The notes beneath the pieces were generated by a model. The model made no database searches. It was not told the DNA's origin and saw nothing but the letters and a program-made list of their open reading frames with translations. From NCBI GenBank assembly GCA_010365215.1, contig JAAFGT010000029.1, positions 11,084 through 54,325 on the forward strand: DNA of 43,242 bases, read 5' to 3'. Numbering within the stretch: the first letter of the stretch is position 1; every line of letters begins with the position of its first letter. A program made the position numbers and the translations under genes. Origin of the DNA: Acidipila sp. GTDB lineage: Bacteria; Acidobacteriota; Terriglobia; Acidiferrales; UBA7541. Below, in pieces: positions 1-43,242 of the stretch.

Positions 1-408
1 TCTCAGGGAGAGCCCGCGCCACTAACGCAGCAACAGGTAAACAAGATGCAGATAATGACGGTGTTGAGGGCGCTGGAAACAGCGCAGCAATCCAATTTCA
101 TAAGCAACAGTCTTAAACCAAACGAGGAACTCACAGAAGCTCAAGTGAAACGCATGCTCGACTACGACAATCAAGCTCTCCTGTCCGCAAATTCGACGGA
201 CGAGGAAACTCTAGACCGCATTTACCCGGAGCTTGGCACACGCTTCAAAGGACAGTTTGCTGAAAGTAGGCGTCTATTTCTACTCGGCATGAAGAATCAT
301 TCTCGCGCGGACCTCCTGAAATCCAAGGAATTGGACGATCTCTGGGCCGCTTGGTATATGACAAATCGTAAACGAATCGAAGATGCCTTCAATCAGACCA
401 TGCCCTAA
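1..408 (+). CDS. Hypothetical protein, 5' end outside the window
   Basis: The reading frame is open from base 1, so the gene very probably begins upstream. The first internal ATG is at 46, and from there the product is 120 residues. It is charged and helix-rich with no signal peptide, membrane segment or cysteine motif that I can see, and I do not recognise the family. It sits 25 bp before another small ORF in the same direction, and both appear less GC-rich than the rest of the window. Together with the tRNA-like remnant at 728-796 this could be the edge of an integrated element, which is inference. Confidence 0.5.
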   Translation, partial: SQGEPAPLTQQQVNKMQIMTVLRALETAQQSNFISNSLKPNEELTEAQVKRMLDYDNQALLSANSTDEETLDRIYPELGTRFKGQFAESRRLFLLGMKNHSRADLLKSKELDDLWAAWYMTNRKRIEDAFNQTMP

Positions 409-433
409 ACGCCAGCCTCTTAGGGGGTATCCG

Positions 434-640
434 ATGACTGAAAATGAACGACAATTAGTCCAAGCCCTCAATGCCGATATTCAGCGAATGGAAGGGATCG
501 CGCACTACTTTGACAAGCCCGGAATTGAGATTGACAGTACTGTAGTTGGGAGAATGTCGGGAATTGAATTTGCAAGGGGAATTAAGGCCCACATCGCACA
601 GAACCGGGAACTCATCGAAAAAATCCAGGGTTCACGTTGA
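434..640 (+). CDS. Small hypothetical protein (68 aa)
   Basis: I chose the ATG at 434 because a G-rich stretch (GGGGG, 423-427) lies just upstream; the frame is open further up to an ATG at 383, inside the preceding gene. The product is acidic/basic mixed, probably helical and soluble, with no motif I recognise. It follows the ORF ending at 408 and may be co-transcribed with it. Function is unknown. Moderate support as a gene because of the plausible ribosome binding site and codon pattern, but it is short. Confidence 0.45.
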   Translation: MTENERQLVQALNADIQRMEGIAHYFDKPGIEIDSTVVGRMSGIEFARGIKAHIAQNRELIEKIQGSR

Positions 641-727
641 AGGCAATTCCTACGCACCCGAGGCCGCACACTCGTTACTCATCACTTTTCGCTCGTCACT
701 GACTTTCAGATTTGCCGTAGGCACGAG

Positions 728-796
728 AGCGGGGTGGTTCACTGGCAGAATTGTTGCTTGCAACGGACGTGGGTTCGATTCCCATCGCCGGCTCCA
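728..796 (+). pseudogene. Degenerate tRNA-Gly-like sequence
   Basis: A T-arm (GTGGG, loop TTCGATT, CCCAT), a D-arm (GTTC, loop ACTGGCA, GAAT) and a terminal CCA are all present in the right order and closely resemble bacterial tRNA-Gly. The anticodon arm, however, is GTTGC-TT-GCAAC, with a two-base loop where seven are needed, which is what a 5-base deletion of the anticodon would leave. The acceptor stem pairs at only about 4 of 7 positions. It therefore cannot be a working tRNA. It may be a tRNA fragment left at an integration site, since it lies at the boundary between the low-GC left end and the KDO genes. Confidence 0.55.
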
Positions 797-800
797 GTTT

Positions 801-1379
801 TCAGGCCCTCGCTTTACTCAACAAATTCGCCCACTTGCCTTGCGCTTTGAGTATCAACTCCACCACTTCGCGAACTGCTCCGTTTCCGCCCGTGGCGCGG
901 GTGACGTAGTGCGCCTGGCGCTTCACTTCCGGCACGGCGTTGGCAACAGCGATGGCCAGTCCGACACGTTCGAGTATCGGTAAATCCGGCAAGTCATCCC
1001 CCACGTACGCAATTTCGGATACCTCGACGCCGGCGCGCTGCACCAGCTTGCGAAACGTGACGATTTTGTCCGCAATGCCCTGATAAACGAATTCCATGTC
1101 CAGTTCGCGGGCGCGTCGCGACGTGGCCGCGGATTCTCGGCCAGTGATCAAACCGGTGCGCAGACCGGCTACCCGCGCCAGCTTCAGGCCTGCGCCGTCG
1201 TAGGCGCTGAACGCTTTCATTTCGAGCGCGGTGCCGTCGGGACGCGAAAGCAGATAGATGCGCCCGTCGGTCAGCACGCCGTCGACGTCCACCAGCAGCA
1301 AACGAACCTTGCGCGCGCGCGCGGCAACACTCGCGGCGATGCGGGAACTCCTGGCCATCTGTCGCCTGTCTCCACTCAT
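801..1379 (-). CDS. kdsC: KDO-8-phosphate phosphatase KdsC
   Basis: A 192-residue HAD-superfamily protein of the cap-less KdsC type. It hydrolyses 3-deoxy-D-manno-octulosonate 8-phosphate to KDO in the cytoplasm, the third step of KDO synthesis. HAD motif I is DVDGVLTDG near residue 31 (both nucleophile aspartates present), motif II is the TGR near residue 79, and motif IV is GDDLPD near residue 127. About 20 N-terminal residues precede the domain, so translation may start at the internal ATG eight codons in. It lies 27 bp downstream of kdsD in the same direction, and its stop is directly beside the tRNA-like remnant. Confidence 0.93.
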   Translation of the reverse strand: MSGDRRQMARSSRIAASVAARARKVRLLLVDVDGVLTDGRIYLLSRPDGTALEMKAFSAYDGAGLKLARVAGLRTGLITGRESAATSRRARELDMEFVYQGIADKIVTFRKLVQRAGVEVSEIAYVGDDLPDLPILERVGLAIAVANAVPEVKRQAHYVTRATGGNGAVREVVELILKAQGKWANLLSKARA

Positions 1380-1406
1380 TGCGATTTTTTTTGTAGCCGG
1401 CGATCG

Positions 1407-2366
1407 CTAGAACAGTTGCAGCGTCCACAGATCGTGGATGTGCACCACGCCGGCGACGCGGCCGCCTTCCTCCACCACCACGATCGAGGTGATTTTGCGC
1501 TGCTCCATGAGGTTCAGCGCGCGGCTGGCAAATTCCGAGGGCGCAATGGTCACCGGGCCGAGGGTCATGCACTCCGCCGCGGTGAGGTCGAACGTGCCGC
1601 CTTTTTTCGCGGCCATGATGCGGCGCAGATCGCCGTCGGTCACGATGCCCGCCAGCCGCCCGCCGCTATCCAGCACCGTGGTCATTCCCAGACCCTTGCG
1701 GCTCATCTCGTAAATCACGTCGGGGATTTTTGTAGTGGGCTGGACCTGCGGCAGATTTTCGCCGGTGTGCATCAGTTGTTCCACACGCCGGTATTTCTTG
1801 GTGAGCTGGCCGCCCGGATGCAGCGCGGCAAAATCCTCGGGGCTGAAGCCGCGGCGCTCGAGCAGCGCAATCGCCAGCGCGTCGCCTAAAGCCAGCGCCG
1901 CAGCGGTGGACGCGGTGGGCGCAAGATTCAGCGAGCAGGCTTCTTCCTTCACGGCTATATCCAGCGCCACATCGCTCGACAGCGCCAGGGCGGAGCGAGC
2001 ATTTCCGGTTAAGGTGATCAGCGCGCACCCCAGGCGCTTGATGGTTTCCAAAAGCACCACGATCTCTTCGTTTTCGCCGCTGTAGGAGAGCGCCAGCACC
2101 GCATCGCCCGCGGTCAGCATGCCCAGGTCGCCGTGCAGCGCTTCGGCGGGATGCAGGAAGAGTGACGGCGTGCCGGTGCTGGAGAGCGTGGCGGCGATTT
2201 TTCGCCCAATCAGTCCGCTCTTGCCCATGCCCATCACCACCACGCGTCCCTTGCAGTTCAACATCAGCTCGACGGCGGCGTCGAATCGCGCGTCGAGGCG
2301 CTCGATCAGCCCTTCGATGGCCGCGGCTTCAATGCGCAGGACGCGCCGCGCGGTTTCGATGCTCAT
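1407..2366 (-). CDS. kdsD: D-arabinose 5-phosphate isomerase (KpsF/GutQ family)
   Basis: A 319-residue protein that converts ribulose 5-phosphate to arabinose 5-phosphate, the first committed step towards KDO. An N-terminal SIS sugar-isomerase domain (about residues 35-170, with VVMGMGKSGLIG and the SLFLHPAEALHGD segment carrying the catalytic histidine) is followed by two CBS domains (about 205-319, including GLGMTTVL and GIVTDGDLRR). Length and order are those of the KdsD/KpsF family. Its ATG overlaps the kdsA stop by 4 bp (ATGA), so the two are translationally coupled. The CBS pair suggests allosteric control by a nucleotide or sugar ligand, known for the family but not shown here. Confidence 0.93.
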   Translation of the reverse strand: MSIETARRVLRIEAAAIEGLIERLDARFDAAVELMLNCKGRVVVMGMGKSGLIGRKIAATLSSTGTPSLFLHPAEALHGDLGMLTAGDAVLALSYSGENEEIVVLLETIKRLGCALITLTGNARSALALSSDVALDIAVKEEACSLNLAPTASTAAALALGDALAIALLERRGFSPEDFAALHPGGQLTKKYRRVEQLMHTGENLPQVQPTTKIPDVIYEMSRKGLGMTTVLDSGGRLAGIVTDGDLRRIMAAKKGGTFDLTAAECMTLGPVTIAPSEFASRALNLMEQRKITSIVVVEEGGRVAGVVHIHDLWTLQLF

Positions 2367-3232
2367 TGCTTTTTGCCCTGCTTCTCGTTTTCCTGCGGCG
2401 GCAACTTTTCACGCACTAGTGCCGCCAGGCGGGTAATCTGGCCGAGCAGGGCGGGAAGTTTATCCAGCGCCAGCGCGTTGGTGCCGTCGGAGAGCGCTTT
2501 GGCCGGATGGTCGTGCACTTCTAGAAAGATTCCGTCGACTCCGGCCGCGGTGCCGGCGCGGGCCAGCGGCGCGATAAATTCGGGCTGGCCTCCGCTGGAC
2601 TGCCCGGCAGCGCCAGGAAGCTGCACGGAGTGGGTGACGTCAAAAATCACCGGGAAGCCGAACCCGCGCATGATCTGAAACGCGCGCATGTCCACGACCA
2701 GATTGTTGTAGCCGAAGCTCGACCCGCGCTCGGTGAGCAGAATGCGCTGGTTGCCGGTGCTGGCGATTTTCTCCAGGGCGTTTTCCATTTCCCACGGCGC
2801 GGCGAACTGGCCTTTCTTCAGATTCACCGCGCGCCCGGATTTTCCCGCGGCGACGAGCAGGTCGGTCTGCCGGCAAAGAAATGCCGGAATCTGCACCACG
2901 TCGCACACCTCGGCCACCGGAGCGACATGAGCAACCTCATGCACGTCGGTGAGCACAGGCAGGCCGGTGCGCTGGCGGATGTTTTTCAGAATGCGCAAGC
3001 CCTCTTCGATGCCTGGCCCGCGGTAGGAATTTACCGACGAGCGATTGGCTTTGTCATAGGACGCCTTGAAGATCAGCGGCACGCCGGCGCGAGCGGCAAT
3101 TTCCTGCAGGCGCTGCGCGATCATCATGGCATGCGCTTCGCTCTCAATCACGCATGGCCCGGCAATGAGGATTTGCGGCTGCGCGCCACCGATGCGCACC
3201 GGGCCAATCGAGAATTCCTTTGTGGGTTCCAT
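2363..3232 (-). CDS. kdsA: KDO-8-phosphate synthase KdsA, metal-dependent type
   Basis: Condenses phosphoenolpyruvate with arabinose 5-phosphate to give KDO-8-phosphate. The 289-residue TIM-barrel carries IAGPCVIES near the N-terminus, FKASYDKANRSS, LLTERGSSFGYNNLVVDMR, FDVTHSVQ and LEVHDHP. The cysteine in AGPC is the metal ligand of class II (Aquifex-type) enzymes; the E. coli type has asparagine there, so this enzyme is predicted to need a divalent metal. I placed the start at the ATG at 3232, which fits the family; an ATG at 3283 would add 17 residues unlike the family and lacks a ribosome site. It heads the kdsA-kdsD-kdsC operon. Confidence 0.93.
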   Translation of the reverse strand: MEPTKEFSIGPVRIGGAQPQILIAGPCVIESEAHAMMIAQRLQEIAARAGVPLIFKASYDKANRSSVNSYRGPGIEEGLRILKNIRQRTGLPVLTDVHEVAHVAPVAEVCDVVQIPAFLCRQTDLLVAAGKSGRAVNLKKGQFAAPWEMENALEKIASTGNQRILLTERGSSFGYNNLVVDMRAFQIMRGFGFPVIFDVTHSVQLPGAAGQSSGGQPEFIAPLARAGTAAGVDGIFLEVHDHPAKALSDGTNALALDKLPALLGQITRLAALVREKLPPQENEKQGKKQ

Positions 3233-3333
3233 GTCCAAAGCTATGTGCACGCTCGAAACCAGTAAGGGTATGCTCTGCGGCACATTTTTTCAATGTGGCG
3301 AGTTCCCTCACCGCGGGTGACGGGGCGTGGCAA

Positions 3334-4653
3334 TTAATGAGGATCGTTGCTGGGCGGCTTGAGTTTTGGATTCAACCGCTGCGCTTCGGCAAACTCTCGC
3401 GCCGCTTCATCTTTCTTTCCTTGCGCGGCCAGAGCCCTGCCGAGGTTGTAGTGCACCTCGGCGTACTCGGGCTTCAAGCGCAGCACTTCCCGATACTCGG
3501 CGATGGCGCCATCCAAGTCACCTTTCTGCGCGAGCGTGATGCCGAGGTTGTTGTGCGCTTGGACGTCGTTCGGCTTTAGACGCAGCGCGTCCCGATACTC
3601 TGCCATGGCCCCATCCAGGTCGCCTTTATCAAGGAGCGCGAGGCCGAGGTTGTTGTGCGCCTCGACGGAATCCGGTTTCAGTCGCAGCGCTTCCCGATAC
3701 TCGGCGATGGCCCCGGTCAGGTCGCCTTTTCCCCGGAATGCGAGGCCGAGGTTGTAGTGTGCCTCGAAGAAATCTGGCTTCAGGCGTAGCGCCTCCCGAA
3801 ACTCGGCGATGGCGCCAGTCAGGTCACCTTTCCCCATGAGCGAGCCGCCGAGGTTGATGTGGGCGTCGGCGTAATCCGGCTTTAGGCGCAGCGCTTCCCG
3901 AAACTCGGTGATGGCATCAGTCCGATCGCCTCTTCCCTCAAGTGCGATGCCGAGGTTATAGTGCGCGTCGACGTCGTCCGGTTTCAGGCGCAGCGCTTCC
4001 CGATACTCGGCGATGGCGCCAGTCAGGTCACCTTTGCGCTTGAGTGCGATGCTGAGATTGTTGCGCGCGTCGGCAAGATCCGGCTTCAGACGCAGCGCCA
4101 GTCTCAATTCAGCGATGCCACCCTCCAGATCACCTTTGCCTGTAAGTGCGACGCCGAGGTTGTTGTGCGCGTCGGCGAAATCCGGCTTCAGGCGCAGTGC
4201 TTCCCGAAACTCAGCGATAGCGCCAGTAAGGTCACCGTTCATGCAGAGCGCTCTGCCTAGGTTGTGGTGCGCGCCGGCGTCGCCCGGCTTCAGGCGCAGC
4301 GCTTCCCGAAACTCGGTGATGGCACCGTCCAGGCGGGCTCCTTGGAAGAGCACTAAGCCCAGGTTGTCGCGCGCCTCGAAGAAATCTGGCTTCAGGCGCA
4401 GTGCTTCCCGATACTCGGCGATGGCCCCGTCCAGGTTGCCTTTATCGGAGAGCGCGTTGCCGAGGTTGTAGTGCGCTTCGGCCCAATCCGGCTTAAGGCG
4501 CAGCGCTTCCCGAAACTCGGTGATGGCACCGTCCAGGTCGCCTTTACTGAGGAGTGCGTTCCCCCGCTCCACATGAGTTACGGCGCTGTCCTGGGGGGCC
4601 GCCACAGATACGACAGCCATGAACAACGCGAGAGCAAAGACGTTCAACCGCAT
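3334..4653 (-). CDS. Secreted TPR protein with 12 repeats (array copy 1)
   Basis: A 439-residue protein with an N-terminal signal peptide (hydrophobic segment about residues 4-19, ending VAAPQ), followed by twelve head-to-tail 34-residue tetratricopeptide repeats with the consensus GDLxGAIAEYREALRLKP, and a basic tail ending in PPSNDPH. The last repeat is divergent (GKKDEAAREFAEAQRLNP) and is the same in all three paralogues, a capping repeat. The ATG at 4653 has a strong GGGGAGG ribosome site and is preferred over an upstream ATG at 4833. It is presumably exported to the periplasm as a binding scaffold; no catalytic domain is visible. It is the last of three adjacent paralogues. Confidence 0.85.
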   Translation of the reverse strand: MRLNVFALALFMAVVSVAAPQDSAVTHVERGNALLSKGDLDGAITEFREALRLKPDWAEAHYNLGNALSDKGNLDGAIAEYREALRLKPDFFEARDNLGLVLFQGARLDGAITEFREALRLKPGDAGAHHNLGRALCMNGDLTGAIAEFREALRLKPDFADAHNNLGVALTGKGDLEGGIAELRLALRLKPDLADARNNLSIALKRKGDLTGAIAEYREALRLKPDDVDAHYNLGIALEGRGDRTDAITEFREALRLKPDYADAHINLGGSLMGKGDLTGAIAEFREALRLKPDFFEAHYNLGLAFRGKGDLTGAIAEYREALRLKPDSVEAHNNLGLALLDKGDLDGAMAEYRDALRLKPNDVQAHNNLGITLAQKGDLDGAIAEYREVLRLKPEYAEVHYNLGRALAAQGKKDEAAREFAEAQRLNPKLKPPSNDPH

Positions 4654-4705
4654 AAACGCCTCCCCGATTAGATCTCGACTTCGTCCAAAGGGCCACGAAC
4701 GAAAC

Positions 4706-4721
4706 ACCGGCGCGGGCCGGT
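4706..4721 (-). promoter_or_regulatory. Conserved hairpin upstream of TPR gene 1
   Basis: ACCGGC-GCGG-GCCGGT is a perfect 6-bp stem with a 4-base loop, about 55 bp before the start of TPR gene 1. It is kept unchanged in the second module. No T-tract follows on either strand, so it is not an obvious intrinsic terminator. An operator or an mRNA leader structure is possible. Confidence 0.4.
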
Positions 4722-4786
4722 CAGCGGGAAATCCGCCTAAGCCCACAGCCCACAGGTTACACTCTCCGCCGCACGAAAGGAGGCTT

Positions 4787-4846
4787 ATGAATGGCACAAG
4801 GCGGGTTCTGACGTTTTTGGAGGGGTGGATCACGCTTGGGGCGTAG
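4787..4846 (+). CDS. Possible 19-residue ORF in the duplicated module
   Basis: AAAGGAGG three bases before ATG opens a frame of 19 residues ending in GWITLGA. In the other module the equivalent frame opens from the second ATG (6101) and ends in GWISLGA, while the first ATG (6097) stops after 7 codons. The preserved C-terminus could reflect coding or just DNA similarity. The spacing from the ribosome site is short. Low confidence. Confidence 0.15.
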   Translation: MNGTRRVLTFLEGWITLGA

Positions 4847-4849
4847 CAA

Positions 4850-5965
4850 TTAATGAGGATCGTTGCTGGGCGGCGTGAGTTTTGGATTCAACCGCTGCGC
4901 TTCGGCAAACTCCCGCGCCGCTTCATCTTCCTTTCCTTCTGCCTTAAGGGCCACGCCGAGGTTGTAGTGCGCCTCGGCTTTGTCCGGCTTCAGGCGCAGA
5001 GCTTCCCGATACTCGGCGATGGCACCGTCCACATTGCCTTTGTCGGAGAGCGCGTTACCGAGGTTGTTGTGCGCCTCGACGGAATCCGGCTTGAGGCGCA
5101 GAGCTTCCCGATACTCGGCGATCGCCCCGTCCAGGTCACCTTTCATGCCGAGCGCTCTGCCGAGGTTGTAGTGCGCGTCGGCGTCGTCCGGCTTCAGGCG
5201 CAGTGCCTCCCGATACTCGGCGGTGGCACCATTCAGGTCACCTTTCCCCTTGAGCGCGTTGCCAAGGTTGTTGTGCGCCTCGACGGAATCCGGCTTCAGT
5301 CGCAGAGCCTCCCGAAGCTCGGCGATCGCCCCGTCCAGGTCACCTTTCATGCCGAGCGCTCTGCCGAGGTTGTAGTGCGCGCCGACGTAATCCGGCTTCA
5401 GTCGCAGCGCTTCCCGATATTCCGCGACGGCGCCATTCACGTCGCCTTTCATGTCGAGCGCTCTGCCGAGGTTGTAGTGCGCGTCGGCGTCGTCCGGCTT
5501 CAGGCGCAGTGCTTCCCGATACTCCGCGATGGCACCATCCACATTGCCTTTATCGGAGAGCGCGTTGCCGAGGTTGTTGTGCGCGTCGACGTAATCCGGC
5601 TTCAGGCGCAGTGCTTCCCGAAGCTCGGCGATAGCGCCGTCCTGGTCACCTTTCGCGTTGAGCGGGAAGCCGAGGCCGTAGTGCGCGTCGACGTAGTCCG
5701 GCTTCAGGCGCAGTGCTTCCCGATACTCCGCGATCGCCCCGTCCAGGTCGCCTTTCCCGGAGAGCGCGTTGCCGAGGTTGTTGTGCGCTTCGGCAAAATT
5801 CGGCTTCAGGCGCAGCGCTTCCCGATACTCGGCGATGGCGCCGTCAAGGTCGCCTTTAGCGAAGAGCGCCTGTCCCCGGTCCAGATGAGTTACGGCGCTC
5901 TCTTGGGGGGCCGCCAGAGCTACGACAGCCATGATTAACGCCAGAGCAAAAACGTTAAATCGCAT
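4850..5965 (-). CDS. Secreted TPR protein with 10 repeats (array copy 2)
   Basis: A 371-residue paralogue of the two neighbours: signal peptide (about residues 4-20, ending LAAPQ), then ten 34-residue TPR units, the last one the shared divergent capping repeat, and the same PPSNDPH tail. The start at 5965 carries the same GGGGAGGCGTTT leader as copy 1. Repeats inside this copy are more uniform than in the others (for example units of GMKGDLDGAIAEYREALRLKP recur), which suggests recent internal expansion or gene conversion. Function is unknown beyond protein-protein interaction; periplasmic location is inferred from the signal peptide. Confidence 0.85.
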   Translation of the reverse strand: MRFNVFALALIMAVVALAAPQESAVTHLDRGQALFAKGDLDGAIAEYREALRLKPNFAEAHNNLGNALSGKGDLDGAIAEYREALRLKPDYVDAHYGLGFPLNAKGDQDGAIAELREALRLKPDYVDAHNNLGNALSDKGNVDGAIAEYREALRLKPDDADAHYNLGRALDMKGDVNGAVAEYREALRLKPDYVGAHYNLGRALGMKGDLDGAIAELREALRLKPDSVEAHNNLGNALKGKGDLNGATAEYREALRLKPDDADAHYNLGRALGMKGDLDGAIAEYREALRLKPDSVEAHNNLGNALSDKGNVDGAIAEYREALRLKPDKAEAHYNLGVALKAEGKEDEAAREFAEAQRLNPKLTPPSNDPH

Positions 5966-5998
5966 AAACGCCTCCCCGATTACTCCTCTTCGTGCATA

Positions 5999-6157
5999 GG
6001 ACCACGAATGAAACACCGGCGCGGGCCGGTCAGCGGGAAATCGCGCCTAAGGCCGCAGCCCACAGGTTACACTCTCCGCCGCACGGAAGGAGGCTTATGA
6101 ATGGCGAAAGGGGGTTCTGACGGTTTGGCGGGGTGGATCTCGCTTGGTGCGTAGCTA
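5999..6157. repeat. Duplicated intergenic module, copy 2
   Basis: About 159 bp between TPR genes 3 and 2, the partner of 4691-4849. The inverted repeat (6015-6030) and the GGAAGGAGG motif on the plus strand are preserved. Confidence 0.8.
6015..6030 (-). promoter_or_regulatory. Conserved hairpin upstream of TPR gene 2
   Basis: Identical ACCGGC-GCGG-GCCGGT inverted repeat, about 50 bp before the start of TPR gene 2. Neighbouring bases have diverged between the two modules but the hairpin has not, which is weak evidence that it matters. Confidence 0.4.
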
Positions 6158-7885
6158 TCAGCGGGGATCTTCGCTGGGCGGCTTGAGTTTTGGATTCAAC
6201 CGCTGCGCTTCGGCAAACTCCCGCGCCGCTTCATCTTTCTTTCCCGTTGCCGCTAGGGCCTTACCGAGGTTGTAGTGCGCGTCGGCGTCGCCCGGCCCCA
6301 ACCGCAGCGCTTCGCGATATTCGGCGATGGCAGTATCCAGGTCGCCTTTCTGCGCGAGCGTGATGCCGAGGTTGGTGTGCACTCCGGCGTTGTTCGGCTC
6401 TAGGCGCAGCGCTTCCCGAAACTCGGTGACGGCGCCAGTCAGGTCACCTTTCCCCATGAGCGCACCGCCGAGGTTGTTGTGCGCCTCGGCGTCGTCCGGC
6501 TTTAGGCGCAGCGCTTCCCGAAACTCAGCGATAGCGCCGGTCGGGTCACCCTTCATGCCGAGCGCTCTGCCGAGGTTGTAGTGCGCTTCGGCAAAATCCG
6601 GCTTCAGGCGCAGCGCTTCCCGATACTCGGCAATTGCTCCATCCAGGTTGCCTTTTCCGGAGAGCGCGTTGCCGAGGTTGTAGTGAGCATCGGCATAATC
6701 CGGCTTCAGGCGCAGTGCTTCCCGATATTCGGCGATGGCACCGTCCAGGTTGCCTTTATCGGAGAGCGCATTGCCGAGGTTGTAGTGCGCATACGGGTAG
6801 TTTGGCTTCAGGAGCAGGGCTTTCCGATACTCGGTGATGGCACCGTCCAGGTCACCTTTGCCGTTGAGCGCGTTGCCGAGGTTGTTGTGCGCCTCGGCGG
6901 CGTCGGGCTTCAGGCGCAGTGCTTCTCGAGATTCGGCGATAGCGCCAGTCAGGTCACCTTTCCCCTGGAGCGCGAGGCCGAGGTTGTTGTGCTCTGCCGC
7001 GTCCTCCGGCTTGAAGCGCAGAGCTTCCCGATACTCGGCGATGGCACCATTCAGGTTACCCTTATCAGACAGTGCGATGCCGAGGCCATGGTGCGCTTCG
7101 GCAAAATCCGGCTTTAGGCGCAGGGCTTCCCGATACTCGGTGATGGCGCCATCCAGGTCACCCTTCTGCGAAAGCGCGAGGCCGAGGTTGTTGTGACTGT
7201 CGGCATGGCCCGGCTTTAGGCGCAGCACTTCCCGAAACTCGGTGATGGCGCCATCCAGGTCACCTTTCTGCGCAAGCGTGATGCCGAGGTTGCTATGCAC
7301 TTCGTCGTCGTTCGGCTTTAGGCGTAGCGCTTCCCGAAACTCGGTGATGGCGCCATACAGGTTACCGCCTCCCTTGAGCGCAACGCCGAGGTTCACGTGC
7401 GCGTCGGCGTAATCCGGTTTCAGTCGCAGCGCTTCTCGAAACTCGGCGATGGCACCGGTGAGGTCGCCTCCTTGGAAGAGCGCTCTGCCCAGGTTGTCGT
7501 GCGCATCGAAGAAATCTGGCTTCAGGCGCAGCGCTTCTCGATATTCGGCGATAGCGCCAGTCAGGTCACCTTTCCCCTTGAGCGCGCCGCCGAGCTTGTT
7601 GTGCGCTTCTGCGTAGTCCGGCTTTAGGCGCAGCGCTTTCCGATACTCGGCGATGGCACCATTCAGGTTACCCTTTCCCTCGAGCGCAACGCCGAGGTTG
7701 GCGTGCGCGGCGGCGTAATCCGGCTTTAATCGCAACGCTTCCTGATACTCGTCGATGGCTCCGGTCAGGTCGCCTTTACCGAGGAGCGCATTTCCCCGCT
7801 CCAGATGAGTTACGGCGCTGTCTTGGGGAGCAGCCACAGAGACGAGAGCCAGCAATAACATCAGAGGATAGGCTATGAGTCGCAT
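6158..7885 (-). CDS. Secreted TPR protein with 16 repeats (array copy 3)
   Basis: The first-transcribed and longest of three paralogues: 575 residues, signal peptide (about residues 3-20, ending VAAPQ) and sixteen 34-residue TPR units, ending in the same capping repeat and a PPSEDPR tail. The ATG at 7885 has a GGAGG ribosome site. Its upstream region is different from the module that precedes copies 1 and 2, so it is probably the ancestral copy with its own promoter. The role is unknown; long TPR superhelices usually bind peptides or scaffold complexes. Confidence 0.85.
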   Translation of the reverse strand: MRLIAYPLMLLLALVSVAAPQDSAVTHLERGNALLGKGDLTGAIDEYQEALRLKPDYAAAHANLGVALEGKGNLNGAIAEYRKALRLKPDYAEAHNKLGGALKGKGDLTGAIAEYREALRLKPDFFDAHDNLGRALFQGGDLTGAIAEFREALRLKPDYADAHVNLGVALKGGGNLYGAITEFREALRLKPNDDEVHSNLGITLAQKGDLDGAITEFREVLRLKPGHADSHNNLGLALSQKGDLDGAITEYREALRLKPDFAEAHHGLGIALSDKGNLNGAIAEYREALRFKPEDAAEHNNLGLALQGKGDLTGAIAESREALRLKPDAAEAHNNLGNALNGKGDLDGAITEYRKALLLKPNYPYAHYNLGNALSDKGNLDGAIAEYREALRLKPDYADAHYNLGNALSGKGNLDGAIAEYREALRLKPDFAEAHYNLGRALGMKGDPTGAIAEFREALRLKPDDAEAHNNLGGALMGKGDLTGAVTEFREALRLEPNNAGVHTNLGITLAQKGDLDTAIAEYREALRLGPGDADAHYNLGKALAATGKKDEAAREFAEAQRLNPKLKPPSEDPR

Positions 7886-7992
7886 GGAATCCTCCAGCCT
7901 TACACCAAGATAGCGCGAGTATGCTGTGCCGATGGTTTTTTCAATCACGTCAGCAGCGCGCGGCGATAAACTCCGCCCGCTGCGCGGCGGAT

Positions 7993-8493
7993 TCAGGCTT
8001 TCATTTCCCGCCCGCTGATCTGCAGGTCGAAGCCGTTTGGATCCTCAACGTGGAAACTATTTTCGGTGTCGGGCTTGGGCTGCAGGCCGCGGCGTTTCAG
8101 CTCGGCTTCCACGGCGTTCTTGTCCCAGTGGTCGATGGTGTAGGCGATGTGGTCGATGTGTGGAGTGTTGGAGGGCGCGTTGCGCGGAATCAAAAAACTT
8201 TCGCCAAAGGAGAGATGGCACTCTTTCCCGGTGTCGTTCGAAACCTTCATCCCCAGCAGATCGGAATAGAAATCGCGCGTCTTCGCGTAGTCCGCAACTT
8301 GATAGGAGATGTGGTTAACGGCCACGGCTTTGAAGCCCAAGCCTTCGGGCGCCGCCGCGACGGGTGACGCAAGGGCGCTTGCCGTCGCTGCAGACACTGC
8401 CGTAGCCGCGAACGCCAGGCTCTGGATAAGCTGGCGCCGGGTCATTTTTCCCCGTTCAAAATCCTGCAACATTTTTGCGATGACCTGTTCCAT
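7993..8493 (-). CDS. Exported VOC (glyoxalase/dioxygenase) family protein
   Basis: A 166-residue protein. The N-terminus has a twin-arginine pattern (TRRQLIQSLAFAATA, residues 18-32) followed by an alanine-rich stretch, so Tat export is likely. Residues 57-163 form a vicinal-oxygen-chelate fold: VNHISYQVADYAKTRDFYSDL at the start, HIDHIAYTI in the middle and FHVEDPNGFDLQI at the end, with His and Glu residues in the usual metal positions. The substrate cannot be told. The ATG at 8493 has an AAGGAG site. It stands between the TPR array and pyrG, with its own predicted promoter at 8551-8579. Confidence 0.85.
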   Translation of the reverse strand: MEQVIAKMLQDFERGKMTRRQLIQSLAFAATAVSAATASALASPVAAAPEGLGFKAVAVNHISYQVADYAKTRDFYSDLLGMKVSNDTGKECHLSFGESFLIPRNAPSNTPHIDHIAYTIDHWDKNAVEAELKRRGLQPKPDTENSFHVEDPNGFDLQISGREMKA

Positions 8494-8550
8494 GACCCGC
8501 TCCTTTAGAAAGCGCTGTCTCTACTGTTATTCACGAGCCGTGTGTGCAGG

Positions 8551-8579
8551 AGTCTACGTCACCGCGCCAACGCTCGCAA
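8551..8579 (-). promoter_or_regulatory. Predicted promoter of the VOC gene
   Basis: On the minus strand: TTGCGA (8579-8574), 17 bases, TAGACT (8556-8551). This would give a leader of about 50 bases before the ATG at 8493. The -10 matches the TAGNNT form seen at many promoters in this window. Confidence 0.4.
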
Positions 8580-8672
8580 TCGCGATTGGCTCTGGGCCGG
8601 CAGGATCGTTTACACACGCTAAGGGATTGCAGTGCAATAGGTCTCAACGGCGCGGGGTGCGCAAACCACCCG

Positions 8673-10425
<1,753 letters not shown>

Positions 10426-10501
10426 TGCCACGCGCAGGAAAATTTTCCGGCGAAACCTTTCCTCGCAGCGGCATTGCTGCTTTGAGAGCGGCGCGGACGA
10501 T

Positions 10502-10530
10502 TTGACAAGCCGCAGGCGCCATCGTAGTGT
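10502..10530 (+). promoter_or_regulatory. Predicted promoter of the AhpD-like gene
   Basis: TTGACA (10502-10507), 17 bases, TAGTGT (10525-10530), about 45 bp before the ATG at 10576. The -35 is consensus; the -10 follows the local TAGNNT pattern. Confidence 0.45.
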
Positions 10531-10575
10531 CGGCACGCAAAAAAGAATTACAAGCAAGAATTAAAGGAGCCGTCC

Positions 10576-11106
10576 ATGGCCACAGTACCACCCCTCCCAC
10601 GCGACAAGGCTGCGGAACAGCTAAAGCCGATCTACGACAGCATGACCGGGAAATTCGGGAAAATGCCGAACTTTTTCGCGTTGATGGCGCATCGCCCGGA
10701 GGTGCTGAAGAATTTTCTGCCGCTCTATGCGGCGGTGACCGGTGAAGGCTCGGTGGAACCAAAGCTCAAGGAGTTGGCCTACCTGAAAACTTCGCTGGTG
10801 AACGGCTGTAACTATTGAACGCGCGCGCATACCGCTTCGGCGAAGCGGGTGGGCGTCACCGACGAACAGATTCAGGCGCTTACTTTTTACCGGCACAGCA
10901 AGCTGTTTAACGACAAGGAAAAAGCGGTCCTTCTGCACGCGGAGCGGATGACCCGCGGCGCAGCGGCGATGCGCGAAGGATCGCTCGAAGAGCTGGCCAA
11001 GCATTTCACGCCTGAGCAGATCGTGGAGCTGACCCTGATGGTCTGCGCGGCAAACTTCACCAACCGCTTTAATGACGCGCTGCAGGCGGAGCCGGATTTG
11101 GGCTGA
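10576..11106 (+). CDS. AhpD-like (carboxymuconolactone decarboxylase family) selenoprotein, Sec81 encoded by TGA
   Basis: One frame of 176 residues interrupted by a single TGA at 10816-10818. The family motif around it reads NGCNY-U-TRAH: Cys78, two residues, TGA at position 81, three residues, His85. This is exactly the CxxCxxxH redox site of AhpD/CMD proteins with the second cysteine replaced. Family sequence continues on both sides in the same frame with normal codon use, and a SECIS-like hairpin starts 13 bases after the TGA. The likely role is thiol-dependent peroxide reduction in the cytoplasm. The ATG has an AAAGGAG site. A nonsense mutation is the alternative, but the position of the stop makes selenocysteine much more likely. 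Standard gene callers would split it at 10818. Confidence 0.8.
10832..10848 (+). promoter_or_regulatory. Candidate bacterial SECIS element
   Basis: CCGCTTC (10832-10838), loop GGC (10839-10841), GAAGCGG (10842-10848): a perfect 7-bp stem. The apical loop begins 20 bases after the TGA and its first two bases are G, which meets the published general description of bacterial SECIS hairpins (loop some 16-37 bases downstream, G at the start of the loop). It lies inside the coding sequence, as expected in bacteria. Confidence 0.65.
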
Positions 11107-11161
11107 GGCATCATTGACGCATCCCCACACGCATAGCTGATGCATCGCTGAGGTCTCCGCG

Positions 11162-11581
11162 CTATTTTTTTTCGCCGGCGTTCTGCTCGTCCTCCACGAG
11201 CCGCAGCGCAGCGGAGTTCATGCAGTAACGCAGGCCGGTAGGCCTCGGGCCATCGGGGAAGACGTGACCCAGATGAGCATCGCAGCGGCTGCAGGTCACC
11301 TCCGTGCGGCTCATGCCGTGACTCACGTCGGTGATCTCCTCTACGCTTTCTTCGCCGAGCGGCGCCGAGAAACTGGGCCAGCCGGTGCCGGATTCGAATT
11401 TGGCTTGCGAACTGAAGAGTGGCTGCCCGCAGCATACGCAGGCGTACACGCCTTCGTCGTGACTGTCCGCGTATTCGCCGGTGCCGGGAGGCTCAGTTCC
11501 CTTCCGCCGCGTGACTTGATATTGCTCGGGCGTAAGCTGCCGGCGCCATTCGGCGTCGGTCTTGTTCACTTTCTCTGTCAT
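11162..11581 (-). CDS. msrB: Peptide methionine-R-sulfoxide reductase MsrB
   Basis: A 139-residue cytoplasmic repair enzyme that reduces methionine-R-sulfoxide in proteins. The zinc-binding pairs are in CVCCGQPLF (near residue 50) and [12 protein letters not shown] (near residue 98). GTGWPSF and the catalytic RYCMNSAAL (near residue 121) are all present, so the active residue is cysteine, not selenocysteine. The start at 11581 has a GAGGGA site. It is convergent with the AhpD-like gene, 55 bp apart. It reads out from the same divergent side as kdsB, which ends 20 bp upstream in the same direction, so both may be one transcript. Confidence 0.95.
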
Positions 11582-11601
11582 ACGTGTCCCTCATCAGAAA
11601 T

Positions 11602-12360
11602 TTAAGTTCTGGTTTTCTGTTTGCCGCCAAGCGCCAGAATTTTTTCTACTTTCGCCACGTCTGACGGCAGGTCCACGCTTACCGAATCGTGCTCCGTCTC
11701 GCCGACTCTTATCTTCCAGCCGTGTTCCAGAAACCTCAGCTGTTCGAGCTGCTCGACGCGTTCCAACTGCCCGGGGCGTAGCTGCGGAAAACGCAGCAGC
11801 GCTTCCCGGCGGTAGACATAGATGCCCAGATGTTTTCGGTGCAGCGTCGTGCGGGACCGCGGAACCGTGCCGTTGCCCCGGTAATAAGGGATGGGCGCGC
11901 GCGAAAAATAAAGCGCGTTGCCTTCCGTATCCACGACTACCTTGACGATGTTCGGGTCCAAAATATCCTCGGGCTGGTGGATGGGTACCGCCAGAGTGCC
12001 CACCGGCACCAGATGATGGCCGCGAATCAGGTCGATCGCTGCGTCCACCGCCCCCGGCTCGATCAGCGGTTCGTCCCCCTGCACGTTGACGTATAGCGGG
12101 GCGATCTCGCGCTCGGCGACTTCGGCGACGCGTTCGGTGCCAGAGGAATGGCCGGTGCTGGTCATTACCGCTTCCGCTCCGGCGGACCTCACGGCTTCGA
12201 AAATGCGCGCATCGTCTGTGGCCACCAGCACGCGGTAGACATTGCGCGCGCGGCGCACGCGCTCCACTACGTGCAGGATCATGGCTTTGCCGGCAATCAA
12301 CGCCAATGGCTTGCCGGGAAAACGATTGGACCCGAAGCGCGCGGGGATAACCGCGATCAC
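11602..12360 (-). CDS. kdsB: CMP-KDO synthetase (3-deoxy-manno-octulosonate cytidylyltransferase)
   Basis: Activates KDO with CTP to CMP-KDO, the donor for lipid A glycosylation. The domain opens VIAVIPARFGSNRFPGKPL, followed by VLVATDDARI, STGHSSGTERVAEVA, YVNVQGDEPLI and the HLGIYVYRREALLRF segment, all typical of KdsB. The frame is open far upstream (to 12678), with an ATG at 12453. I chose the GTG at 12360 because it gives 252 residues, the normal family length, whereas the extra residues are Pro/Ala-rich and unlike the family; the start is not certain. It is 8 kb from the other kds genes. Confidence 0.88.
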   Translation of the reverse strand: MIAVIPARFGSNRFPGKPLALIAGKAMILHVVERVRRARNVYRVLVATDDARIFEAVRSAGAEAVMTSTGHSSGTERVAEVAEREIAPLYVNVQGDEPLIEPGAVDAAIDLIRGHHLVPVGTLAVPIHQPEDILDPNIVKVVVDTEGNALYFSRAPIPYYRGNGTVPRSRTTLHRKHLGIYVYRREALLRFPQLRPGQLERVEQLEQLRFLEHGWKIRVGETEHDSVSVDLPSDVAKVEKILALGGKQKTRT

Positions 12361-12749
12361 CTGCTCATTCTGCTCGACCGTCTTCGCCGGGCTCTCACCG
12401 GGGGCATGGGCGGCAGCCGGGACGCTGCCTTCGACCTGCCCGGCAGGGGACATTGCGGTTGACGGCGGAAACCTATCGGCCAAGGCGGTTCCTCGATTGA
12501 CGGGAGCCGAGTCCCGCACAGCATCACAGGCGATGCTAACACAGTAAATTCTCGTGCCGGTTTCGTGGTCGTTCTGGCGGACGGTCGTGCTCTCCAAATT
12601 ACCGGACGTGATGACTCGCCGAGACCGTGGGGAGACTGTCCTAATTTGCACACTCGGAATACGCTTAAAAAATTGCACCTGTTCGTGAAGAGCCTTGATT
12701 TCGGTTTGCGCGGTGCTAGAATGAATTTCGGGAGTTCATCCCCGCGCCC
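12361..12749. other. 389-bp divergent intergenic region between kdsB and the first VWFA gene
   Basis: Contains the predicted VWFA promoter (12695-12722). On the minus strand a TAGCAT -10-like hexamer (12538-12533) lies within an inverted repeat, AGCATC-ACAGGC-GATGCT (12520-12537 region), without a good -35. The minus-strand frame of kdsB stays open through most of it, so part may be an N-terminal extension of KdsB. I see no RNA gene or mobile element. Confidence 0.4.
12695..12722 (+). promoter_or_regulatory. Predicted promoter of the VWFA pair
   Basis: TTGATT (12695-12700), 16 bases, TAGAAT (12717-12722), 27 bp before the ATG at 12750. The octamer GCTAGAAT recurs upstream of the M28 peptidase and CNNM genes. 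Confidence 0.45.
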
Positions 12750-13790
12750 ATGCGCGTAGGTACCCTCAGGCCCGGACTGGCAGCCACCTCTATCGTTCGA
12801 ATCTTGCTTGCGTCAACTTGCTTTAGCGTCTCTTTATTCGCGCAGGAGGCCCCAACAGCGCCACCAGCAGCAGTCACTGCGCCGCCGGCGCTCGATCCTC
12901 TTAAAGTTCCCGACCTTTCGCCCGGCCGCAACCTCCACGGAGCGCCCGATAAAGCCATTCGCGTGGATGTGGACCTGGCGCTGATCAACGTGACCATCAC
13001 CGATCCTTATAATCGCCTGGTCACCGGCCTCGAGGCTGAGAACTTCCGCGTATACGAGGACAATATCGAGCAGGAAGTGGCGCACTTCTCCAACGAAGAC
13101 GTGCCCGTCTCCATCGGCGTCATTTTCGACCTGAGCGGCAGCATGGCCAACAAGGTGGACAAGTCCCGCCTGGCCGCGTTGCAGTTTTTCAAGACCGCCA
13201 ACCCGCAGGACGAATTTTTCCTGGTCAGTTTCAACGACCGCGCGCAGCTCATCAGTCCTTTCACTACCAGCATCGAGGATTTGCAGACGCGGCTGATGTT
13301 CACCGCGGCCCATGGGCGCACCGCGCTGCTCGACGCCATCTACCTGGGGCTCAGCCAGATGAAGGGCGCACGCAACACCAAGCGCGCTTTGCTCATCATA
13401 TCGGATGGCGGCGATAACCATAGCCGCTACAGCGAGCGGGATGTCCGCAGCTTTGTGAAGGAGGCTGATGTTCAGGTTTATGCGATAGGGATTTTTGATC
13501 CGTCCGGCAACCGCAGTACCCCTGAGGAGCAAGGCGGTCCTTCCATGCTTGGGGATCTGACGGACATGACCGGCGGGCGAACTTTCCCTGTGGCCAATCT
13601 GAACGATCTGCCCGATATCGCCATAAAAATCAGCATGGAATTGCGGAATCAGTATGTGATTGGATTCCGGCCGAGCAACCGCCAACATGATGGAAAATGG
13701 CGCAAACTCAAAATCAAGCTCCGGCCCCCAAAAGGACTGCCTCCTCTTAATGTCTACGCGAAAACGGGTTACCTGGCACCGGGCCGCTAA
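12750..13790 (+). CDS. Secreted von Willebrand factor A-domain protein 1 (acidobacterial type)
   Basis: A 346-residue protein with a signal peptide (about residues 12-31, ending SLFAQ), an Ala/Pro-rich linker, a beta-rich segment (VDLALINVTITD, then LEAENFRVYEDN) and a VWFA domain from about residue 118. The metal-ion-dependent adhesion site is DLSGSM (near residue 126), with a threonine at GRTALLDAIY and the aspartate in SDGGDN. It ends in NQYVIGFRPS, a feature of VWFA proteins that are very numerous in Acidobacteriota. The role is probably extracytoplasmic protein binding; partners are unknown. The next gene overlaps its end by 41 bp. Confidence 0.88.
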   Translation: MRVGTLRPGLAATSIVRILLASTCFSVSLFAQEAPTAPPAAVTAPPALDPLKVPDLSPGRNLHGAPDKAIRVDVDLALINVTITDPYNRLVTGLEAENFRVYEDNIEQEVAHFSNEDVPVSIGVIFDLSGSMANKVDKSRLAALQFFKTANPQDEFFLVSFNDRAQLISPFTTSIEDLQTRLMFTAAHGRTALLDAIYLGLSQMKGARNTKRALLIISDGGDNHSRYSERDVRSFVKEADVQVYAIGIFDPSGNRSTPEEQGGPSMLGDLTDMTGGRTFPVANLNDLPDIAIKISMELRNQYVIGFRPSNRQHDGKWRKLKIKLRPPKGLPPLNVYAKTGYLAPGR

Positions 13791-14835
13791 GCTCGCGGCA
13801 ATATTCCTGGTTTTCATCTTCGGCGTTACGCAATTTCCTGCGGCCGGGGCGCGCTCGCGCCCGCACAGTCTTGCCGCCCTGGCGTCGTTTGGCGGCTTCG
13901 CGGATATGCAGGCGCCGCCGCAACAACAGTCGCCGCAACAACAGCCGCCCAAACCGACGCCCGACCAGAGAGCCACTCAGAAAGACGAGCCCTATCGCAT
14001 CACTCGCGACGTCAACCTGGTGGTGCTGCTGGCCAGCGTGGTGGATAGCCACGCGCGCTTCCTCCCCGATCTCAAACAGGAAAATTTTCGCGTCTACGAA
14101 GATCGCGTCGAGCAAAAGCTCTCCGTGTTTCGGCGCGAAGACATTCCCATCACTCTGGGACTGGTGGTGGACAATAGCGGCAGCATGAGGGATAAGCGCG
14201 AGCGCGTAAACTCCGCCGCTATAACTTTCGTCAAGACCAGCCAGCGCAACGACGAAGTATTCGTAGTCAATTTTAACGATGAGTTTTATCTGGACCTGGA
14301 CAAGGATTTCTCCAACGACCCGGTGGAGCTTCGCGAAGCCCTGGAGCGCATCGATTCGCGCGGCAGCACGGCGTTGTATGACGCGGTCATCGGCTCGCTC
14401 GACCACCTGAAAAAAGGCACGCGCGACAAGAAGATCCTGCTGATCGTTACCGACGGCGAAGACAATGCCAGCCGCACTACCCTGGAGGCGGCGGTGCAGG
14501 AGGCCCACAAGTCGGATGCCGCGATTTATGCCATTGGGCTGCTGGAAAGCAAGCGCGAAGGCAAGCGCGCGCGCAAAGCGCTGCTGGCGCTCACGACGGC
14601 CACGGGCGGGATGTCTTTTTTCCCTGAATCGGTGAAGGACGTGGAAGCGATTTGCAACCAGATCGCCAACGACATCCGCAACCAGTACGTTCTGGCTTAC
14701 TACCCTACCAATTCCGTCCATGACGGAACGTTCCGCTCGGTCCACGTGGACGTGAATCCACCGCGCGGAACGGGTAAGGTGGAGGTTCGTACGCGTACCG
14801 GTTATTACGCCCAGCGTGCCGGGGCCGCAAAGTAG
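13750..14835 (+). CDS. Secreted von Willebrand factor A-domain protein 2
   Basis: A 361-residue paralogue of the preceding protein. Signal peptide about residues 12-32, a Gln/Pro-rich linker, then VNLVVLLASVVD, QENFRVYED and a VWFA domain with a DNSGSM adhesion site (near residue 137), GSTALYDAV and TDGEDN, ending NQYVLAYYPTN. I placed the start at the ATG at 13750, inside the end of the first VWFA gene in another frame, because it directly precedes a basic region and hydrophobic signal sequence. The ribosome site is weak, so translational coupling is likely. The pair looks like an old tandem duplication. Confidence 0.87.
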   Translation: MSTRKRVTWHRAAKLAAIFLVFIFGVTQFPAAGARSRPHSLAALASFGGFADMQAPPQQQSPQQQPPKPTPDQRATQKDEPYRITRDVNLVVLLASVVDSHARFLPDLKQENFRVYEDRVEQKLSVFRREDIPITLGLVVDNSGSMRDKRERVNSAAITFVKTSQRNDEVFVVNFNDEFYLDLDKDFSNDPVELREALERIDSRGSTALYDAVIGSLDHLKKGTRDKKILLIVTDGEDNASRTTLEAAVQEAHKSDAAIYAIGLLESKREGKRARKALLALTTATGGMSFFPESVKDVEAICNQIANDIRNQYVLAYYPTNSVHDGTFRSVHVDVNPPRGTGKVEVRTRTGYYAQRAGAAK

Positions 14836-14859
14836 CCCGCCCGCCGCACCACCTGCCCA

Positions 14860-16047
14860 TCAAGCCGGGAATATCGTTTCGAGAAAGCTGCAACCGCGCG
14901 TTATCCCGCAACCGAAGACGCCGGCAACCGTTTGACCCATATCCGCCAGAGTGTCGCGAATTCCGATAGAGCTGCCGCGCGCCGACGCAGGCGCGTAGGC
15001 CAGGATGGGCACGTATTCGCGGGAGTGGTCCGTGGAGGGTGAGCACGGGCACGGGTCGCAGCCATGATCCGCGGTGAGCACGAGAAGATCGGTTTCGCCC
15101 AGCGCGCCCAGCAGGGGCTCTAAACCGCGGTCGAATTCCTCCAGCGAGCGGGCAAAGCCTTCGACGTCTTTGCGGTGGCCGTAGAGCATGTCGAAGTCGA
15201 CCAGGTTGGCGAAAATCAATCCGCGCGGGCGCGTGGCCAGCGCGCTGCCGATTTTTTCCAAGCCATCGAGATTATTTCTGGTGGTTACGTAGTCGGCCAC
15301 TCCCCGGCCGTTATAGATGTCGTGAATTTTACCGACTCCGAAGACCGGGATGCCGCGCTCGGCCAGTACATCGAGGAGCATGGGCCGCGGCGGCTCCACG
15401 GCGTAGTCGTGGCGGCGTTCCGTGCGGCGATACTGGCCCTCCGTGCCGGCGAACGGCCGGGCGATCACGCGTCCCACGCGGTGAGGCCCGTCGAGGATCT
15501 TCCGCGCGATCTCGCACATGCGGTAAAGCTCGGGAACGGGTATCACCGCTCCATGGGCGGCAATCTGAAAAACGCTGTCGCCCGACGTATAGACGATAGG
15601 CCGGCCGGTGCGCACGTGCTCGGCGCCTAACTCCTTGAGGATTTCCGTCCCTGAAGCAGGCTTATTGCCGAGCGTGCCGCGACCGATGGCCGCCTCAAAT
15701 CTGTCGATGATCTCGCGCGGAAATCCGTGCGGATAGACGGGAAATGCCTGTTCCAGCCAGATGCCGGCCATTTCCCAGTGACCTGTGGTGGTGTCTTTGC
15801 CGGGGGAGCGCGTGGCGCCGCGACCGAAGCTGGCCAGCGGCGCGGCAACCGGGGGCAGATGATCGAGCGGCGCGATATTGCCAAGGCCCAGCCGCACAAG
15901 ATTAGGCAAATTCAGCGGGCGCGAACGCGCAATGTGCCCGAGGGTGTTGCGGCCCACATCGCCGTATTCAGCGGCGTCGGGCAGCGGCCCGATGCCCACG
16001 CTATCCAGCACAATCCAAATGACGCGTTGCAGCGGGCGCGTGTTCAT
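14860..16047 (-). CDS. deoB: Phosphopentomutase DeoB
   Basis: Interconverts (deoxy)ribose 1-phosphate and 5-phosphate in nucleoside salvage. At 395 residues it has the usual length. Alkaline-phosphatase-superfamily metal ligands are in VLDSVGIG (near residue 15), near [11 protein letters not shown] (phosphorylated threonine region, near residue 80) and in [20 protein letters not shown] near the C-terminus; the DPCPCS stretch with two extra cysteines is unusual for the family. Its ATG overlaps the stop of the M28 peptidase by 4 bp. It converges with the second VWFA gene, 24 bp apart. Confidence 0.93.
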
Positions 16048-16910
16048 TCGGGCGAGGTCGCCGCAGCAGGCACAGACGCGGGCGCAAGGTTGTTGTCGAG
16101 GAATGCTAAATAACCACTGAGCAGGCGGTAAGTTTCGTAGTAATCGTCGAAGTGAATGGCGCCAATGGTATCAAACGAGCTGTGAAGAATGTTGAGAGTT
16201 TCCTGGGTGACAGAATGGATCATGATTACTGGAATCTTGCGCGCGATGAACGGCTCCTCATCGGACATTCCGACCCCATCAACGTCAATGCCCGCCAACG
16301 GCGACTTCAACAGACGCGCGAATCCAATGAGACCGCTGACCATCGCGCGGTCGGAACGGCTCACCCATACCTTCGTCGGACCCAATCCTAGCGTGTCCAG
16401 ATCGATCATGGCGTGAATGCGCTTGAGTTGTTCCGGGGAAAGACTGCGCACGTAAAACTGGGAACCCACCAGCCCCTTCTCTTCACCGGCAAACGCTGCA
16501 AAAATAAATGTGTGACGGCGCGGTTGGCCGCTGATCGCCTGGTACAAGCTGGGGAGCAAGGATGCCCCTGACCAGTTGTCCGCGACCCCGTCGCCCTGGT
16601 CGACGTGGTCAAAGTGTGCGGCCACGACAATTATCGAGTCACTGCTGCCTGGAAGCGCGCAAAGCAGGTTGGGCTCCTTCAAGTTTTTTACCGGCTGCTC
16701 GGAAAGGTTCTTGGGAGTGCACCCCACTTCATCGAAGAGAGCTTTCAAAGTGCTTTCGCGCTTCAGGTCGTTCCCCTTGTATCCCTGCAGCCGCAGTTTT
16801 ACGACTTCAGGCTTGGTGACTTGAAAACGGACTTGGGCCGTTAGGGGAGTCGCGCCAAGTAATGCCGAAGCGACACAAAAAAGAGTGGTCCGAATTGATT
16901 CAGAAATCAT
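16044..16910 (-). CDS. Secreted M28-family zinc aminopeptidase
   Basis: A 288-residue exported metallopeptidase. A signal peptide (about residues 7-26, ending LTAQ) is followed by the M28 catalytic domain: the HFD and ADNWSGA ligand motifs, the [11 protein letters not shown] motif with the general-base glutamate, IDLDTLG, and a late histidine in IMIHS. All five expected metal ligands can be matched. I used the ATG at 16910, which starts the signal peptide; the frame runs open to 17060, but that extension crosses the predicted promoter. It is co-transcribed with deoB (4-bp overlap), an unexpected partner for a nucleoside enzyme. Confidence 0.88.
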
Positions 16911-16933
16911 TTTAGTGCGCGTTCCTGCAATGG

Positions 16934-16939
16934 ATTCTA
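16934..16939 (-). promoter_or_regulatory. Predicted -10 element of the M28-deoB operon
   Basis: TAGAAT on the minus strand in the octamer GCTAGAAT, 24 bp before the ATG at 16910. No convincing -35 is seen. Confidence 0.35.
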
Positions 16940-17010
16940 GCTTTAGTTTGGTTCCGGAGTCACACTTTTCGCCCGCTTTCGTCTGCCGAGCAGAGATGCC
17001 GGCGGTATCG

Positions 17011-17016
17011 TATAAT
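17011..17016 (+). promoter_or_regulatory. Predicted -10 element of uvrA
   Basis: A consensus TATAAT, 44 bp before the TTG start at 17060. The -35 is poor. I saw no clear LexA-type operator in this interval. Confidence 0.45.
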
Positions 17017-17059
17017 AGAGGGTTGCACGACACTCGCGAATAGCGTCCAGAGGCCTCCA

Positions 17060-20019
<2,960 letters not shown>

Positions 20020-20023
<4 letters not shown>

Positions 20024-21342
20024 ATTCGCGCGCGCAGCTCGGTTCCGCACTGCTGAATCTGGGCCTGCTTGCGCCTGGCCTCTTCTGCACCGCTCCTGCC
20101 GCGGCACAGTCCGCACAATCCCCGGCCAAAGCTTCGAAAACCAAACATCCCAGCGCCAGTGAAATTTTGCTTCGCAATGCCGAGCAGGCACTCGAGCAAA
20201 AAGATTTTTCCACGGCTGCGGATCTTTACGCAAAGTTTATCGCCGATCACCCGGCGGAAGCGTTCGCGCATTTTCAGTTGGCCTATGCTTTCACGGCGCT
20301 GAAGCGGCGTGACGAAGCCATTGCGGAATATCGCCGGACGATTGAGCTCGATTCCAAGATGGGCGCGGCCTATCTCAACCTGGGTTTGCTGTTGCTGGAA
20401 AAAGATCCGGCCGGCGCTGCTCCATTGCTCTCGAAGGCGGTCGAGCTTCTTCCCGCGAAAGCTGAGCCGCTCTACTTTTCCGGCACGGCGCTGGAACGAA
20501 GCGGAAACCTCGCCGCGGCCGCTGAGCGCTACCGGCAGGCCGCGAAACTTGACCCATCGAAATGGGAATACAAACTTGCGCTGGCGCGGTCGCTGCTGGC
20601 TGATAAACACGCGGCTGAAGCGGAACCGGAATTTCGGCAGGCGCTGGCGATACGGCCGGCCGACCCCGCCGCGCAGCTCGGGCTGGCCCAGTCTTTGATC
20701 AGCCAGCAGAAACTTCCGCAAGCCGCTGAGGCACTTAACGCGTATCTAAAATCGGCGCCGGACGACGTGGAGACGCGCGTGCAGCTCGCCTCCGTGTACG
20801 CCGATCTGGAACAGTTCGATGAAGCCGTGAAAGAGTTGGAGCGCGTGCCCGCGGGGGCCAGCTCCTCGCCGGAGATGGATCGCCTGCGCGCCGAGCTGCT
20901 GCTGCGCGGCAAACATTATGCCGAATCCGTCGAGCCGCTGCGGCGCCTGGTGGCCCGCGCGCCCAACGACGCTGCGGCACACGCTCGTCTGGGCCGCGTG
21001 CTGCTTCAACTGCGCGATTTTCCAGGGGCGCAGCAGGAGCTTGCCACGGCACTGCGCCTGGACTCCGGTTTGACCGATGCGCTCCGCGATCTTTCCTCCA
21101 CTTATTTTCTGGCGGAGAATTATCCGGCAACGCTTGCGGTGATGGATGAACTGGCCAAGCGCGAGGCGCCCGGGGCCGGCCAGTGGTTTATACGCGCCAT
21201 CTGCTACGATAAACTGCGGCGAAAGCCGCTAGCGCTCGAGGCCTATCAAAAATTTCTGGAACTCAACAATGGCGTGCAGTCCGACCAGGAGTTCCAGGCG
21301 CGCCAGCGCGTGCGAATTATTCGCCTGGAGCTGAAAAAATAA
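20020..21342 (+). CDS. Secreted TPR protein downstream of uvrA
   Basis: A 440-residue protein with a signal peptide (about residues 8-29, ending APAAAQ) and a series of degenerate TPR units, for example AEAFAHFQLAYAFTALKRRDEAI near residue 77 and AAYLNLGLLLLEKDPAGA near residue 110. Unlike the array at 3334-7885 the repeats have diverged strongly, so it is an old family. It overlaps uvrA by 4 bp and the next gene by 1 bp (TAATG), which implies a single coupled transcript. Probably a periplasmic scaffold; function unknown. Confidence 0.85.
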
Positions 21343-21926
21343 TGAGCGGGAAGCCCATTGCCGCGCTCGTGCTTCTCGCCGCGTACGCGGTGATGGGCAG
21401 CCCCTTGAGCGCCGCAGTCAGCATCAGCACCGCAACGAGCGCCTTCCCGGAAGCCCGCCTGGGCGCGCTGCGCGAGCAGTTCCAGGCGGACCACGACGCC
21501 GTGCACCGCGCCAAGAATTTCTGGAAGCTTGGAGATGCCTTGCTCGCGGAAATGCGCACGGAAGCTGAAGCCGGGGATGCGGCCGCCGCGCAACGCACCT
21601 TCGAGGAGTTCCGCGGGGACCTGCGGAGTATGCTCGGAGCGCTGAAACAATCGGGAAGAAATGCGGAGCAGCATCCTTCGGGCTTCAAGGAGCTGCAGAT
21701 CTATCTGCGCAAAACGTTGCGCGATTTGGACCAGATCATCCTGATCGTTCCGTTCGAGCAGCGCCGCCCATTCGAAACCACGCGTCGTGACGTGGCCGCC
21801 ATCGACGACGAGCTGTTCCACATTCTTTTCCCCAGGCAGCCTGCTGGCGGGACTGGTGACAAGACGCCGCGATCCCAGCGCCATGAGCGGCCAGCGGGGC
21901 AGGAGGCAAATTATGCGCACTCGTAG
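21342..21926 (+). CDS. Secreted protein of unknown function (194 aa)
   Basis: A signal peptide (about residues 6-25, ending PLSAA) precedes a mostly helical, charged region (for example ALREQFQADHDAVHRAKNFWKLGDALLAE, residues about 44-72, described here only as a composition). I do not recognise the family. It shares the A of its ATG with the stop codon of the TPR gene and its end overlaps the following gene by 14 bp, so the whole run is translated as a coupled set. Helical export proteins of this sort might act with the TPR protein in the envelope, which is inference. Confidence 0.7.
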   Translation: MSGKPIAALVLLAAYAVMGSPLSAAVSISTATSAFPEARLGALREQFQADHDAVHRAKNFWKLGDALLAEMRTEAEAGDAAAAQRTFEEFRGDLRSMLGALKQSGRNAEQHPSGFKELQIYLRKTLRDLDQIILIVPFEQRRPFETTRRDVAAIDDELFHILFPRQPAGGTGDKTPRSQRHERPAGQEANYAHS

Positions 21927-22443
21927 GCGGTGTATTCTTTGCACCATGCTTCTTGCAGCGGCAATGCTATCGGCGGCGCGCCCGTGCATGGCGCAGAAAA
22001 AAGATTACCTGGGCGAGCTGGAAGCGGACAAAATCCGCGACGCAGAAACCGCTACGCAGCGCGTGAAGCTCTACCTTCTGTTTGCCAGCGACCGCATAAA
22101 GAAAATTCAGTACGAGCTGGAGCGTACTACCCGCGACCGCATGTGGGAAGACCGCCTGAGCAGTCTTTTCAACGCCTTTTCCGGCTGCCTGGATGATGCC
22201 GCCGATACTCTCGACGCCGCGCTCGACAAGCTGGAAGACATCCGCCCGGCGATAAAAGAGATGGACGCCAAAACGAAAGAGTTTCAGTTGTATCTCGACA
22301 AACTCTCCGCGGGAAATCCCGACCTGCCAAAATTTAAGGATGCGCTGGACGACGCGCGCGAAGCTACGCAGGAGGCGATGAAGACCACGGAGAAAGCCGC
22401 CAAGGCCGTGCCTGCGGCGCCGGTGCGGAGAAAGCCTTCTTGA
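21913..22443 (+). CDS. Secreted coiled-coil protein of unknown function (176 aa)
   Basis: The ATG at 21913 has a perfect AGGAGG site, so I prefer it to the longer open frame from 21787. A basic N-terminus (RTRRR) and hydrophobic segment end at RPCMAQ, a signal peptide. The rest is long amphipathic helix with many Asp/Lys/Glu residues, likely coiled coil, with a DDAADTLDAALDKLED stretch. No family was recognised. It overlaps the previous gene by 14 bp and the next by 4 bp (TTGA). Confidence 0.72.
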   Translation: MRTRRRCILCTMLLAAAMLSAARPCMAQKKDYLGELEADKIRDAETATQRVKLYLLFASDRIKKIQYELERTTRDRMWEDRLSSLFNAFSGCLDDAADTLDAALDKLEDIRPAIKEMDAKTKEFQLYLDKLSAGNPDLPKFKDALDDAREATQEAMKTTEKAAKAVPAAPVRRKPS

Positions 22444-23189
22444 CGGCTGGCTCGAACACACTGTCGAGACCGCCGTCGAGAGCGCGGCGCGGCGCGCCCG
22501 CCAGTTTTCCCGCGGGGTCGCCTATTTTTGAGCGCATGTTCACGCGGCTGGGCTGCCGTGGCCGCCCACCGCAGTTTGCCGTGGAGTTTTATCCCTACGC
22601 CAGCCTATGCCACACCATCCGGCTGCGCGGCGACGCGGCTTCCGTGCGTCTCTCCGATCTGTTGCGCCACGCGCCGCTGCCCATTCTCGAAGCCGCGGCG
22701 GCCCTGCTGCTCTCGCGCATCTTTCGGCGTCCCGTCCCCGCCGAACTGGCGGAGGCGTACCGCCGCTACGCCACGGCCGCGGGGACGCAGCGCCGCATGC
22801 AGACACTCCGGCGGCTGCGCGGCCGCAGGCGTCACTTCGGGCCGCAGGGAGATGCTCATCATCTCGCCGAAATTTTTTGTCGCGTGAACGCGGACTATTT
22901 CGATTCGCGGCTGGTGCTGCCGGAGATTGGATGGAGCGCTCGCGCCTGGCGCCGCCAGCTGGGCGTCTACGACCCGGGACTGAATCAAATTGTCATCAAC
23001 CGGCGCCTGGACCGAGCGCAGGTGCCCGGCTTGGCCGTGGCCTACGTGGTTTTTCACGAGATGCTGCACCTGCAGCAGTCCACGGGGCGCAGCCGCTGCG
23101 GTCTGGGAATTCATTCCCCGGAATTCCGGCGCGAGGAAAAGCGCTTCCGCGAATACCTGCAGGCTCGAAAATTCCTGGCGCGACTCTAG
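22440..23189 (+). CDS. SprT-like zinc metallopeptidase
   Basis: A 249-residue protein whose C-terminal half carries the zinc site HEMLH (near residue 205) after the hydrophobic stretch VAYVVFHEM, and a later HSPEFRREEKRFREYL, the usual SprT/M48-like arrangement in which a third ligand follows. RVNADYFDSRLVLPEIGWS is the typical start of an SprT domain. No signal peptide is evident. The start may be the TTG at 22440 (TTGA overlap) or the ATG at 22536. SprT-like proteases process DNA-bound or damaged proteins; being in the uvrA transcript fits a DNA-protein crosslink role, but this is inference. Confidence 0.75.
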   Translation: MTAGSNTLSRPPSRARRGAPASFPAGSPIFERMFTRLGCRGRPPQFAVEFYPYASLCHTIRLRGDAASVRLSDLLRHAPLPILEAAAALLLSRIFRRPVPAELAEAYRRYATAAGTQRRMQTLRRLRGRRRHFGPQGDAHHLAEIFCRVNADYFDSRLVLPEIGWSARAWRRQLGVYDPGLNQIVINRRLDRAQVPGLAVAYVVFHEMLHLQQSTGRSRCGLGIHSPEFRREEKRFREYLQARKFLARL

Positions 23190-23220
23190 GCCGCGAGGCC
23201 GCTCGCCTGCTACGCGCCCG

Positions 23221-23649
23221 CTACGCGCCCGAATGATGCTTTCGTTTGACCGGGTGAGTTTCAATTTCCTTGTTGAGCGTGTCAATCCGCTTGCGGACGT
23301 TCTCGGCATCTTCGGCATGCGGCAGCGCTTCGAGGTATTTCTGGTACCACTCGACAGCCGCCGTTTTATTTTTCTGCTTCTCGTACGCTTCGGCAATCAA
23401 TCGCCGGGGCAGCGCCAATTTGGGCTGGTAGCGGATGGCCAGTTGGAAGCGGTCGATCGCCGCCTCGTACTTGCCTTTCTTCATGTAGAACTGGCCAATC
23501 TCCACGCTCTTCTGGGCGTGAAAGGGATCGGGGGCGGGTTCCTCGGGGGGCGGAGGAGGAGGAGGAGGAAATTGGGCATGCGCACGCGAACCGCCTCCGG
23601 CCAGCACCGCGCAGCAGAATAGTCCGTAAAGTATCGATTTTCTTGTCAT
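23221..23649 (-). CDS. Small secreted TPR protein with poly-proline segment
   Basis: A 142-residue protein: signal peptide (about residues 5-25, ending RAHAQ), a run of eight prolines followed by EEPAPDP, then TPR helices (EIGQFYMKKGKYEAAIDRF near residue 51 and RRLIAEAYEKQKNKTAAVEWY near residue 82). The order resembles periplasmic assembly or secretion TPR proteins, but there is no lipobox I would trust. It converges with the SprT-like gene and diverges from uvrC; a TATAAC -10-like sequence lies about 40 bp upstream. Confidence 0.82.
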   Translation of the reverse strand: MTRKSILYGLFCCAVLAGGGSRAHAQFPPPPPPPPEEPAPDPFHAQKSVEIGQFYMKKGKYEAAIDRFQLAIRYQPKLALPRRLIAEAYEKQKNKTAAVEWYQKYLEALPHAEDAENVRKRIDTLNKEIETHPVKRKHHSGA

Positions 23650-23850
23650 CGTTTCTCAATCATCGTTTCGCAAAACCGTTATAGACGTGGTTTTTCAAAA
23701 CGGGCGCCTGAGCGCGCCTTGCAAACGGATCTTGGGAATAGAGGAAGTTGGATTCGCTTTGGTATCATTGAGGTTGCGTGGGCCAAACGATCGCTGGACC
23801 GTAGGCTCGCATTTTCGACTTCCACGGGTCCAATTCGCATCCAACTGGTA

Positions 23851-25671
23851 ATGACTCTCGAAGAAAAACTCGGCAATCTTCCTCTGCAGCCCGGAGTGTA
23901 CCTCTTCCGCGATGCCGGCGCGACGGTGGTGTACGTCGGCAAGGCGGGGTCGCTGCGTTCCCGTGTGCGCTCCTATTTCGCCGGCTCGCGTGAGGCCCAT
24001 GCCCGGACTGACGCTTTGGTGCACGTGGTGGCCGACGTCGAAACCATTGTGGTGGATAACCAGCGCGAAGCTCTGGCGCTCGAAAATAATCTCATCAAGC
24101 AATACAAGCCCAAGTTCAACGTGCTGCTGCGCGACGATAAGACCTACCCGTACATTAAATACACTGCCTACGAAAAATATCCCCGCGTCTACGTCACTCG
24201 GCGCCTGAAAAAAGATGGCTCGATCTATTTTGGCCCTTACTTCCCTGCCAGCCTGGCCTATCGCATCGTTCACCTGATTCACAAGTGGTTCAAGGTTCCC
24301 AGTTGCACCGTGGACCTGCTGCGCGTGCACCCCCGCCCCTGCCTGCAGTATCACATCCACCGCTGCCTGGGACCCTGCGTGGTTGGCCTCACCACCGACG
24401 ATCGTTTTGCGCAGGCCGCGCGCGACGTGAAAATGTTTCTCGAAGGCCGGCGACACGACTTGCTGACGAGTCTCGAGGACCGCATGAAGCAGGCCTCCAG
24501 CGGCGAAATGTACGAAGAGGCGGCATCGTTGCGGGACCTGATACGCACCTTGAAGGATATCGACGAACGCCAGAAAATGGCTTCCGCCGAAGGCGATGAC
24601 ACCGACGTGCTGGCCTGGTACGCCGAGCCGCCGCTGGTGGCCGTCAATCTTTTTCACCTGCGCCGCGGGCGCGTGGTCGACCGCCGTGAATTCTACTGGG
24701 AAGACCAGCAGATTTTCGAGCCGCAGGAATTCGTGCCCGCGCTGCTGAAGCAAATCTATCTGGATTCCACTTACCAGCCGCGGTTTCTGCATGTGCCGCT
24801 GGATTTCGAGGATCGCGAGCCGCTGGAGCAGATCCTCTCCGAACGCAGCGGCCGGCGCGTGGAGATTCTCACCCCGCAGCGCGGGCAGAAGCGCGCTTTG
24901 CTGGAGCTGGTGGAAAAAAATGCGCGCAACTCCTTTGAGCAGCGCTTCCGCATCATGAAACCGAAAGCCGCGGCCATTGCCGAGGCGCTGGAAACCGCTC
25001 TGGGGCTGCCGGGGACGCCGCACCGCATCGAATGTTTCGACGTTTCGCACATCCAGGGCGCGGATACGGTAGCCTCGCTGGTGGTGTGGGAAAATGGAAA
25101 ACTCAAGAAAGCGGACTACCGCAAATTCATAATCCAGAGCGTGGCTGGCGTCGATGACTTCGCCAGCATTCGCGAAGCTGTGGAACGCCGCTTCCGGCGG
25201 TTACGCGACGAAAAAAAACCGTTCCCCGACCTGCTGTTGATCGACGGCGGGCTCGGCCAACTCCACGCCGCAGCGCAAGCCCTGGACGCGCTGGAGATTA
25301 TCAACCAGCCGCTCGCCGCCATCGCCAAGAAGGAAGAGATCATCTACGTGTATGGCCAGGAGCAGAATCCCATTGTGCTCGAGCGGCATTCCCCCCTGCT
25401 GCACCTGATCCAGCAGATTCGCGACGAGACGCACCGCTTCGCGGTGACTTTTCACCGCCAGCGCCGCGCTGCGCGGCATCGCAAAAACGCGCTGGTGGAT
25501 ATTCCCGGCGTCGGCGAGCACACCGCGAAGAAGCTTCTCCGCCACTTCGGAAGCGTAGCCAAGGTGCGCACCGCCGAAATTGCCGACCTGGAAGGGGTCA
25601 TCAATCGCACGCAGGCGCGCCGCGTCTTCGACTACTTGCGCAGCGGCGATGCCACAGCGCCGCCGCAGTGA
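23851..25671 (+). CDS. uvrC: Excinuclease ABC subunit UvrC
   Basis: A 606-residue nuclease that makes both incisions in nucleotide excision repair. Domains in order: GIY-YIG nuclease (GVYLFRDAG, VVYVGKAGSLRSRVRSYF, residues about 14-90), a cysteine cluster (PRPCLQYHIHRCLGPC), the UVR UvrB-binding motif (MYEEAASLRDLI, near residue 220), the RNase H-like nuclease (ECFDVSHIQG, LLLIDGGLGQL) and a C-terminal helix-hairpin-helix (DIPGVGEHTAKKLL). I chose the ATG at 23851 because it opens the family N-terminus MTLEEKLGNLP; the longer frame from 23719 has no similarity to it. Ribosome site weak. Confidence 0.95.
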   Translation: MTLEEKLGNLPLQPGVYLFRDAGATVVYVGKAGSLRSRVRSYFAGSREAHARTDALVHVVADVETIVVDNQREALALENNLIKQYKPKFNVLLRDDKTYPYIKYTAYEKYPRVYVTRRLKKDGSIYFGPYFPASLAYRIVHLIHKWFKVPSCTVDLLRVHPRPCLQYHIHRCLGPCVVGLTTDDRFAQAARDVKMFLEGRRHDLLTSLEDRMKQASSGEMYEEAASLRDLIRTLKDIDERQKMASAEGDDTDVLAWYAEPPLVAVNLFHLRRGRVVDRREFYWEDQQIFEPQEFVPALLKQIYLDSTYQPRFLHVPLDFEDREPLEQILSERSGRRVEILTPQRGQKRALLELVEKNARNSFEQRFRIMKPKAAAIAEALETALGLPGTPHRIECFDVSHIQGADTVASLVVWENGKLKKADYRKFIIQSVAGVDDFASIREAVERRFRRLRDEKKPFPDLLLIDGGLGQLHAAAQALDALEIINQPLAAIAKKEEIIYVYGQEQNPIVLERHSPLLHLIQQIRDETHRFAVTFHRQRRAARHRKNALVDIPGVGEHTAKKLLRHFGSVAKVRTAEIADLEGVINRTQARRVFDYLRSGDATAPPQ

Positions 25672-25713
25672 TCGCAGCGGATAGCGTGCACGCTCCTCTG
25701 CGTCCCGGCACCC

Positions 25714-25742
25714 TTGCAACCCCCTACCCGCTGTGTTAGCGT
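25714..25742 (+). promoter_or_regulatory. Predicted promoter of the YtxH operon
   Basis: TTGCAA (25714-25719), 17 bases, TAGCGT (25737-25742), 22 bp before the ATG at 25764. The same TTGNNN-17-TAGCGT form occurs at 35181-35209. Confidence 0.5.
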
Positions 25743-25763
25743 TCACTCGGGAGGAAAATCTCA

Positions 25764-26054
25764 ATGAGCGACAACTCCGGTTCGAAGGCCAGCTTTTTCC
25801 TTGTGGGCATTGGCATTGGCGCGGTGCTCGGAATTCTTTTCGCTCCCAAATCCGGCGAAGACACACGCGAATTTCTCGGCAAGCGCGCCGATGAAGGCCG
25901 TGAATACGCGCAGCGTAAAGCGCGCGAGCTTCGGGAACGCGCCGACGAGCTTTTGAATCACAGCGACGAAGTGGTTAAGAATTCCAAAGAAAAACTTTCC
26001 GCGGCCCTGGACGCGGGAAAAGAAGCCTACCAGCGTGAAAAGTCGAAAAATTAG
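25764..26054 (+). CDS. YtxH-like small membrane-associated protein
   Basis: A 96-residue protein with one N-terminal hydrophobic glycine-rich segment (FFLVGIGIGAVLGILFAP, residues 11-28), immediately followed by KSGEDTREFL and a long charged amphipathic helix. This matches the YtxH/gas-vesicle-like general stress family, whose biochemical role is not established. The ATG has a GGGAGG site. It is followed after 27 bp by a second membrane-anchored helical protein, and the two probably work together at the inner membrane. Confidence 0.85.
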   Translation: MSDNSGSKASFFLVGIGIGAVLGILFAPKSGEDTREFLGKRADEGREYAQRKARELRERADELLNHSDEVVKNSKEKLSAALDAGKEAYQREKSKN

Positions 26055-26081
26055 CGTCGCCGTAACCCGATAAGGAGTGGA

Positions 26082-26594
26082 ATGGATCGCTGGCTGCCCT
26101 TCTTCGTGATCATCGCCTCGCTGGCCATCGTGCTCCAGGCGATCATGCTGATGGCCATGTTCCTCGCGCTGCGCGAGTCGCTTCAGCGCATCACCAAAAT
26201 CAGCACGGAACTGCACGAAAAGCTGGACCCCATTCTCACCCGCACGAATTATCTTTTGGAAGATTCCCGCAACCGCATCACCAGCATGGTGGCCGACTGG
26301 GCGGAAGTTTCGCATATCGCTCACGCCCAGGCGGTGAAGTTTGACCGCCTGGTCAGTGAAGGCGTGGAGATGCTGCGCGTGCAGATCGTCCACGCGGACC
26401 AGATCCTTACCGGCGTGATCGAGTCGGCCGATGAGGTAGGCTCGAAGTTCCGCGAGTCGATACTCGGCCCGGTGACCCAAGTGGCCGCGGTGGTCCGCGG
26501 CGTCCGCGCCGGCCTGGATTTCTTCAGTAACAAACCCAAGCGCAGAAGTCCCGAGCGCACGCGCGCGCAGTCCGACGAAGAACTGTTCATCTGA
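26082..26594 (+). CDS. Membrane-anchored helical protein (DUF948-like)
   Basis: A 170-residue protein with one N-terminal transmembrane segment (about residues 6-28) and a long helical cytoplasmic or periplasmic part, likely coiled coil. The pairing with a YtxH protein and the pattern of a TM helix followed by an Ile/Leu heptad region resemble DUF948 proteins, but I cannot assign it firmly. A GGAG-type ribosome site precedes the ATG. It is one base from the following glycosyltransferase start. Confidence 0.7.
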   Translation: MDRWLPFFVIIASLAIVLQAIMLMAMFLALRESLQRITKISTELHEKLDPILTRTNYLLEDSRNRITSMVADWAEVSHIAHAQAVKFDRLVSEGVEMLRVQIVHADQILTGVIESADEVGSKFRESILGPVTQVAAVVRGVRAGLDFFSNKPKRRSPERTRAQSDEELFI

Positions 26595-26595
26595 A

Positions 26596-27435
26596 GTGCC
26601 TCGATCTCGCGGCTCCCGTCAGCGCGCCCTCCATCCCGATCCCGCAAATTCATCGTTGTCACGCAATGCTGTCGTGTCACGCAATGCCGTCGTAATCTTT
26701 ACGAAATTTCCCGCCACCGGCCGCGTCAAGACGCGCATGCTGGGCGCGCTCACCGCGCGGCAAGCCTGCCTGCTGCATAACGCGTGTCTCGCCGACGCTG
26801 TGGCGCTGGTGAATGCCTTCACTGCGTCCAGCTTCACGGCGGCTTGCGAACCGTGGCTGTACGTCGGTGGGACTGCTGCCCAGGCGCGCGCGTTGGGAAA
26901 AGCCCTCGGGCTTTCAAAACCGTGGGGAGTGGAAACCCAGCGCGGCGGAGATTTGGGCGCTCGTATGCGCAAGGCGTGCGCGGTCCGTTTCCGCAGCGGA
27001 TGCGCCAAGATAATCCTCATCGGCACGGACACGCCGTGGATGGGGCCCCGCAGGCTGGCGCTGGCTTTACGCGCGCTGGACCACGCGGACGTAGTTCTCG
27101 GACCCGCGAGCGATGGCGGCTACTACCTGGTGGGCGCGCGCAGCACGCTCCCGGCGAAATTGCTTCGGGAAATATTTCGGGCCATCCACTGGGGAACTTC
27201 GAGCGTCCTGCGTAGCACCGTGGAAAATATCCGCCGCCACAAAATTCCCATGCGACTGCTGCCGCGGGATTTCGATCTTGATCGGCCCAGCGATCTCGCG
27301 CGGGCCGCGAAACTTCTGCGAAGCTCTCCGGAGCGTTCTCCCGCGCTGGCAAAATGGATGCTGGAAGACCGGATTACGCAAACTGGGGTTACGGAAAGAG
27401 CACGCGCGACTAGCGAATCCAGCCGCCGCCGATAA
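26596..27435 (+). CDS. DUF2064/TIGR04282-type glycosyltransferase-like protein
   Basis: A 279-residue protein with VVIFTKFPATGRVKTRM near residue 32 (nucleotide-binding), LIGTDTPWM near residue 140 (the acidic metal motif) and GPASDGGYYLVGA near residue 170. These are typical of nucleotidyl/glycosyl transferases of the TIGR04282 family, sometimes linked to arsenosugar synthesis; the true substrate here is unknown. The start is GTG at 26596; a GTG at 26674 is an alternative. The N-terminus holds an imperfect 18-bp tandem duplication (SRNAVV twice). Its 3' end overlaps the convergent mnmA end by 26 bp. Confidence 0.8.
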   Translation: MPRSRGSRQRALHPDPANSSLSRNAVVSRNAVVIFTKFPATGRVKTRMLGALTARQACLLHNACLADAVALVNAFTASSFTAACEPWLYVGGTAAQARALGKALGLSKPWGVETQRGGDLGARMRKACAVRFRSGCAKIILIGTDTPWMGPRRLALALRALDHADVVLGPASDGGYYLVGARSTLPAKLLREIFRAIHWGTSSVLRSTVENIRRHKIPMRLLPRDFDLDRPSDLARAAKLLRSSPERSPALAKWMLEDRITQTGVTERARATSESSRRR

Positions 27436-28528
27436 TGCGCTCGCCATCGTAGAATACCGCGGCCTGGCCGGGCGTGAGAGCCCTCTGCGGCTGATGGAAC
27501 CGCACGCGCACGGCTGATTCACCCGCGCGCTCGATGGTGGCCGCCGCAGCTTCATGCTTGTGTCGAATCTTGGCCATAACCTGCATGGGCTGCTCCAGGC
27601 GCGCGATGGCGATCCAGTTCACCCGATCCACCTCGCAGGTGTCGGACTGCAGTTCGGCGTCGTCGCCCACCACCAGCCGGTTCGCTACGGTATTAATGTT
27701 CAGCACATAGAGCGGGCGTCCCGCCGCCACGCCCAGGCCGCGACGCTGCCCGATGGTGTAGTGGTGCAGGCCTTCATGGCGTCCGATGACTTCGCCGGAA
27801 GTGGTCACCACCTCGCCGGTCTCCGCGCGCTGGCCGCTTCCCTGCTCGGCCAGATATCCTTCGATGAACTGCGTGTAATCGCCGGAGGGCACGAAACAGA
27901 TCTCCTGGCTTTCCGGCTTTTCCGCCACGGGCAGATTCATCTCGCGCGCCAGCTCACGTACTTCCATTTTGGTGAGATCGCCCAACGGGAAGACCGCGCG
28001 CGCCAGCTGCTCCTGCGTAAGTCCGAATAAAAAGTACGACTGGTCTTTGGAAGCATCGCGCGCGCGCAGCAGCTCGTAGCGACCACTGCATGAGTTAAGT
28101 TGAATTCGCGCGTAATGGCCGGTGGCCAGGCGTTCCGCACCGATCTGCCGCGCGGTCAGAAGCAGCTGATCGAACTTTACGTGGTTATTGCATTGCGTAC
28201 AGGGCACCGGCGTGCGCCCGGCCAGATACTCGGCCACGAATGGACGCACCACGGTATCTTCGAACTGCTTTTCGAAATTCACCACATAAAACGGGAAGCC
28301 GCAGTGTTCGGCCACGCGGCGCGCATCGTATACGTCGTCGATGGAGCAGCAGCGATGGCCCACCGGGCCATCCCCGGCGAGCTGCGGAAGGCGGCGATGG
28401 TTCCAGAGCTGCATGGTCAAGCCCACGATGGGCGCGCCCTGGCGGTGCATCATGCCGGCTACCACGGAGCTGTCCACTCCGCCGCTCATAGCCACAACAA
28501 CCGTCTCGGGATGGTGATTGGGTTCCAT
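27410..28528 (-). CDS. mnmA: tRNA-specific 2-thiouridylase MnmA
   Basis: Thiolates uridine 34 of tRNA-Lys, Glu and Gln in the cytoplasm. The 372-residue protein has the PP-loop AMSGGVDSSV near residue 13, the first catalytic cysteine in PVPCTQCNNHVKFD and the second in ESQEICFVPSGDY, with the TGHYAR and KDQSYFLF family motifs. It lies 17 bp downstream of the cysteine desulfurase gene in the same direction, its sulfur donor. The convergent overlap with the glycosyltransferase gene is real unless that gene's end is shorter. Confidence 0.95.
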   Translation of the reverse strand: MEPNHHPETVVVAMSGGVDSSVVAGMMHRQGAPIVGLTMQLWNHRRLPQLAGDGPVGHRCCSIDDVYDARRVAEHCGFPFYVVNFEKQFEDTVVRPFVAEYLAGRTPVPCTQCNNHVKFDQLLLTARQIGAERLATGHYARIQLNSCSGRYELLRARDASKDQSYFLFGLTQEQLARAVFPLGDLTKMEVRELAREMNLPVAEKPESQEICFVPSGDYTQFIEGYLAEQGSGQRAETGEVVTTSGEVIGRHEGLHHYTIGQRRGLGVAAGRPLYVLNINTVANRLVVGDDAELQSDTCEVDRVNWIAIARLEQPMQVMAKIRHKHEAAAATIERAGESAVRVRFHQPQRALTPGQAAVFYDGERIIGGGWIR

Positions 28529-28545
28529 GTATTCTTTTCTCTACG

Positions 28546-29748
28546 CTAAGTTTTGTGATACACGGGCGATAGTTCGCGCAGCCGTTCGACCACCCCCGGC
28601 ACAACGCCAATGGCGTACTCAATCTCTTCGGCGGTGGTGCTGTGACCCAGGCTGAAGCGCAGGCTCGAACGCGCATCTTCGGGCGCCAAGCCAATGGCCG
28701 TGAGCACGTGCGAAGGCTCTACGGCGCCTGACGAGCAAGCTGCTCCCGTCGAGCAGGCCACGCCCTTCAGGTCCAGCGAAATCACCAGCGACTCGCCTTC
28801 GATGTGGCGAAACATGATGTTCGAAGTATTCGGCGTGCGTGGCGCGCCCTCTCCGTTCACGTGCGCTTCGCTGATGCGCGTGAGCAACTGGCTCTCCAGG
28901 CGATCGCGCAGCGAGGCCATTCTCGATGCGTCCGCTTCCAGATTCTCGCGCGCTAACTGCGCGGCCACGCCCAGCGCCACGATTCCCGCCACGTTTTCCG
29001 TGCCCGGACGCCTGTCGCGTTCGTGATGCCCGCCATAAAAAATCGGCCGCAGGCGCGTGCCCTTGCTGACGAAGAGCGCTCCCACACCTTTTGGCGCGCG
29101 AATTTTGTGGCCGGACACGGTGAGCAGGTCCACACCCAATCGCGCAACGTCCAGCGGAAGTTTTCCGGCCGACTGCACGGCGTCGCAGTGCAGATAGATA
29201 TCGGCTTCGGCGGCGATTTTTGCGATCTCCTCGATGGGCTGCACCGTGCCAATCTCATTGTTCGCGTGCATCACGGTGATCAACACGGTCTCCGGGCGAA
29301 TCGCGCGCCGCACGTCTTGCGGATCCACCACGCCGGCCGAGCTGACCGGGACATAGGTTACGTCCACTCCCTCGCGCTCGAGAAACTGGCACGCGTTCAG
29401 CACGGCGTGGTGCTCGATCTGCGTGGTGATGACGTGTCTGCGAACGCCGCCAGGCACGCCCAGCCCGAGCGGCACCAGCCCAAAAATCGCCAGGTTGTCT
29501 GCTTCGGTTCCCCCGCTGGTAAAAACAATCTCTCCGGCGCGCGCCCCCACCAGAGCAGCCACAGATTCCCGCGCCCGTTCCACGGCAGTACGCGCCCGTT
29601 GTCCGAACGAGTGAATGGAACTGGCATTGCCGTACTCCTCGGAAAGAAACGGAAGCATCGCCGCAACGACCTCTGGGGCGGCGGGCGTGGTGGCGTTATG
29701 GTCGAGATAAACGCGCTGCATGGCTATATTGTCGCGCTGCATGGCCAT
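28546..29748 (-). CDS. iscS: Cysteine desulfurase (IscS/NifS family)
   Basis: A PLP-dependent enzyme that takes sulfur from cysteine and passes it to MnmA and to iron-sulfur assembly. The conserved start is RVYLDHNATTP. FTSGGTEADNLAI and the PLP lysine in SGHKIRAPKG follow, and the persulfide cysteine lies in CSTGAACSSGAVEPSHVL. I used the ATG at 29748, which has a GGA-rich site six bases upstream; the ATGs at 29742 and 29721 are also possible, and a direct repeat (GCCATGCAGCGCG) surrounds them. The longer frame to 29811 crosses the predicted promoter. Confidence 0.93.
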   Translation of the reverse strand: MAMQRDNIAMQRVYLDHNATTPAAPEVVAAMLPFLSEEYGNASSIHSFGQRARTAVERARESVAALVGARAGEIVFTSGGTEADNLAIFGLVPLGLGVPGGVRRHVITTQIEHHAVLNACQFLEREGVDVTYVPVSSAGVVDPQDVRRAIRPETVLITVMHANNEIGTVQPIEEIAKIAAEADIYLHCDAVQSAGKLPLDVARLGVDLLTVSGHKIRAPKGVGALFVSKGTRLRPIFYGGHHERDRRPGTENVAGIVALGVAAQLARENLEADASRMASLRDRLESQLLTRISEAHVNGEGAPRTPNTSNIMFRHIEGESLVISLDLKGVACSTGAACSSGAVEPSHVLTAIGLAPEDARSSLRFSLGHSTTAEEIEYAIGVVPGVVERLRELSPVYHKT

Positions 29749-29782
29749 TTTCCAGGGAAAAGGGTCTGGCACTCCTGCATTT

Positions 29783-29811
29783 AGAATAGGCGGGCCAACG
29801 GGAAGCGTCAA
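29783..29811 (-). promoter_or_regulatory. Predicted promoter of the iscS-mnmA operon
   Basis: On the minus strand: TTGACG (29811-29806), 17 bases, TATTCT (29788-29783), about 35 bp before the ATG at 29748. I saw no IscR-type operator. Confidence 0.45.
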
Positions 29812-29873
29812 GCCAAGGTACTGGCCAGGGTGCTGGCAGGCGGTGAATTAGACTCTGAAGATTTTTCGAGCGT

Positions 29874-30380
29874 TCAATCCTGGCCAACCCATTGAGACTG
29901 TATCTTCGGGGGCCGCAGCAAAGTCTGCATGACCACGCAGTACTGTTCTGTTTTCTCCCGCAACCCGCGAAGCTGCTCCGGGGTGGCCGTCGGCGCGGCA
30001 ACATCGAAATGAAGATGGAGACTCTCAAAACCGACGGGCACGTCCTTGGAAATGCCCAGGGTGCCCCGAAGATCCAATTCTCCTTCCACGGTGACTTCGA
30101 TGCGTTCGGTGGCAATACCCATGGCCGCCGCCACCATCTGACAAGTGATTTGCGCGCACGCTGCCAGGGCTCCCAGCAAAAGGTCACCGGAACACGCACC
30201 GGTTCCGCCGCCGCCCACGCCTTTGTGGGCTTCCGCCTGGTAAACGGCGCGGCCGATGTCAATCGAGCAGGACACGGGAACATCGGTCTGCCCGCCTTTC
30301 GCCCGCATTTTGATCCGCGAGGCATTGGGATCGCTGCGGTATTGCTCCTTCAGTGGCTTCTGCAGTGATCGAAGATCCAT
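29874..30380 (-). CDS. OsmC family peroxide-stress protein
   Basis: A 168-residue protein of the OsmC/Ohr fold that reduces organic peroxides by thiol chemistry. The expected pair of cysteines is in ACSGDLLLGALAAC (near residue 63) and in EQYCVV (near residue 147). Glycine-rich GVGGGGTGAC precedes the first. The ATG at 30380 has a GAGG site. It is transcribed away from the DUF4242 gene, and the two promoters appear to overlap. Confidence 0.88.
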   Translation of the reverse strand: MDLRSLQKPLKEQYRSDPNASRIKMRAKGGQTDVPVSCSIDIGRAVYQAEAHKGVGGGGTGACSGDLLLGALAACAQITCQMVAAAMGIATERIEVTVEGELDLRGTLGISKDVPVGFESLHLHFDVAAPTATPEQLRGLREKTEQYCVVMQTLLRPPKIQSQWVGQD

Positions 30381-30441
30381 GGCAACCTCACTGGGCGATT
30401 CCGGGCCATTTTTCGGTAAGCGGGGGCTGTGGCCGAGCCGT

Positions 30442-30447
30442 ATTGTA
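30442..30447 (-). promoter_or_regulatory. Predicted -10 element of the osmC-like gene
   Basis: TACAAT on the minus strand. It overlaps the predicted -35 hexamer (30443-30448) of the divergent DUF4242 promoter, so the two genes could not both be transcribed freely at once. The -35 is weak. Confidence 0.35.
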
Positions 30448-30471
30448 GCGGCTCCACCTGCATGCTAGCAT
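30443..30471 (+). promoter_or_regulatory. Predicted promoter of the DUF4242 gene
   Basis: TTGTAG (30443-30448), 17 bases, TAGCAT (30466-30471), 23 bp before the ATG at 30494. The -10 lies in the palindrome GCATGCTAGCATGC (30459-30472). Confidence 0.4.
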
Positions 30472-30493
30472 GCTTCCGCAGCAGGGAGAGCCT

Positions 30494-30766
30494 ATGCCCA
30501 AGTACGTCATTGAACGCGAAGTGCCCGGAGCCGGAAATTTAACCGAGACGCAACTTCGGGAATTATCCCAAAAGTCCGTCCGTGTGCTGAAGGAAATGGG
30601 TCCTGGAATTCAATGGCTGCACAGCTACGTGACCGGCGATAAAGTGTACTGCGTCTATCTCGCTCCGGACGAAGCCTCGATTAAAGAGCACGCCAAGCGC
30701 GTAGGCGTTCCCGCCAATCGCGTCTCCGCAGTGCGCCGGATGATTGACGCGTCGAGCGCGGAATAA
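30494..30766 (+). CDS. DUF4242 (SCO4226-like) protein
   Basis: A 90-residue single-domain protein starting MPKYVIEREVPGAG, with LHSYVTGDKVYCVYLAPDEASIKEHAKRAG-type sequence typical of DUF4242. One member of this family, SCO4226, binds nickel; that activity is not established here. The ATG at 30494 has a GGGAGAG site. It converges with the large kinase gene (15 bp between stops) over a hairpin. Confidence 0.85.
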   Translation: MPKYVIEREVPGAGNLTETQLRELSQKSVRVLKEMGPGIQWLHSYVTGDKVYCVYLAPDEASIKEHAKRVGVPANRVSAVRRMIDASSAE

Positions 30767-30769
30767 GCG

Positions 30770-30789
30770 CCGGCTGCCGCCTCAGCCGG
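30770..30789. terminator. Convergent hairpin between the DUF4242 and kinase genes
   Basis: CCGGCTG, 6-base loop, CAGCCGG: a perfect 7-bp stem between two stop codons. No T-tract on either strand, so intrinsic termination is uncertain. Confidence 0.35.
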
Positions 30790-33700
30790 TCTGCGCTCCT
30801 TTGCCTCCCAACGGGGGCAGGTTATCTTCGAGCAGCAGCGCCGCCTCGATGGCCTTTCCCGCCGGCATCGCCCAGCCTTCCAGCCACACCGTCGTGCCTG
30901 CCCTTTCGGTCAGAGCCTGCCGTGCCAGAGCCAGACTTTCTTCCAGTTTGGCGCGTTCCGCCTGCGTCAGCGGAGCGCCGATGTTTTGGCGTAGCGCGGC
31001 TGCTGCGCCAGCCAGCCGCAGCGCGCGCTCTGCTTCGAATTGAGTCGCCCCCAGGCACGCAAAGCACTCCAACAGGCGTGCGATTCCTCGTTTGTGATCC
31101 AGCTCCTGGAAAATTTTCATGCTTTCCCGGTAAAGCGAGTGCGCCGCGGGATAATCCCGCTGTTCCCTCGCCAGGCTTCCCAGGTCAGCGAGGGTGCCCG
31201 CTGTGCCCCAGCGATCATCCAGTTCCCGGAAGGCCGCCAGGCTCTGCTCGTACAAGCGTCGCGCGGCCGTGAAGTCACCTTGATCGCGCGCGGCATCTCC
31301 CTGGTAGTTCATGGACCAGGCTACGCCCGTGCGATCCCCCAGGTCTTGAAAAATCGGCAGGCACTCCGCGTAAAGCGCGTGCGCGCGGGCGTAGTCGCGA
31401 TCCATTTTGACGACATTGGCCAGGTTACTGAGCGCACGGGCCACGGCCAGTTGATTGCCCAATTCTTTCCAGAGCACTAAACTTTCTTCGAAGGCAGCGC
31501 GCGCCGAGGCCACATCGCCCCGGTCACGAGCATGGACGCCCAGCGCGTTCAGACACACGGCGACACCCTGCTTGTCGTCCAATTGGCGCGCGACCTCCAG
31601 ACTCTCCCGGGTGAGCGCATCCCCAGAGGCGTAGTCTCCCTGCGCGCCCGACAGCACGCCCGCCGCGAAAAGCGCGCGCGCACGCGCCTTGGCGGATGTT
31701 GCCGTCGCCGGGAGCTTCAGCAACTTGCCCAGCCTGTCGCGTCCCTCGGCGAGGTACTCGCCCATCTCCCAAAAGCGAAACAGGGCGGCGCCGAGACGCA
31801 GGCCCCAATCGGCATCTCCGGTTTCGGTGAGCCACTCCAGGGCGGCACGAAAATTGTCATGCTCGATTCTGAAGCGTTCCCGCCACTCCGCGCCTTCCGC
31901 GCCACCGAGCTGCTCGGTAGCGTCCTCCTCGGCCAGCACGAGGCAGTAAGCGGCATGCGCTCGCCTGGTGCGGGCTTGCTCCCCGCTGGCCTCAAGTTTT
32001 TCCAGAGCGTATTCGCGGATGGTTTCCAGCATGGTAAAACGAGATTCACCGCTCGGCTGGTCGACCAGTTGTACCAGGCTCTTGTCGACCATGGACGATA
32101 TCCCATCGAGCAGGTCCAGGTCGAGGTCCTGCTTGGTGTCGCACGCCGCTTCCGCACCTTCCAGGGTGCATCCGCCGACGAAAACCGATAATCTGCGGAA
32201 AAGTTTCTGCTCGGCAGGGCTCAGCAGGTCGTAACTCCAATCGATGGCCGCGCGAAGCGTCTGCTGGCGCTGCGGCAGGTCTCGCGCGCCGCCCGTCAAT
32301 AGCTGCAGGCGGCTGGCCAGGCGCGTGCGCATGGCAGAAGGCGAAAGGACTTTGATCCTGGCCGCGGCCAACTCGATGGCCAGGGGAAGGCCATCCAGGC
32401 GGGCGCAAATCTCGGTGATGGCGGACGCGTTTTCCGCGGTAAGTTCAAAATCGGGCTTGGCCGCGATCGCACGTTGCACGAAAAGCGCAATCGCCGGGCA
32501 CTGCGACAGCACCTCCAGCGAAGGTAGCGACCGCGCATCCGGCAGCGCCAGCGGCGGCACGGGAAATTCATGCTCCCCGTATACGTGCAGCGCCGCGCGG
32601 CTGGTGACCAGGATTTTTAGATTCGGACCCGTGGCCAGCAGCTCCGCCACGATCGGCGCCGCCCTGATTAAGTGCTCAAAATTATCCAGCACCAGGAGCA
32701 TGGGCGCACGGGAAGAATCCTGAAAAGTCTCTTTGAGTAATTCGAGGGGCGCCTGACCGCCCGCTTGGCGGATTCCCAACGTCTGCACGATCACCGAAGC
32801 GATCAAGCCGGGATCGCCGACGGTGGAAAGCGGAACGAAATAGATGCCACTCGAAAAGTGCTCCACCAGGCCACTGGCCATTTGCAGCGCGAGGCGTGTT
32901 TTGCCGATCCCGGCAGGTCCCGTGACCGTCACCAGGCGCACATCCGCGCAAAGCAGGAGCTCCTGTGCGGCCGCTATTTCCTTCTCGCGTCCCACGAAGA
33001 CGGTCCGTGGTGCGGGAAGATTCGTCGGGCCCATCTCCACTGGCTGGGCCGGTTTCTCCGAGAAGCGGTCGCGTATCACGGCAAGCTCTCGCGCGAGATC
33101 CCGTGTAGAGGAGTAGCGCTGCTCAGCGTCTTTGGTCAGGCACCTCTCCACCGCCCAGCAGAGCGGAGCGGGAACGTCGGGGTTTTGTACTCCAATTGGT
33201 TTGGCCGGCTCCCGGAGAATGGCCACCATCGTCTCCGCAGCGGTGCTTCTCTGAAAGGCGCGCTTGCCGGTCAGCATCTCGTAAAGCACCAGCCCGAAGG
33301 AGAACTGGTCTGACCGGAAATCCAGCCGCGCGCCGCTGGCCTGCTCCGGCGACATGTATCCTACCGTTCCGATGGCCAGACCTTCGCGTGTCTGCAACGC
33401 GGACTGCGTGCGCGTATCCGGCAAATCTTCGCCGGTGGAAGCGACCTTGGCCAGGCCAAAGTCCAGAATCTTGACGAATCCATCGTGCGAGACCATCAGG
33501 TTCTCAGGTTTTAAATCGCGGTGGGTGATGCCCGCCTCATGCGCTTTCGTCAAACCCTCGGCAACCTGCGTGGCAATTTCCGTTGTTTTTCGGATGGGCA
33601 GCACGCCGGAGTCAAGCAGCTGGCGCACGGTCTTGCCCTCGACCAGCTCCATGGCGATGTAGTGGGTGGATCCGTCCTGCCCAAGCTCGTAAATGGTGAC

Positions 33701-33913
33701 GATGTTGGGGTGATTGAGGGCGGATGCCGAACGTGCTTCACGTTCGAACCGCTGCAACCGGCCCGCGTCCGCGGAGAACGACGCCGGCAAAATCTTAATG
33801 GCCACACTGCGCTCCAGGCGGGGATCCCGCGCCCGGTATACCTCGCCCATTCCGCCCGCGCCAAGCGGGGCGACAATCTCATACGGCCCGAGTTTGGTGC
33901 CCGGAACCAGCAT
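30782..33913 (-). CDS. Ser/Thr protein kinase - STAND ATPase - TPR fusion regulator
   Basis: A 1043-residue multidomain regulator. Numbering the GTG at 33916 as residue 1: the kinase domain covers about 10-275 (glycine loop LGAGGMGEVY, Lys41 in VAIKIL, HRDLKPEN at 132-139, DFG at 152-154, SPE at 189-191), all catalytic residues present. A STAND-type NTPase follows (FVGREKE, Walker A GPAGIGKT at about 333-340, Walker B LLVLDN at 407-412, then TSR). A winged-helix/TPR region runs to the end (TPR-like repeats about 690-1000). The start is ATG at 33913 or GTG at 33916. No transmembrane segment is seen. It is probably a signal-responsive kinase whose activity is gated by the STAND module; targets are unknown. 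Confidence 0.9.
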   Translation of the reverse strand: MLVPGTKLGPYEIVAPLGAGGMGEVYRARDPRLERSVAIKILPASFSADAGRLQRFEREARSASALNHPNIVTIYELGQDGSTHYIAMELVEGKTVRQLLDSGVLPIRKTTEIATQVAEGLTKAHEAGITHRDLKPENLMVSHDGFVKILDFGLAKVASTGEDLPDTRTQSALQTREGLAIGTVGYMSPEQASGARLDFRSDQFSFGLVLYEMLTGKRAFQRSTAAETMVAILREPAKPIGVQNPDVPAPLCWAVERCLTKDAEQRYSSTRDLARELAVIRDRFSEKPAQPVEMGPTNLPAPRTVFVGREKEIAAAQELLLCADVRLVTVTGPAGIGKTRLALQMASGLVEHFSSGIYFVPLSTVGDPGLIASVIVQTLGIRQAGGQAPLELLKETFQDSSRAPMLLVLDNFEHLIRAAPIVAELLATGPNLKILVTSRAALHVYGEHEFPVPPLALPDARSLPSLEVLSQCPAIALFVQRAIAAKPDFELTAENASAITEICARLDGLPLAIELAAARIKVLSPSAMRTRLASRLQLLTGGARDLPQRQQTLRAAIDWSYDLLSPAEQKLFRRLSVFVGGCTLEGAEAACDTKQDLDLDLLDGISSMVDKSLVQLVDQPSGESRFTMLETIREYALEKLEASGEQARTRRAHAAYCLVLAEEDATEQLGGAEGAEWRERFRIEHDNFRAALEWLTETGDADWGLRLGAALFRFWEMGEYLAEGRDRLGKLLKLPATATSAKARARALFAAGVLSGAQGDYASGDALTRESLEVARQLDDKQGVAVCLNALGVHARDRGDVASARAAFEESLVLWKELGNQLAVARALSNLANVVKMDRDYARAHALYAECLPIFQDLGDRTGVAWSMNYQGDAARDQGDFTAARRLYEQSLAAFRELDDRWGTAGTLADLGSLAREQRDYPAAHSLYRESMKIFQELDHKRGIARLLECFACLGATQFEAERALRLAGAAAALRQNIGAPLTQAERAKLEESLALARQALTERAGTTVWLEGWAMPAGKAIEAALLLEDNLPPLGGKGAQTG

Positions 33914-33924
33914 CACGGTGCGAG

Positions 33925-33930
33925 ATTATA
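33925..33930 (-). promoter_or_regulatory. Predicted -10 element of the kinase gene, possible leaderless mRNA
   Basis: Consensus TATAAT on the minus strand, only 11 bases before the ATG at 33913. Transcription would start within a few bases of the start codon. No ribosome site is seen, which fits a leaderless transcript. Confidence 0.4.
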
Positions 33931-34033
33931 TCCTCATGGGAACTGGCGCACGCTTCTTTTAGCGACGCTCTTCCCTCGGCAATACGGTTTGTGGTAGTTT
34001 CCCAGTTCCGAAAAGTACGATGGGAGGTGAATC

Positions 34034-35089
34034 ATGGCTGTGGACATGAACAAATTGATGGCCTTTGTCGGCAAGGCGGTGGTCGACATTGGCGGCACGA
34101 TGCACGCGGCGCTGGTGGTGGTCGGCGAAAAGCGCGGCTTGTACAAGGCGTTGGCCAAGGGCCCCTGCAGCTCCGAAGAGCTGGCCAAGCGCACCGCCAG
34201 CAACGAGCGTTACGTTCGCGAATGGCTGAGTTCCCAGGCCGCGGGCGGCTACGTTGAATACGATCCAAAAACGCAACAGTACAGCATGAACGAAGAACAG
34301 ATTTTTGCGCTGACCGATGAGAAAGGCGCGATCTATCTTCCCGGAGCGTTCCAGCTGGCGCTCGCTGCGGTGCGGTCTGAAGAGCGGGTCAGCGAAGCGT
34401 TTCGCACGGGCGCGGGAATCGGCTGGCACGAACACGACGCCGGCCTTTTTTGCGGTACGGAAAGATTTTTCCGGCCCAACTACGCCGCGAACCTCTTAAG
34501 CGCGTGGATTCCCGCGCTGGAAGGCGTGGAAGCGCGGCTGAAGCAGGGCGCGCGGGTTGCCGACGTGGGATGCGGGCATGGCTCGTCCACCATACTGATG
34601 GCCGAGGCTTTTCCCAAATCCACATTTGTCGGCTACGACTACCATGAAGCTTCCATCGCCACCGCGCGGCAACGTGCTACCGAAGCAGGCGTCGCCGACC
34701 GCGTGAAGTTCGATACCGCTAAAGCCAAGGACTATCCCGGCCGGGACTTCGACTTCGTCACTTTTTTCGATTGCCTGCACGATATGGGCGACCCCGCCGG
34801 CGCCGCCGCGCACGTCAAACAGTCGCTTAAGGCCGACGGCACCTGGATGATCGTTGAGCCCTACGCCGGTGATCGCGTCGAGCAGAATCTCAATCCGGTG
34901 GGGCGGCTTTTCTACAGCGCCTCGACTCTGTTGTGCACGCCGGCGTCCAAGTCGCAGGAAGTGGGCTTGGCGCTGGGCGCGCAAGCGGGCGAGGCGCGCA
35001 TGAAAAACGTAGTCACCTCCGGCGGCTTCAGCCGTTTCCGTCGCGCCGCGGAAACTCCCTTCAACCTGGTGTACGAAGCCCGGCCGTAG
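34034..35089 (+). CDS. SAM-dependent methyltransferase with N-terminal winged helix
   Basis: A 351-residue protein. An N-terminal winged-helix domain (GLYKALAKGPCSSEELAKRT, about residues 30-95) precedes a class I Rossmann methyltransferase: motif I VADVGCGHGSS (near residue 178), FVGYDYHEASI, then FFDCLHDMGDPAGAA with the acidic post-motif. This order is typical of small-molecule or O-methyltransferases of the Rv2258c kind; the substrate is unknown. The strong GGGAGGTGA site just upstream supports the ATG at 34034. It diverges from the kinase gene. Confidence 0.88.
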   Translation: MAVDMNKLMAFVGKAVVDIGGTMHAALVVVGEKRGLYKALAKGPCSSEELAKRTASNERYVREWLSSQAAGGYVEYDPKTQQYSMNEEQIFALTDEKGAIYLPGAFQLALAAVRSEERVSEAFRTGAGIGWHEHDAGLFCGTERFFRPNYAANLLSAWIPALEGVEARLKQGARVADVGCGHGSSTILMAEAFPKSTFVGYDYHEASIATARQRATEAGVADRVKFDTAKAKDYPGRDFDFVTFFDCLHDMGDPAGAAAHVKQSLKADGTWMIVEPYAGDRVEQNLNPVGRLFYSASTLLCTPASKSQEVGLALGAQAGEARMKNVVTSGGFSRFRRAAETPFNLVYEARP

Positions 35090-35180
35090 AGCTGAACGGC
35101 CATCACTCATCGGCCCGCGTGCGCGTGAGCCCCCTGCGGCGCGCTCCGTGTGGCTGCCGAAATTCCCACGGCTCATCATC

Positions 35181-35209
35181 TTGACAAAGCGCTCCGTGTT
35201 GGCTAGCGT
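35181..35209 (+). promoter_or_regulatory. Predicted promoter of the SAM hydrolase gene
   Basis: TTGACA (35181-35186), 17 bases, TAGCGT (35204-35209), about 50 bp before the ATG at 35259. Confidence 0.55.
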
Positions 35210-35258
35210 GCGAAGCGTCTCTCGTTCACCGTCCTCGACCAACATTTAAGGAGCAGGA

Positions 35259-36062
35259 ATGCCGCCAGCACGCCCGCCCGTGATCACGCTCACCACCGAT
35301 TACGGCACCAACGACCACCTGGTGGGAACCATCAAGGGAGTGATCCTGCGCATCCTGCCCGAAGCGCAGATCGTGGACATCTGCAACCACGTGCTGGGCT
35401 GCGACATCTTGGATGGCGCCTTAACCATCGGCCAGGCGTACAACTACTTCCCGCAAAAAACCATTCACGTGGTGGTGGTGGACCCGGGCGTGGGAACCCA
35501 GCGCCGCCCCATCCTGGTCTCTGCCGGCATGCACTATTTCCTCGCTCCGGATAATGGCGTCCTTTCCATGGTCTACGAAAAGGCCGACGACGTGGTGGTG
35601 CGTCACGTCACCGCGGAGCACTATTTTCTTTCGCCCATGAGCAACACCTTCCACGGCCGCGATGTTTTTGCGCCGGTGGCCGCGTGGCTGGCCAAAAACG
35701 GCCAGGGATCGAGCTTCGGCGAAGAGATTACCGATTTCATTCGCTTCAGCCTGCCCAAGCCGAAGACCGCGGACAACGCCGTTCGCGGCGTGGTGCTGAA
35801 AGTGGACAATTTCGGCAATCTGCTCACTAATTTCACCCCCGACCATGTGCCGCAGCTTTTTGCCGGCGATGGGAAATTCAAAATTACCGTGGGCGGCAAG
35901 GAAGTCAGCAGCATAATTCAGAATTATTCGCAGGGCGCGCCCGGCGAGGCCTTCGCCATCCTGGGATCGAGCGGCTGGCTGGAGATTGCCATGAACCGCG
36001 GGAATGCCGCGCGCACGCTCGGTGTGCAGCGCGGCGCGGAAGTTGTCGTCACTCTGGGTTGA
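35259..36062 (+). CDS. SAM hydroxide adenosyltransferase (DUF62 family)
   Basis: A 267-residue protein of the fluorinase/DUF62 fold. Opening TLTTDYGTNDHLVGTIKGV and the DPGVGTQRRP, DNGVLS, HGRDVFAPVAAWLA and VDNFGNLLTN motifs are all characteristic. The family splits S-adenosylmethionine with water to adenosine and methionine; the halogenase members have different residues, and I cannot tell the exact subtype from motifs alone. The ATG follows an AAGGAGC site. It stands next to the methyltransferase gene, whose waste SAM metabolism it might serve (inference). Confidence 0.9.
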   Translation: MPPARPPVITLTTDYGTNDHLVGTIKGVILRILPEAQIVDICNHVLGCDILDGALTIGQAYNYFPQKTIHVVVVDPGVGTQRRPILVSAGMHYFLAPDNGVLSMVYEKADDVVVRHVTAEHYFLSPMSNTFHGRDVFAPVAAWLAKNGQGSSFGEEITDFIRFSLPKPKTADNAVRGVVLKVDNFGNLLTNFTPDHVPQLFAGDGKFKITVGGKEVSSIIQNYSQGAPGEAFAILGSSGWLEIAMNRGNAARTLGVQRGAEVVVTLG

Positions 36063-36067
36063 TCCAG

Positions 36068-36091
36068 GAGGGCGGATTACCGCGCGCCCTC
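36068..36091. terminator. Probable bidirectional terminator
   Basis: GAGGGCG, 10-base loop, CGCCCTC: a perfect 7-bp stem followed by TTTC, between the converging SAM hydrolase and CNNM genes and overlapping the CNNM stop. Confidence 0.4.
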
Positions 36092-37438
36092 TTTCGCCGT
36101 GGTGGCCACTTCCAGCGCTTTGATGCGCTGAATCTTCACTCGCGCCACTCGCCGCCGGTCCATCTCCACCACCGTAAAGCGAAAACCCGCTGCGTCAAAT
36201 GTCTCCCCGCCGCGCGGCAGAAATCCCAGATGGTGCAGCACAAAGCCACCCAGCGTTTCATATTCAGAATGGTCGGGCAGCTGGATATCGAACTGCGTTT
36301 CCAGGTCGCGAACCTTGAGCGAGGCGTCGAAAATCATGGCGCCGTCGGCCAGCGTCAAGGGACGCTCCACCACGTCAAACTCGTCGTAAATCTCGCCCAC
36401 TATCTGTTCCAGCACGTCTTCCAGCGTCACCAGTCCCAGTATGGTGCCAAACTCGTCCACCACCGTGGCCAGGCCGGTGTGCCGCGCGCGCAGTTCGTCG
36501 AGCAGCTCGCTCACCGGCTTGCTCTCCGGAACGATCAGCACCTCGCGCAACAACGGGCGCAGTTGGAACTCCTGCGGCGGCAATCCATCCTGGGCGCGCC
36601 GCTCGCGATCGAGCAGCACCCACAAAATATCCTTGATGTGCACGAACCCGGCGGTGTGGTCGAGGCTGCCCTGATACACCAGCAGGCGCGAGCGCTGCGT
36701 GGTGGCGAATGTTTTCATCACTTCGTCCAGCGTGGCCTCGAGCGCCAACCCGTGCACATCCGGCCGCGGCACCATGATTTCCCTGACGCGCACTTCGCTC
36801 AGCTCGATGGCGCTCTTGATGACTTTTTTCTCGCCCCGGTCGAACAGCCCGCGCTCGCCCGCCTGCTCCACCAGAATCTGCAGCTCTTCCGCGGAGTGCA
36901 CCAGTGTATGACCCTTGCTTGTGGAAATGCCCAAAGCCCGATTGATGCGCGCCGCCGACCCTTCCAGCAGCGCAATGGCCCACTGAAAAGTGTCCAGGTA
37001 GATGTTGAACGGCCGCGCGGTCAGCAGCGCCACCTGCTCGGCGCGCTCCAGGCTGAAAGTTTTCGGCACCAGCTCGCCGAACACCACGTGCAAGAACGTC
37101 AGCCCGGCAAACGCCAGCCCCAGCGAGATGGCATGCGCCACCAGCGCCACTTGCGGATAAGGGATCCAGTCCAGCAGCCTGCGCAGCAGCGACGCCAGCG
37201 TGTTTTCCCCGAGAATACCCAGCCCCAGGCTGGTGAGGGTGACCCCTACCTGCACGCCGGAGACCACGCGATTCATGTCGCCCAGCAGGCGTTGCACCAC
37301 GCGCGCCCGCGCCACGCCCTGCTCCACCAGTTGACGAATACGCGAGGGGCGCACGGCCACTAGCGAAAACTCCACGGCGGCAAAAAAAGCGTTAATCCCC
37401 ACCAGCAGCAACACCGCGGCAATTTTGATGGAAGTCAT
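36077..37438 (-). CDS. CNNM/CorC-type membrane protein (hemolysin-like)
   Basis: A 453-residue protein with an N-terminal DUF21 membrane domain (four hydrophobic segments within about residues 1-190, with GVQVGVTLTSLGLG and FGELVPKTFSLERAE), two CBS domains (about 210-335, VREIMVPRPDVHGL and VVDEFGTILGLVTLEDVLEQIVGEI) and a C-terminal CorC/HlyC domain (ETLGGFVLHHLG, FTVVEMDRRRVARVKI). The family handles Mg/Co or other divalent cations across the inner membrane. The ATG at 37438 begins the first hydrophobic helix; the open frame to 37567 lacks a basis. Predicted transcription would start close to the ATG. Confidence 0.9.
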   Translation of the reverse strand: MTSIKIAAVLLLVGINAFFAAVEFSLVAVRPSRIRQLVEQGVARARVVQRLLGDMNRVVSGVQVGVTLTSLGLGILGENTLASLLRRLLDWIPYPQVALVAHAISLGLAFAGLTFLHVVFGELVPKTFSLERAEQVALLTARPFNIYLDTFQWAIALLEGSAARINRALGISTSKGHTLVHSAEELQILVEQAGERGLFDRGEKKVIKSAIELSEVRVREIMVPRPDVHGLALEATLDEVMKTFATTQRSRLLVYQGSLDHTAGFVHIKDILWVLLDRERRAQDGLPPQEFQLRPLLREVLIVPESKPVSELLDELRARHTGLATVVDEFGTILGLVTLEDVLEQIVGEIYDEFDVVERPLTLADGAMIFDASLKVRDLETQFDIQLPDHSEYETLGGFVLHHLGFLPRGGETFDAAGFRFTVVEMDRRRVARVKIQRIKALEVATTAKEGAR

Positions 37439-37449
37439 GGGACCACCAG

Positions 37450-37455
37450 ATTCTA
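37450..37455 (-). promoter_or_regulatory. Predicted -10 element of the CNNM gene
   Basis: TAGAAT on the minus strand within GCTAGAAT, 11 bases before the ATG at 37438. A -35 is not obvious. The leader would be about five bases, so translation may be leaderless. Confidence 0.35.
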
Positions 37456-37506
37456 GCAACTCACCGGTCTTGACGATAGCCCGGCTGCGGCATCGCCGTC
37501 TTCTTG

Positions 37507-37536
37507 TTGACAGACCGGCGACCGCCCGGTTACAGT
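37507..37536 (+). promoter_or_regulatory. Promoter of the attenuated DAHP synthase operon
   Basis: TTGACA (37507-37512), 18 bases, TACAGT (37531-37536). Transcription would start near 37543, about 23 bases before the leader-peptide ATG. Confidence 0.55.
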
Positions 37537-37565
37537 GCAGCCGGTGCAGGTTTCGAGCGTCTAAC

Positions 37566-37643
37566 ATGCCAACGCGAATCTATTTTTTCGGCTTTACGTA
37601 CCGCTTCTCCGTGCGGGGGAGCGGGGCGGCACAGCGCGCGTGA
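37566..37643 (+). CDS. Aromatic-rich leader peptide of the DAHP synthase attenuator
   Basis: A 25-residue frame beginning MPTRIYFFGFTYRF. Six of nine consecutive residues are Tyr or Phe (codons 37581, 37584, 37587, 37593, 37599, 37605). Such runs of control codons are the hallmark of amino acid attenuators (compare pheA and trp leaders). The gene that follows makes the first aromatic-pathway precursor. The ribosome site is weak, as is common for leader peptides. The stop at 37641 comes after the pause hairpin and before the terminator. Confidence 0.7.
   Translation: MPTRIYFFGFTYRFSVRGSGAAQRA
37601..37624 (+). promoter_or_regulatory. Pause hairpin / antiterminator partner
   Basis: CCGCTTCTCC, loop GTGC, GGGGGAGCGG: ten pairs (two G-U), beginning at the last control codons. 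Part of the right arm, GCGGGGG (37613-37619), can instead pair with CCTCCGC (37689-37695, one G-U), which would hide the left arm of the terminator. Confidence 0.5.
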
Positions 37644-37691
37644 GCGGGCAACACCAGAAATAGCCAGCGCGAAAAGCCGGGATGCAACCCT

Positions 37692-37729
37692 CCGCGAAAC
37701 TCCCATCGAGTTCGCGGTTTTTTATTTTT
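37692..37729 (+). terminator. Attenuator terminator before the DAHP synthase gene
   Basis: CCGCGAA (37692-37698), bulged A, CTC, loop CCATC, GAG, TTCGCGG (37711-37717), then TTTTTTATTTTT. This is a strong intrinsic terminator that ends only two bases before the AAGGAG ribosome site of the gene, so it can only act as a regulatory switch. Confidence 0.75.
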
Positions 37730-37742
37730 AAGGAGAGCACAC

Positions 37743-38768
37743 ATGATCGTCAATATGCGGTATGGAGCCACCGACCAGGAGATCGATCACGTCATCGAGC
37801 GCGTTCGTGAGCTGGGCTATCAGCCCCACGTCATTCGCGGCGCCGAGCGCACCATCATCGGCGTGGTGGGAAAAAGCCAGGCGCACCGCAGCGAGCTGGA
37901 GGCTTTGCGGGCTGCGCCCGGCGTCGAAGACATGATTCCCATTGCCCAGCCTTTCAAGCTGGTCAGCCTGGAGCTGCGCCGCGAGCGCACCGTGGTGAAT
38001 GTGGGCGGCGTGCTGATCGGCGGCGATGAGCTGGTGGTCATCGCCGGGCCCTGCTCGGTGGAGTCGCGCGAACAGATCTTGGAAACCGCGCGCGCGCTGA
38101 AAGCGGCGGGCGCTCATATGCTGCGCGGCGGCGCCTACAAGCCGCGCACCTCGCCTTATGAATTTCAAGGTTTGGGTCTCGAAGCGCTGCAAATCCTGCG
38201 CGAGGCGCGCCAGGAAACCGGCCTGCCCATTGTCACCGAAATTATGAGCACCGAGGAAGTGGACGTGGTCAGCGAGCATGCCGACATGCTGCAAGTCGGC
38301 GCGCGCAATATGCAGAACTATCCGCTGCTGCGGCGGCTGGCGGCCACGCCCAGGCCGATTCTGCTCAAGCGCGGCCCTTCCGCCACCATCAAGGAATGGC
38401 TGCTGGCGGCGGAATATCTGCTGGCCGGCGGCAATCCTAACGTGGTGCTGTGCGAGCGCGGTATTAAAACTTTTGAAACCGAAACGCGCAACACTCTGGA
38501 CCTGGCCGGCGTCGCTCTTGCCAAGGAGCTGTCCCACCTGCCGGTCATTGTGGATCCTTCGCATGCCACCGGCCGGCGCAGTCTGGTCCCCGCCACCGCT
38601 CGTGCCGCAGTGGCGGTGGGCGCCGATGGCTTGATGGTGGAGGTGCATCCCTGCCCGGAGCGTGCCCTTTCCGACGGACCGCAGTCGCTGGATTTCCGCG
38701 GCTTCGAGGAAATGATGCGCGGAATTAAAGAACCCTTGCGCCGGGCTGCAGCAGCAACAGCTCGTTAA
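37743..38768 (+). CDS. aroF: 3-deoxy-7-phosphoheptulonate synthase, type I-beta with regulatory domain
   Basis: Makes DAHP from phosphoenolpyruvate and erythrose 4-phosphate, the first step of aromatic amino acid synthesis. A ferredoxin-like N-terminal regulatory domain (residues 1-70, [15 protein letters not shown]) precedes the TIM barrel (IAGPCSVES near residue 100, [55 protein letters not shown]). The N-terminal domain is known to bind Tyr or Phe in this subtype, giving feedback control on top of the attenuation predicted upstream. AAGGAG and an ATG at 37743 fix the start. At 341 residues it is full length. Confidence 0.95.
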
Positions 38769-39859
<1,091 letters not shown>

Positions 39860-39885
39860 TCACTCGAAACGGGACGTTCACTCGG

Positions 39886-39914
39886 TTGCGCCGCGCCGCC
39901 GACTAGGCTAGAGT
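39886..39914 (+). promoter_or_regulatory. Predicted promoter of the penicillin acylase-like gene
   Basis: TTGCGC (39886-39891), 17 bases, TAGAGT (39909-39914) in GCTAGAGT, 19 bp before the GTG start. Confidence 0.45.
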
Positions 39915-39933
39915 TTCGCCAGGTTGGGTCCCG

Positions 39934-42414
39934 GTGAAAACTTTTGGTCGCGCGCTGCGTTATTTTTTTGGCACCATTATTCTGCTTGCAAGCCTCGCCC
40001 TTCTTTTTGGCTGGTGGCTTGTTCATCGCTCGCTCCCCGTTCTTGACGGTTCCATCGTAATTCCCGAGCTGCAACAGAAGGTCCGCGTCGATCGTGACCA
40101 GTGGGGCGTTCCGCGTATTCAAGCGGGATCGCTCGAAGATCTGCTGGTGGCGCAGGGCTACGTGCTGGCGCAGGACCGGCTGTGGCAGATGGATATTTTG
40201 CGCCGCGCCTCCGGCGGCGAGCTTTCGGAAATTTTCGGCGAAGTGGCCCTCCCATCGGATCGCGAGAATCGCACTCTGGGGCTGCGCCAGGCCGCAGAGC
40301 GTAGCTGGGCGGTCATGTCCGCGGAAAATCGCGTGCTGCTCGAGGCCTACGCGCGCGGCGTGAACCGCCTCATCACCGCGCAGCACGGGCGGCTTCCCGG
40401 TGAGTTCCTGGTGCTGCGTTACGAACCGCGCCCGTGGACTCCGGTCGATTCCCTGCTGATTAATGCGTTCATGTATAAGGAGCTCACCAACTTCTGGGAC
40501 GACGAAATTCATCGCGCCGCGGTCACCGAGCGCGTGGGTCCGGAGCTTGCACGGGATCTATATACCGAGGAATCGAAATGGGACCGCCCTCCCGTCGGCG
40601 CCCTCGCAGGTGAAGATGTGGATCCGCGACACCCCAGTAGTTCCGGCAGCACCGGAAACGCGACGCCCAAGGCGGGAAATTCGGCGGGAAATTCCTCCTC
40701 CGGCCCGCAGCCGCATCCGCTGCTCCCCGCGAATCCCCCCGCCTCACTCACGACCACTCCGCGCACCGCTTGGCGCGCGGCCGAAGGGCTACTGGGACAG
40801 TTCGCCAATGAAGTGCGTGCCGGGGCAGGCAGCAATAACTGGGTTGTCGATGGCCAGCACACCTATTCCGGCAAGCCCATGCTGGCCAACGATACCCACC
40901 TGCCGCTGAATATTCCCTCGATTTGGTATTTGGTTCATTTGCTCGCGCCGGGCTGGAACGTCAAAGGTTTTGCAATACCGGGCGGCCCTTTGGTGGTGAT
41001 CGGCCACAATGACCGCATCGCCTGGGGTGTCACCAACACCGGCGCCGATGTGCAGGACCTCTATCTCGAGACTTTTAATCCGGCCTCTGCGCAGGAATAT
41101 CGCGCGAACGGTAAGTGGCGAAGGGCCGAGGTTCGCCGTGAAACCATTCACGTGCGCGACCAGCCCGACGACGTCCTGGAAGTTGTGGTCACGCGCCACG
41201 GACCTATCGTGCGCCGCGACGGCCTGCGGGCCTATGCGTTGCGTTGGACCGCCACCGAGCCGGGGGCGCTCGAGGTTAGCTTCCCGATGCTGGGCAAGGC
41301 AAAAAACTGGAGCGAGTTCCGGGAAACTTTACGAGGACTATGGGGGCCGGCGCAGAATTTTGTCTATGCCGACGTGGATGGCAATATCGGCTTCATCGCC
41401 GCAGGGCGGATTCCCATCCGTAAAAAACCGAGCGGCGGCGTGCCGGTCCCCGGCGATACCGACGATTACGAATGGACCGGTTACATTCCCTTCGAGCAGC
41501 TGCCGCAGATTTATAATCCGCCCGAAGGAATCATCGCCACCGCCAATGGGCGCGTGGTGGGGCCGAACTACCATTTCTACCTTACCGACAATTGGATGGC
41601 TCCCTATCGCACTACGCGCATTTACGAGCTGCTGTCACCCCGCAAAAATCTGCGCCCCGCTGACTGCATCGCCATACAGACCGATCTGGTTTCACCGCCG
41701 CATCGCCAGATCGCCGCGCAGCTTCTGGACGCGGGAACCCGCGTCGCTCCGCTCGATCCCCGCACCAAGCAATTGCTGGCGAGCTTGCCGCTCTGGAACG
41801 GCCGCGCCGAGACCAGTTCGCTGCAAATGAGTCTCCTGGAATTCACGCGGCGCGCGCTGCTCTGGCATCTTTTGCGCGGCCCTATGGGTGGTGCGGTGGG
41901 CCTGTATCAGTGGTCGCGCTCCAGCGTGTTTCTGGAAAACGTGCTGCGCGATCACCCTGCCCGGTGGCTGCCTCCCGAGTTCCGCAGCTACGACGAGCTG
42001 CTGATGACCAGCGCCGACCTGGCCGTACGCCAGATGGAGCTTTCGGCGCATCGCGCCAATCCGCGGGAATGGTCCTGGGGCGCATTCTCAAAACTGAAAA
42101 TCTTTCATCCGCTTGGCCAGCATGGACTGTTGCGCCGCCATCTCAGCATTGGTCCCATTCCCATCTCCGGGTCGCTGTTTTCGGTGAAGCAGGTGGCTCC
42201 CACTTTCGCGCCGTCAATGCGTTTCGTTGCCGACCTCTCCAATTTCGACAACTCGTTAATGAATATCACCGTCGGCCAGTCGGGTCAGTACCTGAGCTCT
42301 TACTACGCAAATCAGTTTCCCTACTGGTACGAAGGCCGCGGCATCCCTTCCGTATTCAGTGCGGCGGCGGAGGAGGCGGCTACCCTCCATCGCCTGGAAC
42401 TCGTGGCACCGTAG
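39934..42414 (+). CDS. Penicillin acylase-family (S45) Ntn hydrolase
   Basis: An 826-residue N-terminal nucleophile hydrolase, normally matured by self-cleavage. A single hydrophobic segment (about residues 10-31) anchors or exports it. The alpha chain begins VRVDRDQWGVPRIQA. The linker (residues about 225-270) is Ser/Gly/Pro/Asn-rich and looks disordered. The nucleophile is Ser300 in GAGSNNWVVDG, followed by DTHLPLNIPSIWY and the GVTNTGADVQDL region. Family members cleave beta-lactam side chains, acyl-homoserine lactones or other amides; the substrate is unknown. The start is GTG at 39934, with a poor ribosome site. Confidence 0.88.
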   Translation: MKTFGRALRYFFGTIILLASLALLFGWWLVHRSLPVLDGSIVIPELQQKVRVDRDQWGVPRIQAGSLEDLLVAQGYVLAQDRLWQMDILRRASGGELSEIFGEVALPSDRENRTLGLRQAAERSWAVMSAENRVLLEAYARGVNRLITAQHGRLPGEFLVLRYEPRPWTPVDSLLINAFMYKELTNFWDDEIHRAAVTERVGPELARDLYTEESKWDRPPVGALAGEDVDPRHPSSSGSTGNATPKAGNSAGNSSSGPQPHPLLPANPPASLTTTPRTAWRAAEGLLGQFANEVRAGAGSNNWVVDGQHTYSGKPMLANDTHLPLNIPSIWYLVHLLAPGWNVKGFAIPGGPLVVIGHNDRIAWGVTNTGADVQDLYLETFNPASAQEYRANGKWRRAEVRRETIHVRDQPDDVLEVVVTRHGPIVRRDGLRAYALRWTATEPGALEVSFPMLGKAKNWSEFRETLRGLWGPAQNFVYADVDGNIGFIAAGRIPIRKKPSGGVPVPGDTDDYEWTGYIPFEQLPQIYNPPEGIIATANGRVVGPNYHFYLTDNWMAPYRTTRIYELLSPRKNLRPADCIAIQTDLVSPPHRQIAAQLLDAGTRVAPLDPRTKQLLASLPLWNGRAETSSLQMSLLEFTRRALLWHLLRGPMGGAVGLYQWSRSSVFLENVLRDHPARWLPPEFRSYDELLMTSADLAVRQMELSAHRANPREWSWGAFSKLKIFHPLGQHGLLRRHLSIGPIPISGSLFSVKQVAPTFAPSMRFVADLSNFDNSLMNITVGQSGQYLSSYYANQFPYWYEGRGIPSVFSAAAEEAATLHRLELVAP

Positions 42415-42451
42415 TGCTTCGCCGTCCGATCGACCGGACCGCATAAAGCGT

Positions 42452-42481
42452 TTGTTGCTGTTCTCCACCGTGCGTTAGAAT
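42452..42481 (+). promoter_or_regulatory. Predicted promoter of xseB
   Basis: TTGTTG (42452-42457), 18 bases, TAGAAT (42476-42481). The -10 overlaps an ATG at 42480, which argues against that ATG as the start of xseB. Confidence 0.4.
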
Positions 42482-42548
42482 GCTGCCTGCCGCTTCCCTC
42501 CGCCCAACTAAGCTAGGCGTGCATCCCGGAGCCGGCCTGAGAAAAATC

Positions 42549-42854
42549 GTGAATCTGCCGCTACAAAAAAAACCGAAGCCACCCGACTCCCCTGGCGCCG
42601 GCGACGCTCCTCAAAAGATCGACTTTGAGAAATCTCTCGGGCGCCTCGAAGAGGTGGTGCGCCGCCTGGAGCACGCCAATCTTCCGCTCGACGAAGCCAT
42701 GAAACTTTTCGAGGAGGGAGTCGACCTGGCGCAGAAGTGTCAAAAGCAGATCGAGCAAGCCGAAGGGCGCGTCGACATTCTCCTGAAATCTGCGCACGGA
42801 AAACTTACCGCGGCGCCCTTCCAGCCGGACGGCGAGAAGGACGAAACCTCCTGA
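42549..42854 (+). CDS. xseB: Exodeoxyribonuclease VII small subunit XseB
   Basis: The family core is FEKSLGRLEEVVRRLEHANLPLDEAMKLFEEG, preceded by a Pro/Lys-rich N-terminus and followed by QKQIEQAEGRVDIL. It pairs with XseA to degrade single-stranded DNA; xseA is not in the window. The frame is open to 42480, but I chose the GTG at 42549 (101 residues) because the upstream ATG lies in the predicted -10 and small subunits are short. It is followed after 84 bp by the polyprenyl synthase gene, a common gene order. Confidence 0.88.
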   Translation: MNLPLQKKPKPPDSPGAGDAPQKIDFEKSLGRLEEVVRRLEHANLPLDEAMKLFEEGVDLAQKCQKQIEQAEGRVDILLKSAHGKLTAAPFQPDGEKDETS

Positions 42855-42938
42855 AAATGCCTACCGTGTTTTTGCTCGCCGATGCACCGCGCAACTCACT
42901 GACCGTTTCCTCCGCGCGGCCTTCGTGCCCCCCCCTTC

Positions 42939-43242
42939 ATGCCGCTCCCTGAATTTTTTGAAACCGGCCGGCGCACCATTGACGCGGCTCTCGAGCGCCT
43001 GCTTCCGCCCGCCGGCGCGCCGCCTTCCGAGATTCATCAGGCCATGCGCTACAGCGTTTTTGCGGGCGGCAAACGCGTGCGGCCGCTGCTCTGCCTGGAA
43101 GCCGCGCGAATTTTTGCCGCGGATTTTTCCGCTGTGCTTCCCGCGGTAAGCGCCGTAGCCTGCGCAGTCGAATTTATTCACACCTATTCGCTCATTCATG
43201 ACGATCTCCCCGCGCTCGACAATGACGACCTGCGCCGCGGCC
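42939..43242 (+). CDS. ispA: Polyprenyl (farnesyl) diphosphate synthase, 3' end outside window
   Basis: The ATG at 42939 opens [18 protein letters not shown] and the frame runs off the right edge after 101 codons. GGKRVRPLL and the first aspartate-rich motif [11 protein letters not shown] (family consensus DDLPAMDNDD) identify an IspA-type head-to-tail prenyl transferase, which condenses isopentenyl and dimethylallyl diphosphates. A stop codon in the same frame at 42900 confirms that the start is local. A run of eight cytosines (42928-42935) lies just upstream. Confidence 0.85.

Follow-up and report, generated by a model that had tools for sequence, protein, structure and literature searches.

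The locus described here raises the question of whether an in-frame TGA in the gene of an AhpD-like protein is read as selenocysteine (Sec) or ends translation. The gene lies in a 43,242-nucleotide stretch of Acidipila sp. DNA, the whole of which was analysed and is termed the window (Table 1). Its reading frame starts at an ATG (10576), ends at a second TGA (11104-11106) and contains one internal stop only, at which mechanical ORF calling splits the gene into two separate ORFs (10576-10818 and 10849-11106). Residues 41-119, a region that runs across the TGA, match the CMD family of Pfam (PF02627) against a cut-off of 23 bits, and the protein also exceeds the curated cut-off of TIGR00778 (47.4 versus 27.8 bits), which places it in the CMD/AhpD-like superfamily. 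Family sequence is found in frame on both sides of the TGA, as in bacterial selenoproteins, and the single stop occupies the position of the second cysteine of the redox motif (C78, TGA81, H85), exactly where the sequence-only reading of this DNA had placed it. The open frame itself is little evidence, because 36 TGAs in the window, including the gene's own, lie between open stretches of no fewer than 60 codons. With the comparative data given below, the gene is predicted to encode a genuine Sec-containing AhpD-like protein, in which Sec would be inserted at UGA81, with a probability of roughly 96%.

Table 1. Positions in the window of the selenoprotein gene, its signals and its two neighbours.
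Feature	Position	Strand	Basis or remark
AhpD-like selenoprotein CDS	10576..11106	+	176 residues, Sec predicted at 81; Pfam CMD match of 70.2 bits spanning the TGA
In-frame TGA, predicted selenocysteine codon 81	10816..10818	+	TGA 23/39, Cys 16/39 in relatives covering the site
Redox motif C78-N-Y-U81-T-R-A-H85	10807..10830	+	Alignment with PA0269 C48 to H55
Bacterial SECIS core, 7-bp stem and GGC loop, over codons 86-91	10832..10848	+	Geometry, covariation, recoding, fold
AAGGAG, Shine-Dalgarno-like	10564..10569	+	6 nt upstream of the ATG; read directly from the sequence
CTP synthase, divergent neighbour	8673..10346	-	Outside the selenoprotein system
Methionine sulfoxide reductase B (Pfam SelR domain), convergent neighbour	11162..11581	-	Cys form RYCMNSAA; outside the system

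The occurrence of the TGA was analysed in related genes. A scan of genome contigs yielded 132 stretches, among which 42 loci encode a relative. Residue 81 lies outside three of these (L056, L063 and L064); in the remaining 39 the codon is TGA (23 genes) or TGC or TGT (16 genes), and no other codon occurs, so that cysteine was indeed found where the sequence-only reading had suggested looking for it. Each TGA row of the alignment carries one stop in the aligned stretch, and the Cys rows carry none. The 27 closest relatives (L023-L049, 55-72% identity) comprise 18 TGA and 9 Cys genes. Of 396 genomes of the phylum that were drawn separately, five contained a match at an E-value of 1e-40 or better, the own genome among them; three of the other four matches contain one internal TGA and one does not, and two of these three are the genomes of L027 and L028 again (L069 and L070 were taken as the same records). 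The records of the clade are titled Acidobacteria and Rokubacteria. In the Rokubacteria/NC10 relatives L050-L054 (from position 2001, + strand), all five of which carry TGA, the CxxU motif is followed by ATHN, which brings the histidine one residue nearer to the Sec. This spacing matches that of the debrominase Bmp8 (CKSH), unlike the spacing in the clade of the window protein.

The hairpin downstream of the TGA (CCGCTTC-GGC-GAAGCGG) begins 13 nt after the codon, with the loop at 20 nt, as had been read from the letters alone. The constraints listed for bacterial SECIS elements in a 2026 review (PMC13188914) are a loop of 3-9 nt, a stem of 4-16 bp, a G in the first two loop positions, a distance of 16-37 nt from the UGA and an MFE of at most -7.5; the hairpin, with its GGC loop, 7 bp, 20 nt and -20.9 kcal/mol (40-nt fold), lies within all of them. 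A perfect 7-bp stem that starts 10-20 nt downstream, with a loop of 3-8 nt, follows only 5 of the 1033 TGA trinucleotides on the two strands of the window, and the gene's own TGA is the only one of the five with the exact geometry. When residues 82-100 were recoded synonymously, with the protein kept, such a stem appeared in 35 of 20000 draws. The folding energy was unexceptional, both at 40 nt (z -1.94; 8 of 200 shuffles as good) and at 51 nt (z -0.79; 37 of 200), and as sole evidence for a SECIS it was dropped as too weak.

The pairing itself is conserved among the close TGA genes. In 19 such sequences, including that of the window, all 133 pair cells are standard and all 19 stems are fully paired. 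Compensatory double changes were observed at three of the seven pairs, from C-G to U-A at two and from U-A to C-G at one. Eight cells are doubly changed, versus a shuffled mean of 1.7, and none of 500 shuffles reached this number; the number of pairs with a compensatory change was matched in 16 of 500 and the number of additional pair types in 179, figures that are not to be read as probabilities, as the sequences share descent. Two of the compensatory changes replace an amino acid (Thr by Ile at codon 86 and Arg by Gln at codon 91); since the pairing is kept despite these amino-acid changes, the RNA pairing is what is conserved. The stem is mostly broken in the nine close Cys genes, where pairing is kept in 30 of 63 cells and compensatory changes are absent. 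The hairpin had been described as a SECIS from its position, and its covariation bears this out. It is these comparative data, rather than folding energy or open frames, that carry the case for the SECIS and for Sec.

The genome of the window (4.1 Mb, 97.79% complete) was searched for the Sec machinery, the presence of which had been deduced from the candidate gene. SelA (545 bits), SelB (366.5 bits), a tRNA-Sec with anticodon TCA (58.8 bits) and SelD (365.6 bits) were all found, each above its curated score. The SelD gene (L018, 1400-2490 on the - strand, G000:C88) contains an in-frame TGA of its own, in AAG-U-AAKLSPG. In 14 control genomes, the searches for SelB, SelD and tRNA-Sec gave some match in every case, above the cut-off in 2, 2 and 5 genomes, respectively, while SelA was matched in four and above the cut-off in one. 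A tRNA of the own genome that ARAGORN names tRNA-Ser also just passes the gathering score of tRNA-Sec (47.3 bits). Only strong matches at the curated level were therefore counted.

Machinery and codon were then compared in the 32 genomes of L023-L054 (23 TGA and 9 Cys). SelA was detected over the cut-off in all 23 TGA genomes and in 6 of the 9 Cys genomes, SelB in 21 and 6, and tRNA-Sec at an E-value of 1e-9 in 20 and 5, respectively. ARAGORN calls tRNA-SeC(tca) at 26 of the 27 loci behind the tRNA-Sec matches, including all 20 in TGA genomes; the exception is in a Cys genome (G020). Among the TGA genomes, SelB over the cut-off was absent from G001 (sub-cut-off pieces only, one of them at a contig start) and G006, and tRNA-Sec at 1e-9 was not found in G004, G006 and G018; the records are titled as MAGs. 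Among the Cys genomes, no SelA, SelB or tRNA-Sec was found in those of L044 (G022) and L047 (G025), and in that of L038 (G016) SelA is matched in part only (positions 1-282 of 455), with no SelB or tRNA-Sec found in the draft. The genome of L035 (G013) has SelB alone of the three, while those of L041, L042, L045, L046 and L049 have all three by these searches; a gene can thus be of the Cys form in a genome that keeps the machinery.

Other readings of the TGA and of the hairpin were weighed against this evidence. The TGA could simply terminate translation, or could stem from a sequencing error or a pseudogene mutation, in which case the product would be an 80-residue fragment or a decayed gene; this would agree with the two ORFs of mechanical calling and with the many TGAs of the window that sit between open stretches. 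The same codon is TGA, however, in 23 relatives from separate genomes, each with one stop and with conserved sequence on both sides, the hairpin covaries and the Sec machinery is present. Because of the comparative data this reading is refuted, unless all 23 contigs share one artefact, and its remaining probability is negligible; an error for TGC or TGT, which the sequence-only reading had named as a danger, is excluded because TGA recurs at the same codon in so many separate genomes. A genome-wide reassignment of TGA to one of the standard amino acids, for instance Trp or Gly, would also place an in-frame TGA within a conserved protein, but it is scarcely conceivable here: the gene's own terminator is TGA, which is also the case in 6 of 18 close TGA homologues, the site holds Cys in relatives rather than Trp or Gly, the genome carries a tRNA-Sec(TCA) together with SelA, SelB and SelD, and the adjoining CTP synthase frame of 557 residues follows the standard code throughout. 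The hairpin, for its part, might be a by-product of the conserved codons for ASAKR and no SECIS at all. A87, S88 and K90 are indeed kept in the aligned Cys forms too, but the rarity of the stem among synonymous recodings, the compensatory changes at three pairs, two of them altering amino acids, and the loss of most of the stem in Cys relatives with a similar peptide make this explanation very improbable.

Sec insertion at codon 81 is thus retained as the preferred reading. With the ribosome positioned at UGA81, SelB carrying Sec-tRNA(Sec) would bind the hairpin, and Sec would be inserted in place of termination. Peroxide or disulfide oxidoreductase chemistry is the probable function, by homology. 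The closest solved structures by sequence are those of PA0269 from Pseudomonas aeruginosa (2ijc, E 5.3e-23; 2o4d, E 6.9e-23), a match limited to residues 41-173 of the window protein, in which E36, C48, Y50, C51 and H55 are aligned with E66, C78, Y80, U81 and H85; all five relay residues are present, with Cys in PA0269 where the window protein has the predicted Sec. The spacing of the five-residue relay (E, C, Y/H, C(U), H) is likewise retained. This proton relay has been likened to E118, C130, H132, C133 and H137 of Mycobacterium tuberculosis AhpD, and PA0269 was reported to reduce H2O2 in a FOX assay (PMC3141380). Alignment of residues 65-101 with positions 117-153 of the AhpD model TIGR00777 puts E66, C78, U81 and H85 on 118, 130, 133 and 137, on the assumption that the numbering of the model is that of the M. 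tuberculosis protein. U81 would accordingly stand in for the second catalytic cysteine (Cys51 of PA0269, Cys133 of M. tuberculosis AhpD). It may attack an oxidised substrate, such as a hydroperoxide, and go on to form a selenenylsulfide with C78; E66, Y80 and H85 would complete the relay, and the cycle would be closed by a reductant of the thioredoxin type. An AlphaFold2 model with Cys in place of Sec (pLDDT 92.6) resembled AhpD-like structures with TM scores (query) of 0.69-0.87 for 37 chains at an E-value of 0.001 or better. The protein scores below the cut-off for canonical AhpD (TIGR00777; 21.3 versus 191.95 bits). Pairing of AhpC with AhpD is the textbook arrangement; no AhpC over the curated cut-off was found in the genome, the four matches to AhpC models all lying below it, and the classical role of an AhpC adaptor is therefore not supported.

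A Sec protein need not be a peroxidase, and the gene could instead encode a reductase resembling Bmp8, for example a reductive dehalogenase based on Sec. Bmp8 shares the fold, gives the lowest E-value in the fold comparison (1.8e-9, TM 0.83) and also matches in sequence (E 3.2e-16), its CMYC being aligned with CNYU. In the same alignment, however, E66 is placed opposite W and H85 opposite F, the histidine of Bmp8 lying one residue earlier, whereas PA0269, which is closer by sequence, keeps the full relay; the adjacent genes, moreover, encode CTP synthase and MsrB. A dehalogenase is therefore considered unlikely, though less remote than the readings without Sec, and oxidoreductase chemistry of the PA0269 kind is preferred. 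Guilt by association via neighbouring genes was also tried and yielded nothing. In an all-versus-all comparison of flanks of 32 relatives (up to 2 kb per side) and of the 4 kb around the window gene, no conserved operon partners were found, no neighbour cluster spanned more than five loci and there was no neighbourhood common to the clade.

AhpD-like proteins with CxxU are a known kind, as the sequence-only reading had correctly stated. They are on record from the Sargasso Sea (2005; 27 sequences, COG2128; PMC1088965) and from the GOS data (2008; AhpD-like 1 and 2; PMC2398784), and the 2026 review places AhpD-type selenoproteins under TIGR01926, PF02627, NF041238, NF041047 and NF041537 (PMC13188914). 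Judged by their published descriptions, the Sargasso and GOS proteins share with the window protein the superfamily, the CxxU motif and a bacterial SECIS just downstream; they come from marine and mixed metagenomes, whereas the clade of the window protein comes from records titled Acidobacteria and Rokubacteria. With C in place of U, the window protein lies below the cut-off of the peroxidase-related enzymes of TIGR01926 (76.5 versus 81.8 bits), and five close relatives score 73.2-80.4; a relative of 45% identity, L071, passes (84.3). The best-scoring NCBIfam model, NF053654 (GroundWater_YciW, YciW-related (seleno)protein), is matched over nearly its full length at 82.9 bits, far under its cut-off of 310, and eight relatives tested score 64.1-108. 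None of the NCBIfam selenoprotein models listed reached its cut-off for the window protein or for the eight relatives scanned.

Selenoproteins have precedents in the phylum as well: a 2006 survey counted four selenoproteins of three families in Acidobacteria (PMC1794560), and the description of deep-Sep mentions three known selenoproteins in one Acidobacteriota genome (PMC12013277). No report on the present clade was found in the open-licence literature by title and abstract; the groundwater MAG selenoprotein data of Deng et al. 2026, as cited in PMC13188914, may include it. What is modestly new is a branch outside the catalogued models and its Sec/Cys history. In environmental genomes, genes of this type are likely to carry wrong annotations, because gene calling cuts the protein in two and the score stays below the cut-off of each NCBIfam selenoprotein model listed.

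The history of Sec and Cys in the clade was traced on a 35-row tree, built with residue 81 masked out and without L055-L064. Of the protein alignments, A3 and A4 lack L028, the start of which is missing; A3 is also without L042, L051, L052, L054 and the more distant L055-L064, and A4 without L056 and L060-L064. At least four switches between Sec and Cys are indicated by the tree within the family of 28 members. A two-state model gave a probability of Sec of 0.99 for the ancestor of the family, 0.91-0.94 for that of L038 and L039 and 0.99 for that of L033, L044 and L047. On these values the clade looks ancestrally Sec, and two Sec-to-Cys changes appear well supported. Support for the pair L038/L039 is 100/96, while the group L033/L044/L047 has only 87/73, inside a clade at 100/99. 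The nodes of L035 and the Bryobacterales have probabilities of Sec of 0.54-0.66; there may have been either one Sec-to-Cys change with a return to Sec in L043 or two losses. L071 lies inside the family on a very long branch (1.44), with its placement unsure.

L038 has a Cys codon, yet a 6-bp stem with a loop is present in the equivalent place (2241-2272, + strand). Its energy is unremarkable, with 191 of 200 shuffles folding at least as well, and the stem is read as a putative SECIS remnant by homology with the sister gene L039, which has TGA, SelA, SelB and tRNA-Sec. The Acidobacteria/Rokubacteria clade is likely to be a selenoprotein subfamily of its own, ancestrally with Sec, in which Sec was replaced by Cys several times and in which L038 would be caught shortly after the switch. 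According to the 2026 review, Sec-to-Cys changes are rare in bacteria and documented mainly for FdhA and SelD (PMC13188914); the clade, if this history is true, would add a thiol oxidoreductase to these cases. Its sister genes with Sec and with Cys make up a small and dense set, in which the SECIS is intact, decaying or lost, and this set is useful for asking why bacteria abandon Sec in a thiol oxidoreductase.

Additional candidates were seen in the genome of the window. The CMD model has four members there, three of which contain one TGA each, all in a CxxU motif, while the fourth (L066) is without CxxC; all three redox-type CMD proteins found in the genome are thus of the CxxU form. L021 (1471-2031 on the - strand, G000:C86) is AhpD-like and carries its in-frame TGA within CDYU-IQSH; a 7-bp hairpin, the loop of which is GGC, starts 13 nt downstream. 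L022 (1270-1839 on the + strand, G000:C2), also AhpD-like, has the TGA in CHYU-IESH and a 7-bp hairpin with a GUU loop; it exceeds the cut-off of TIGR01926 (113.7 bits) and is adjoined downstream, on the same strand, by an open frame (1840-2200, +). Two peroxiredoxin-like frames, L102 (G000:C16, TSGU) and L103 (G000:C41, U-PFC), contain an in-frame TGA as well, followed by SECIS-like hairpins with GGA and GUC loops. The shuffle z-scores of the hairpins of L021, L022, L102 and L103 are between -0.6 and -1.8. Together with SelD and the gene of the window, six candidate selenoproteins were thus encountered in this genome without a systematic search.
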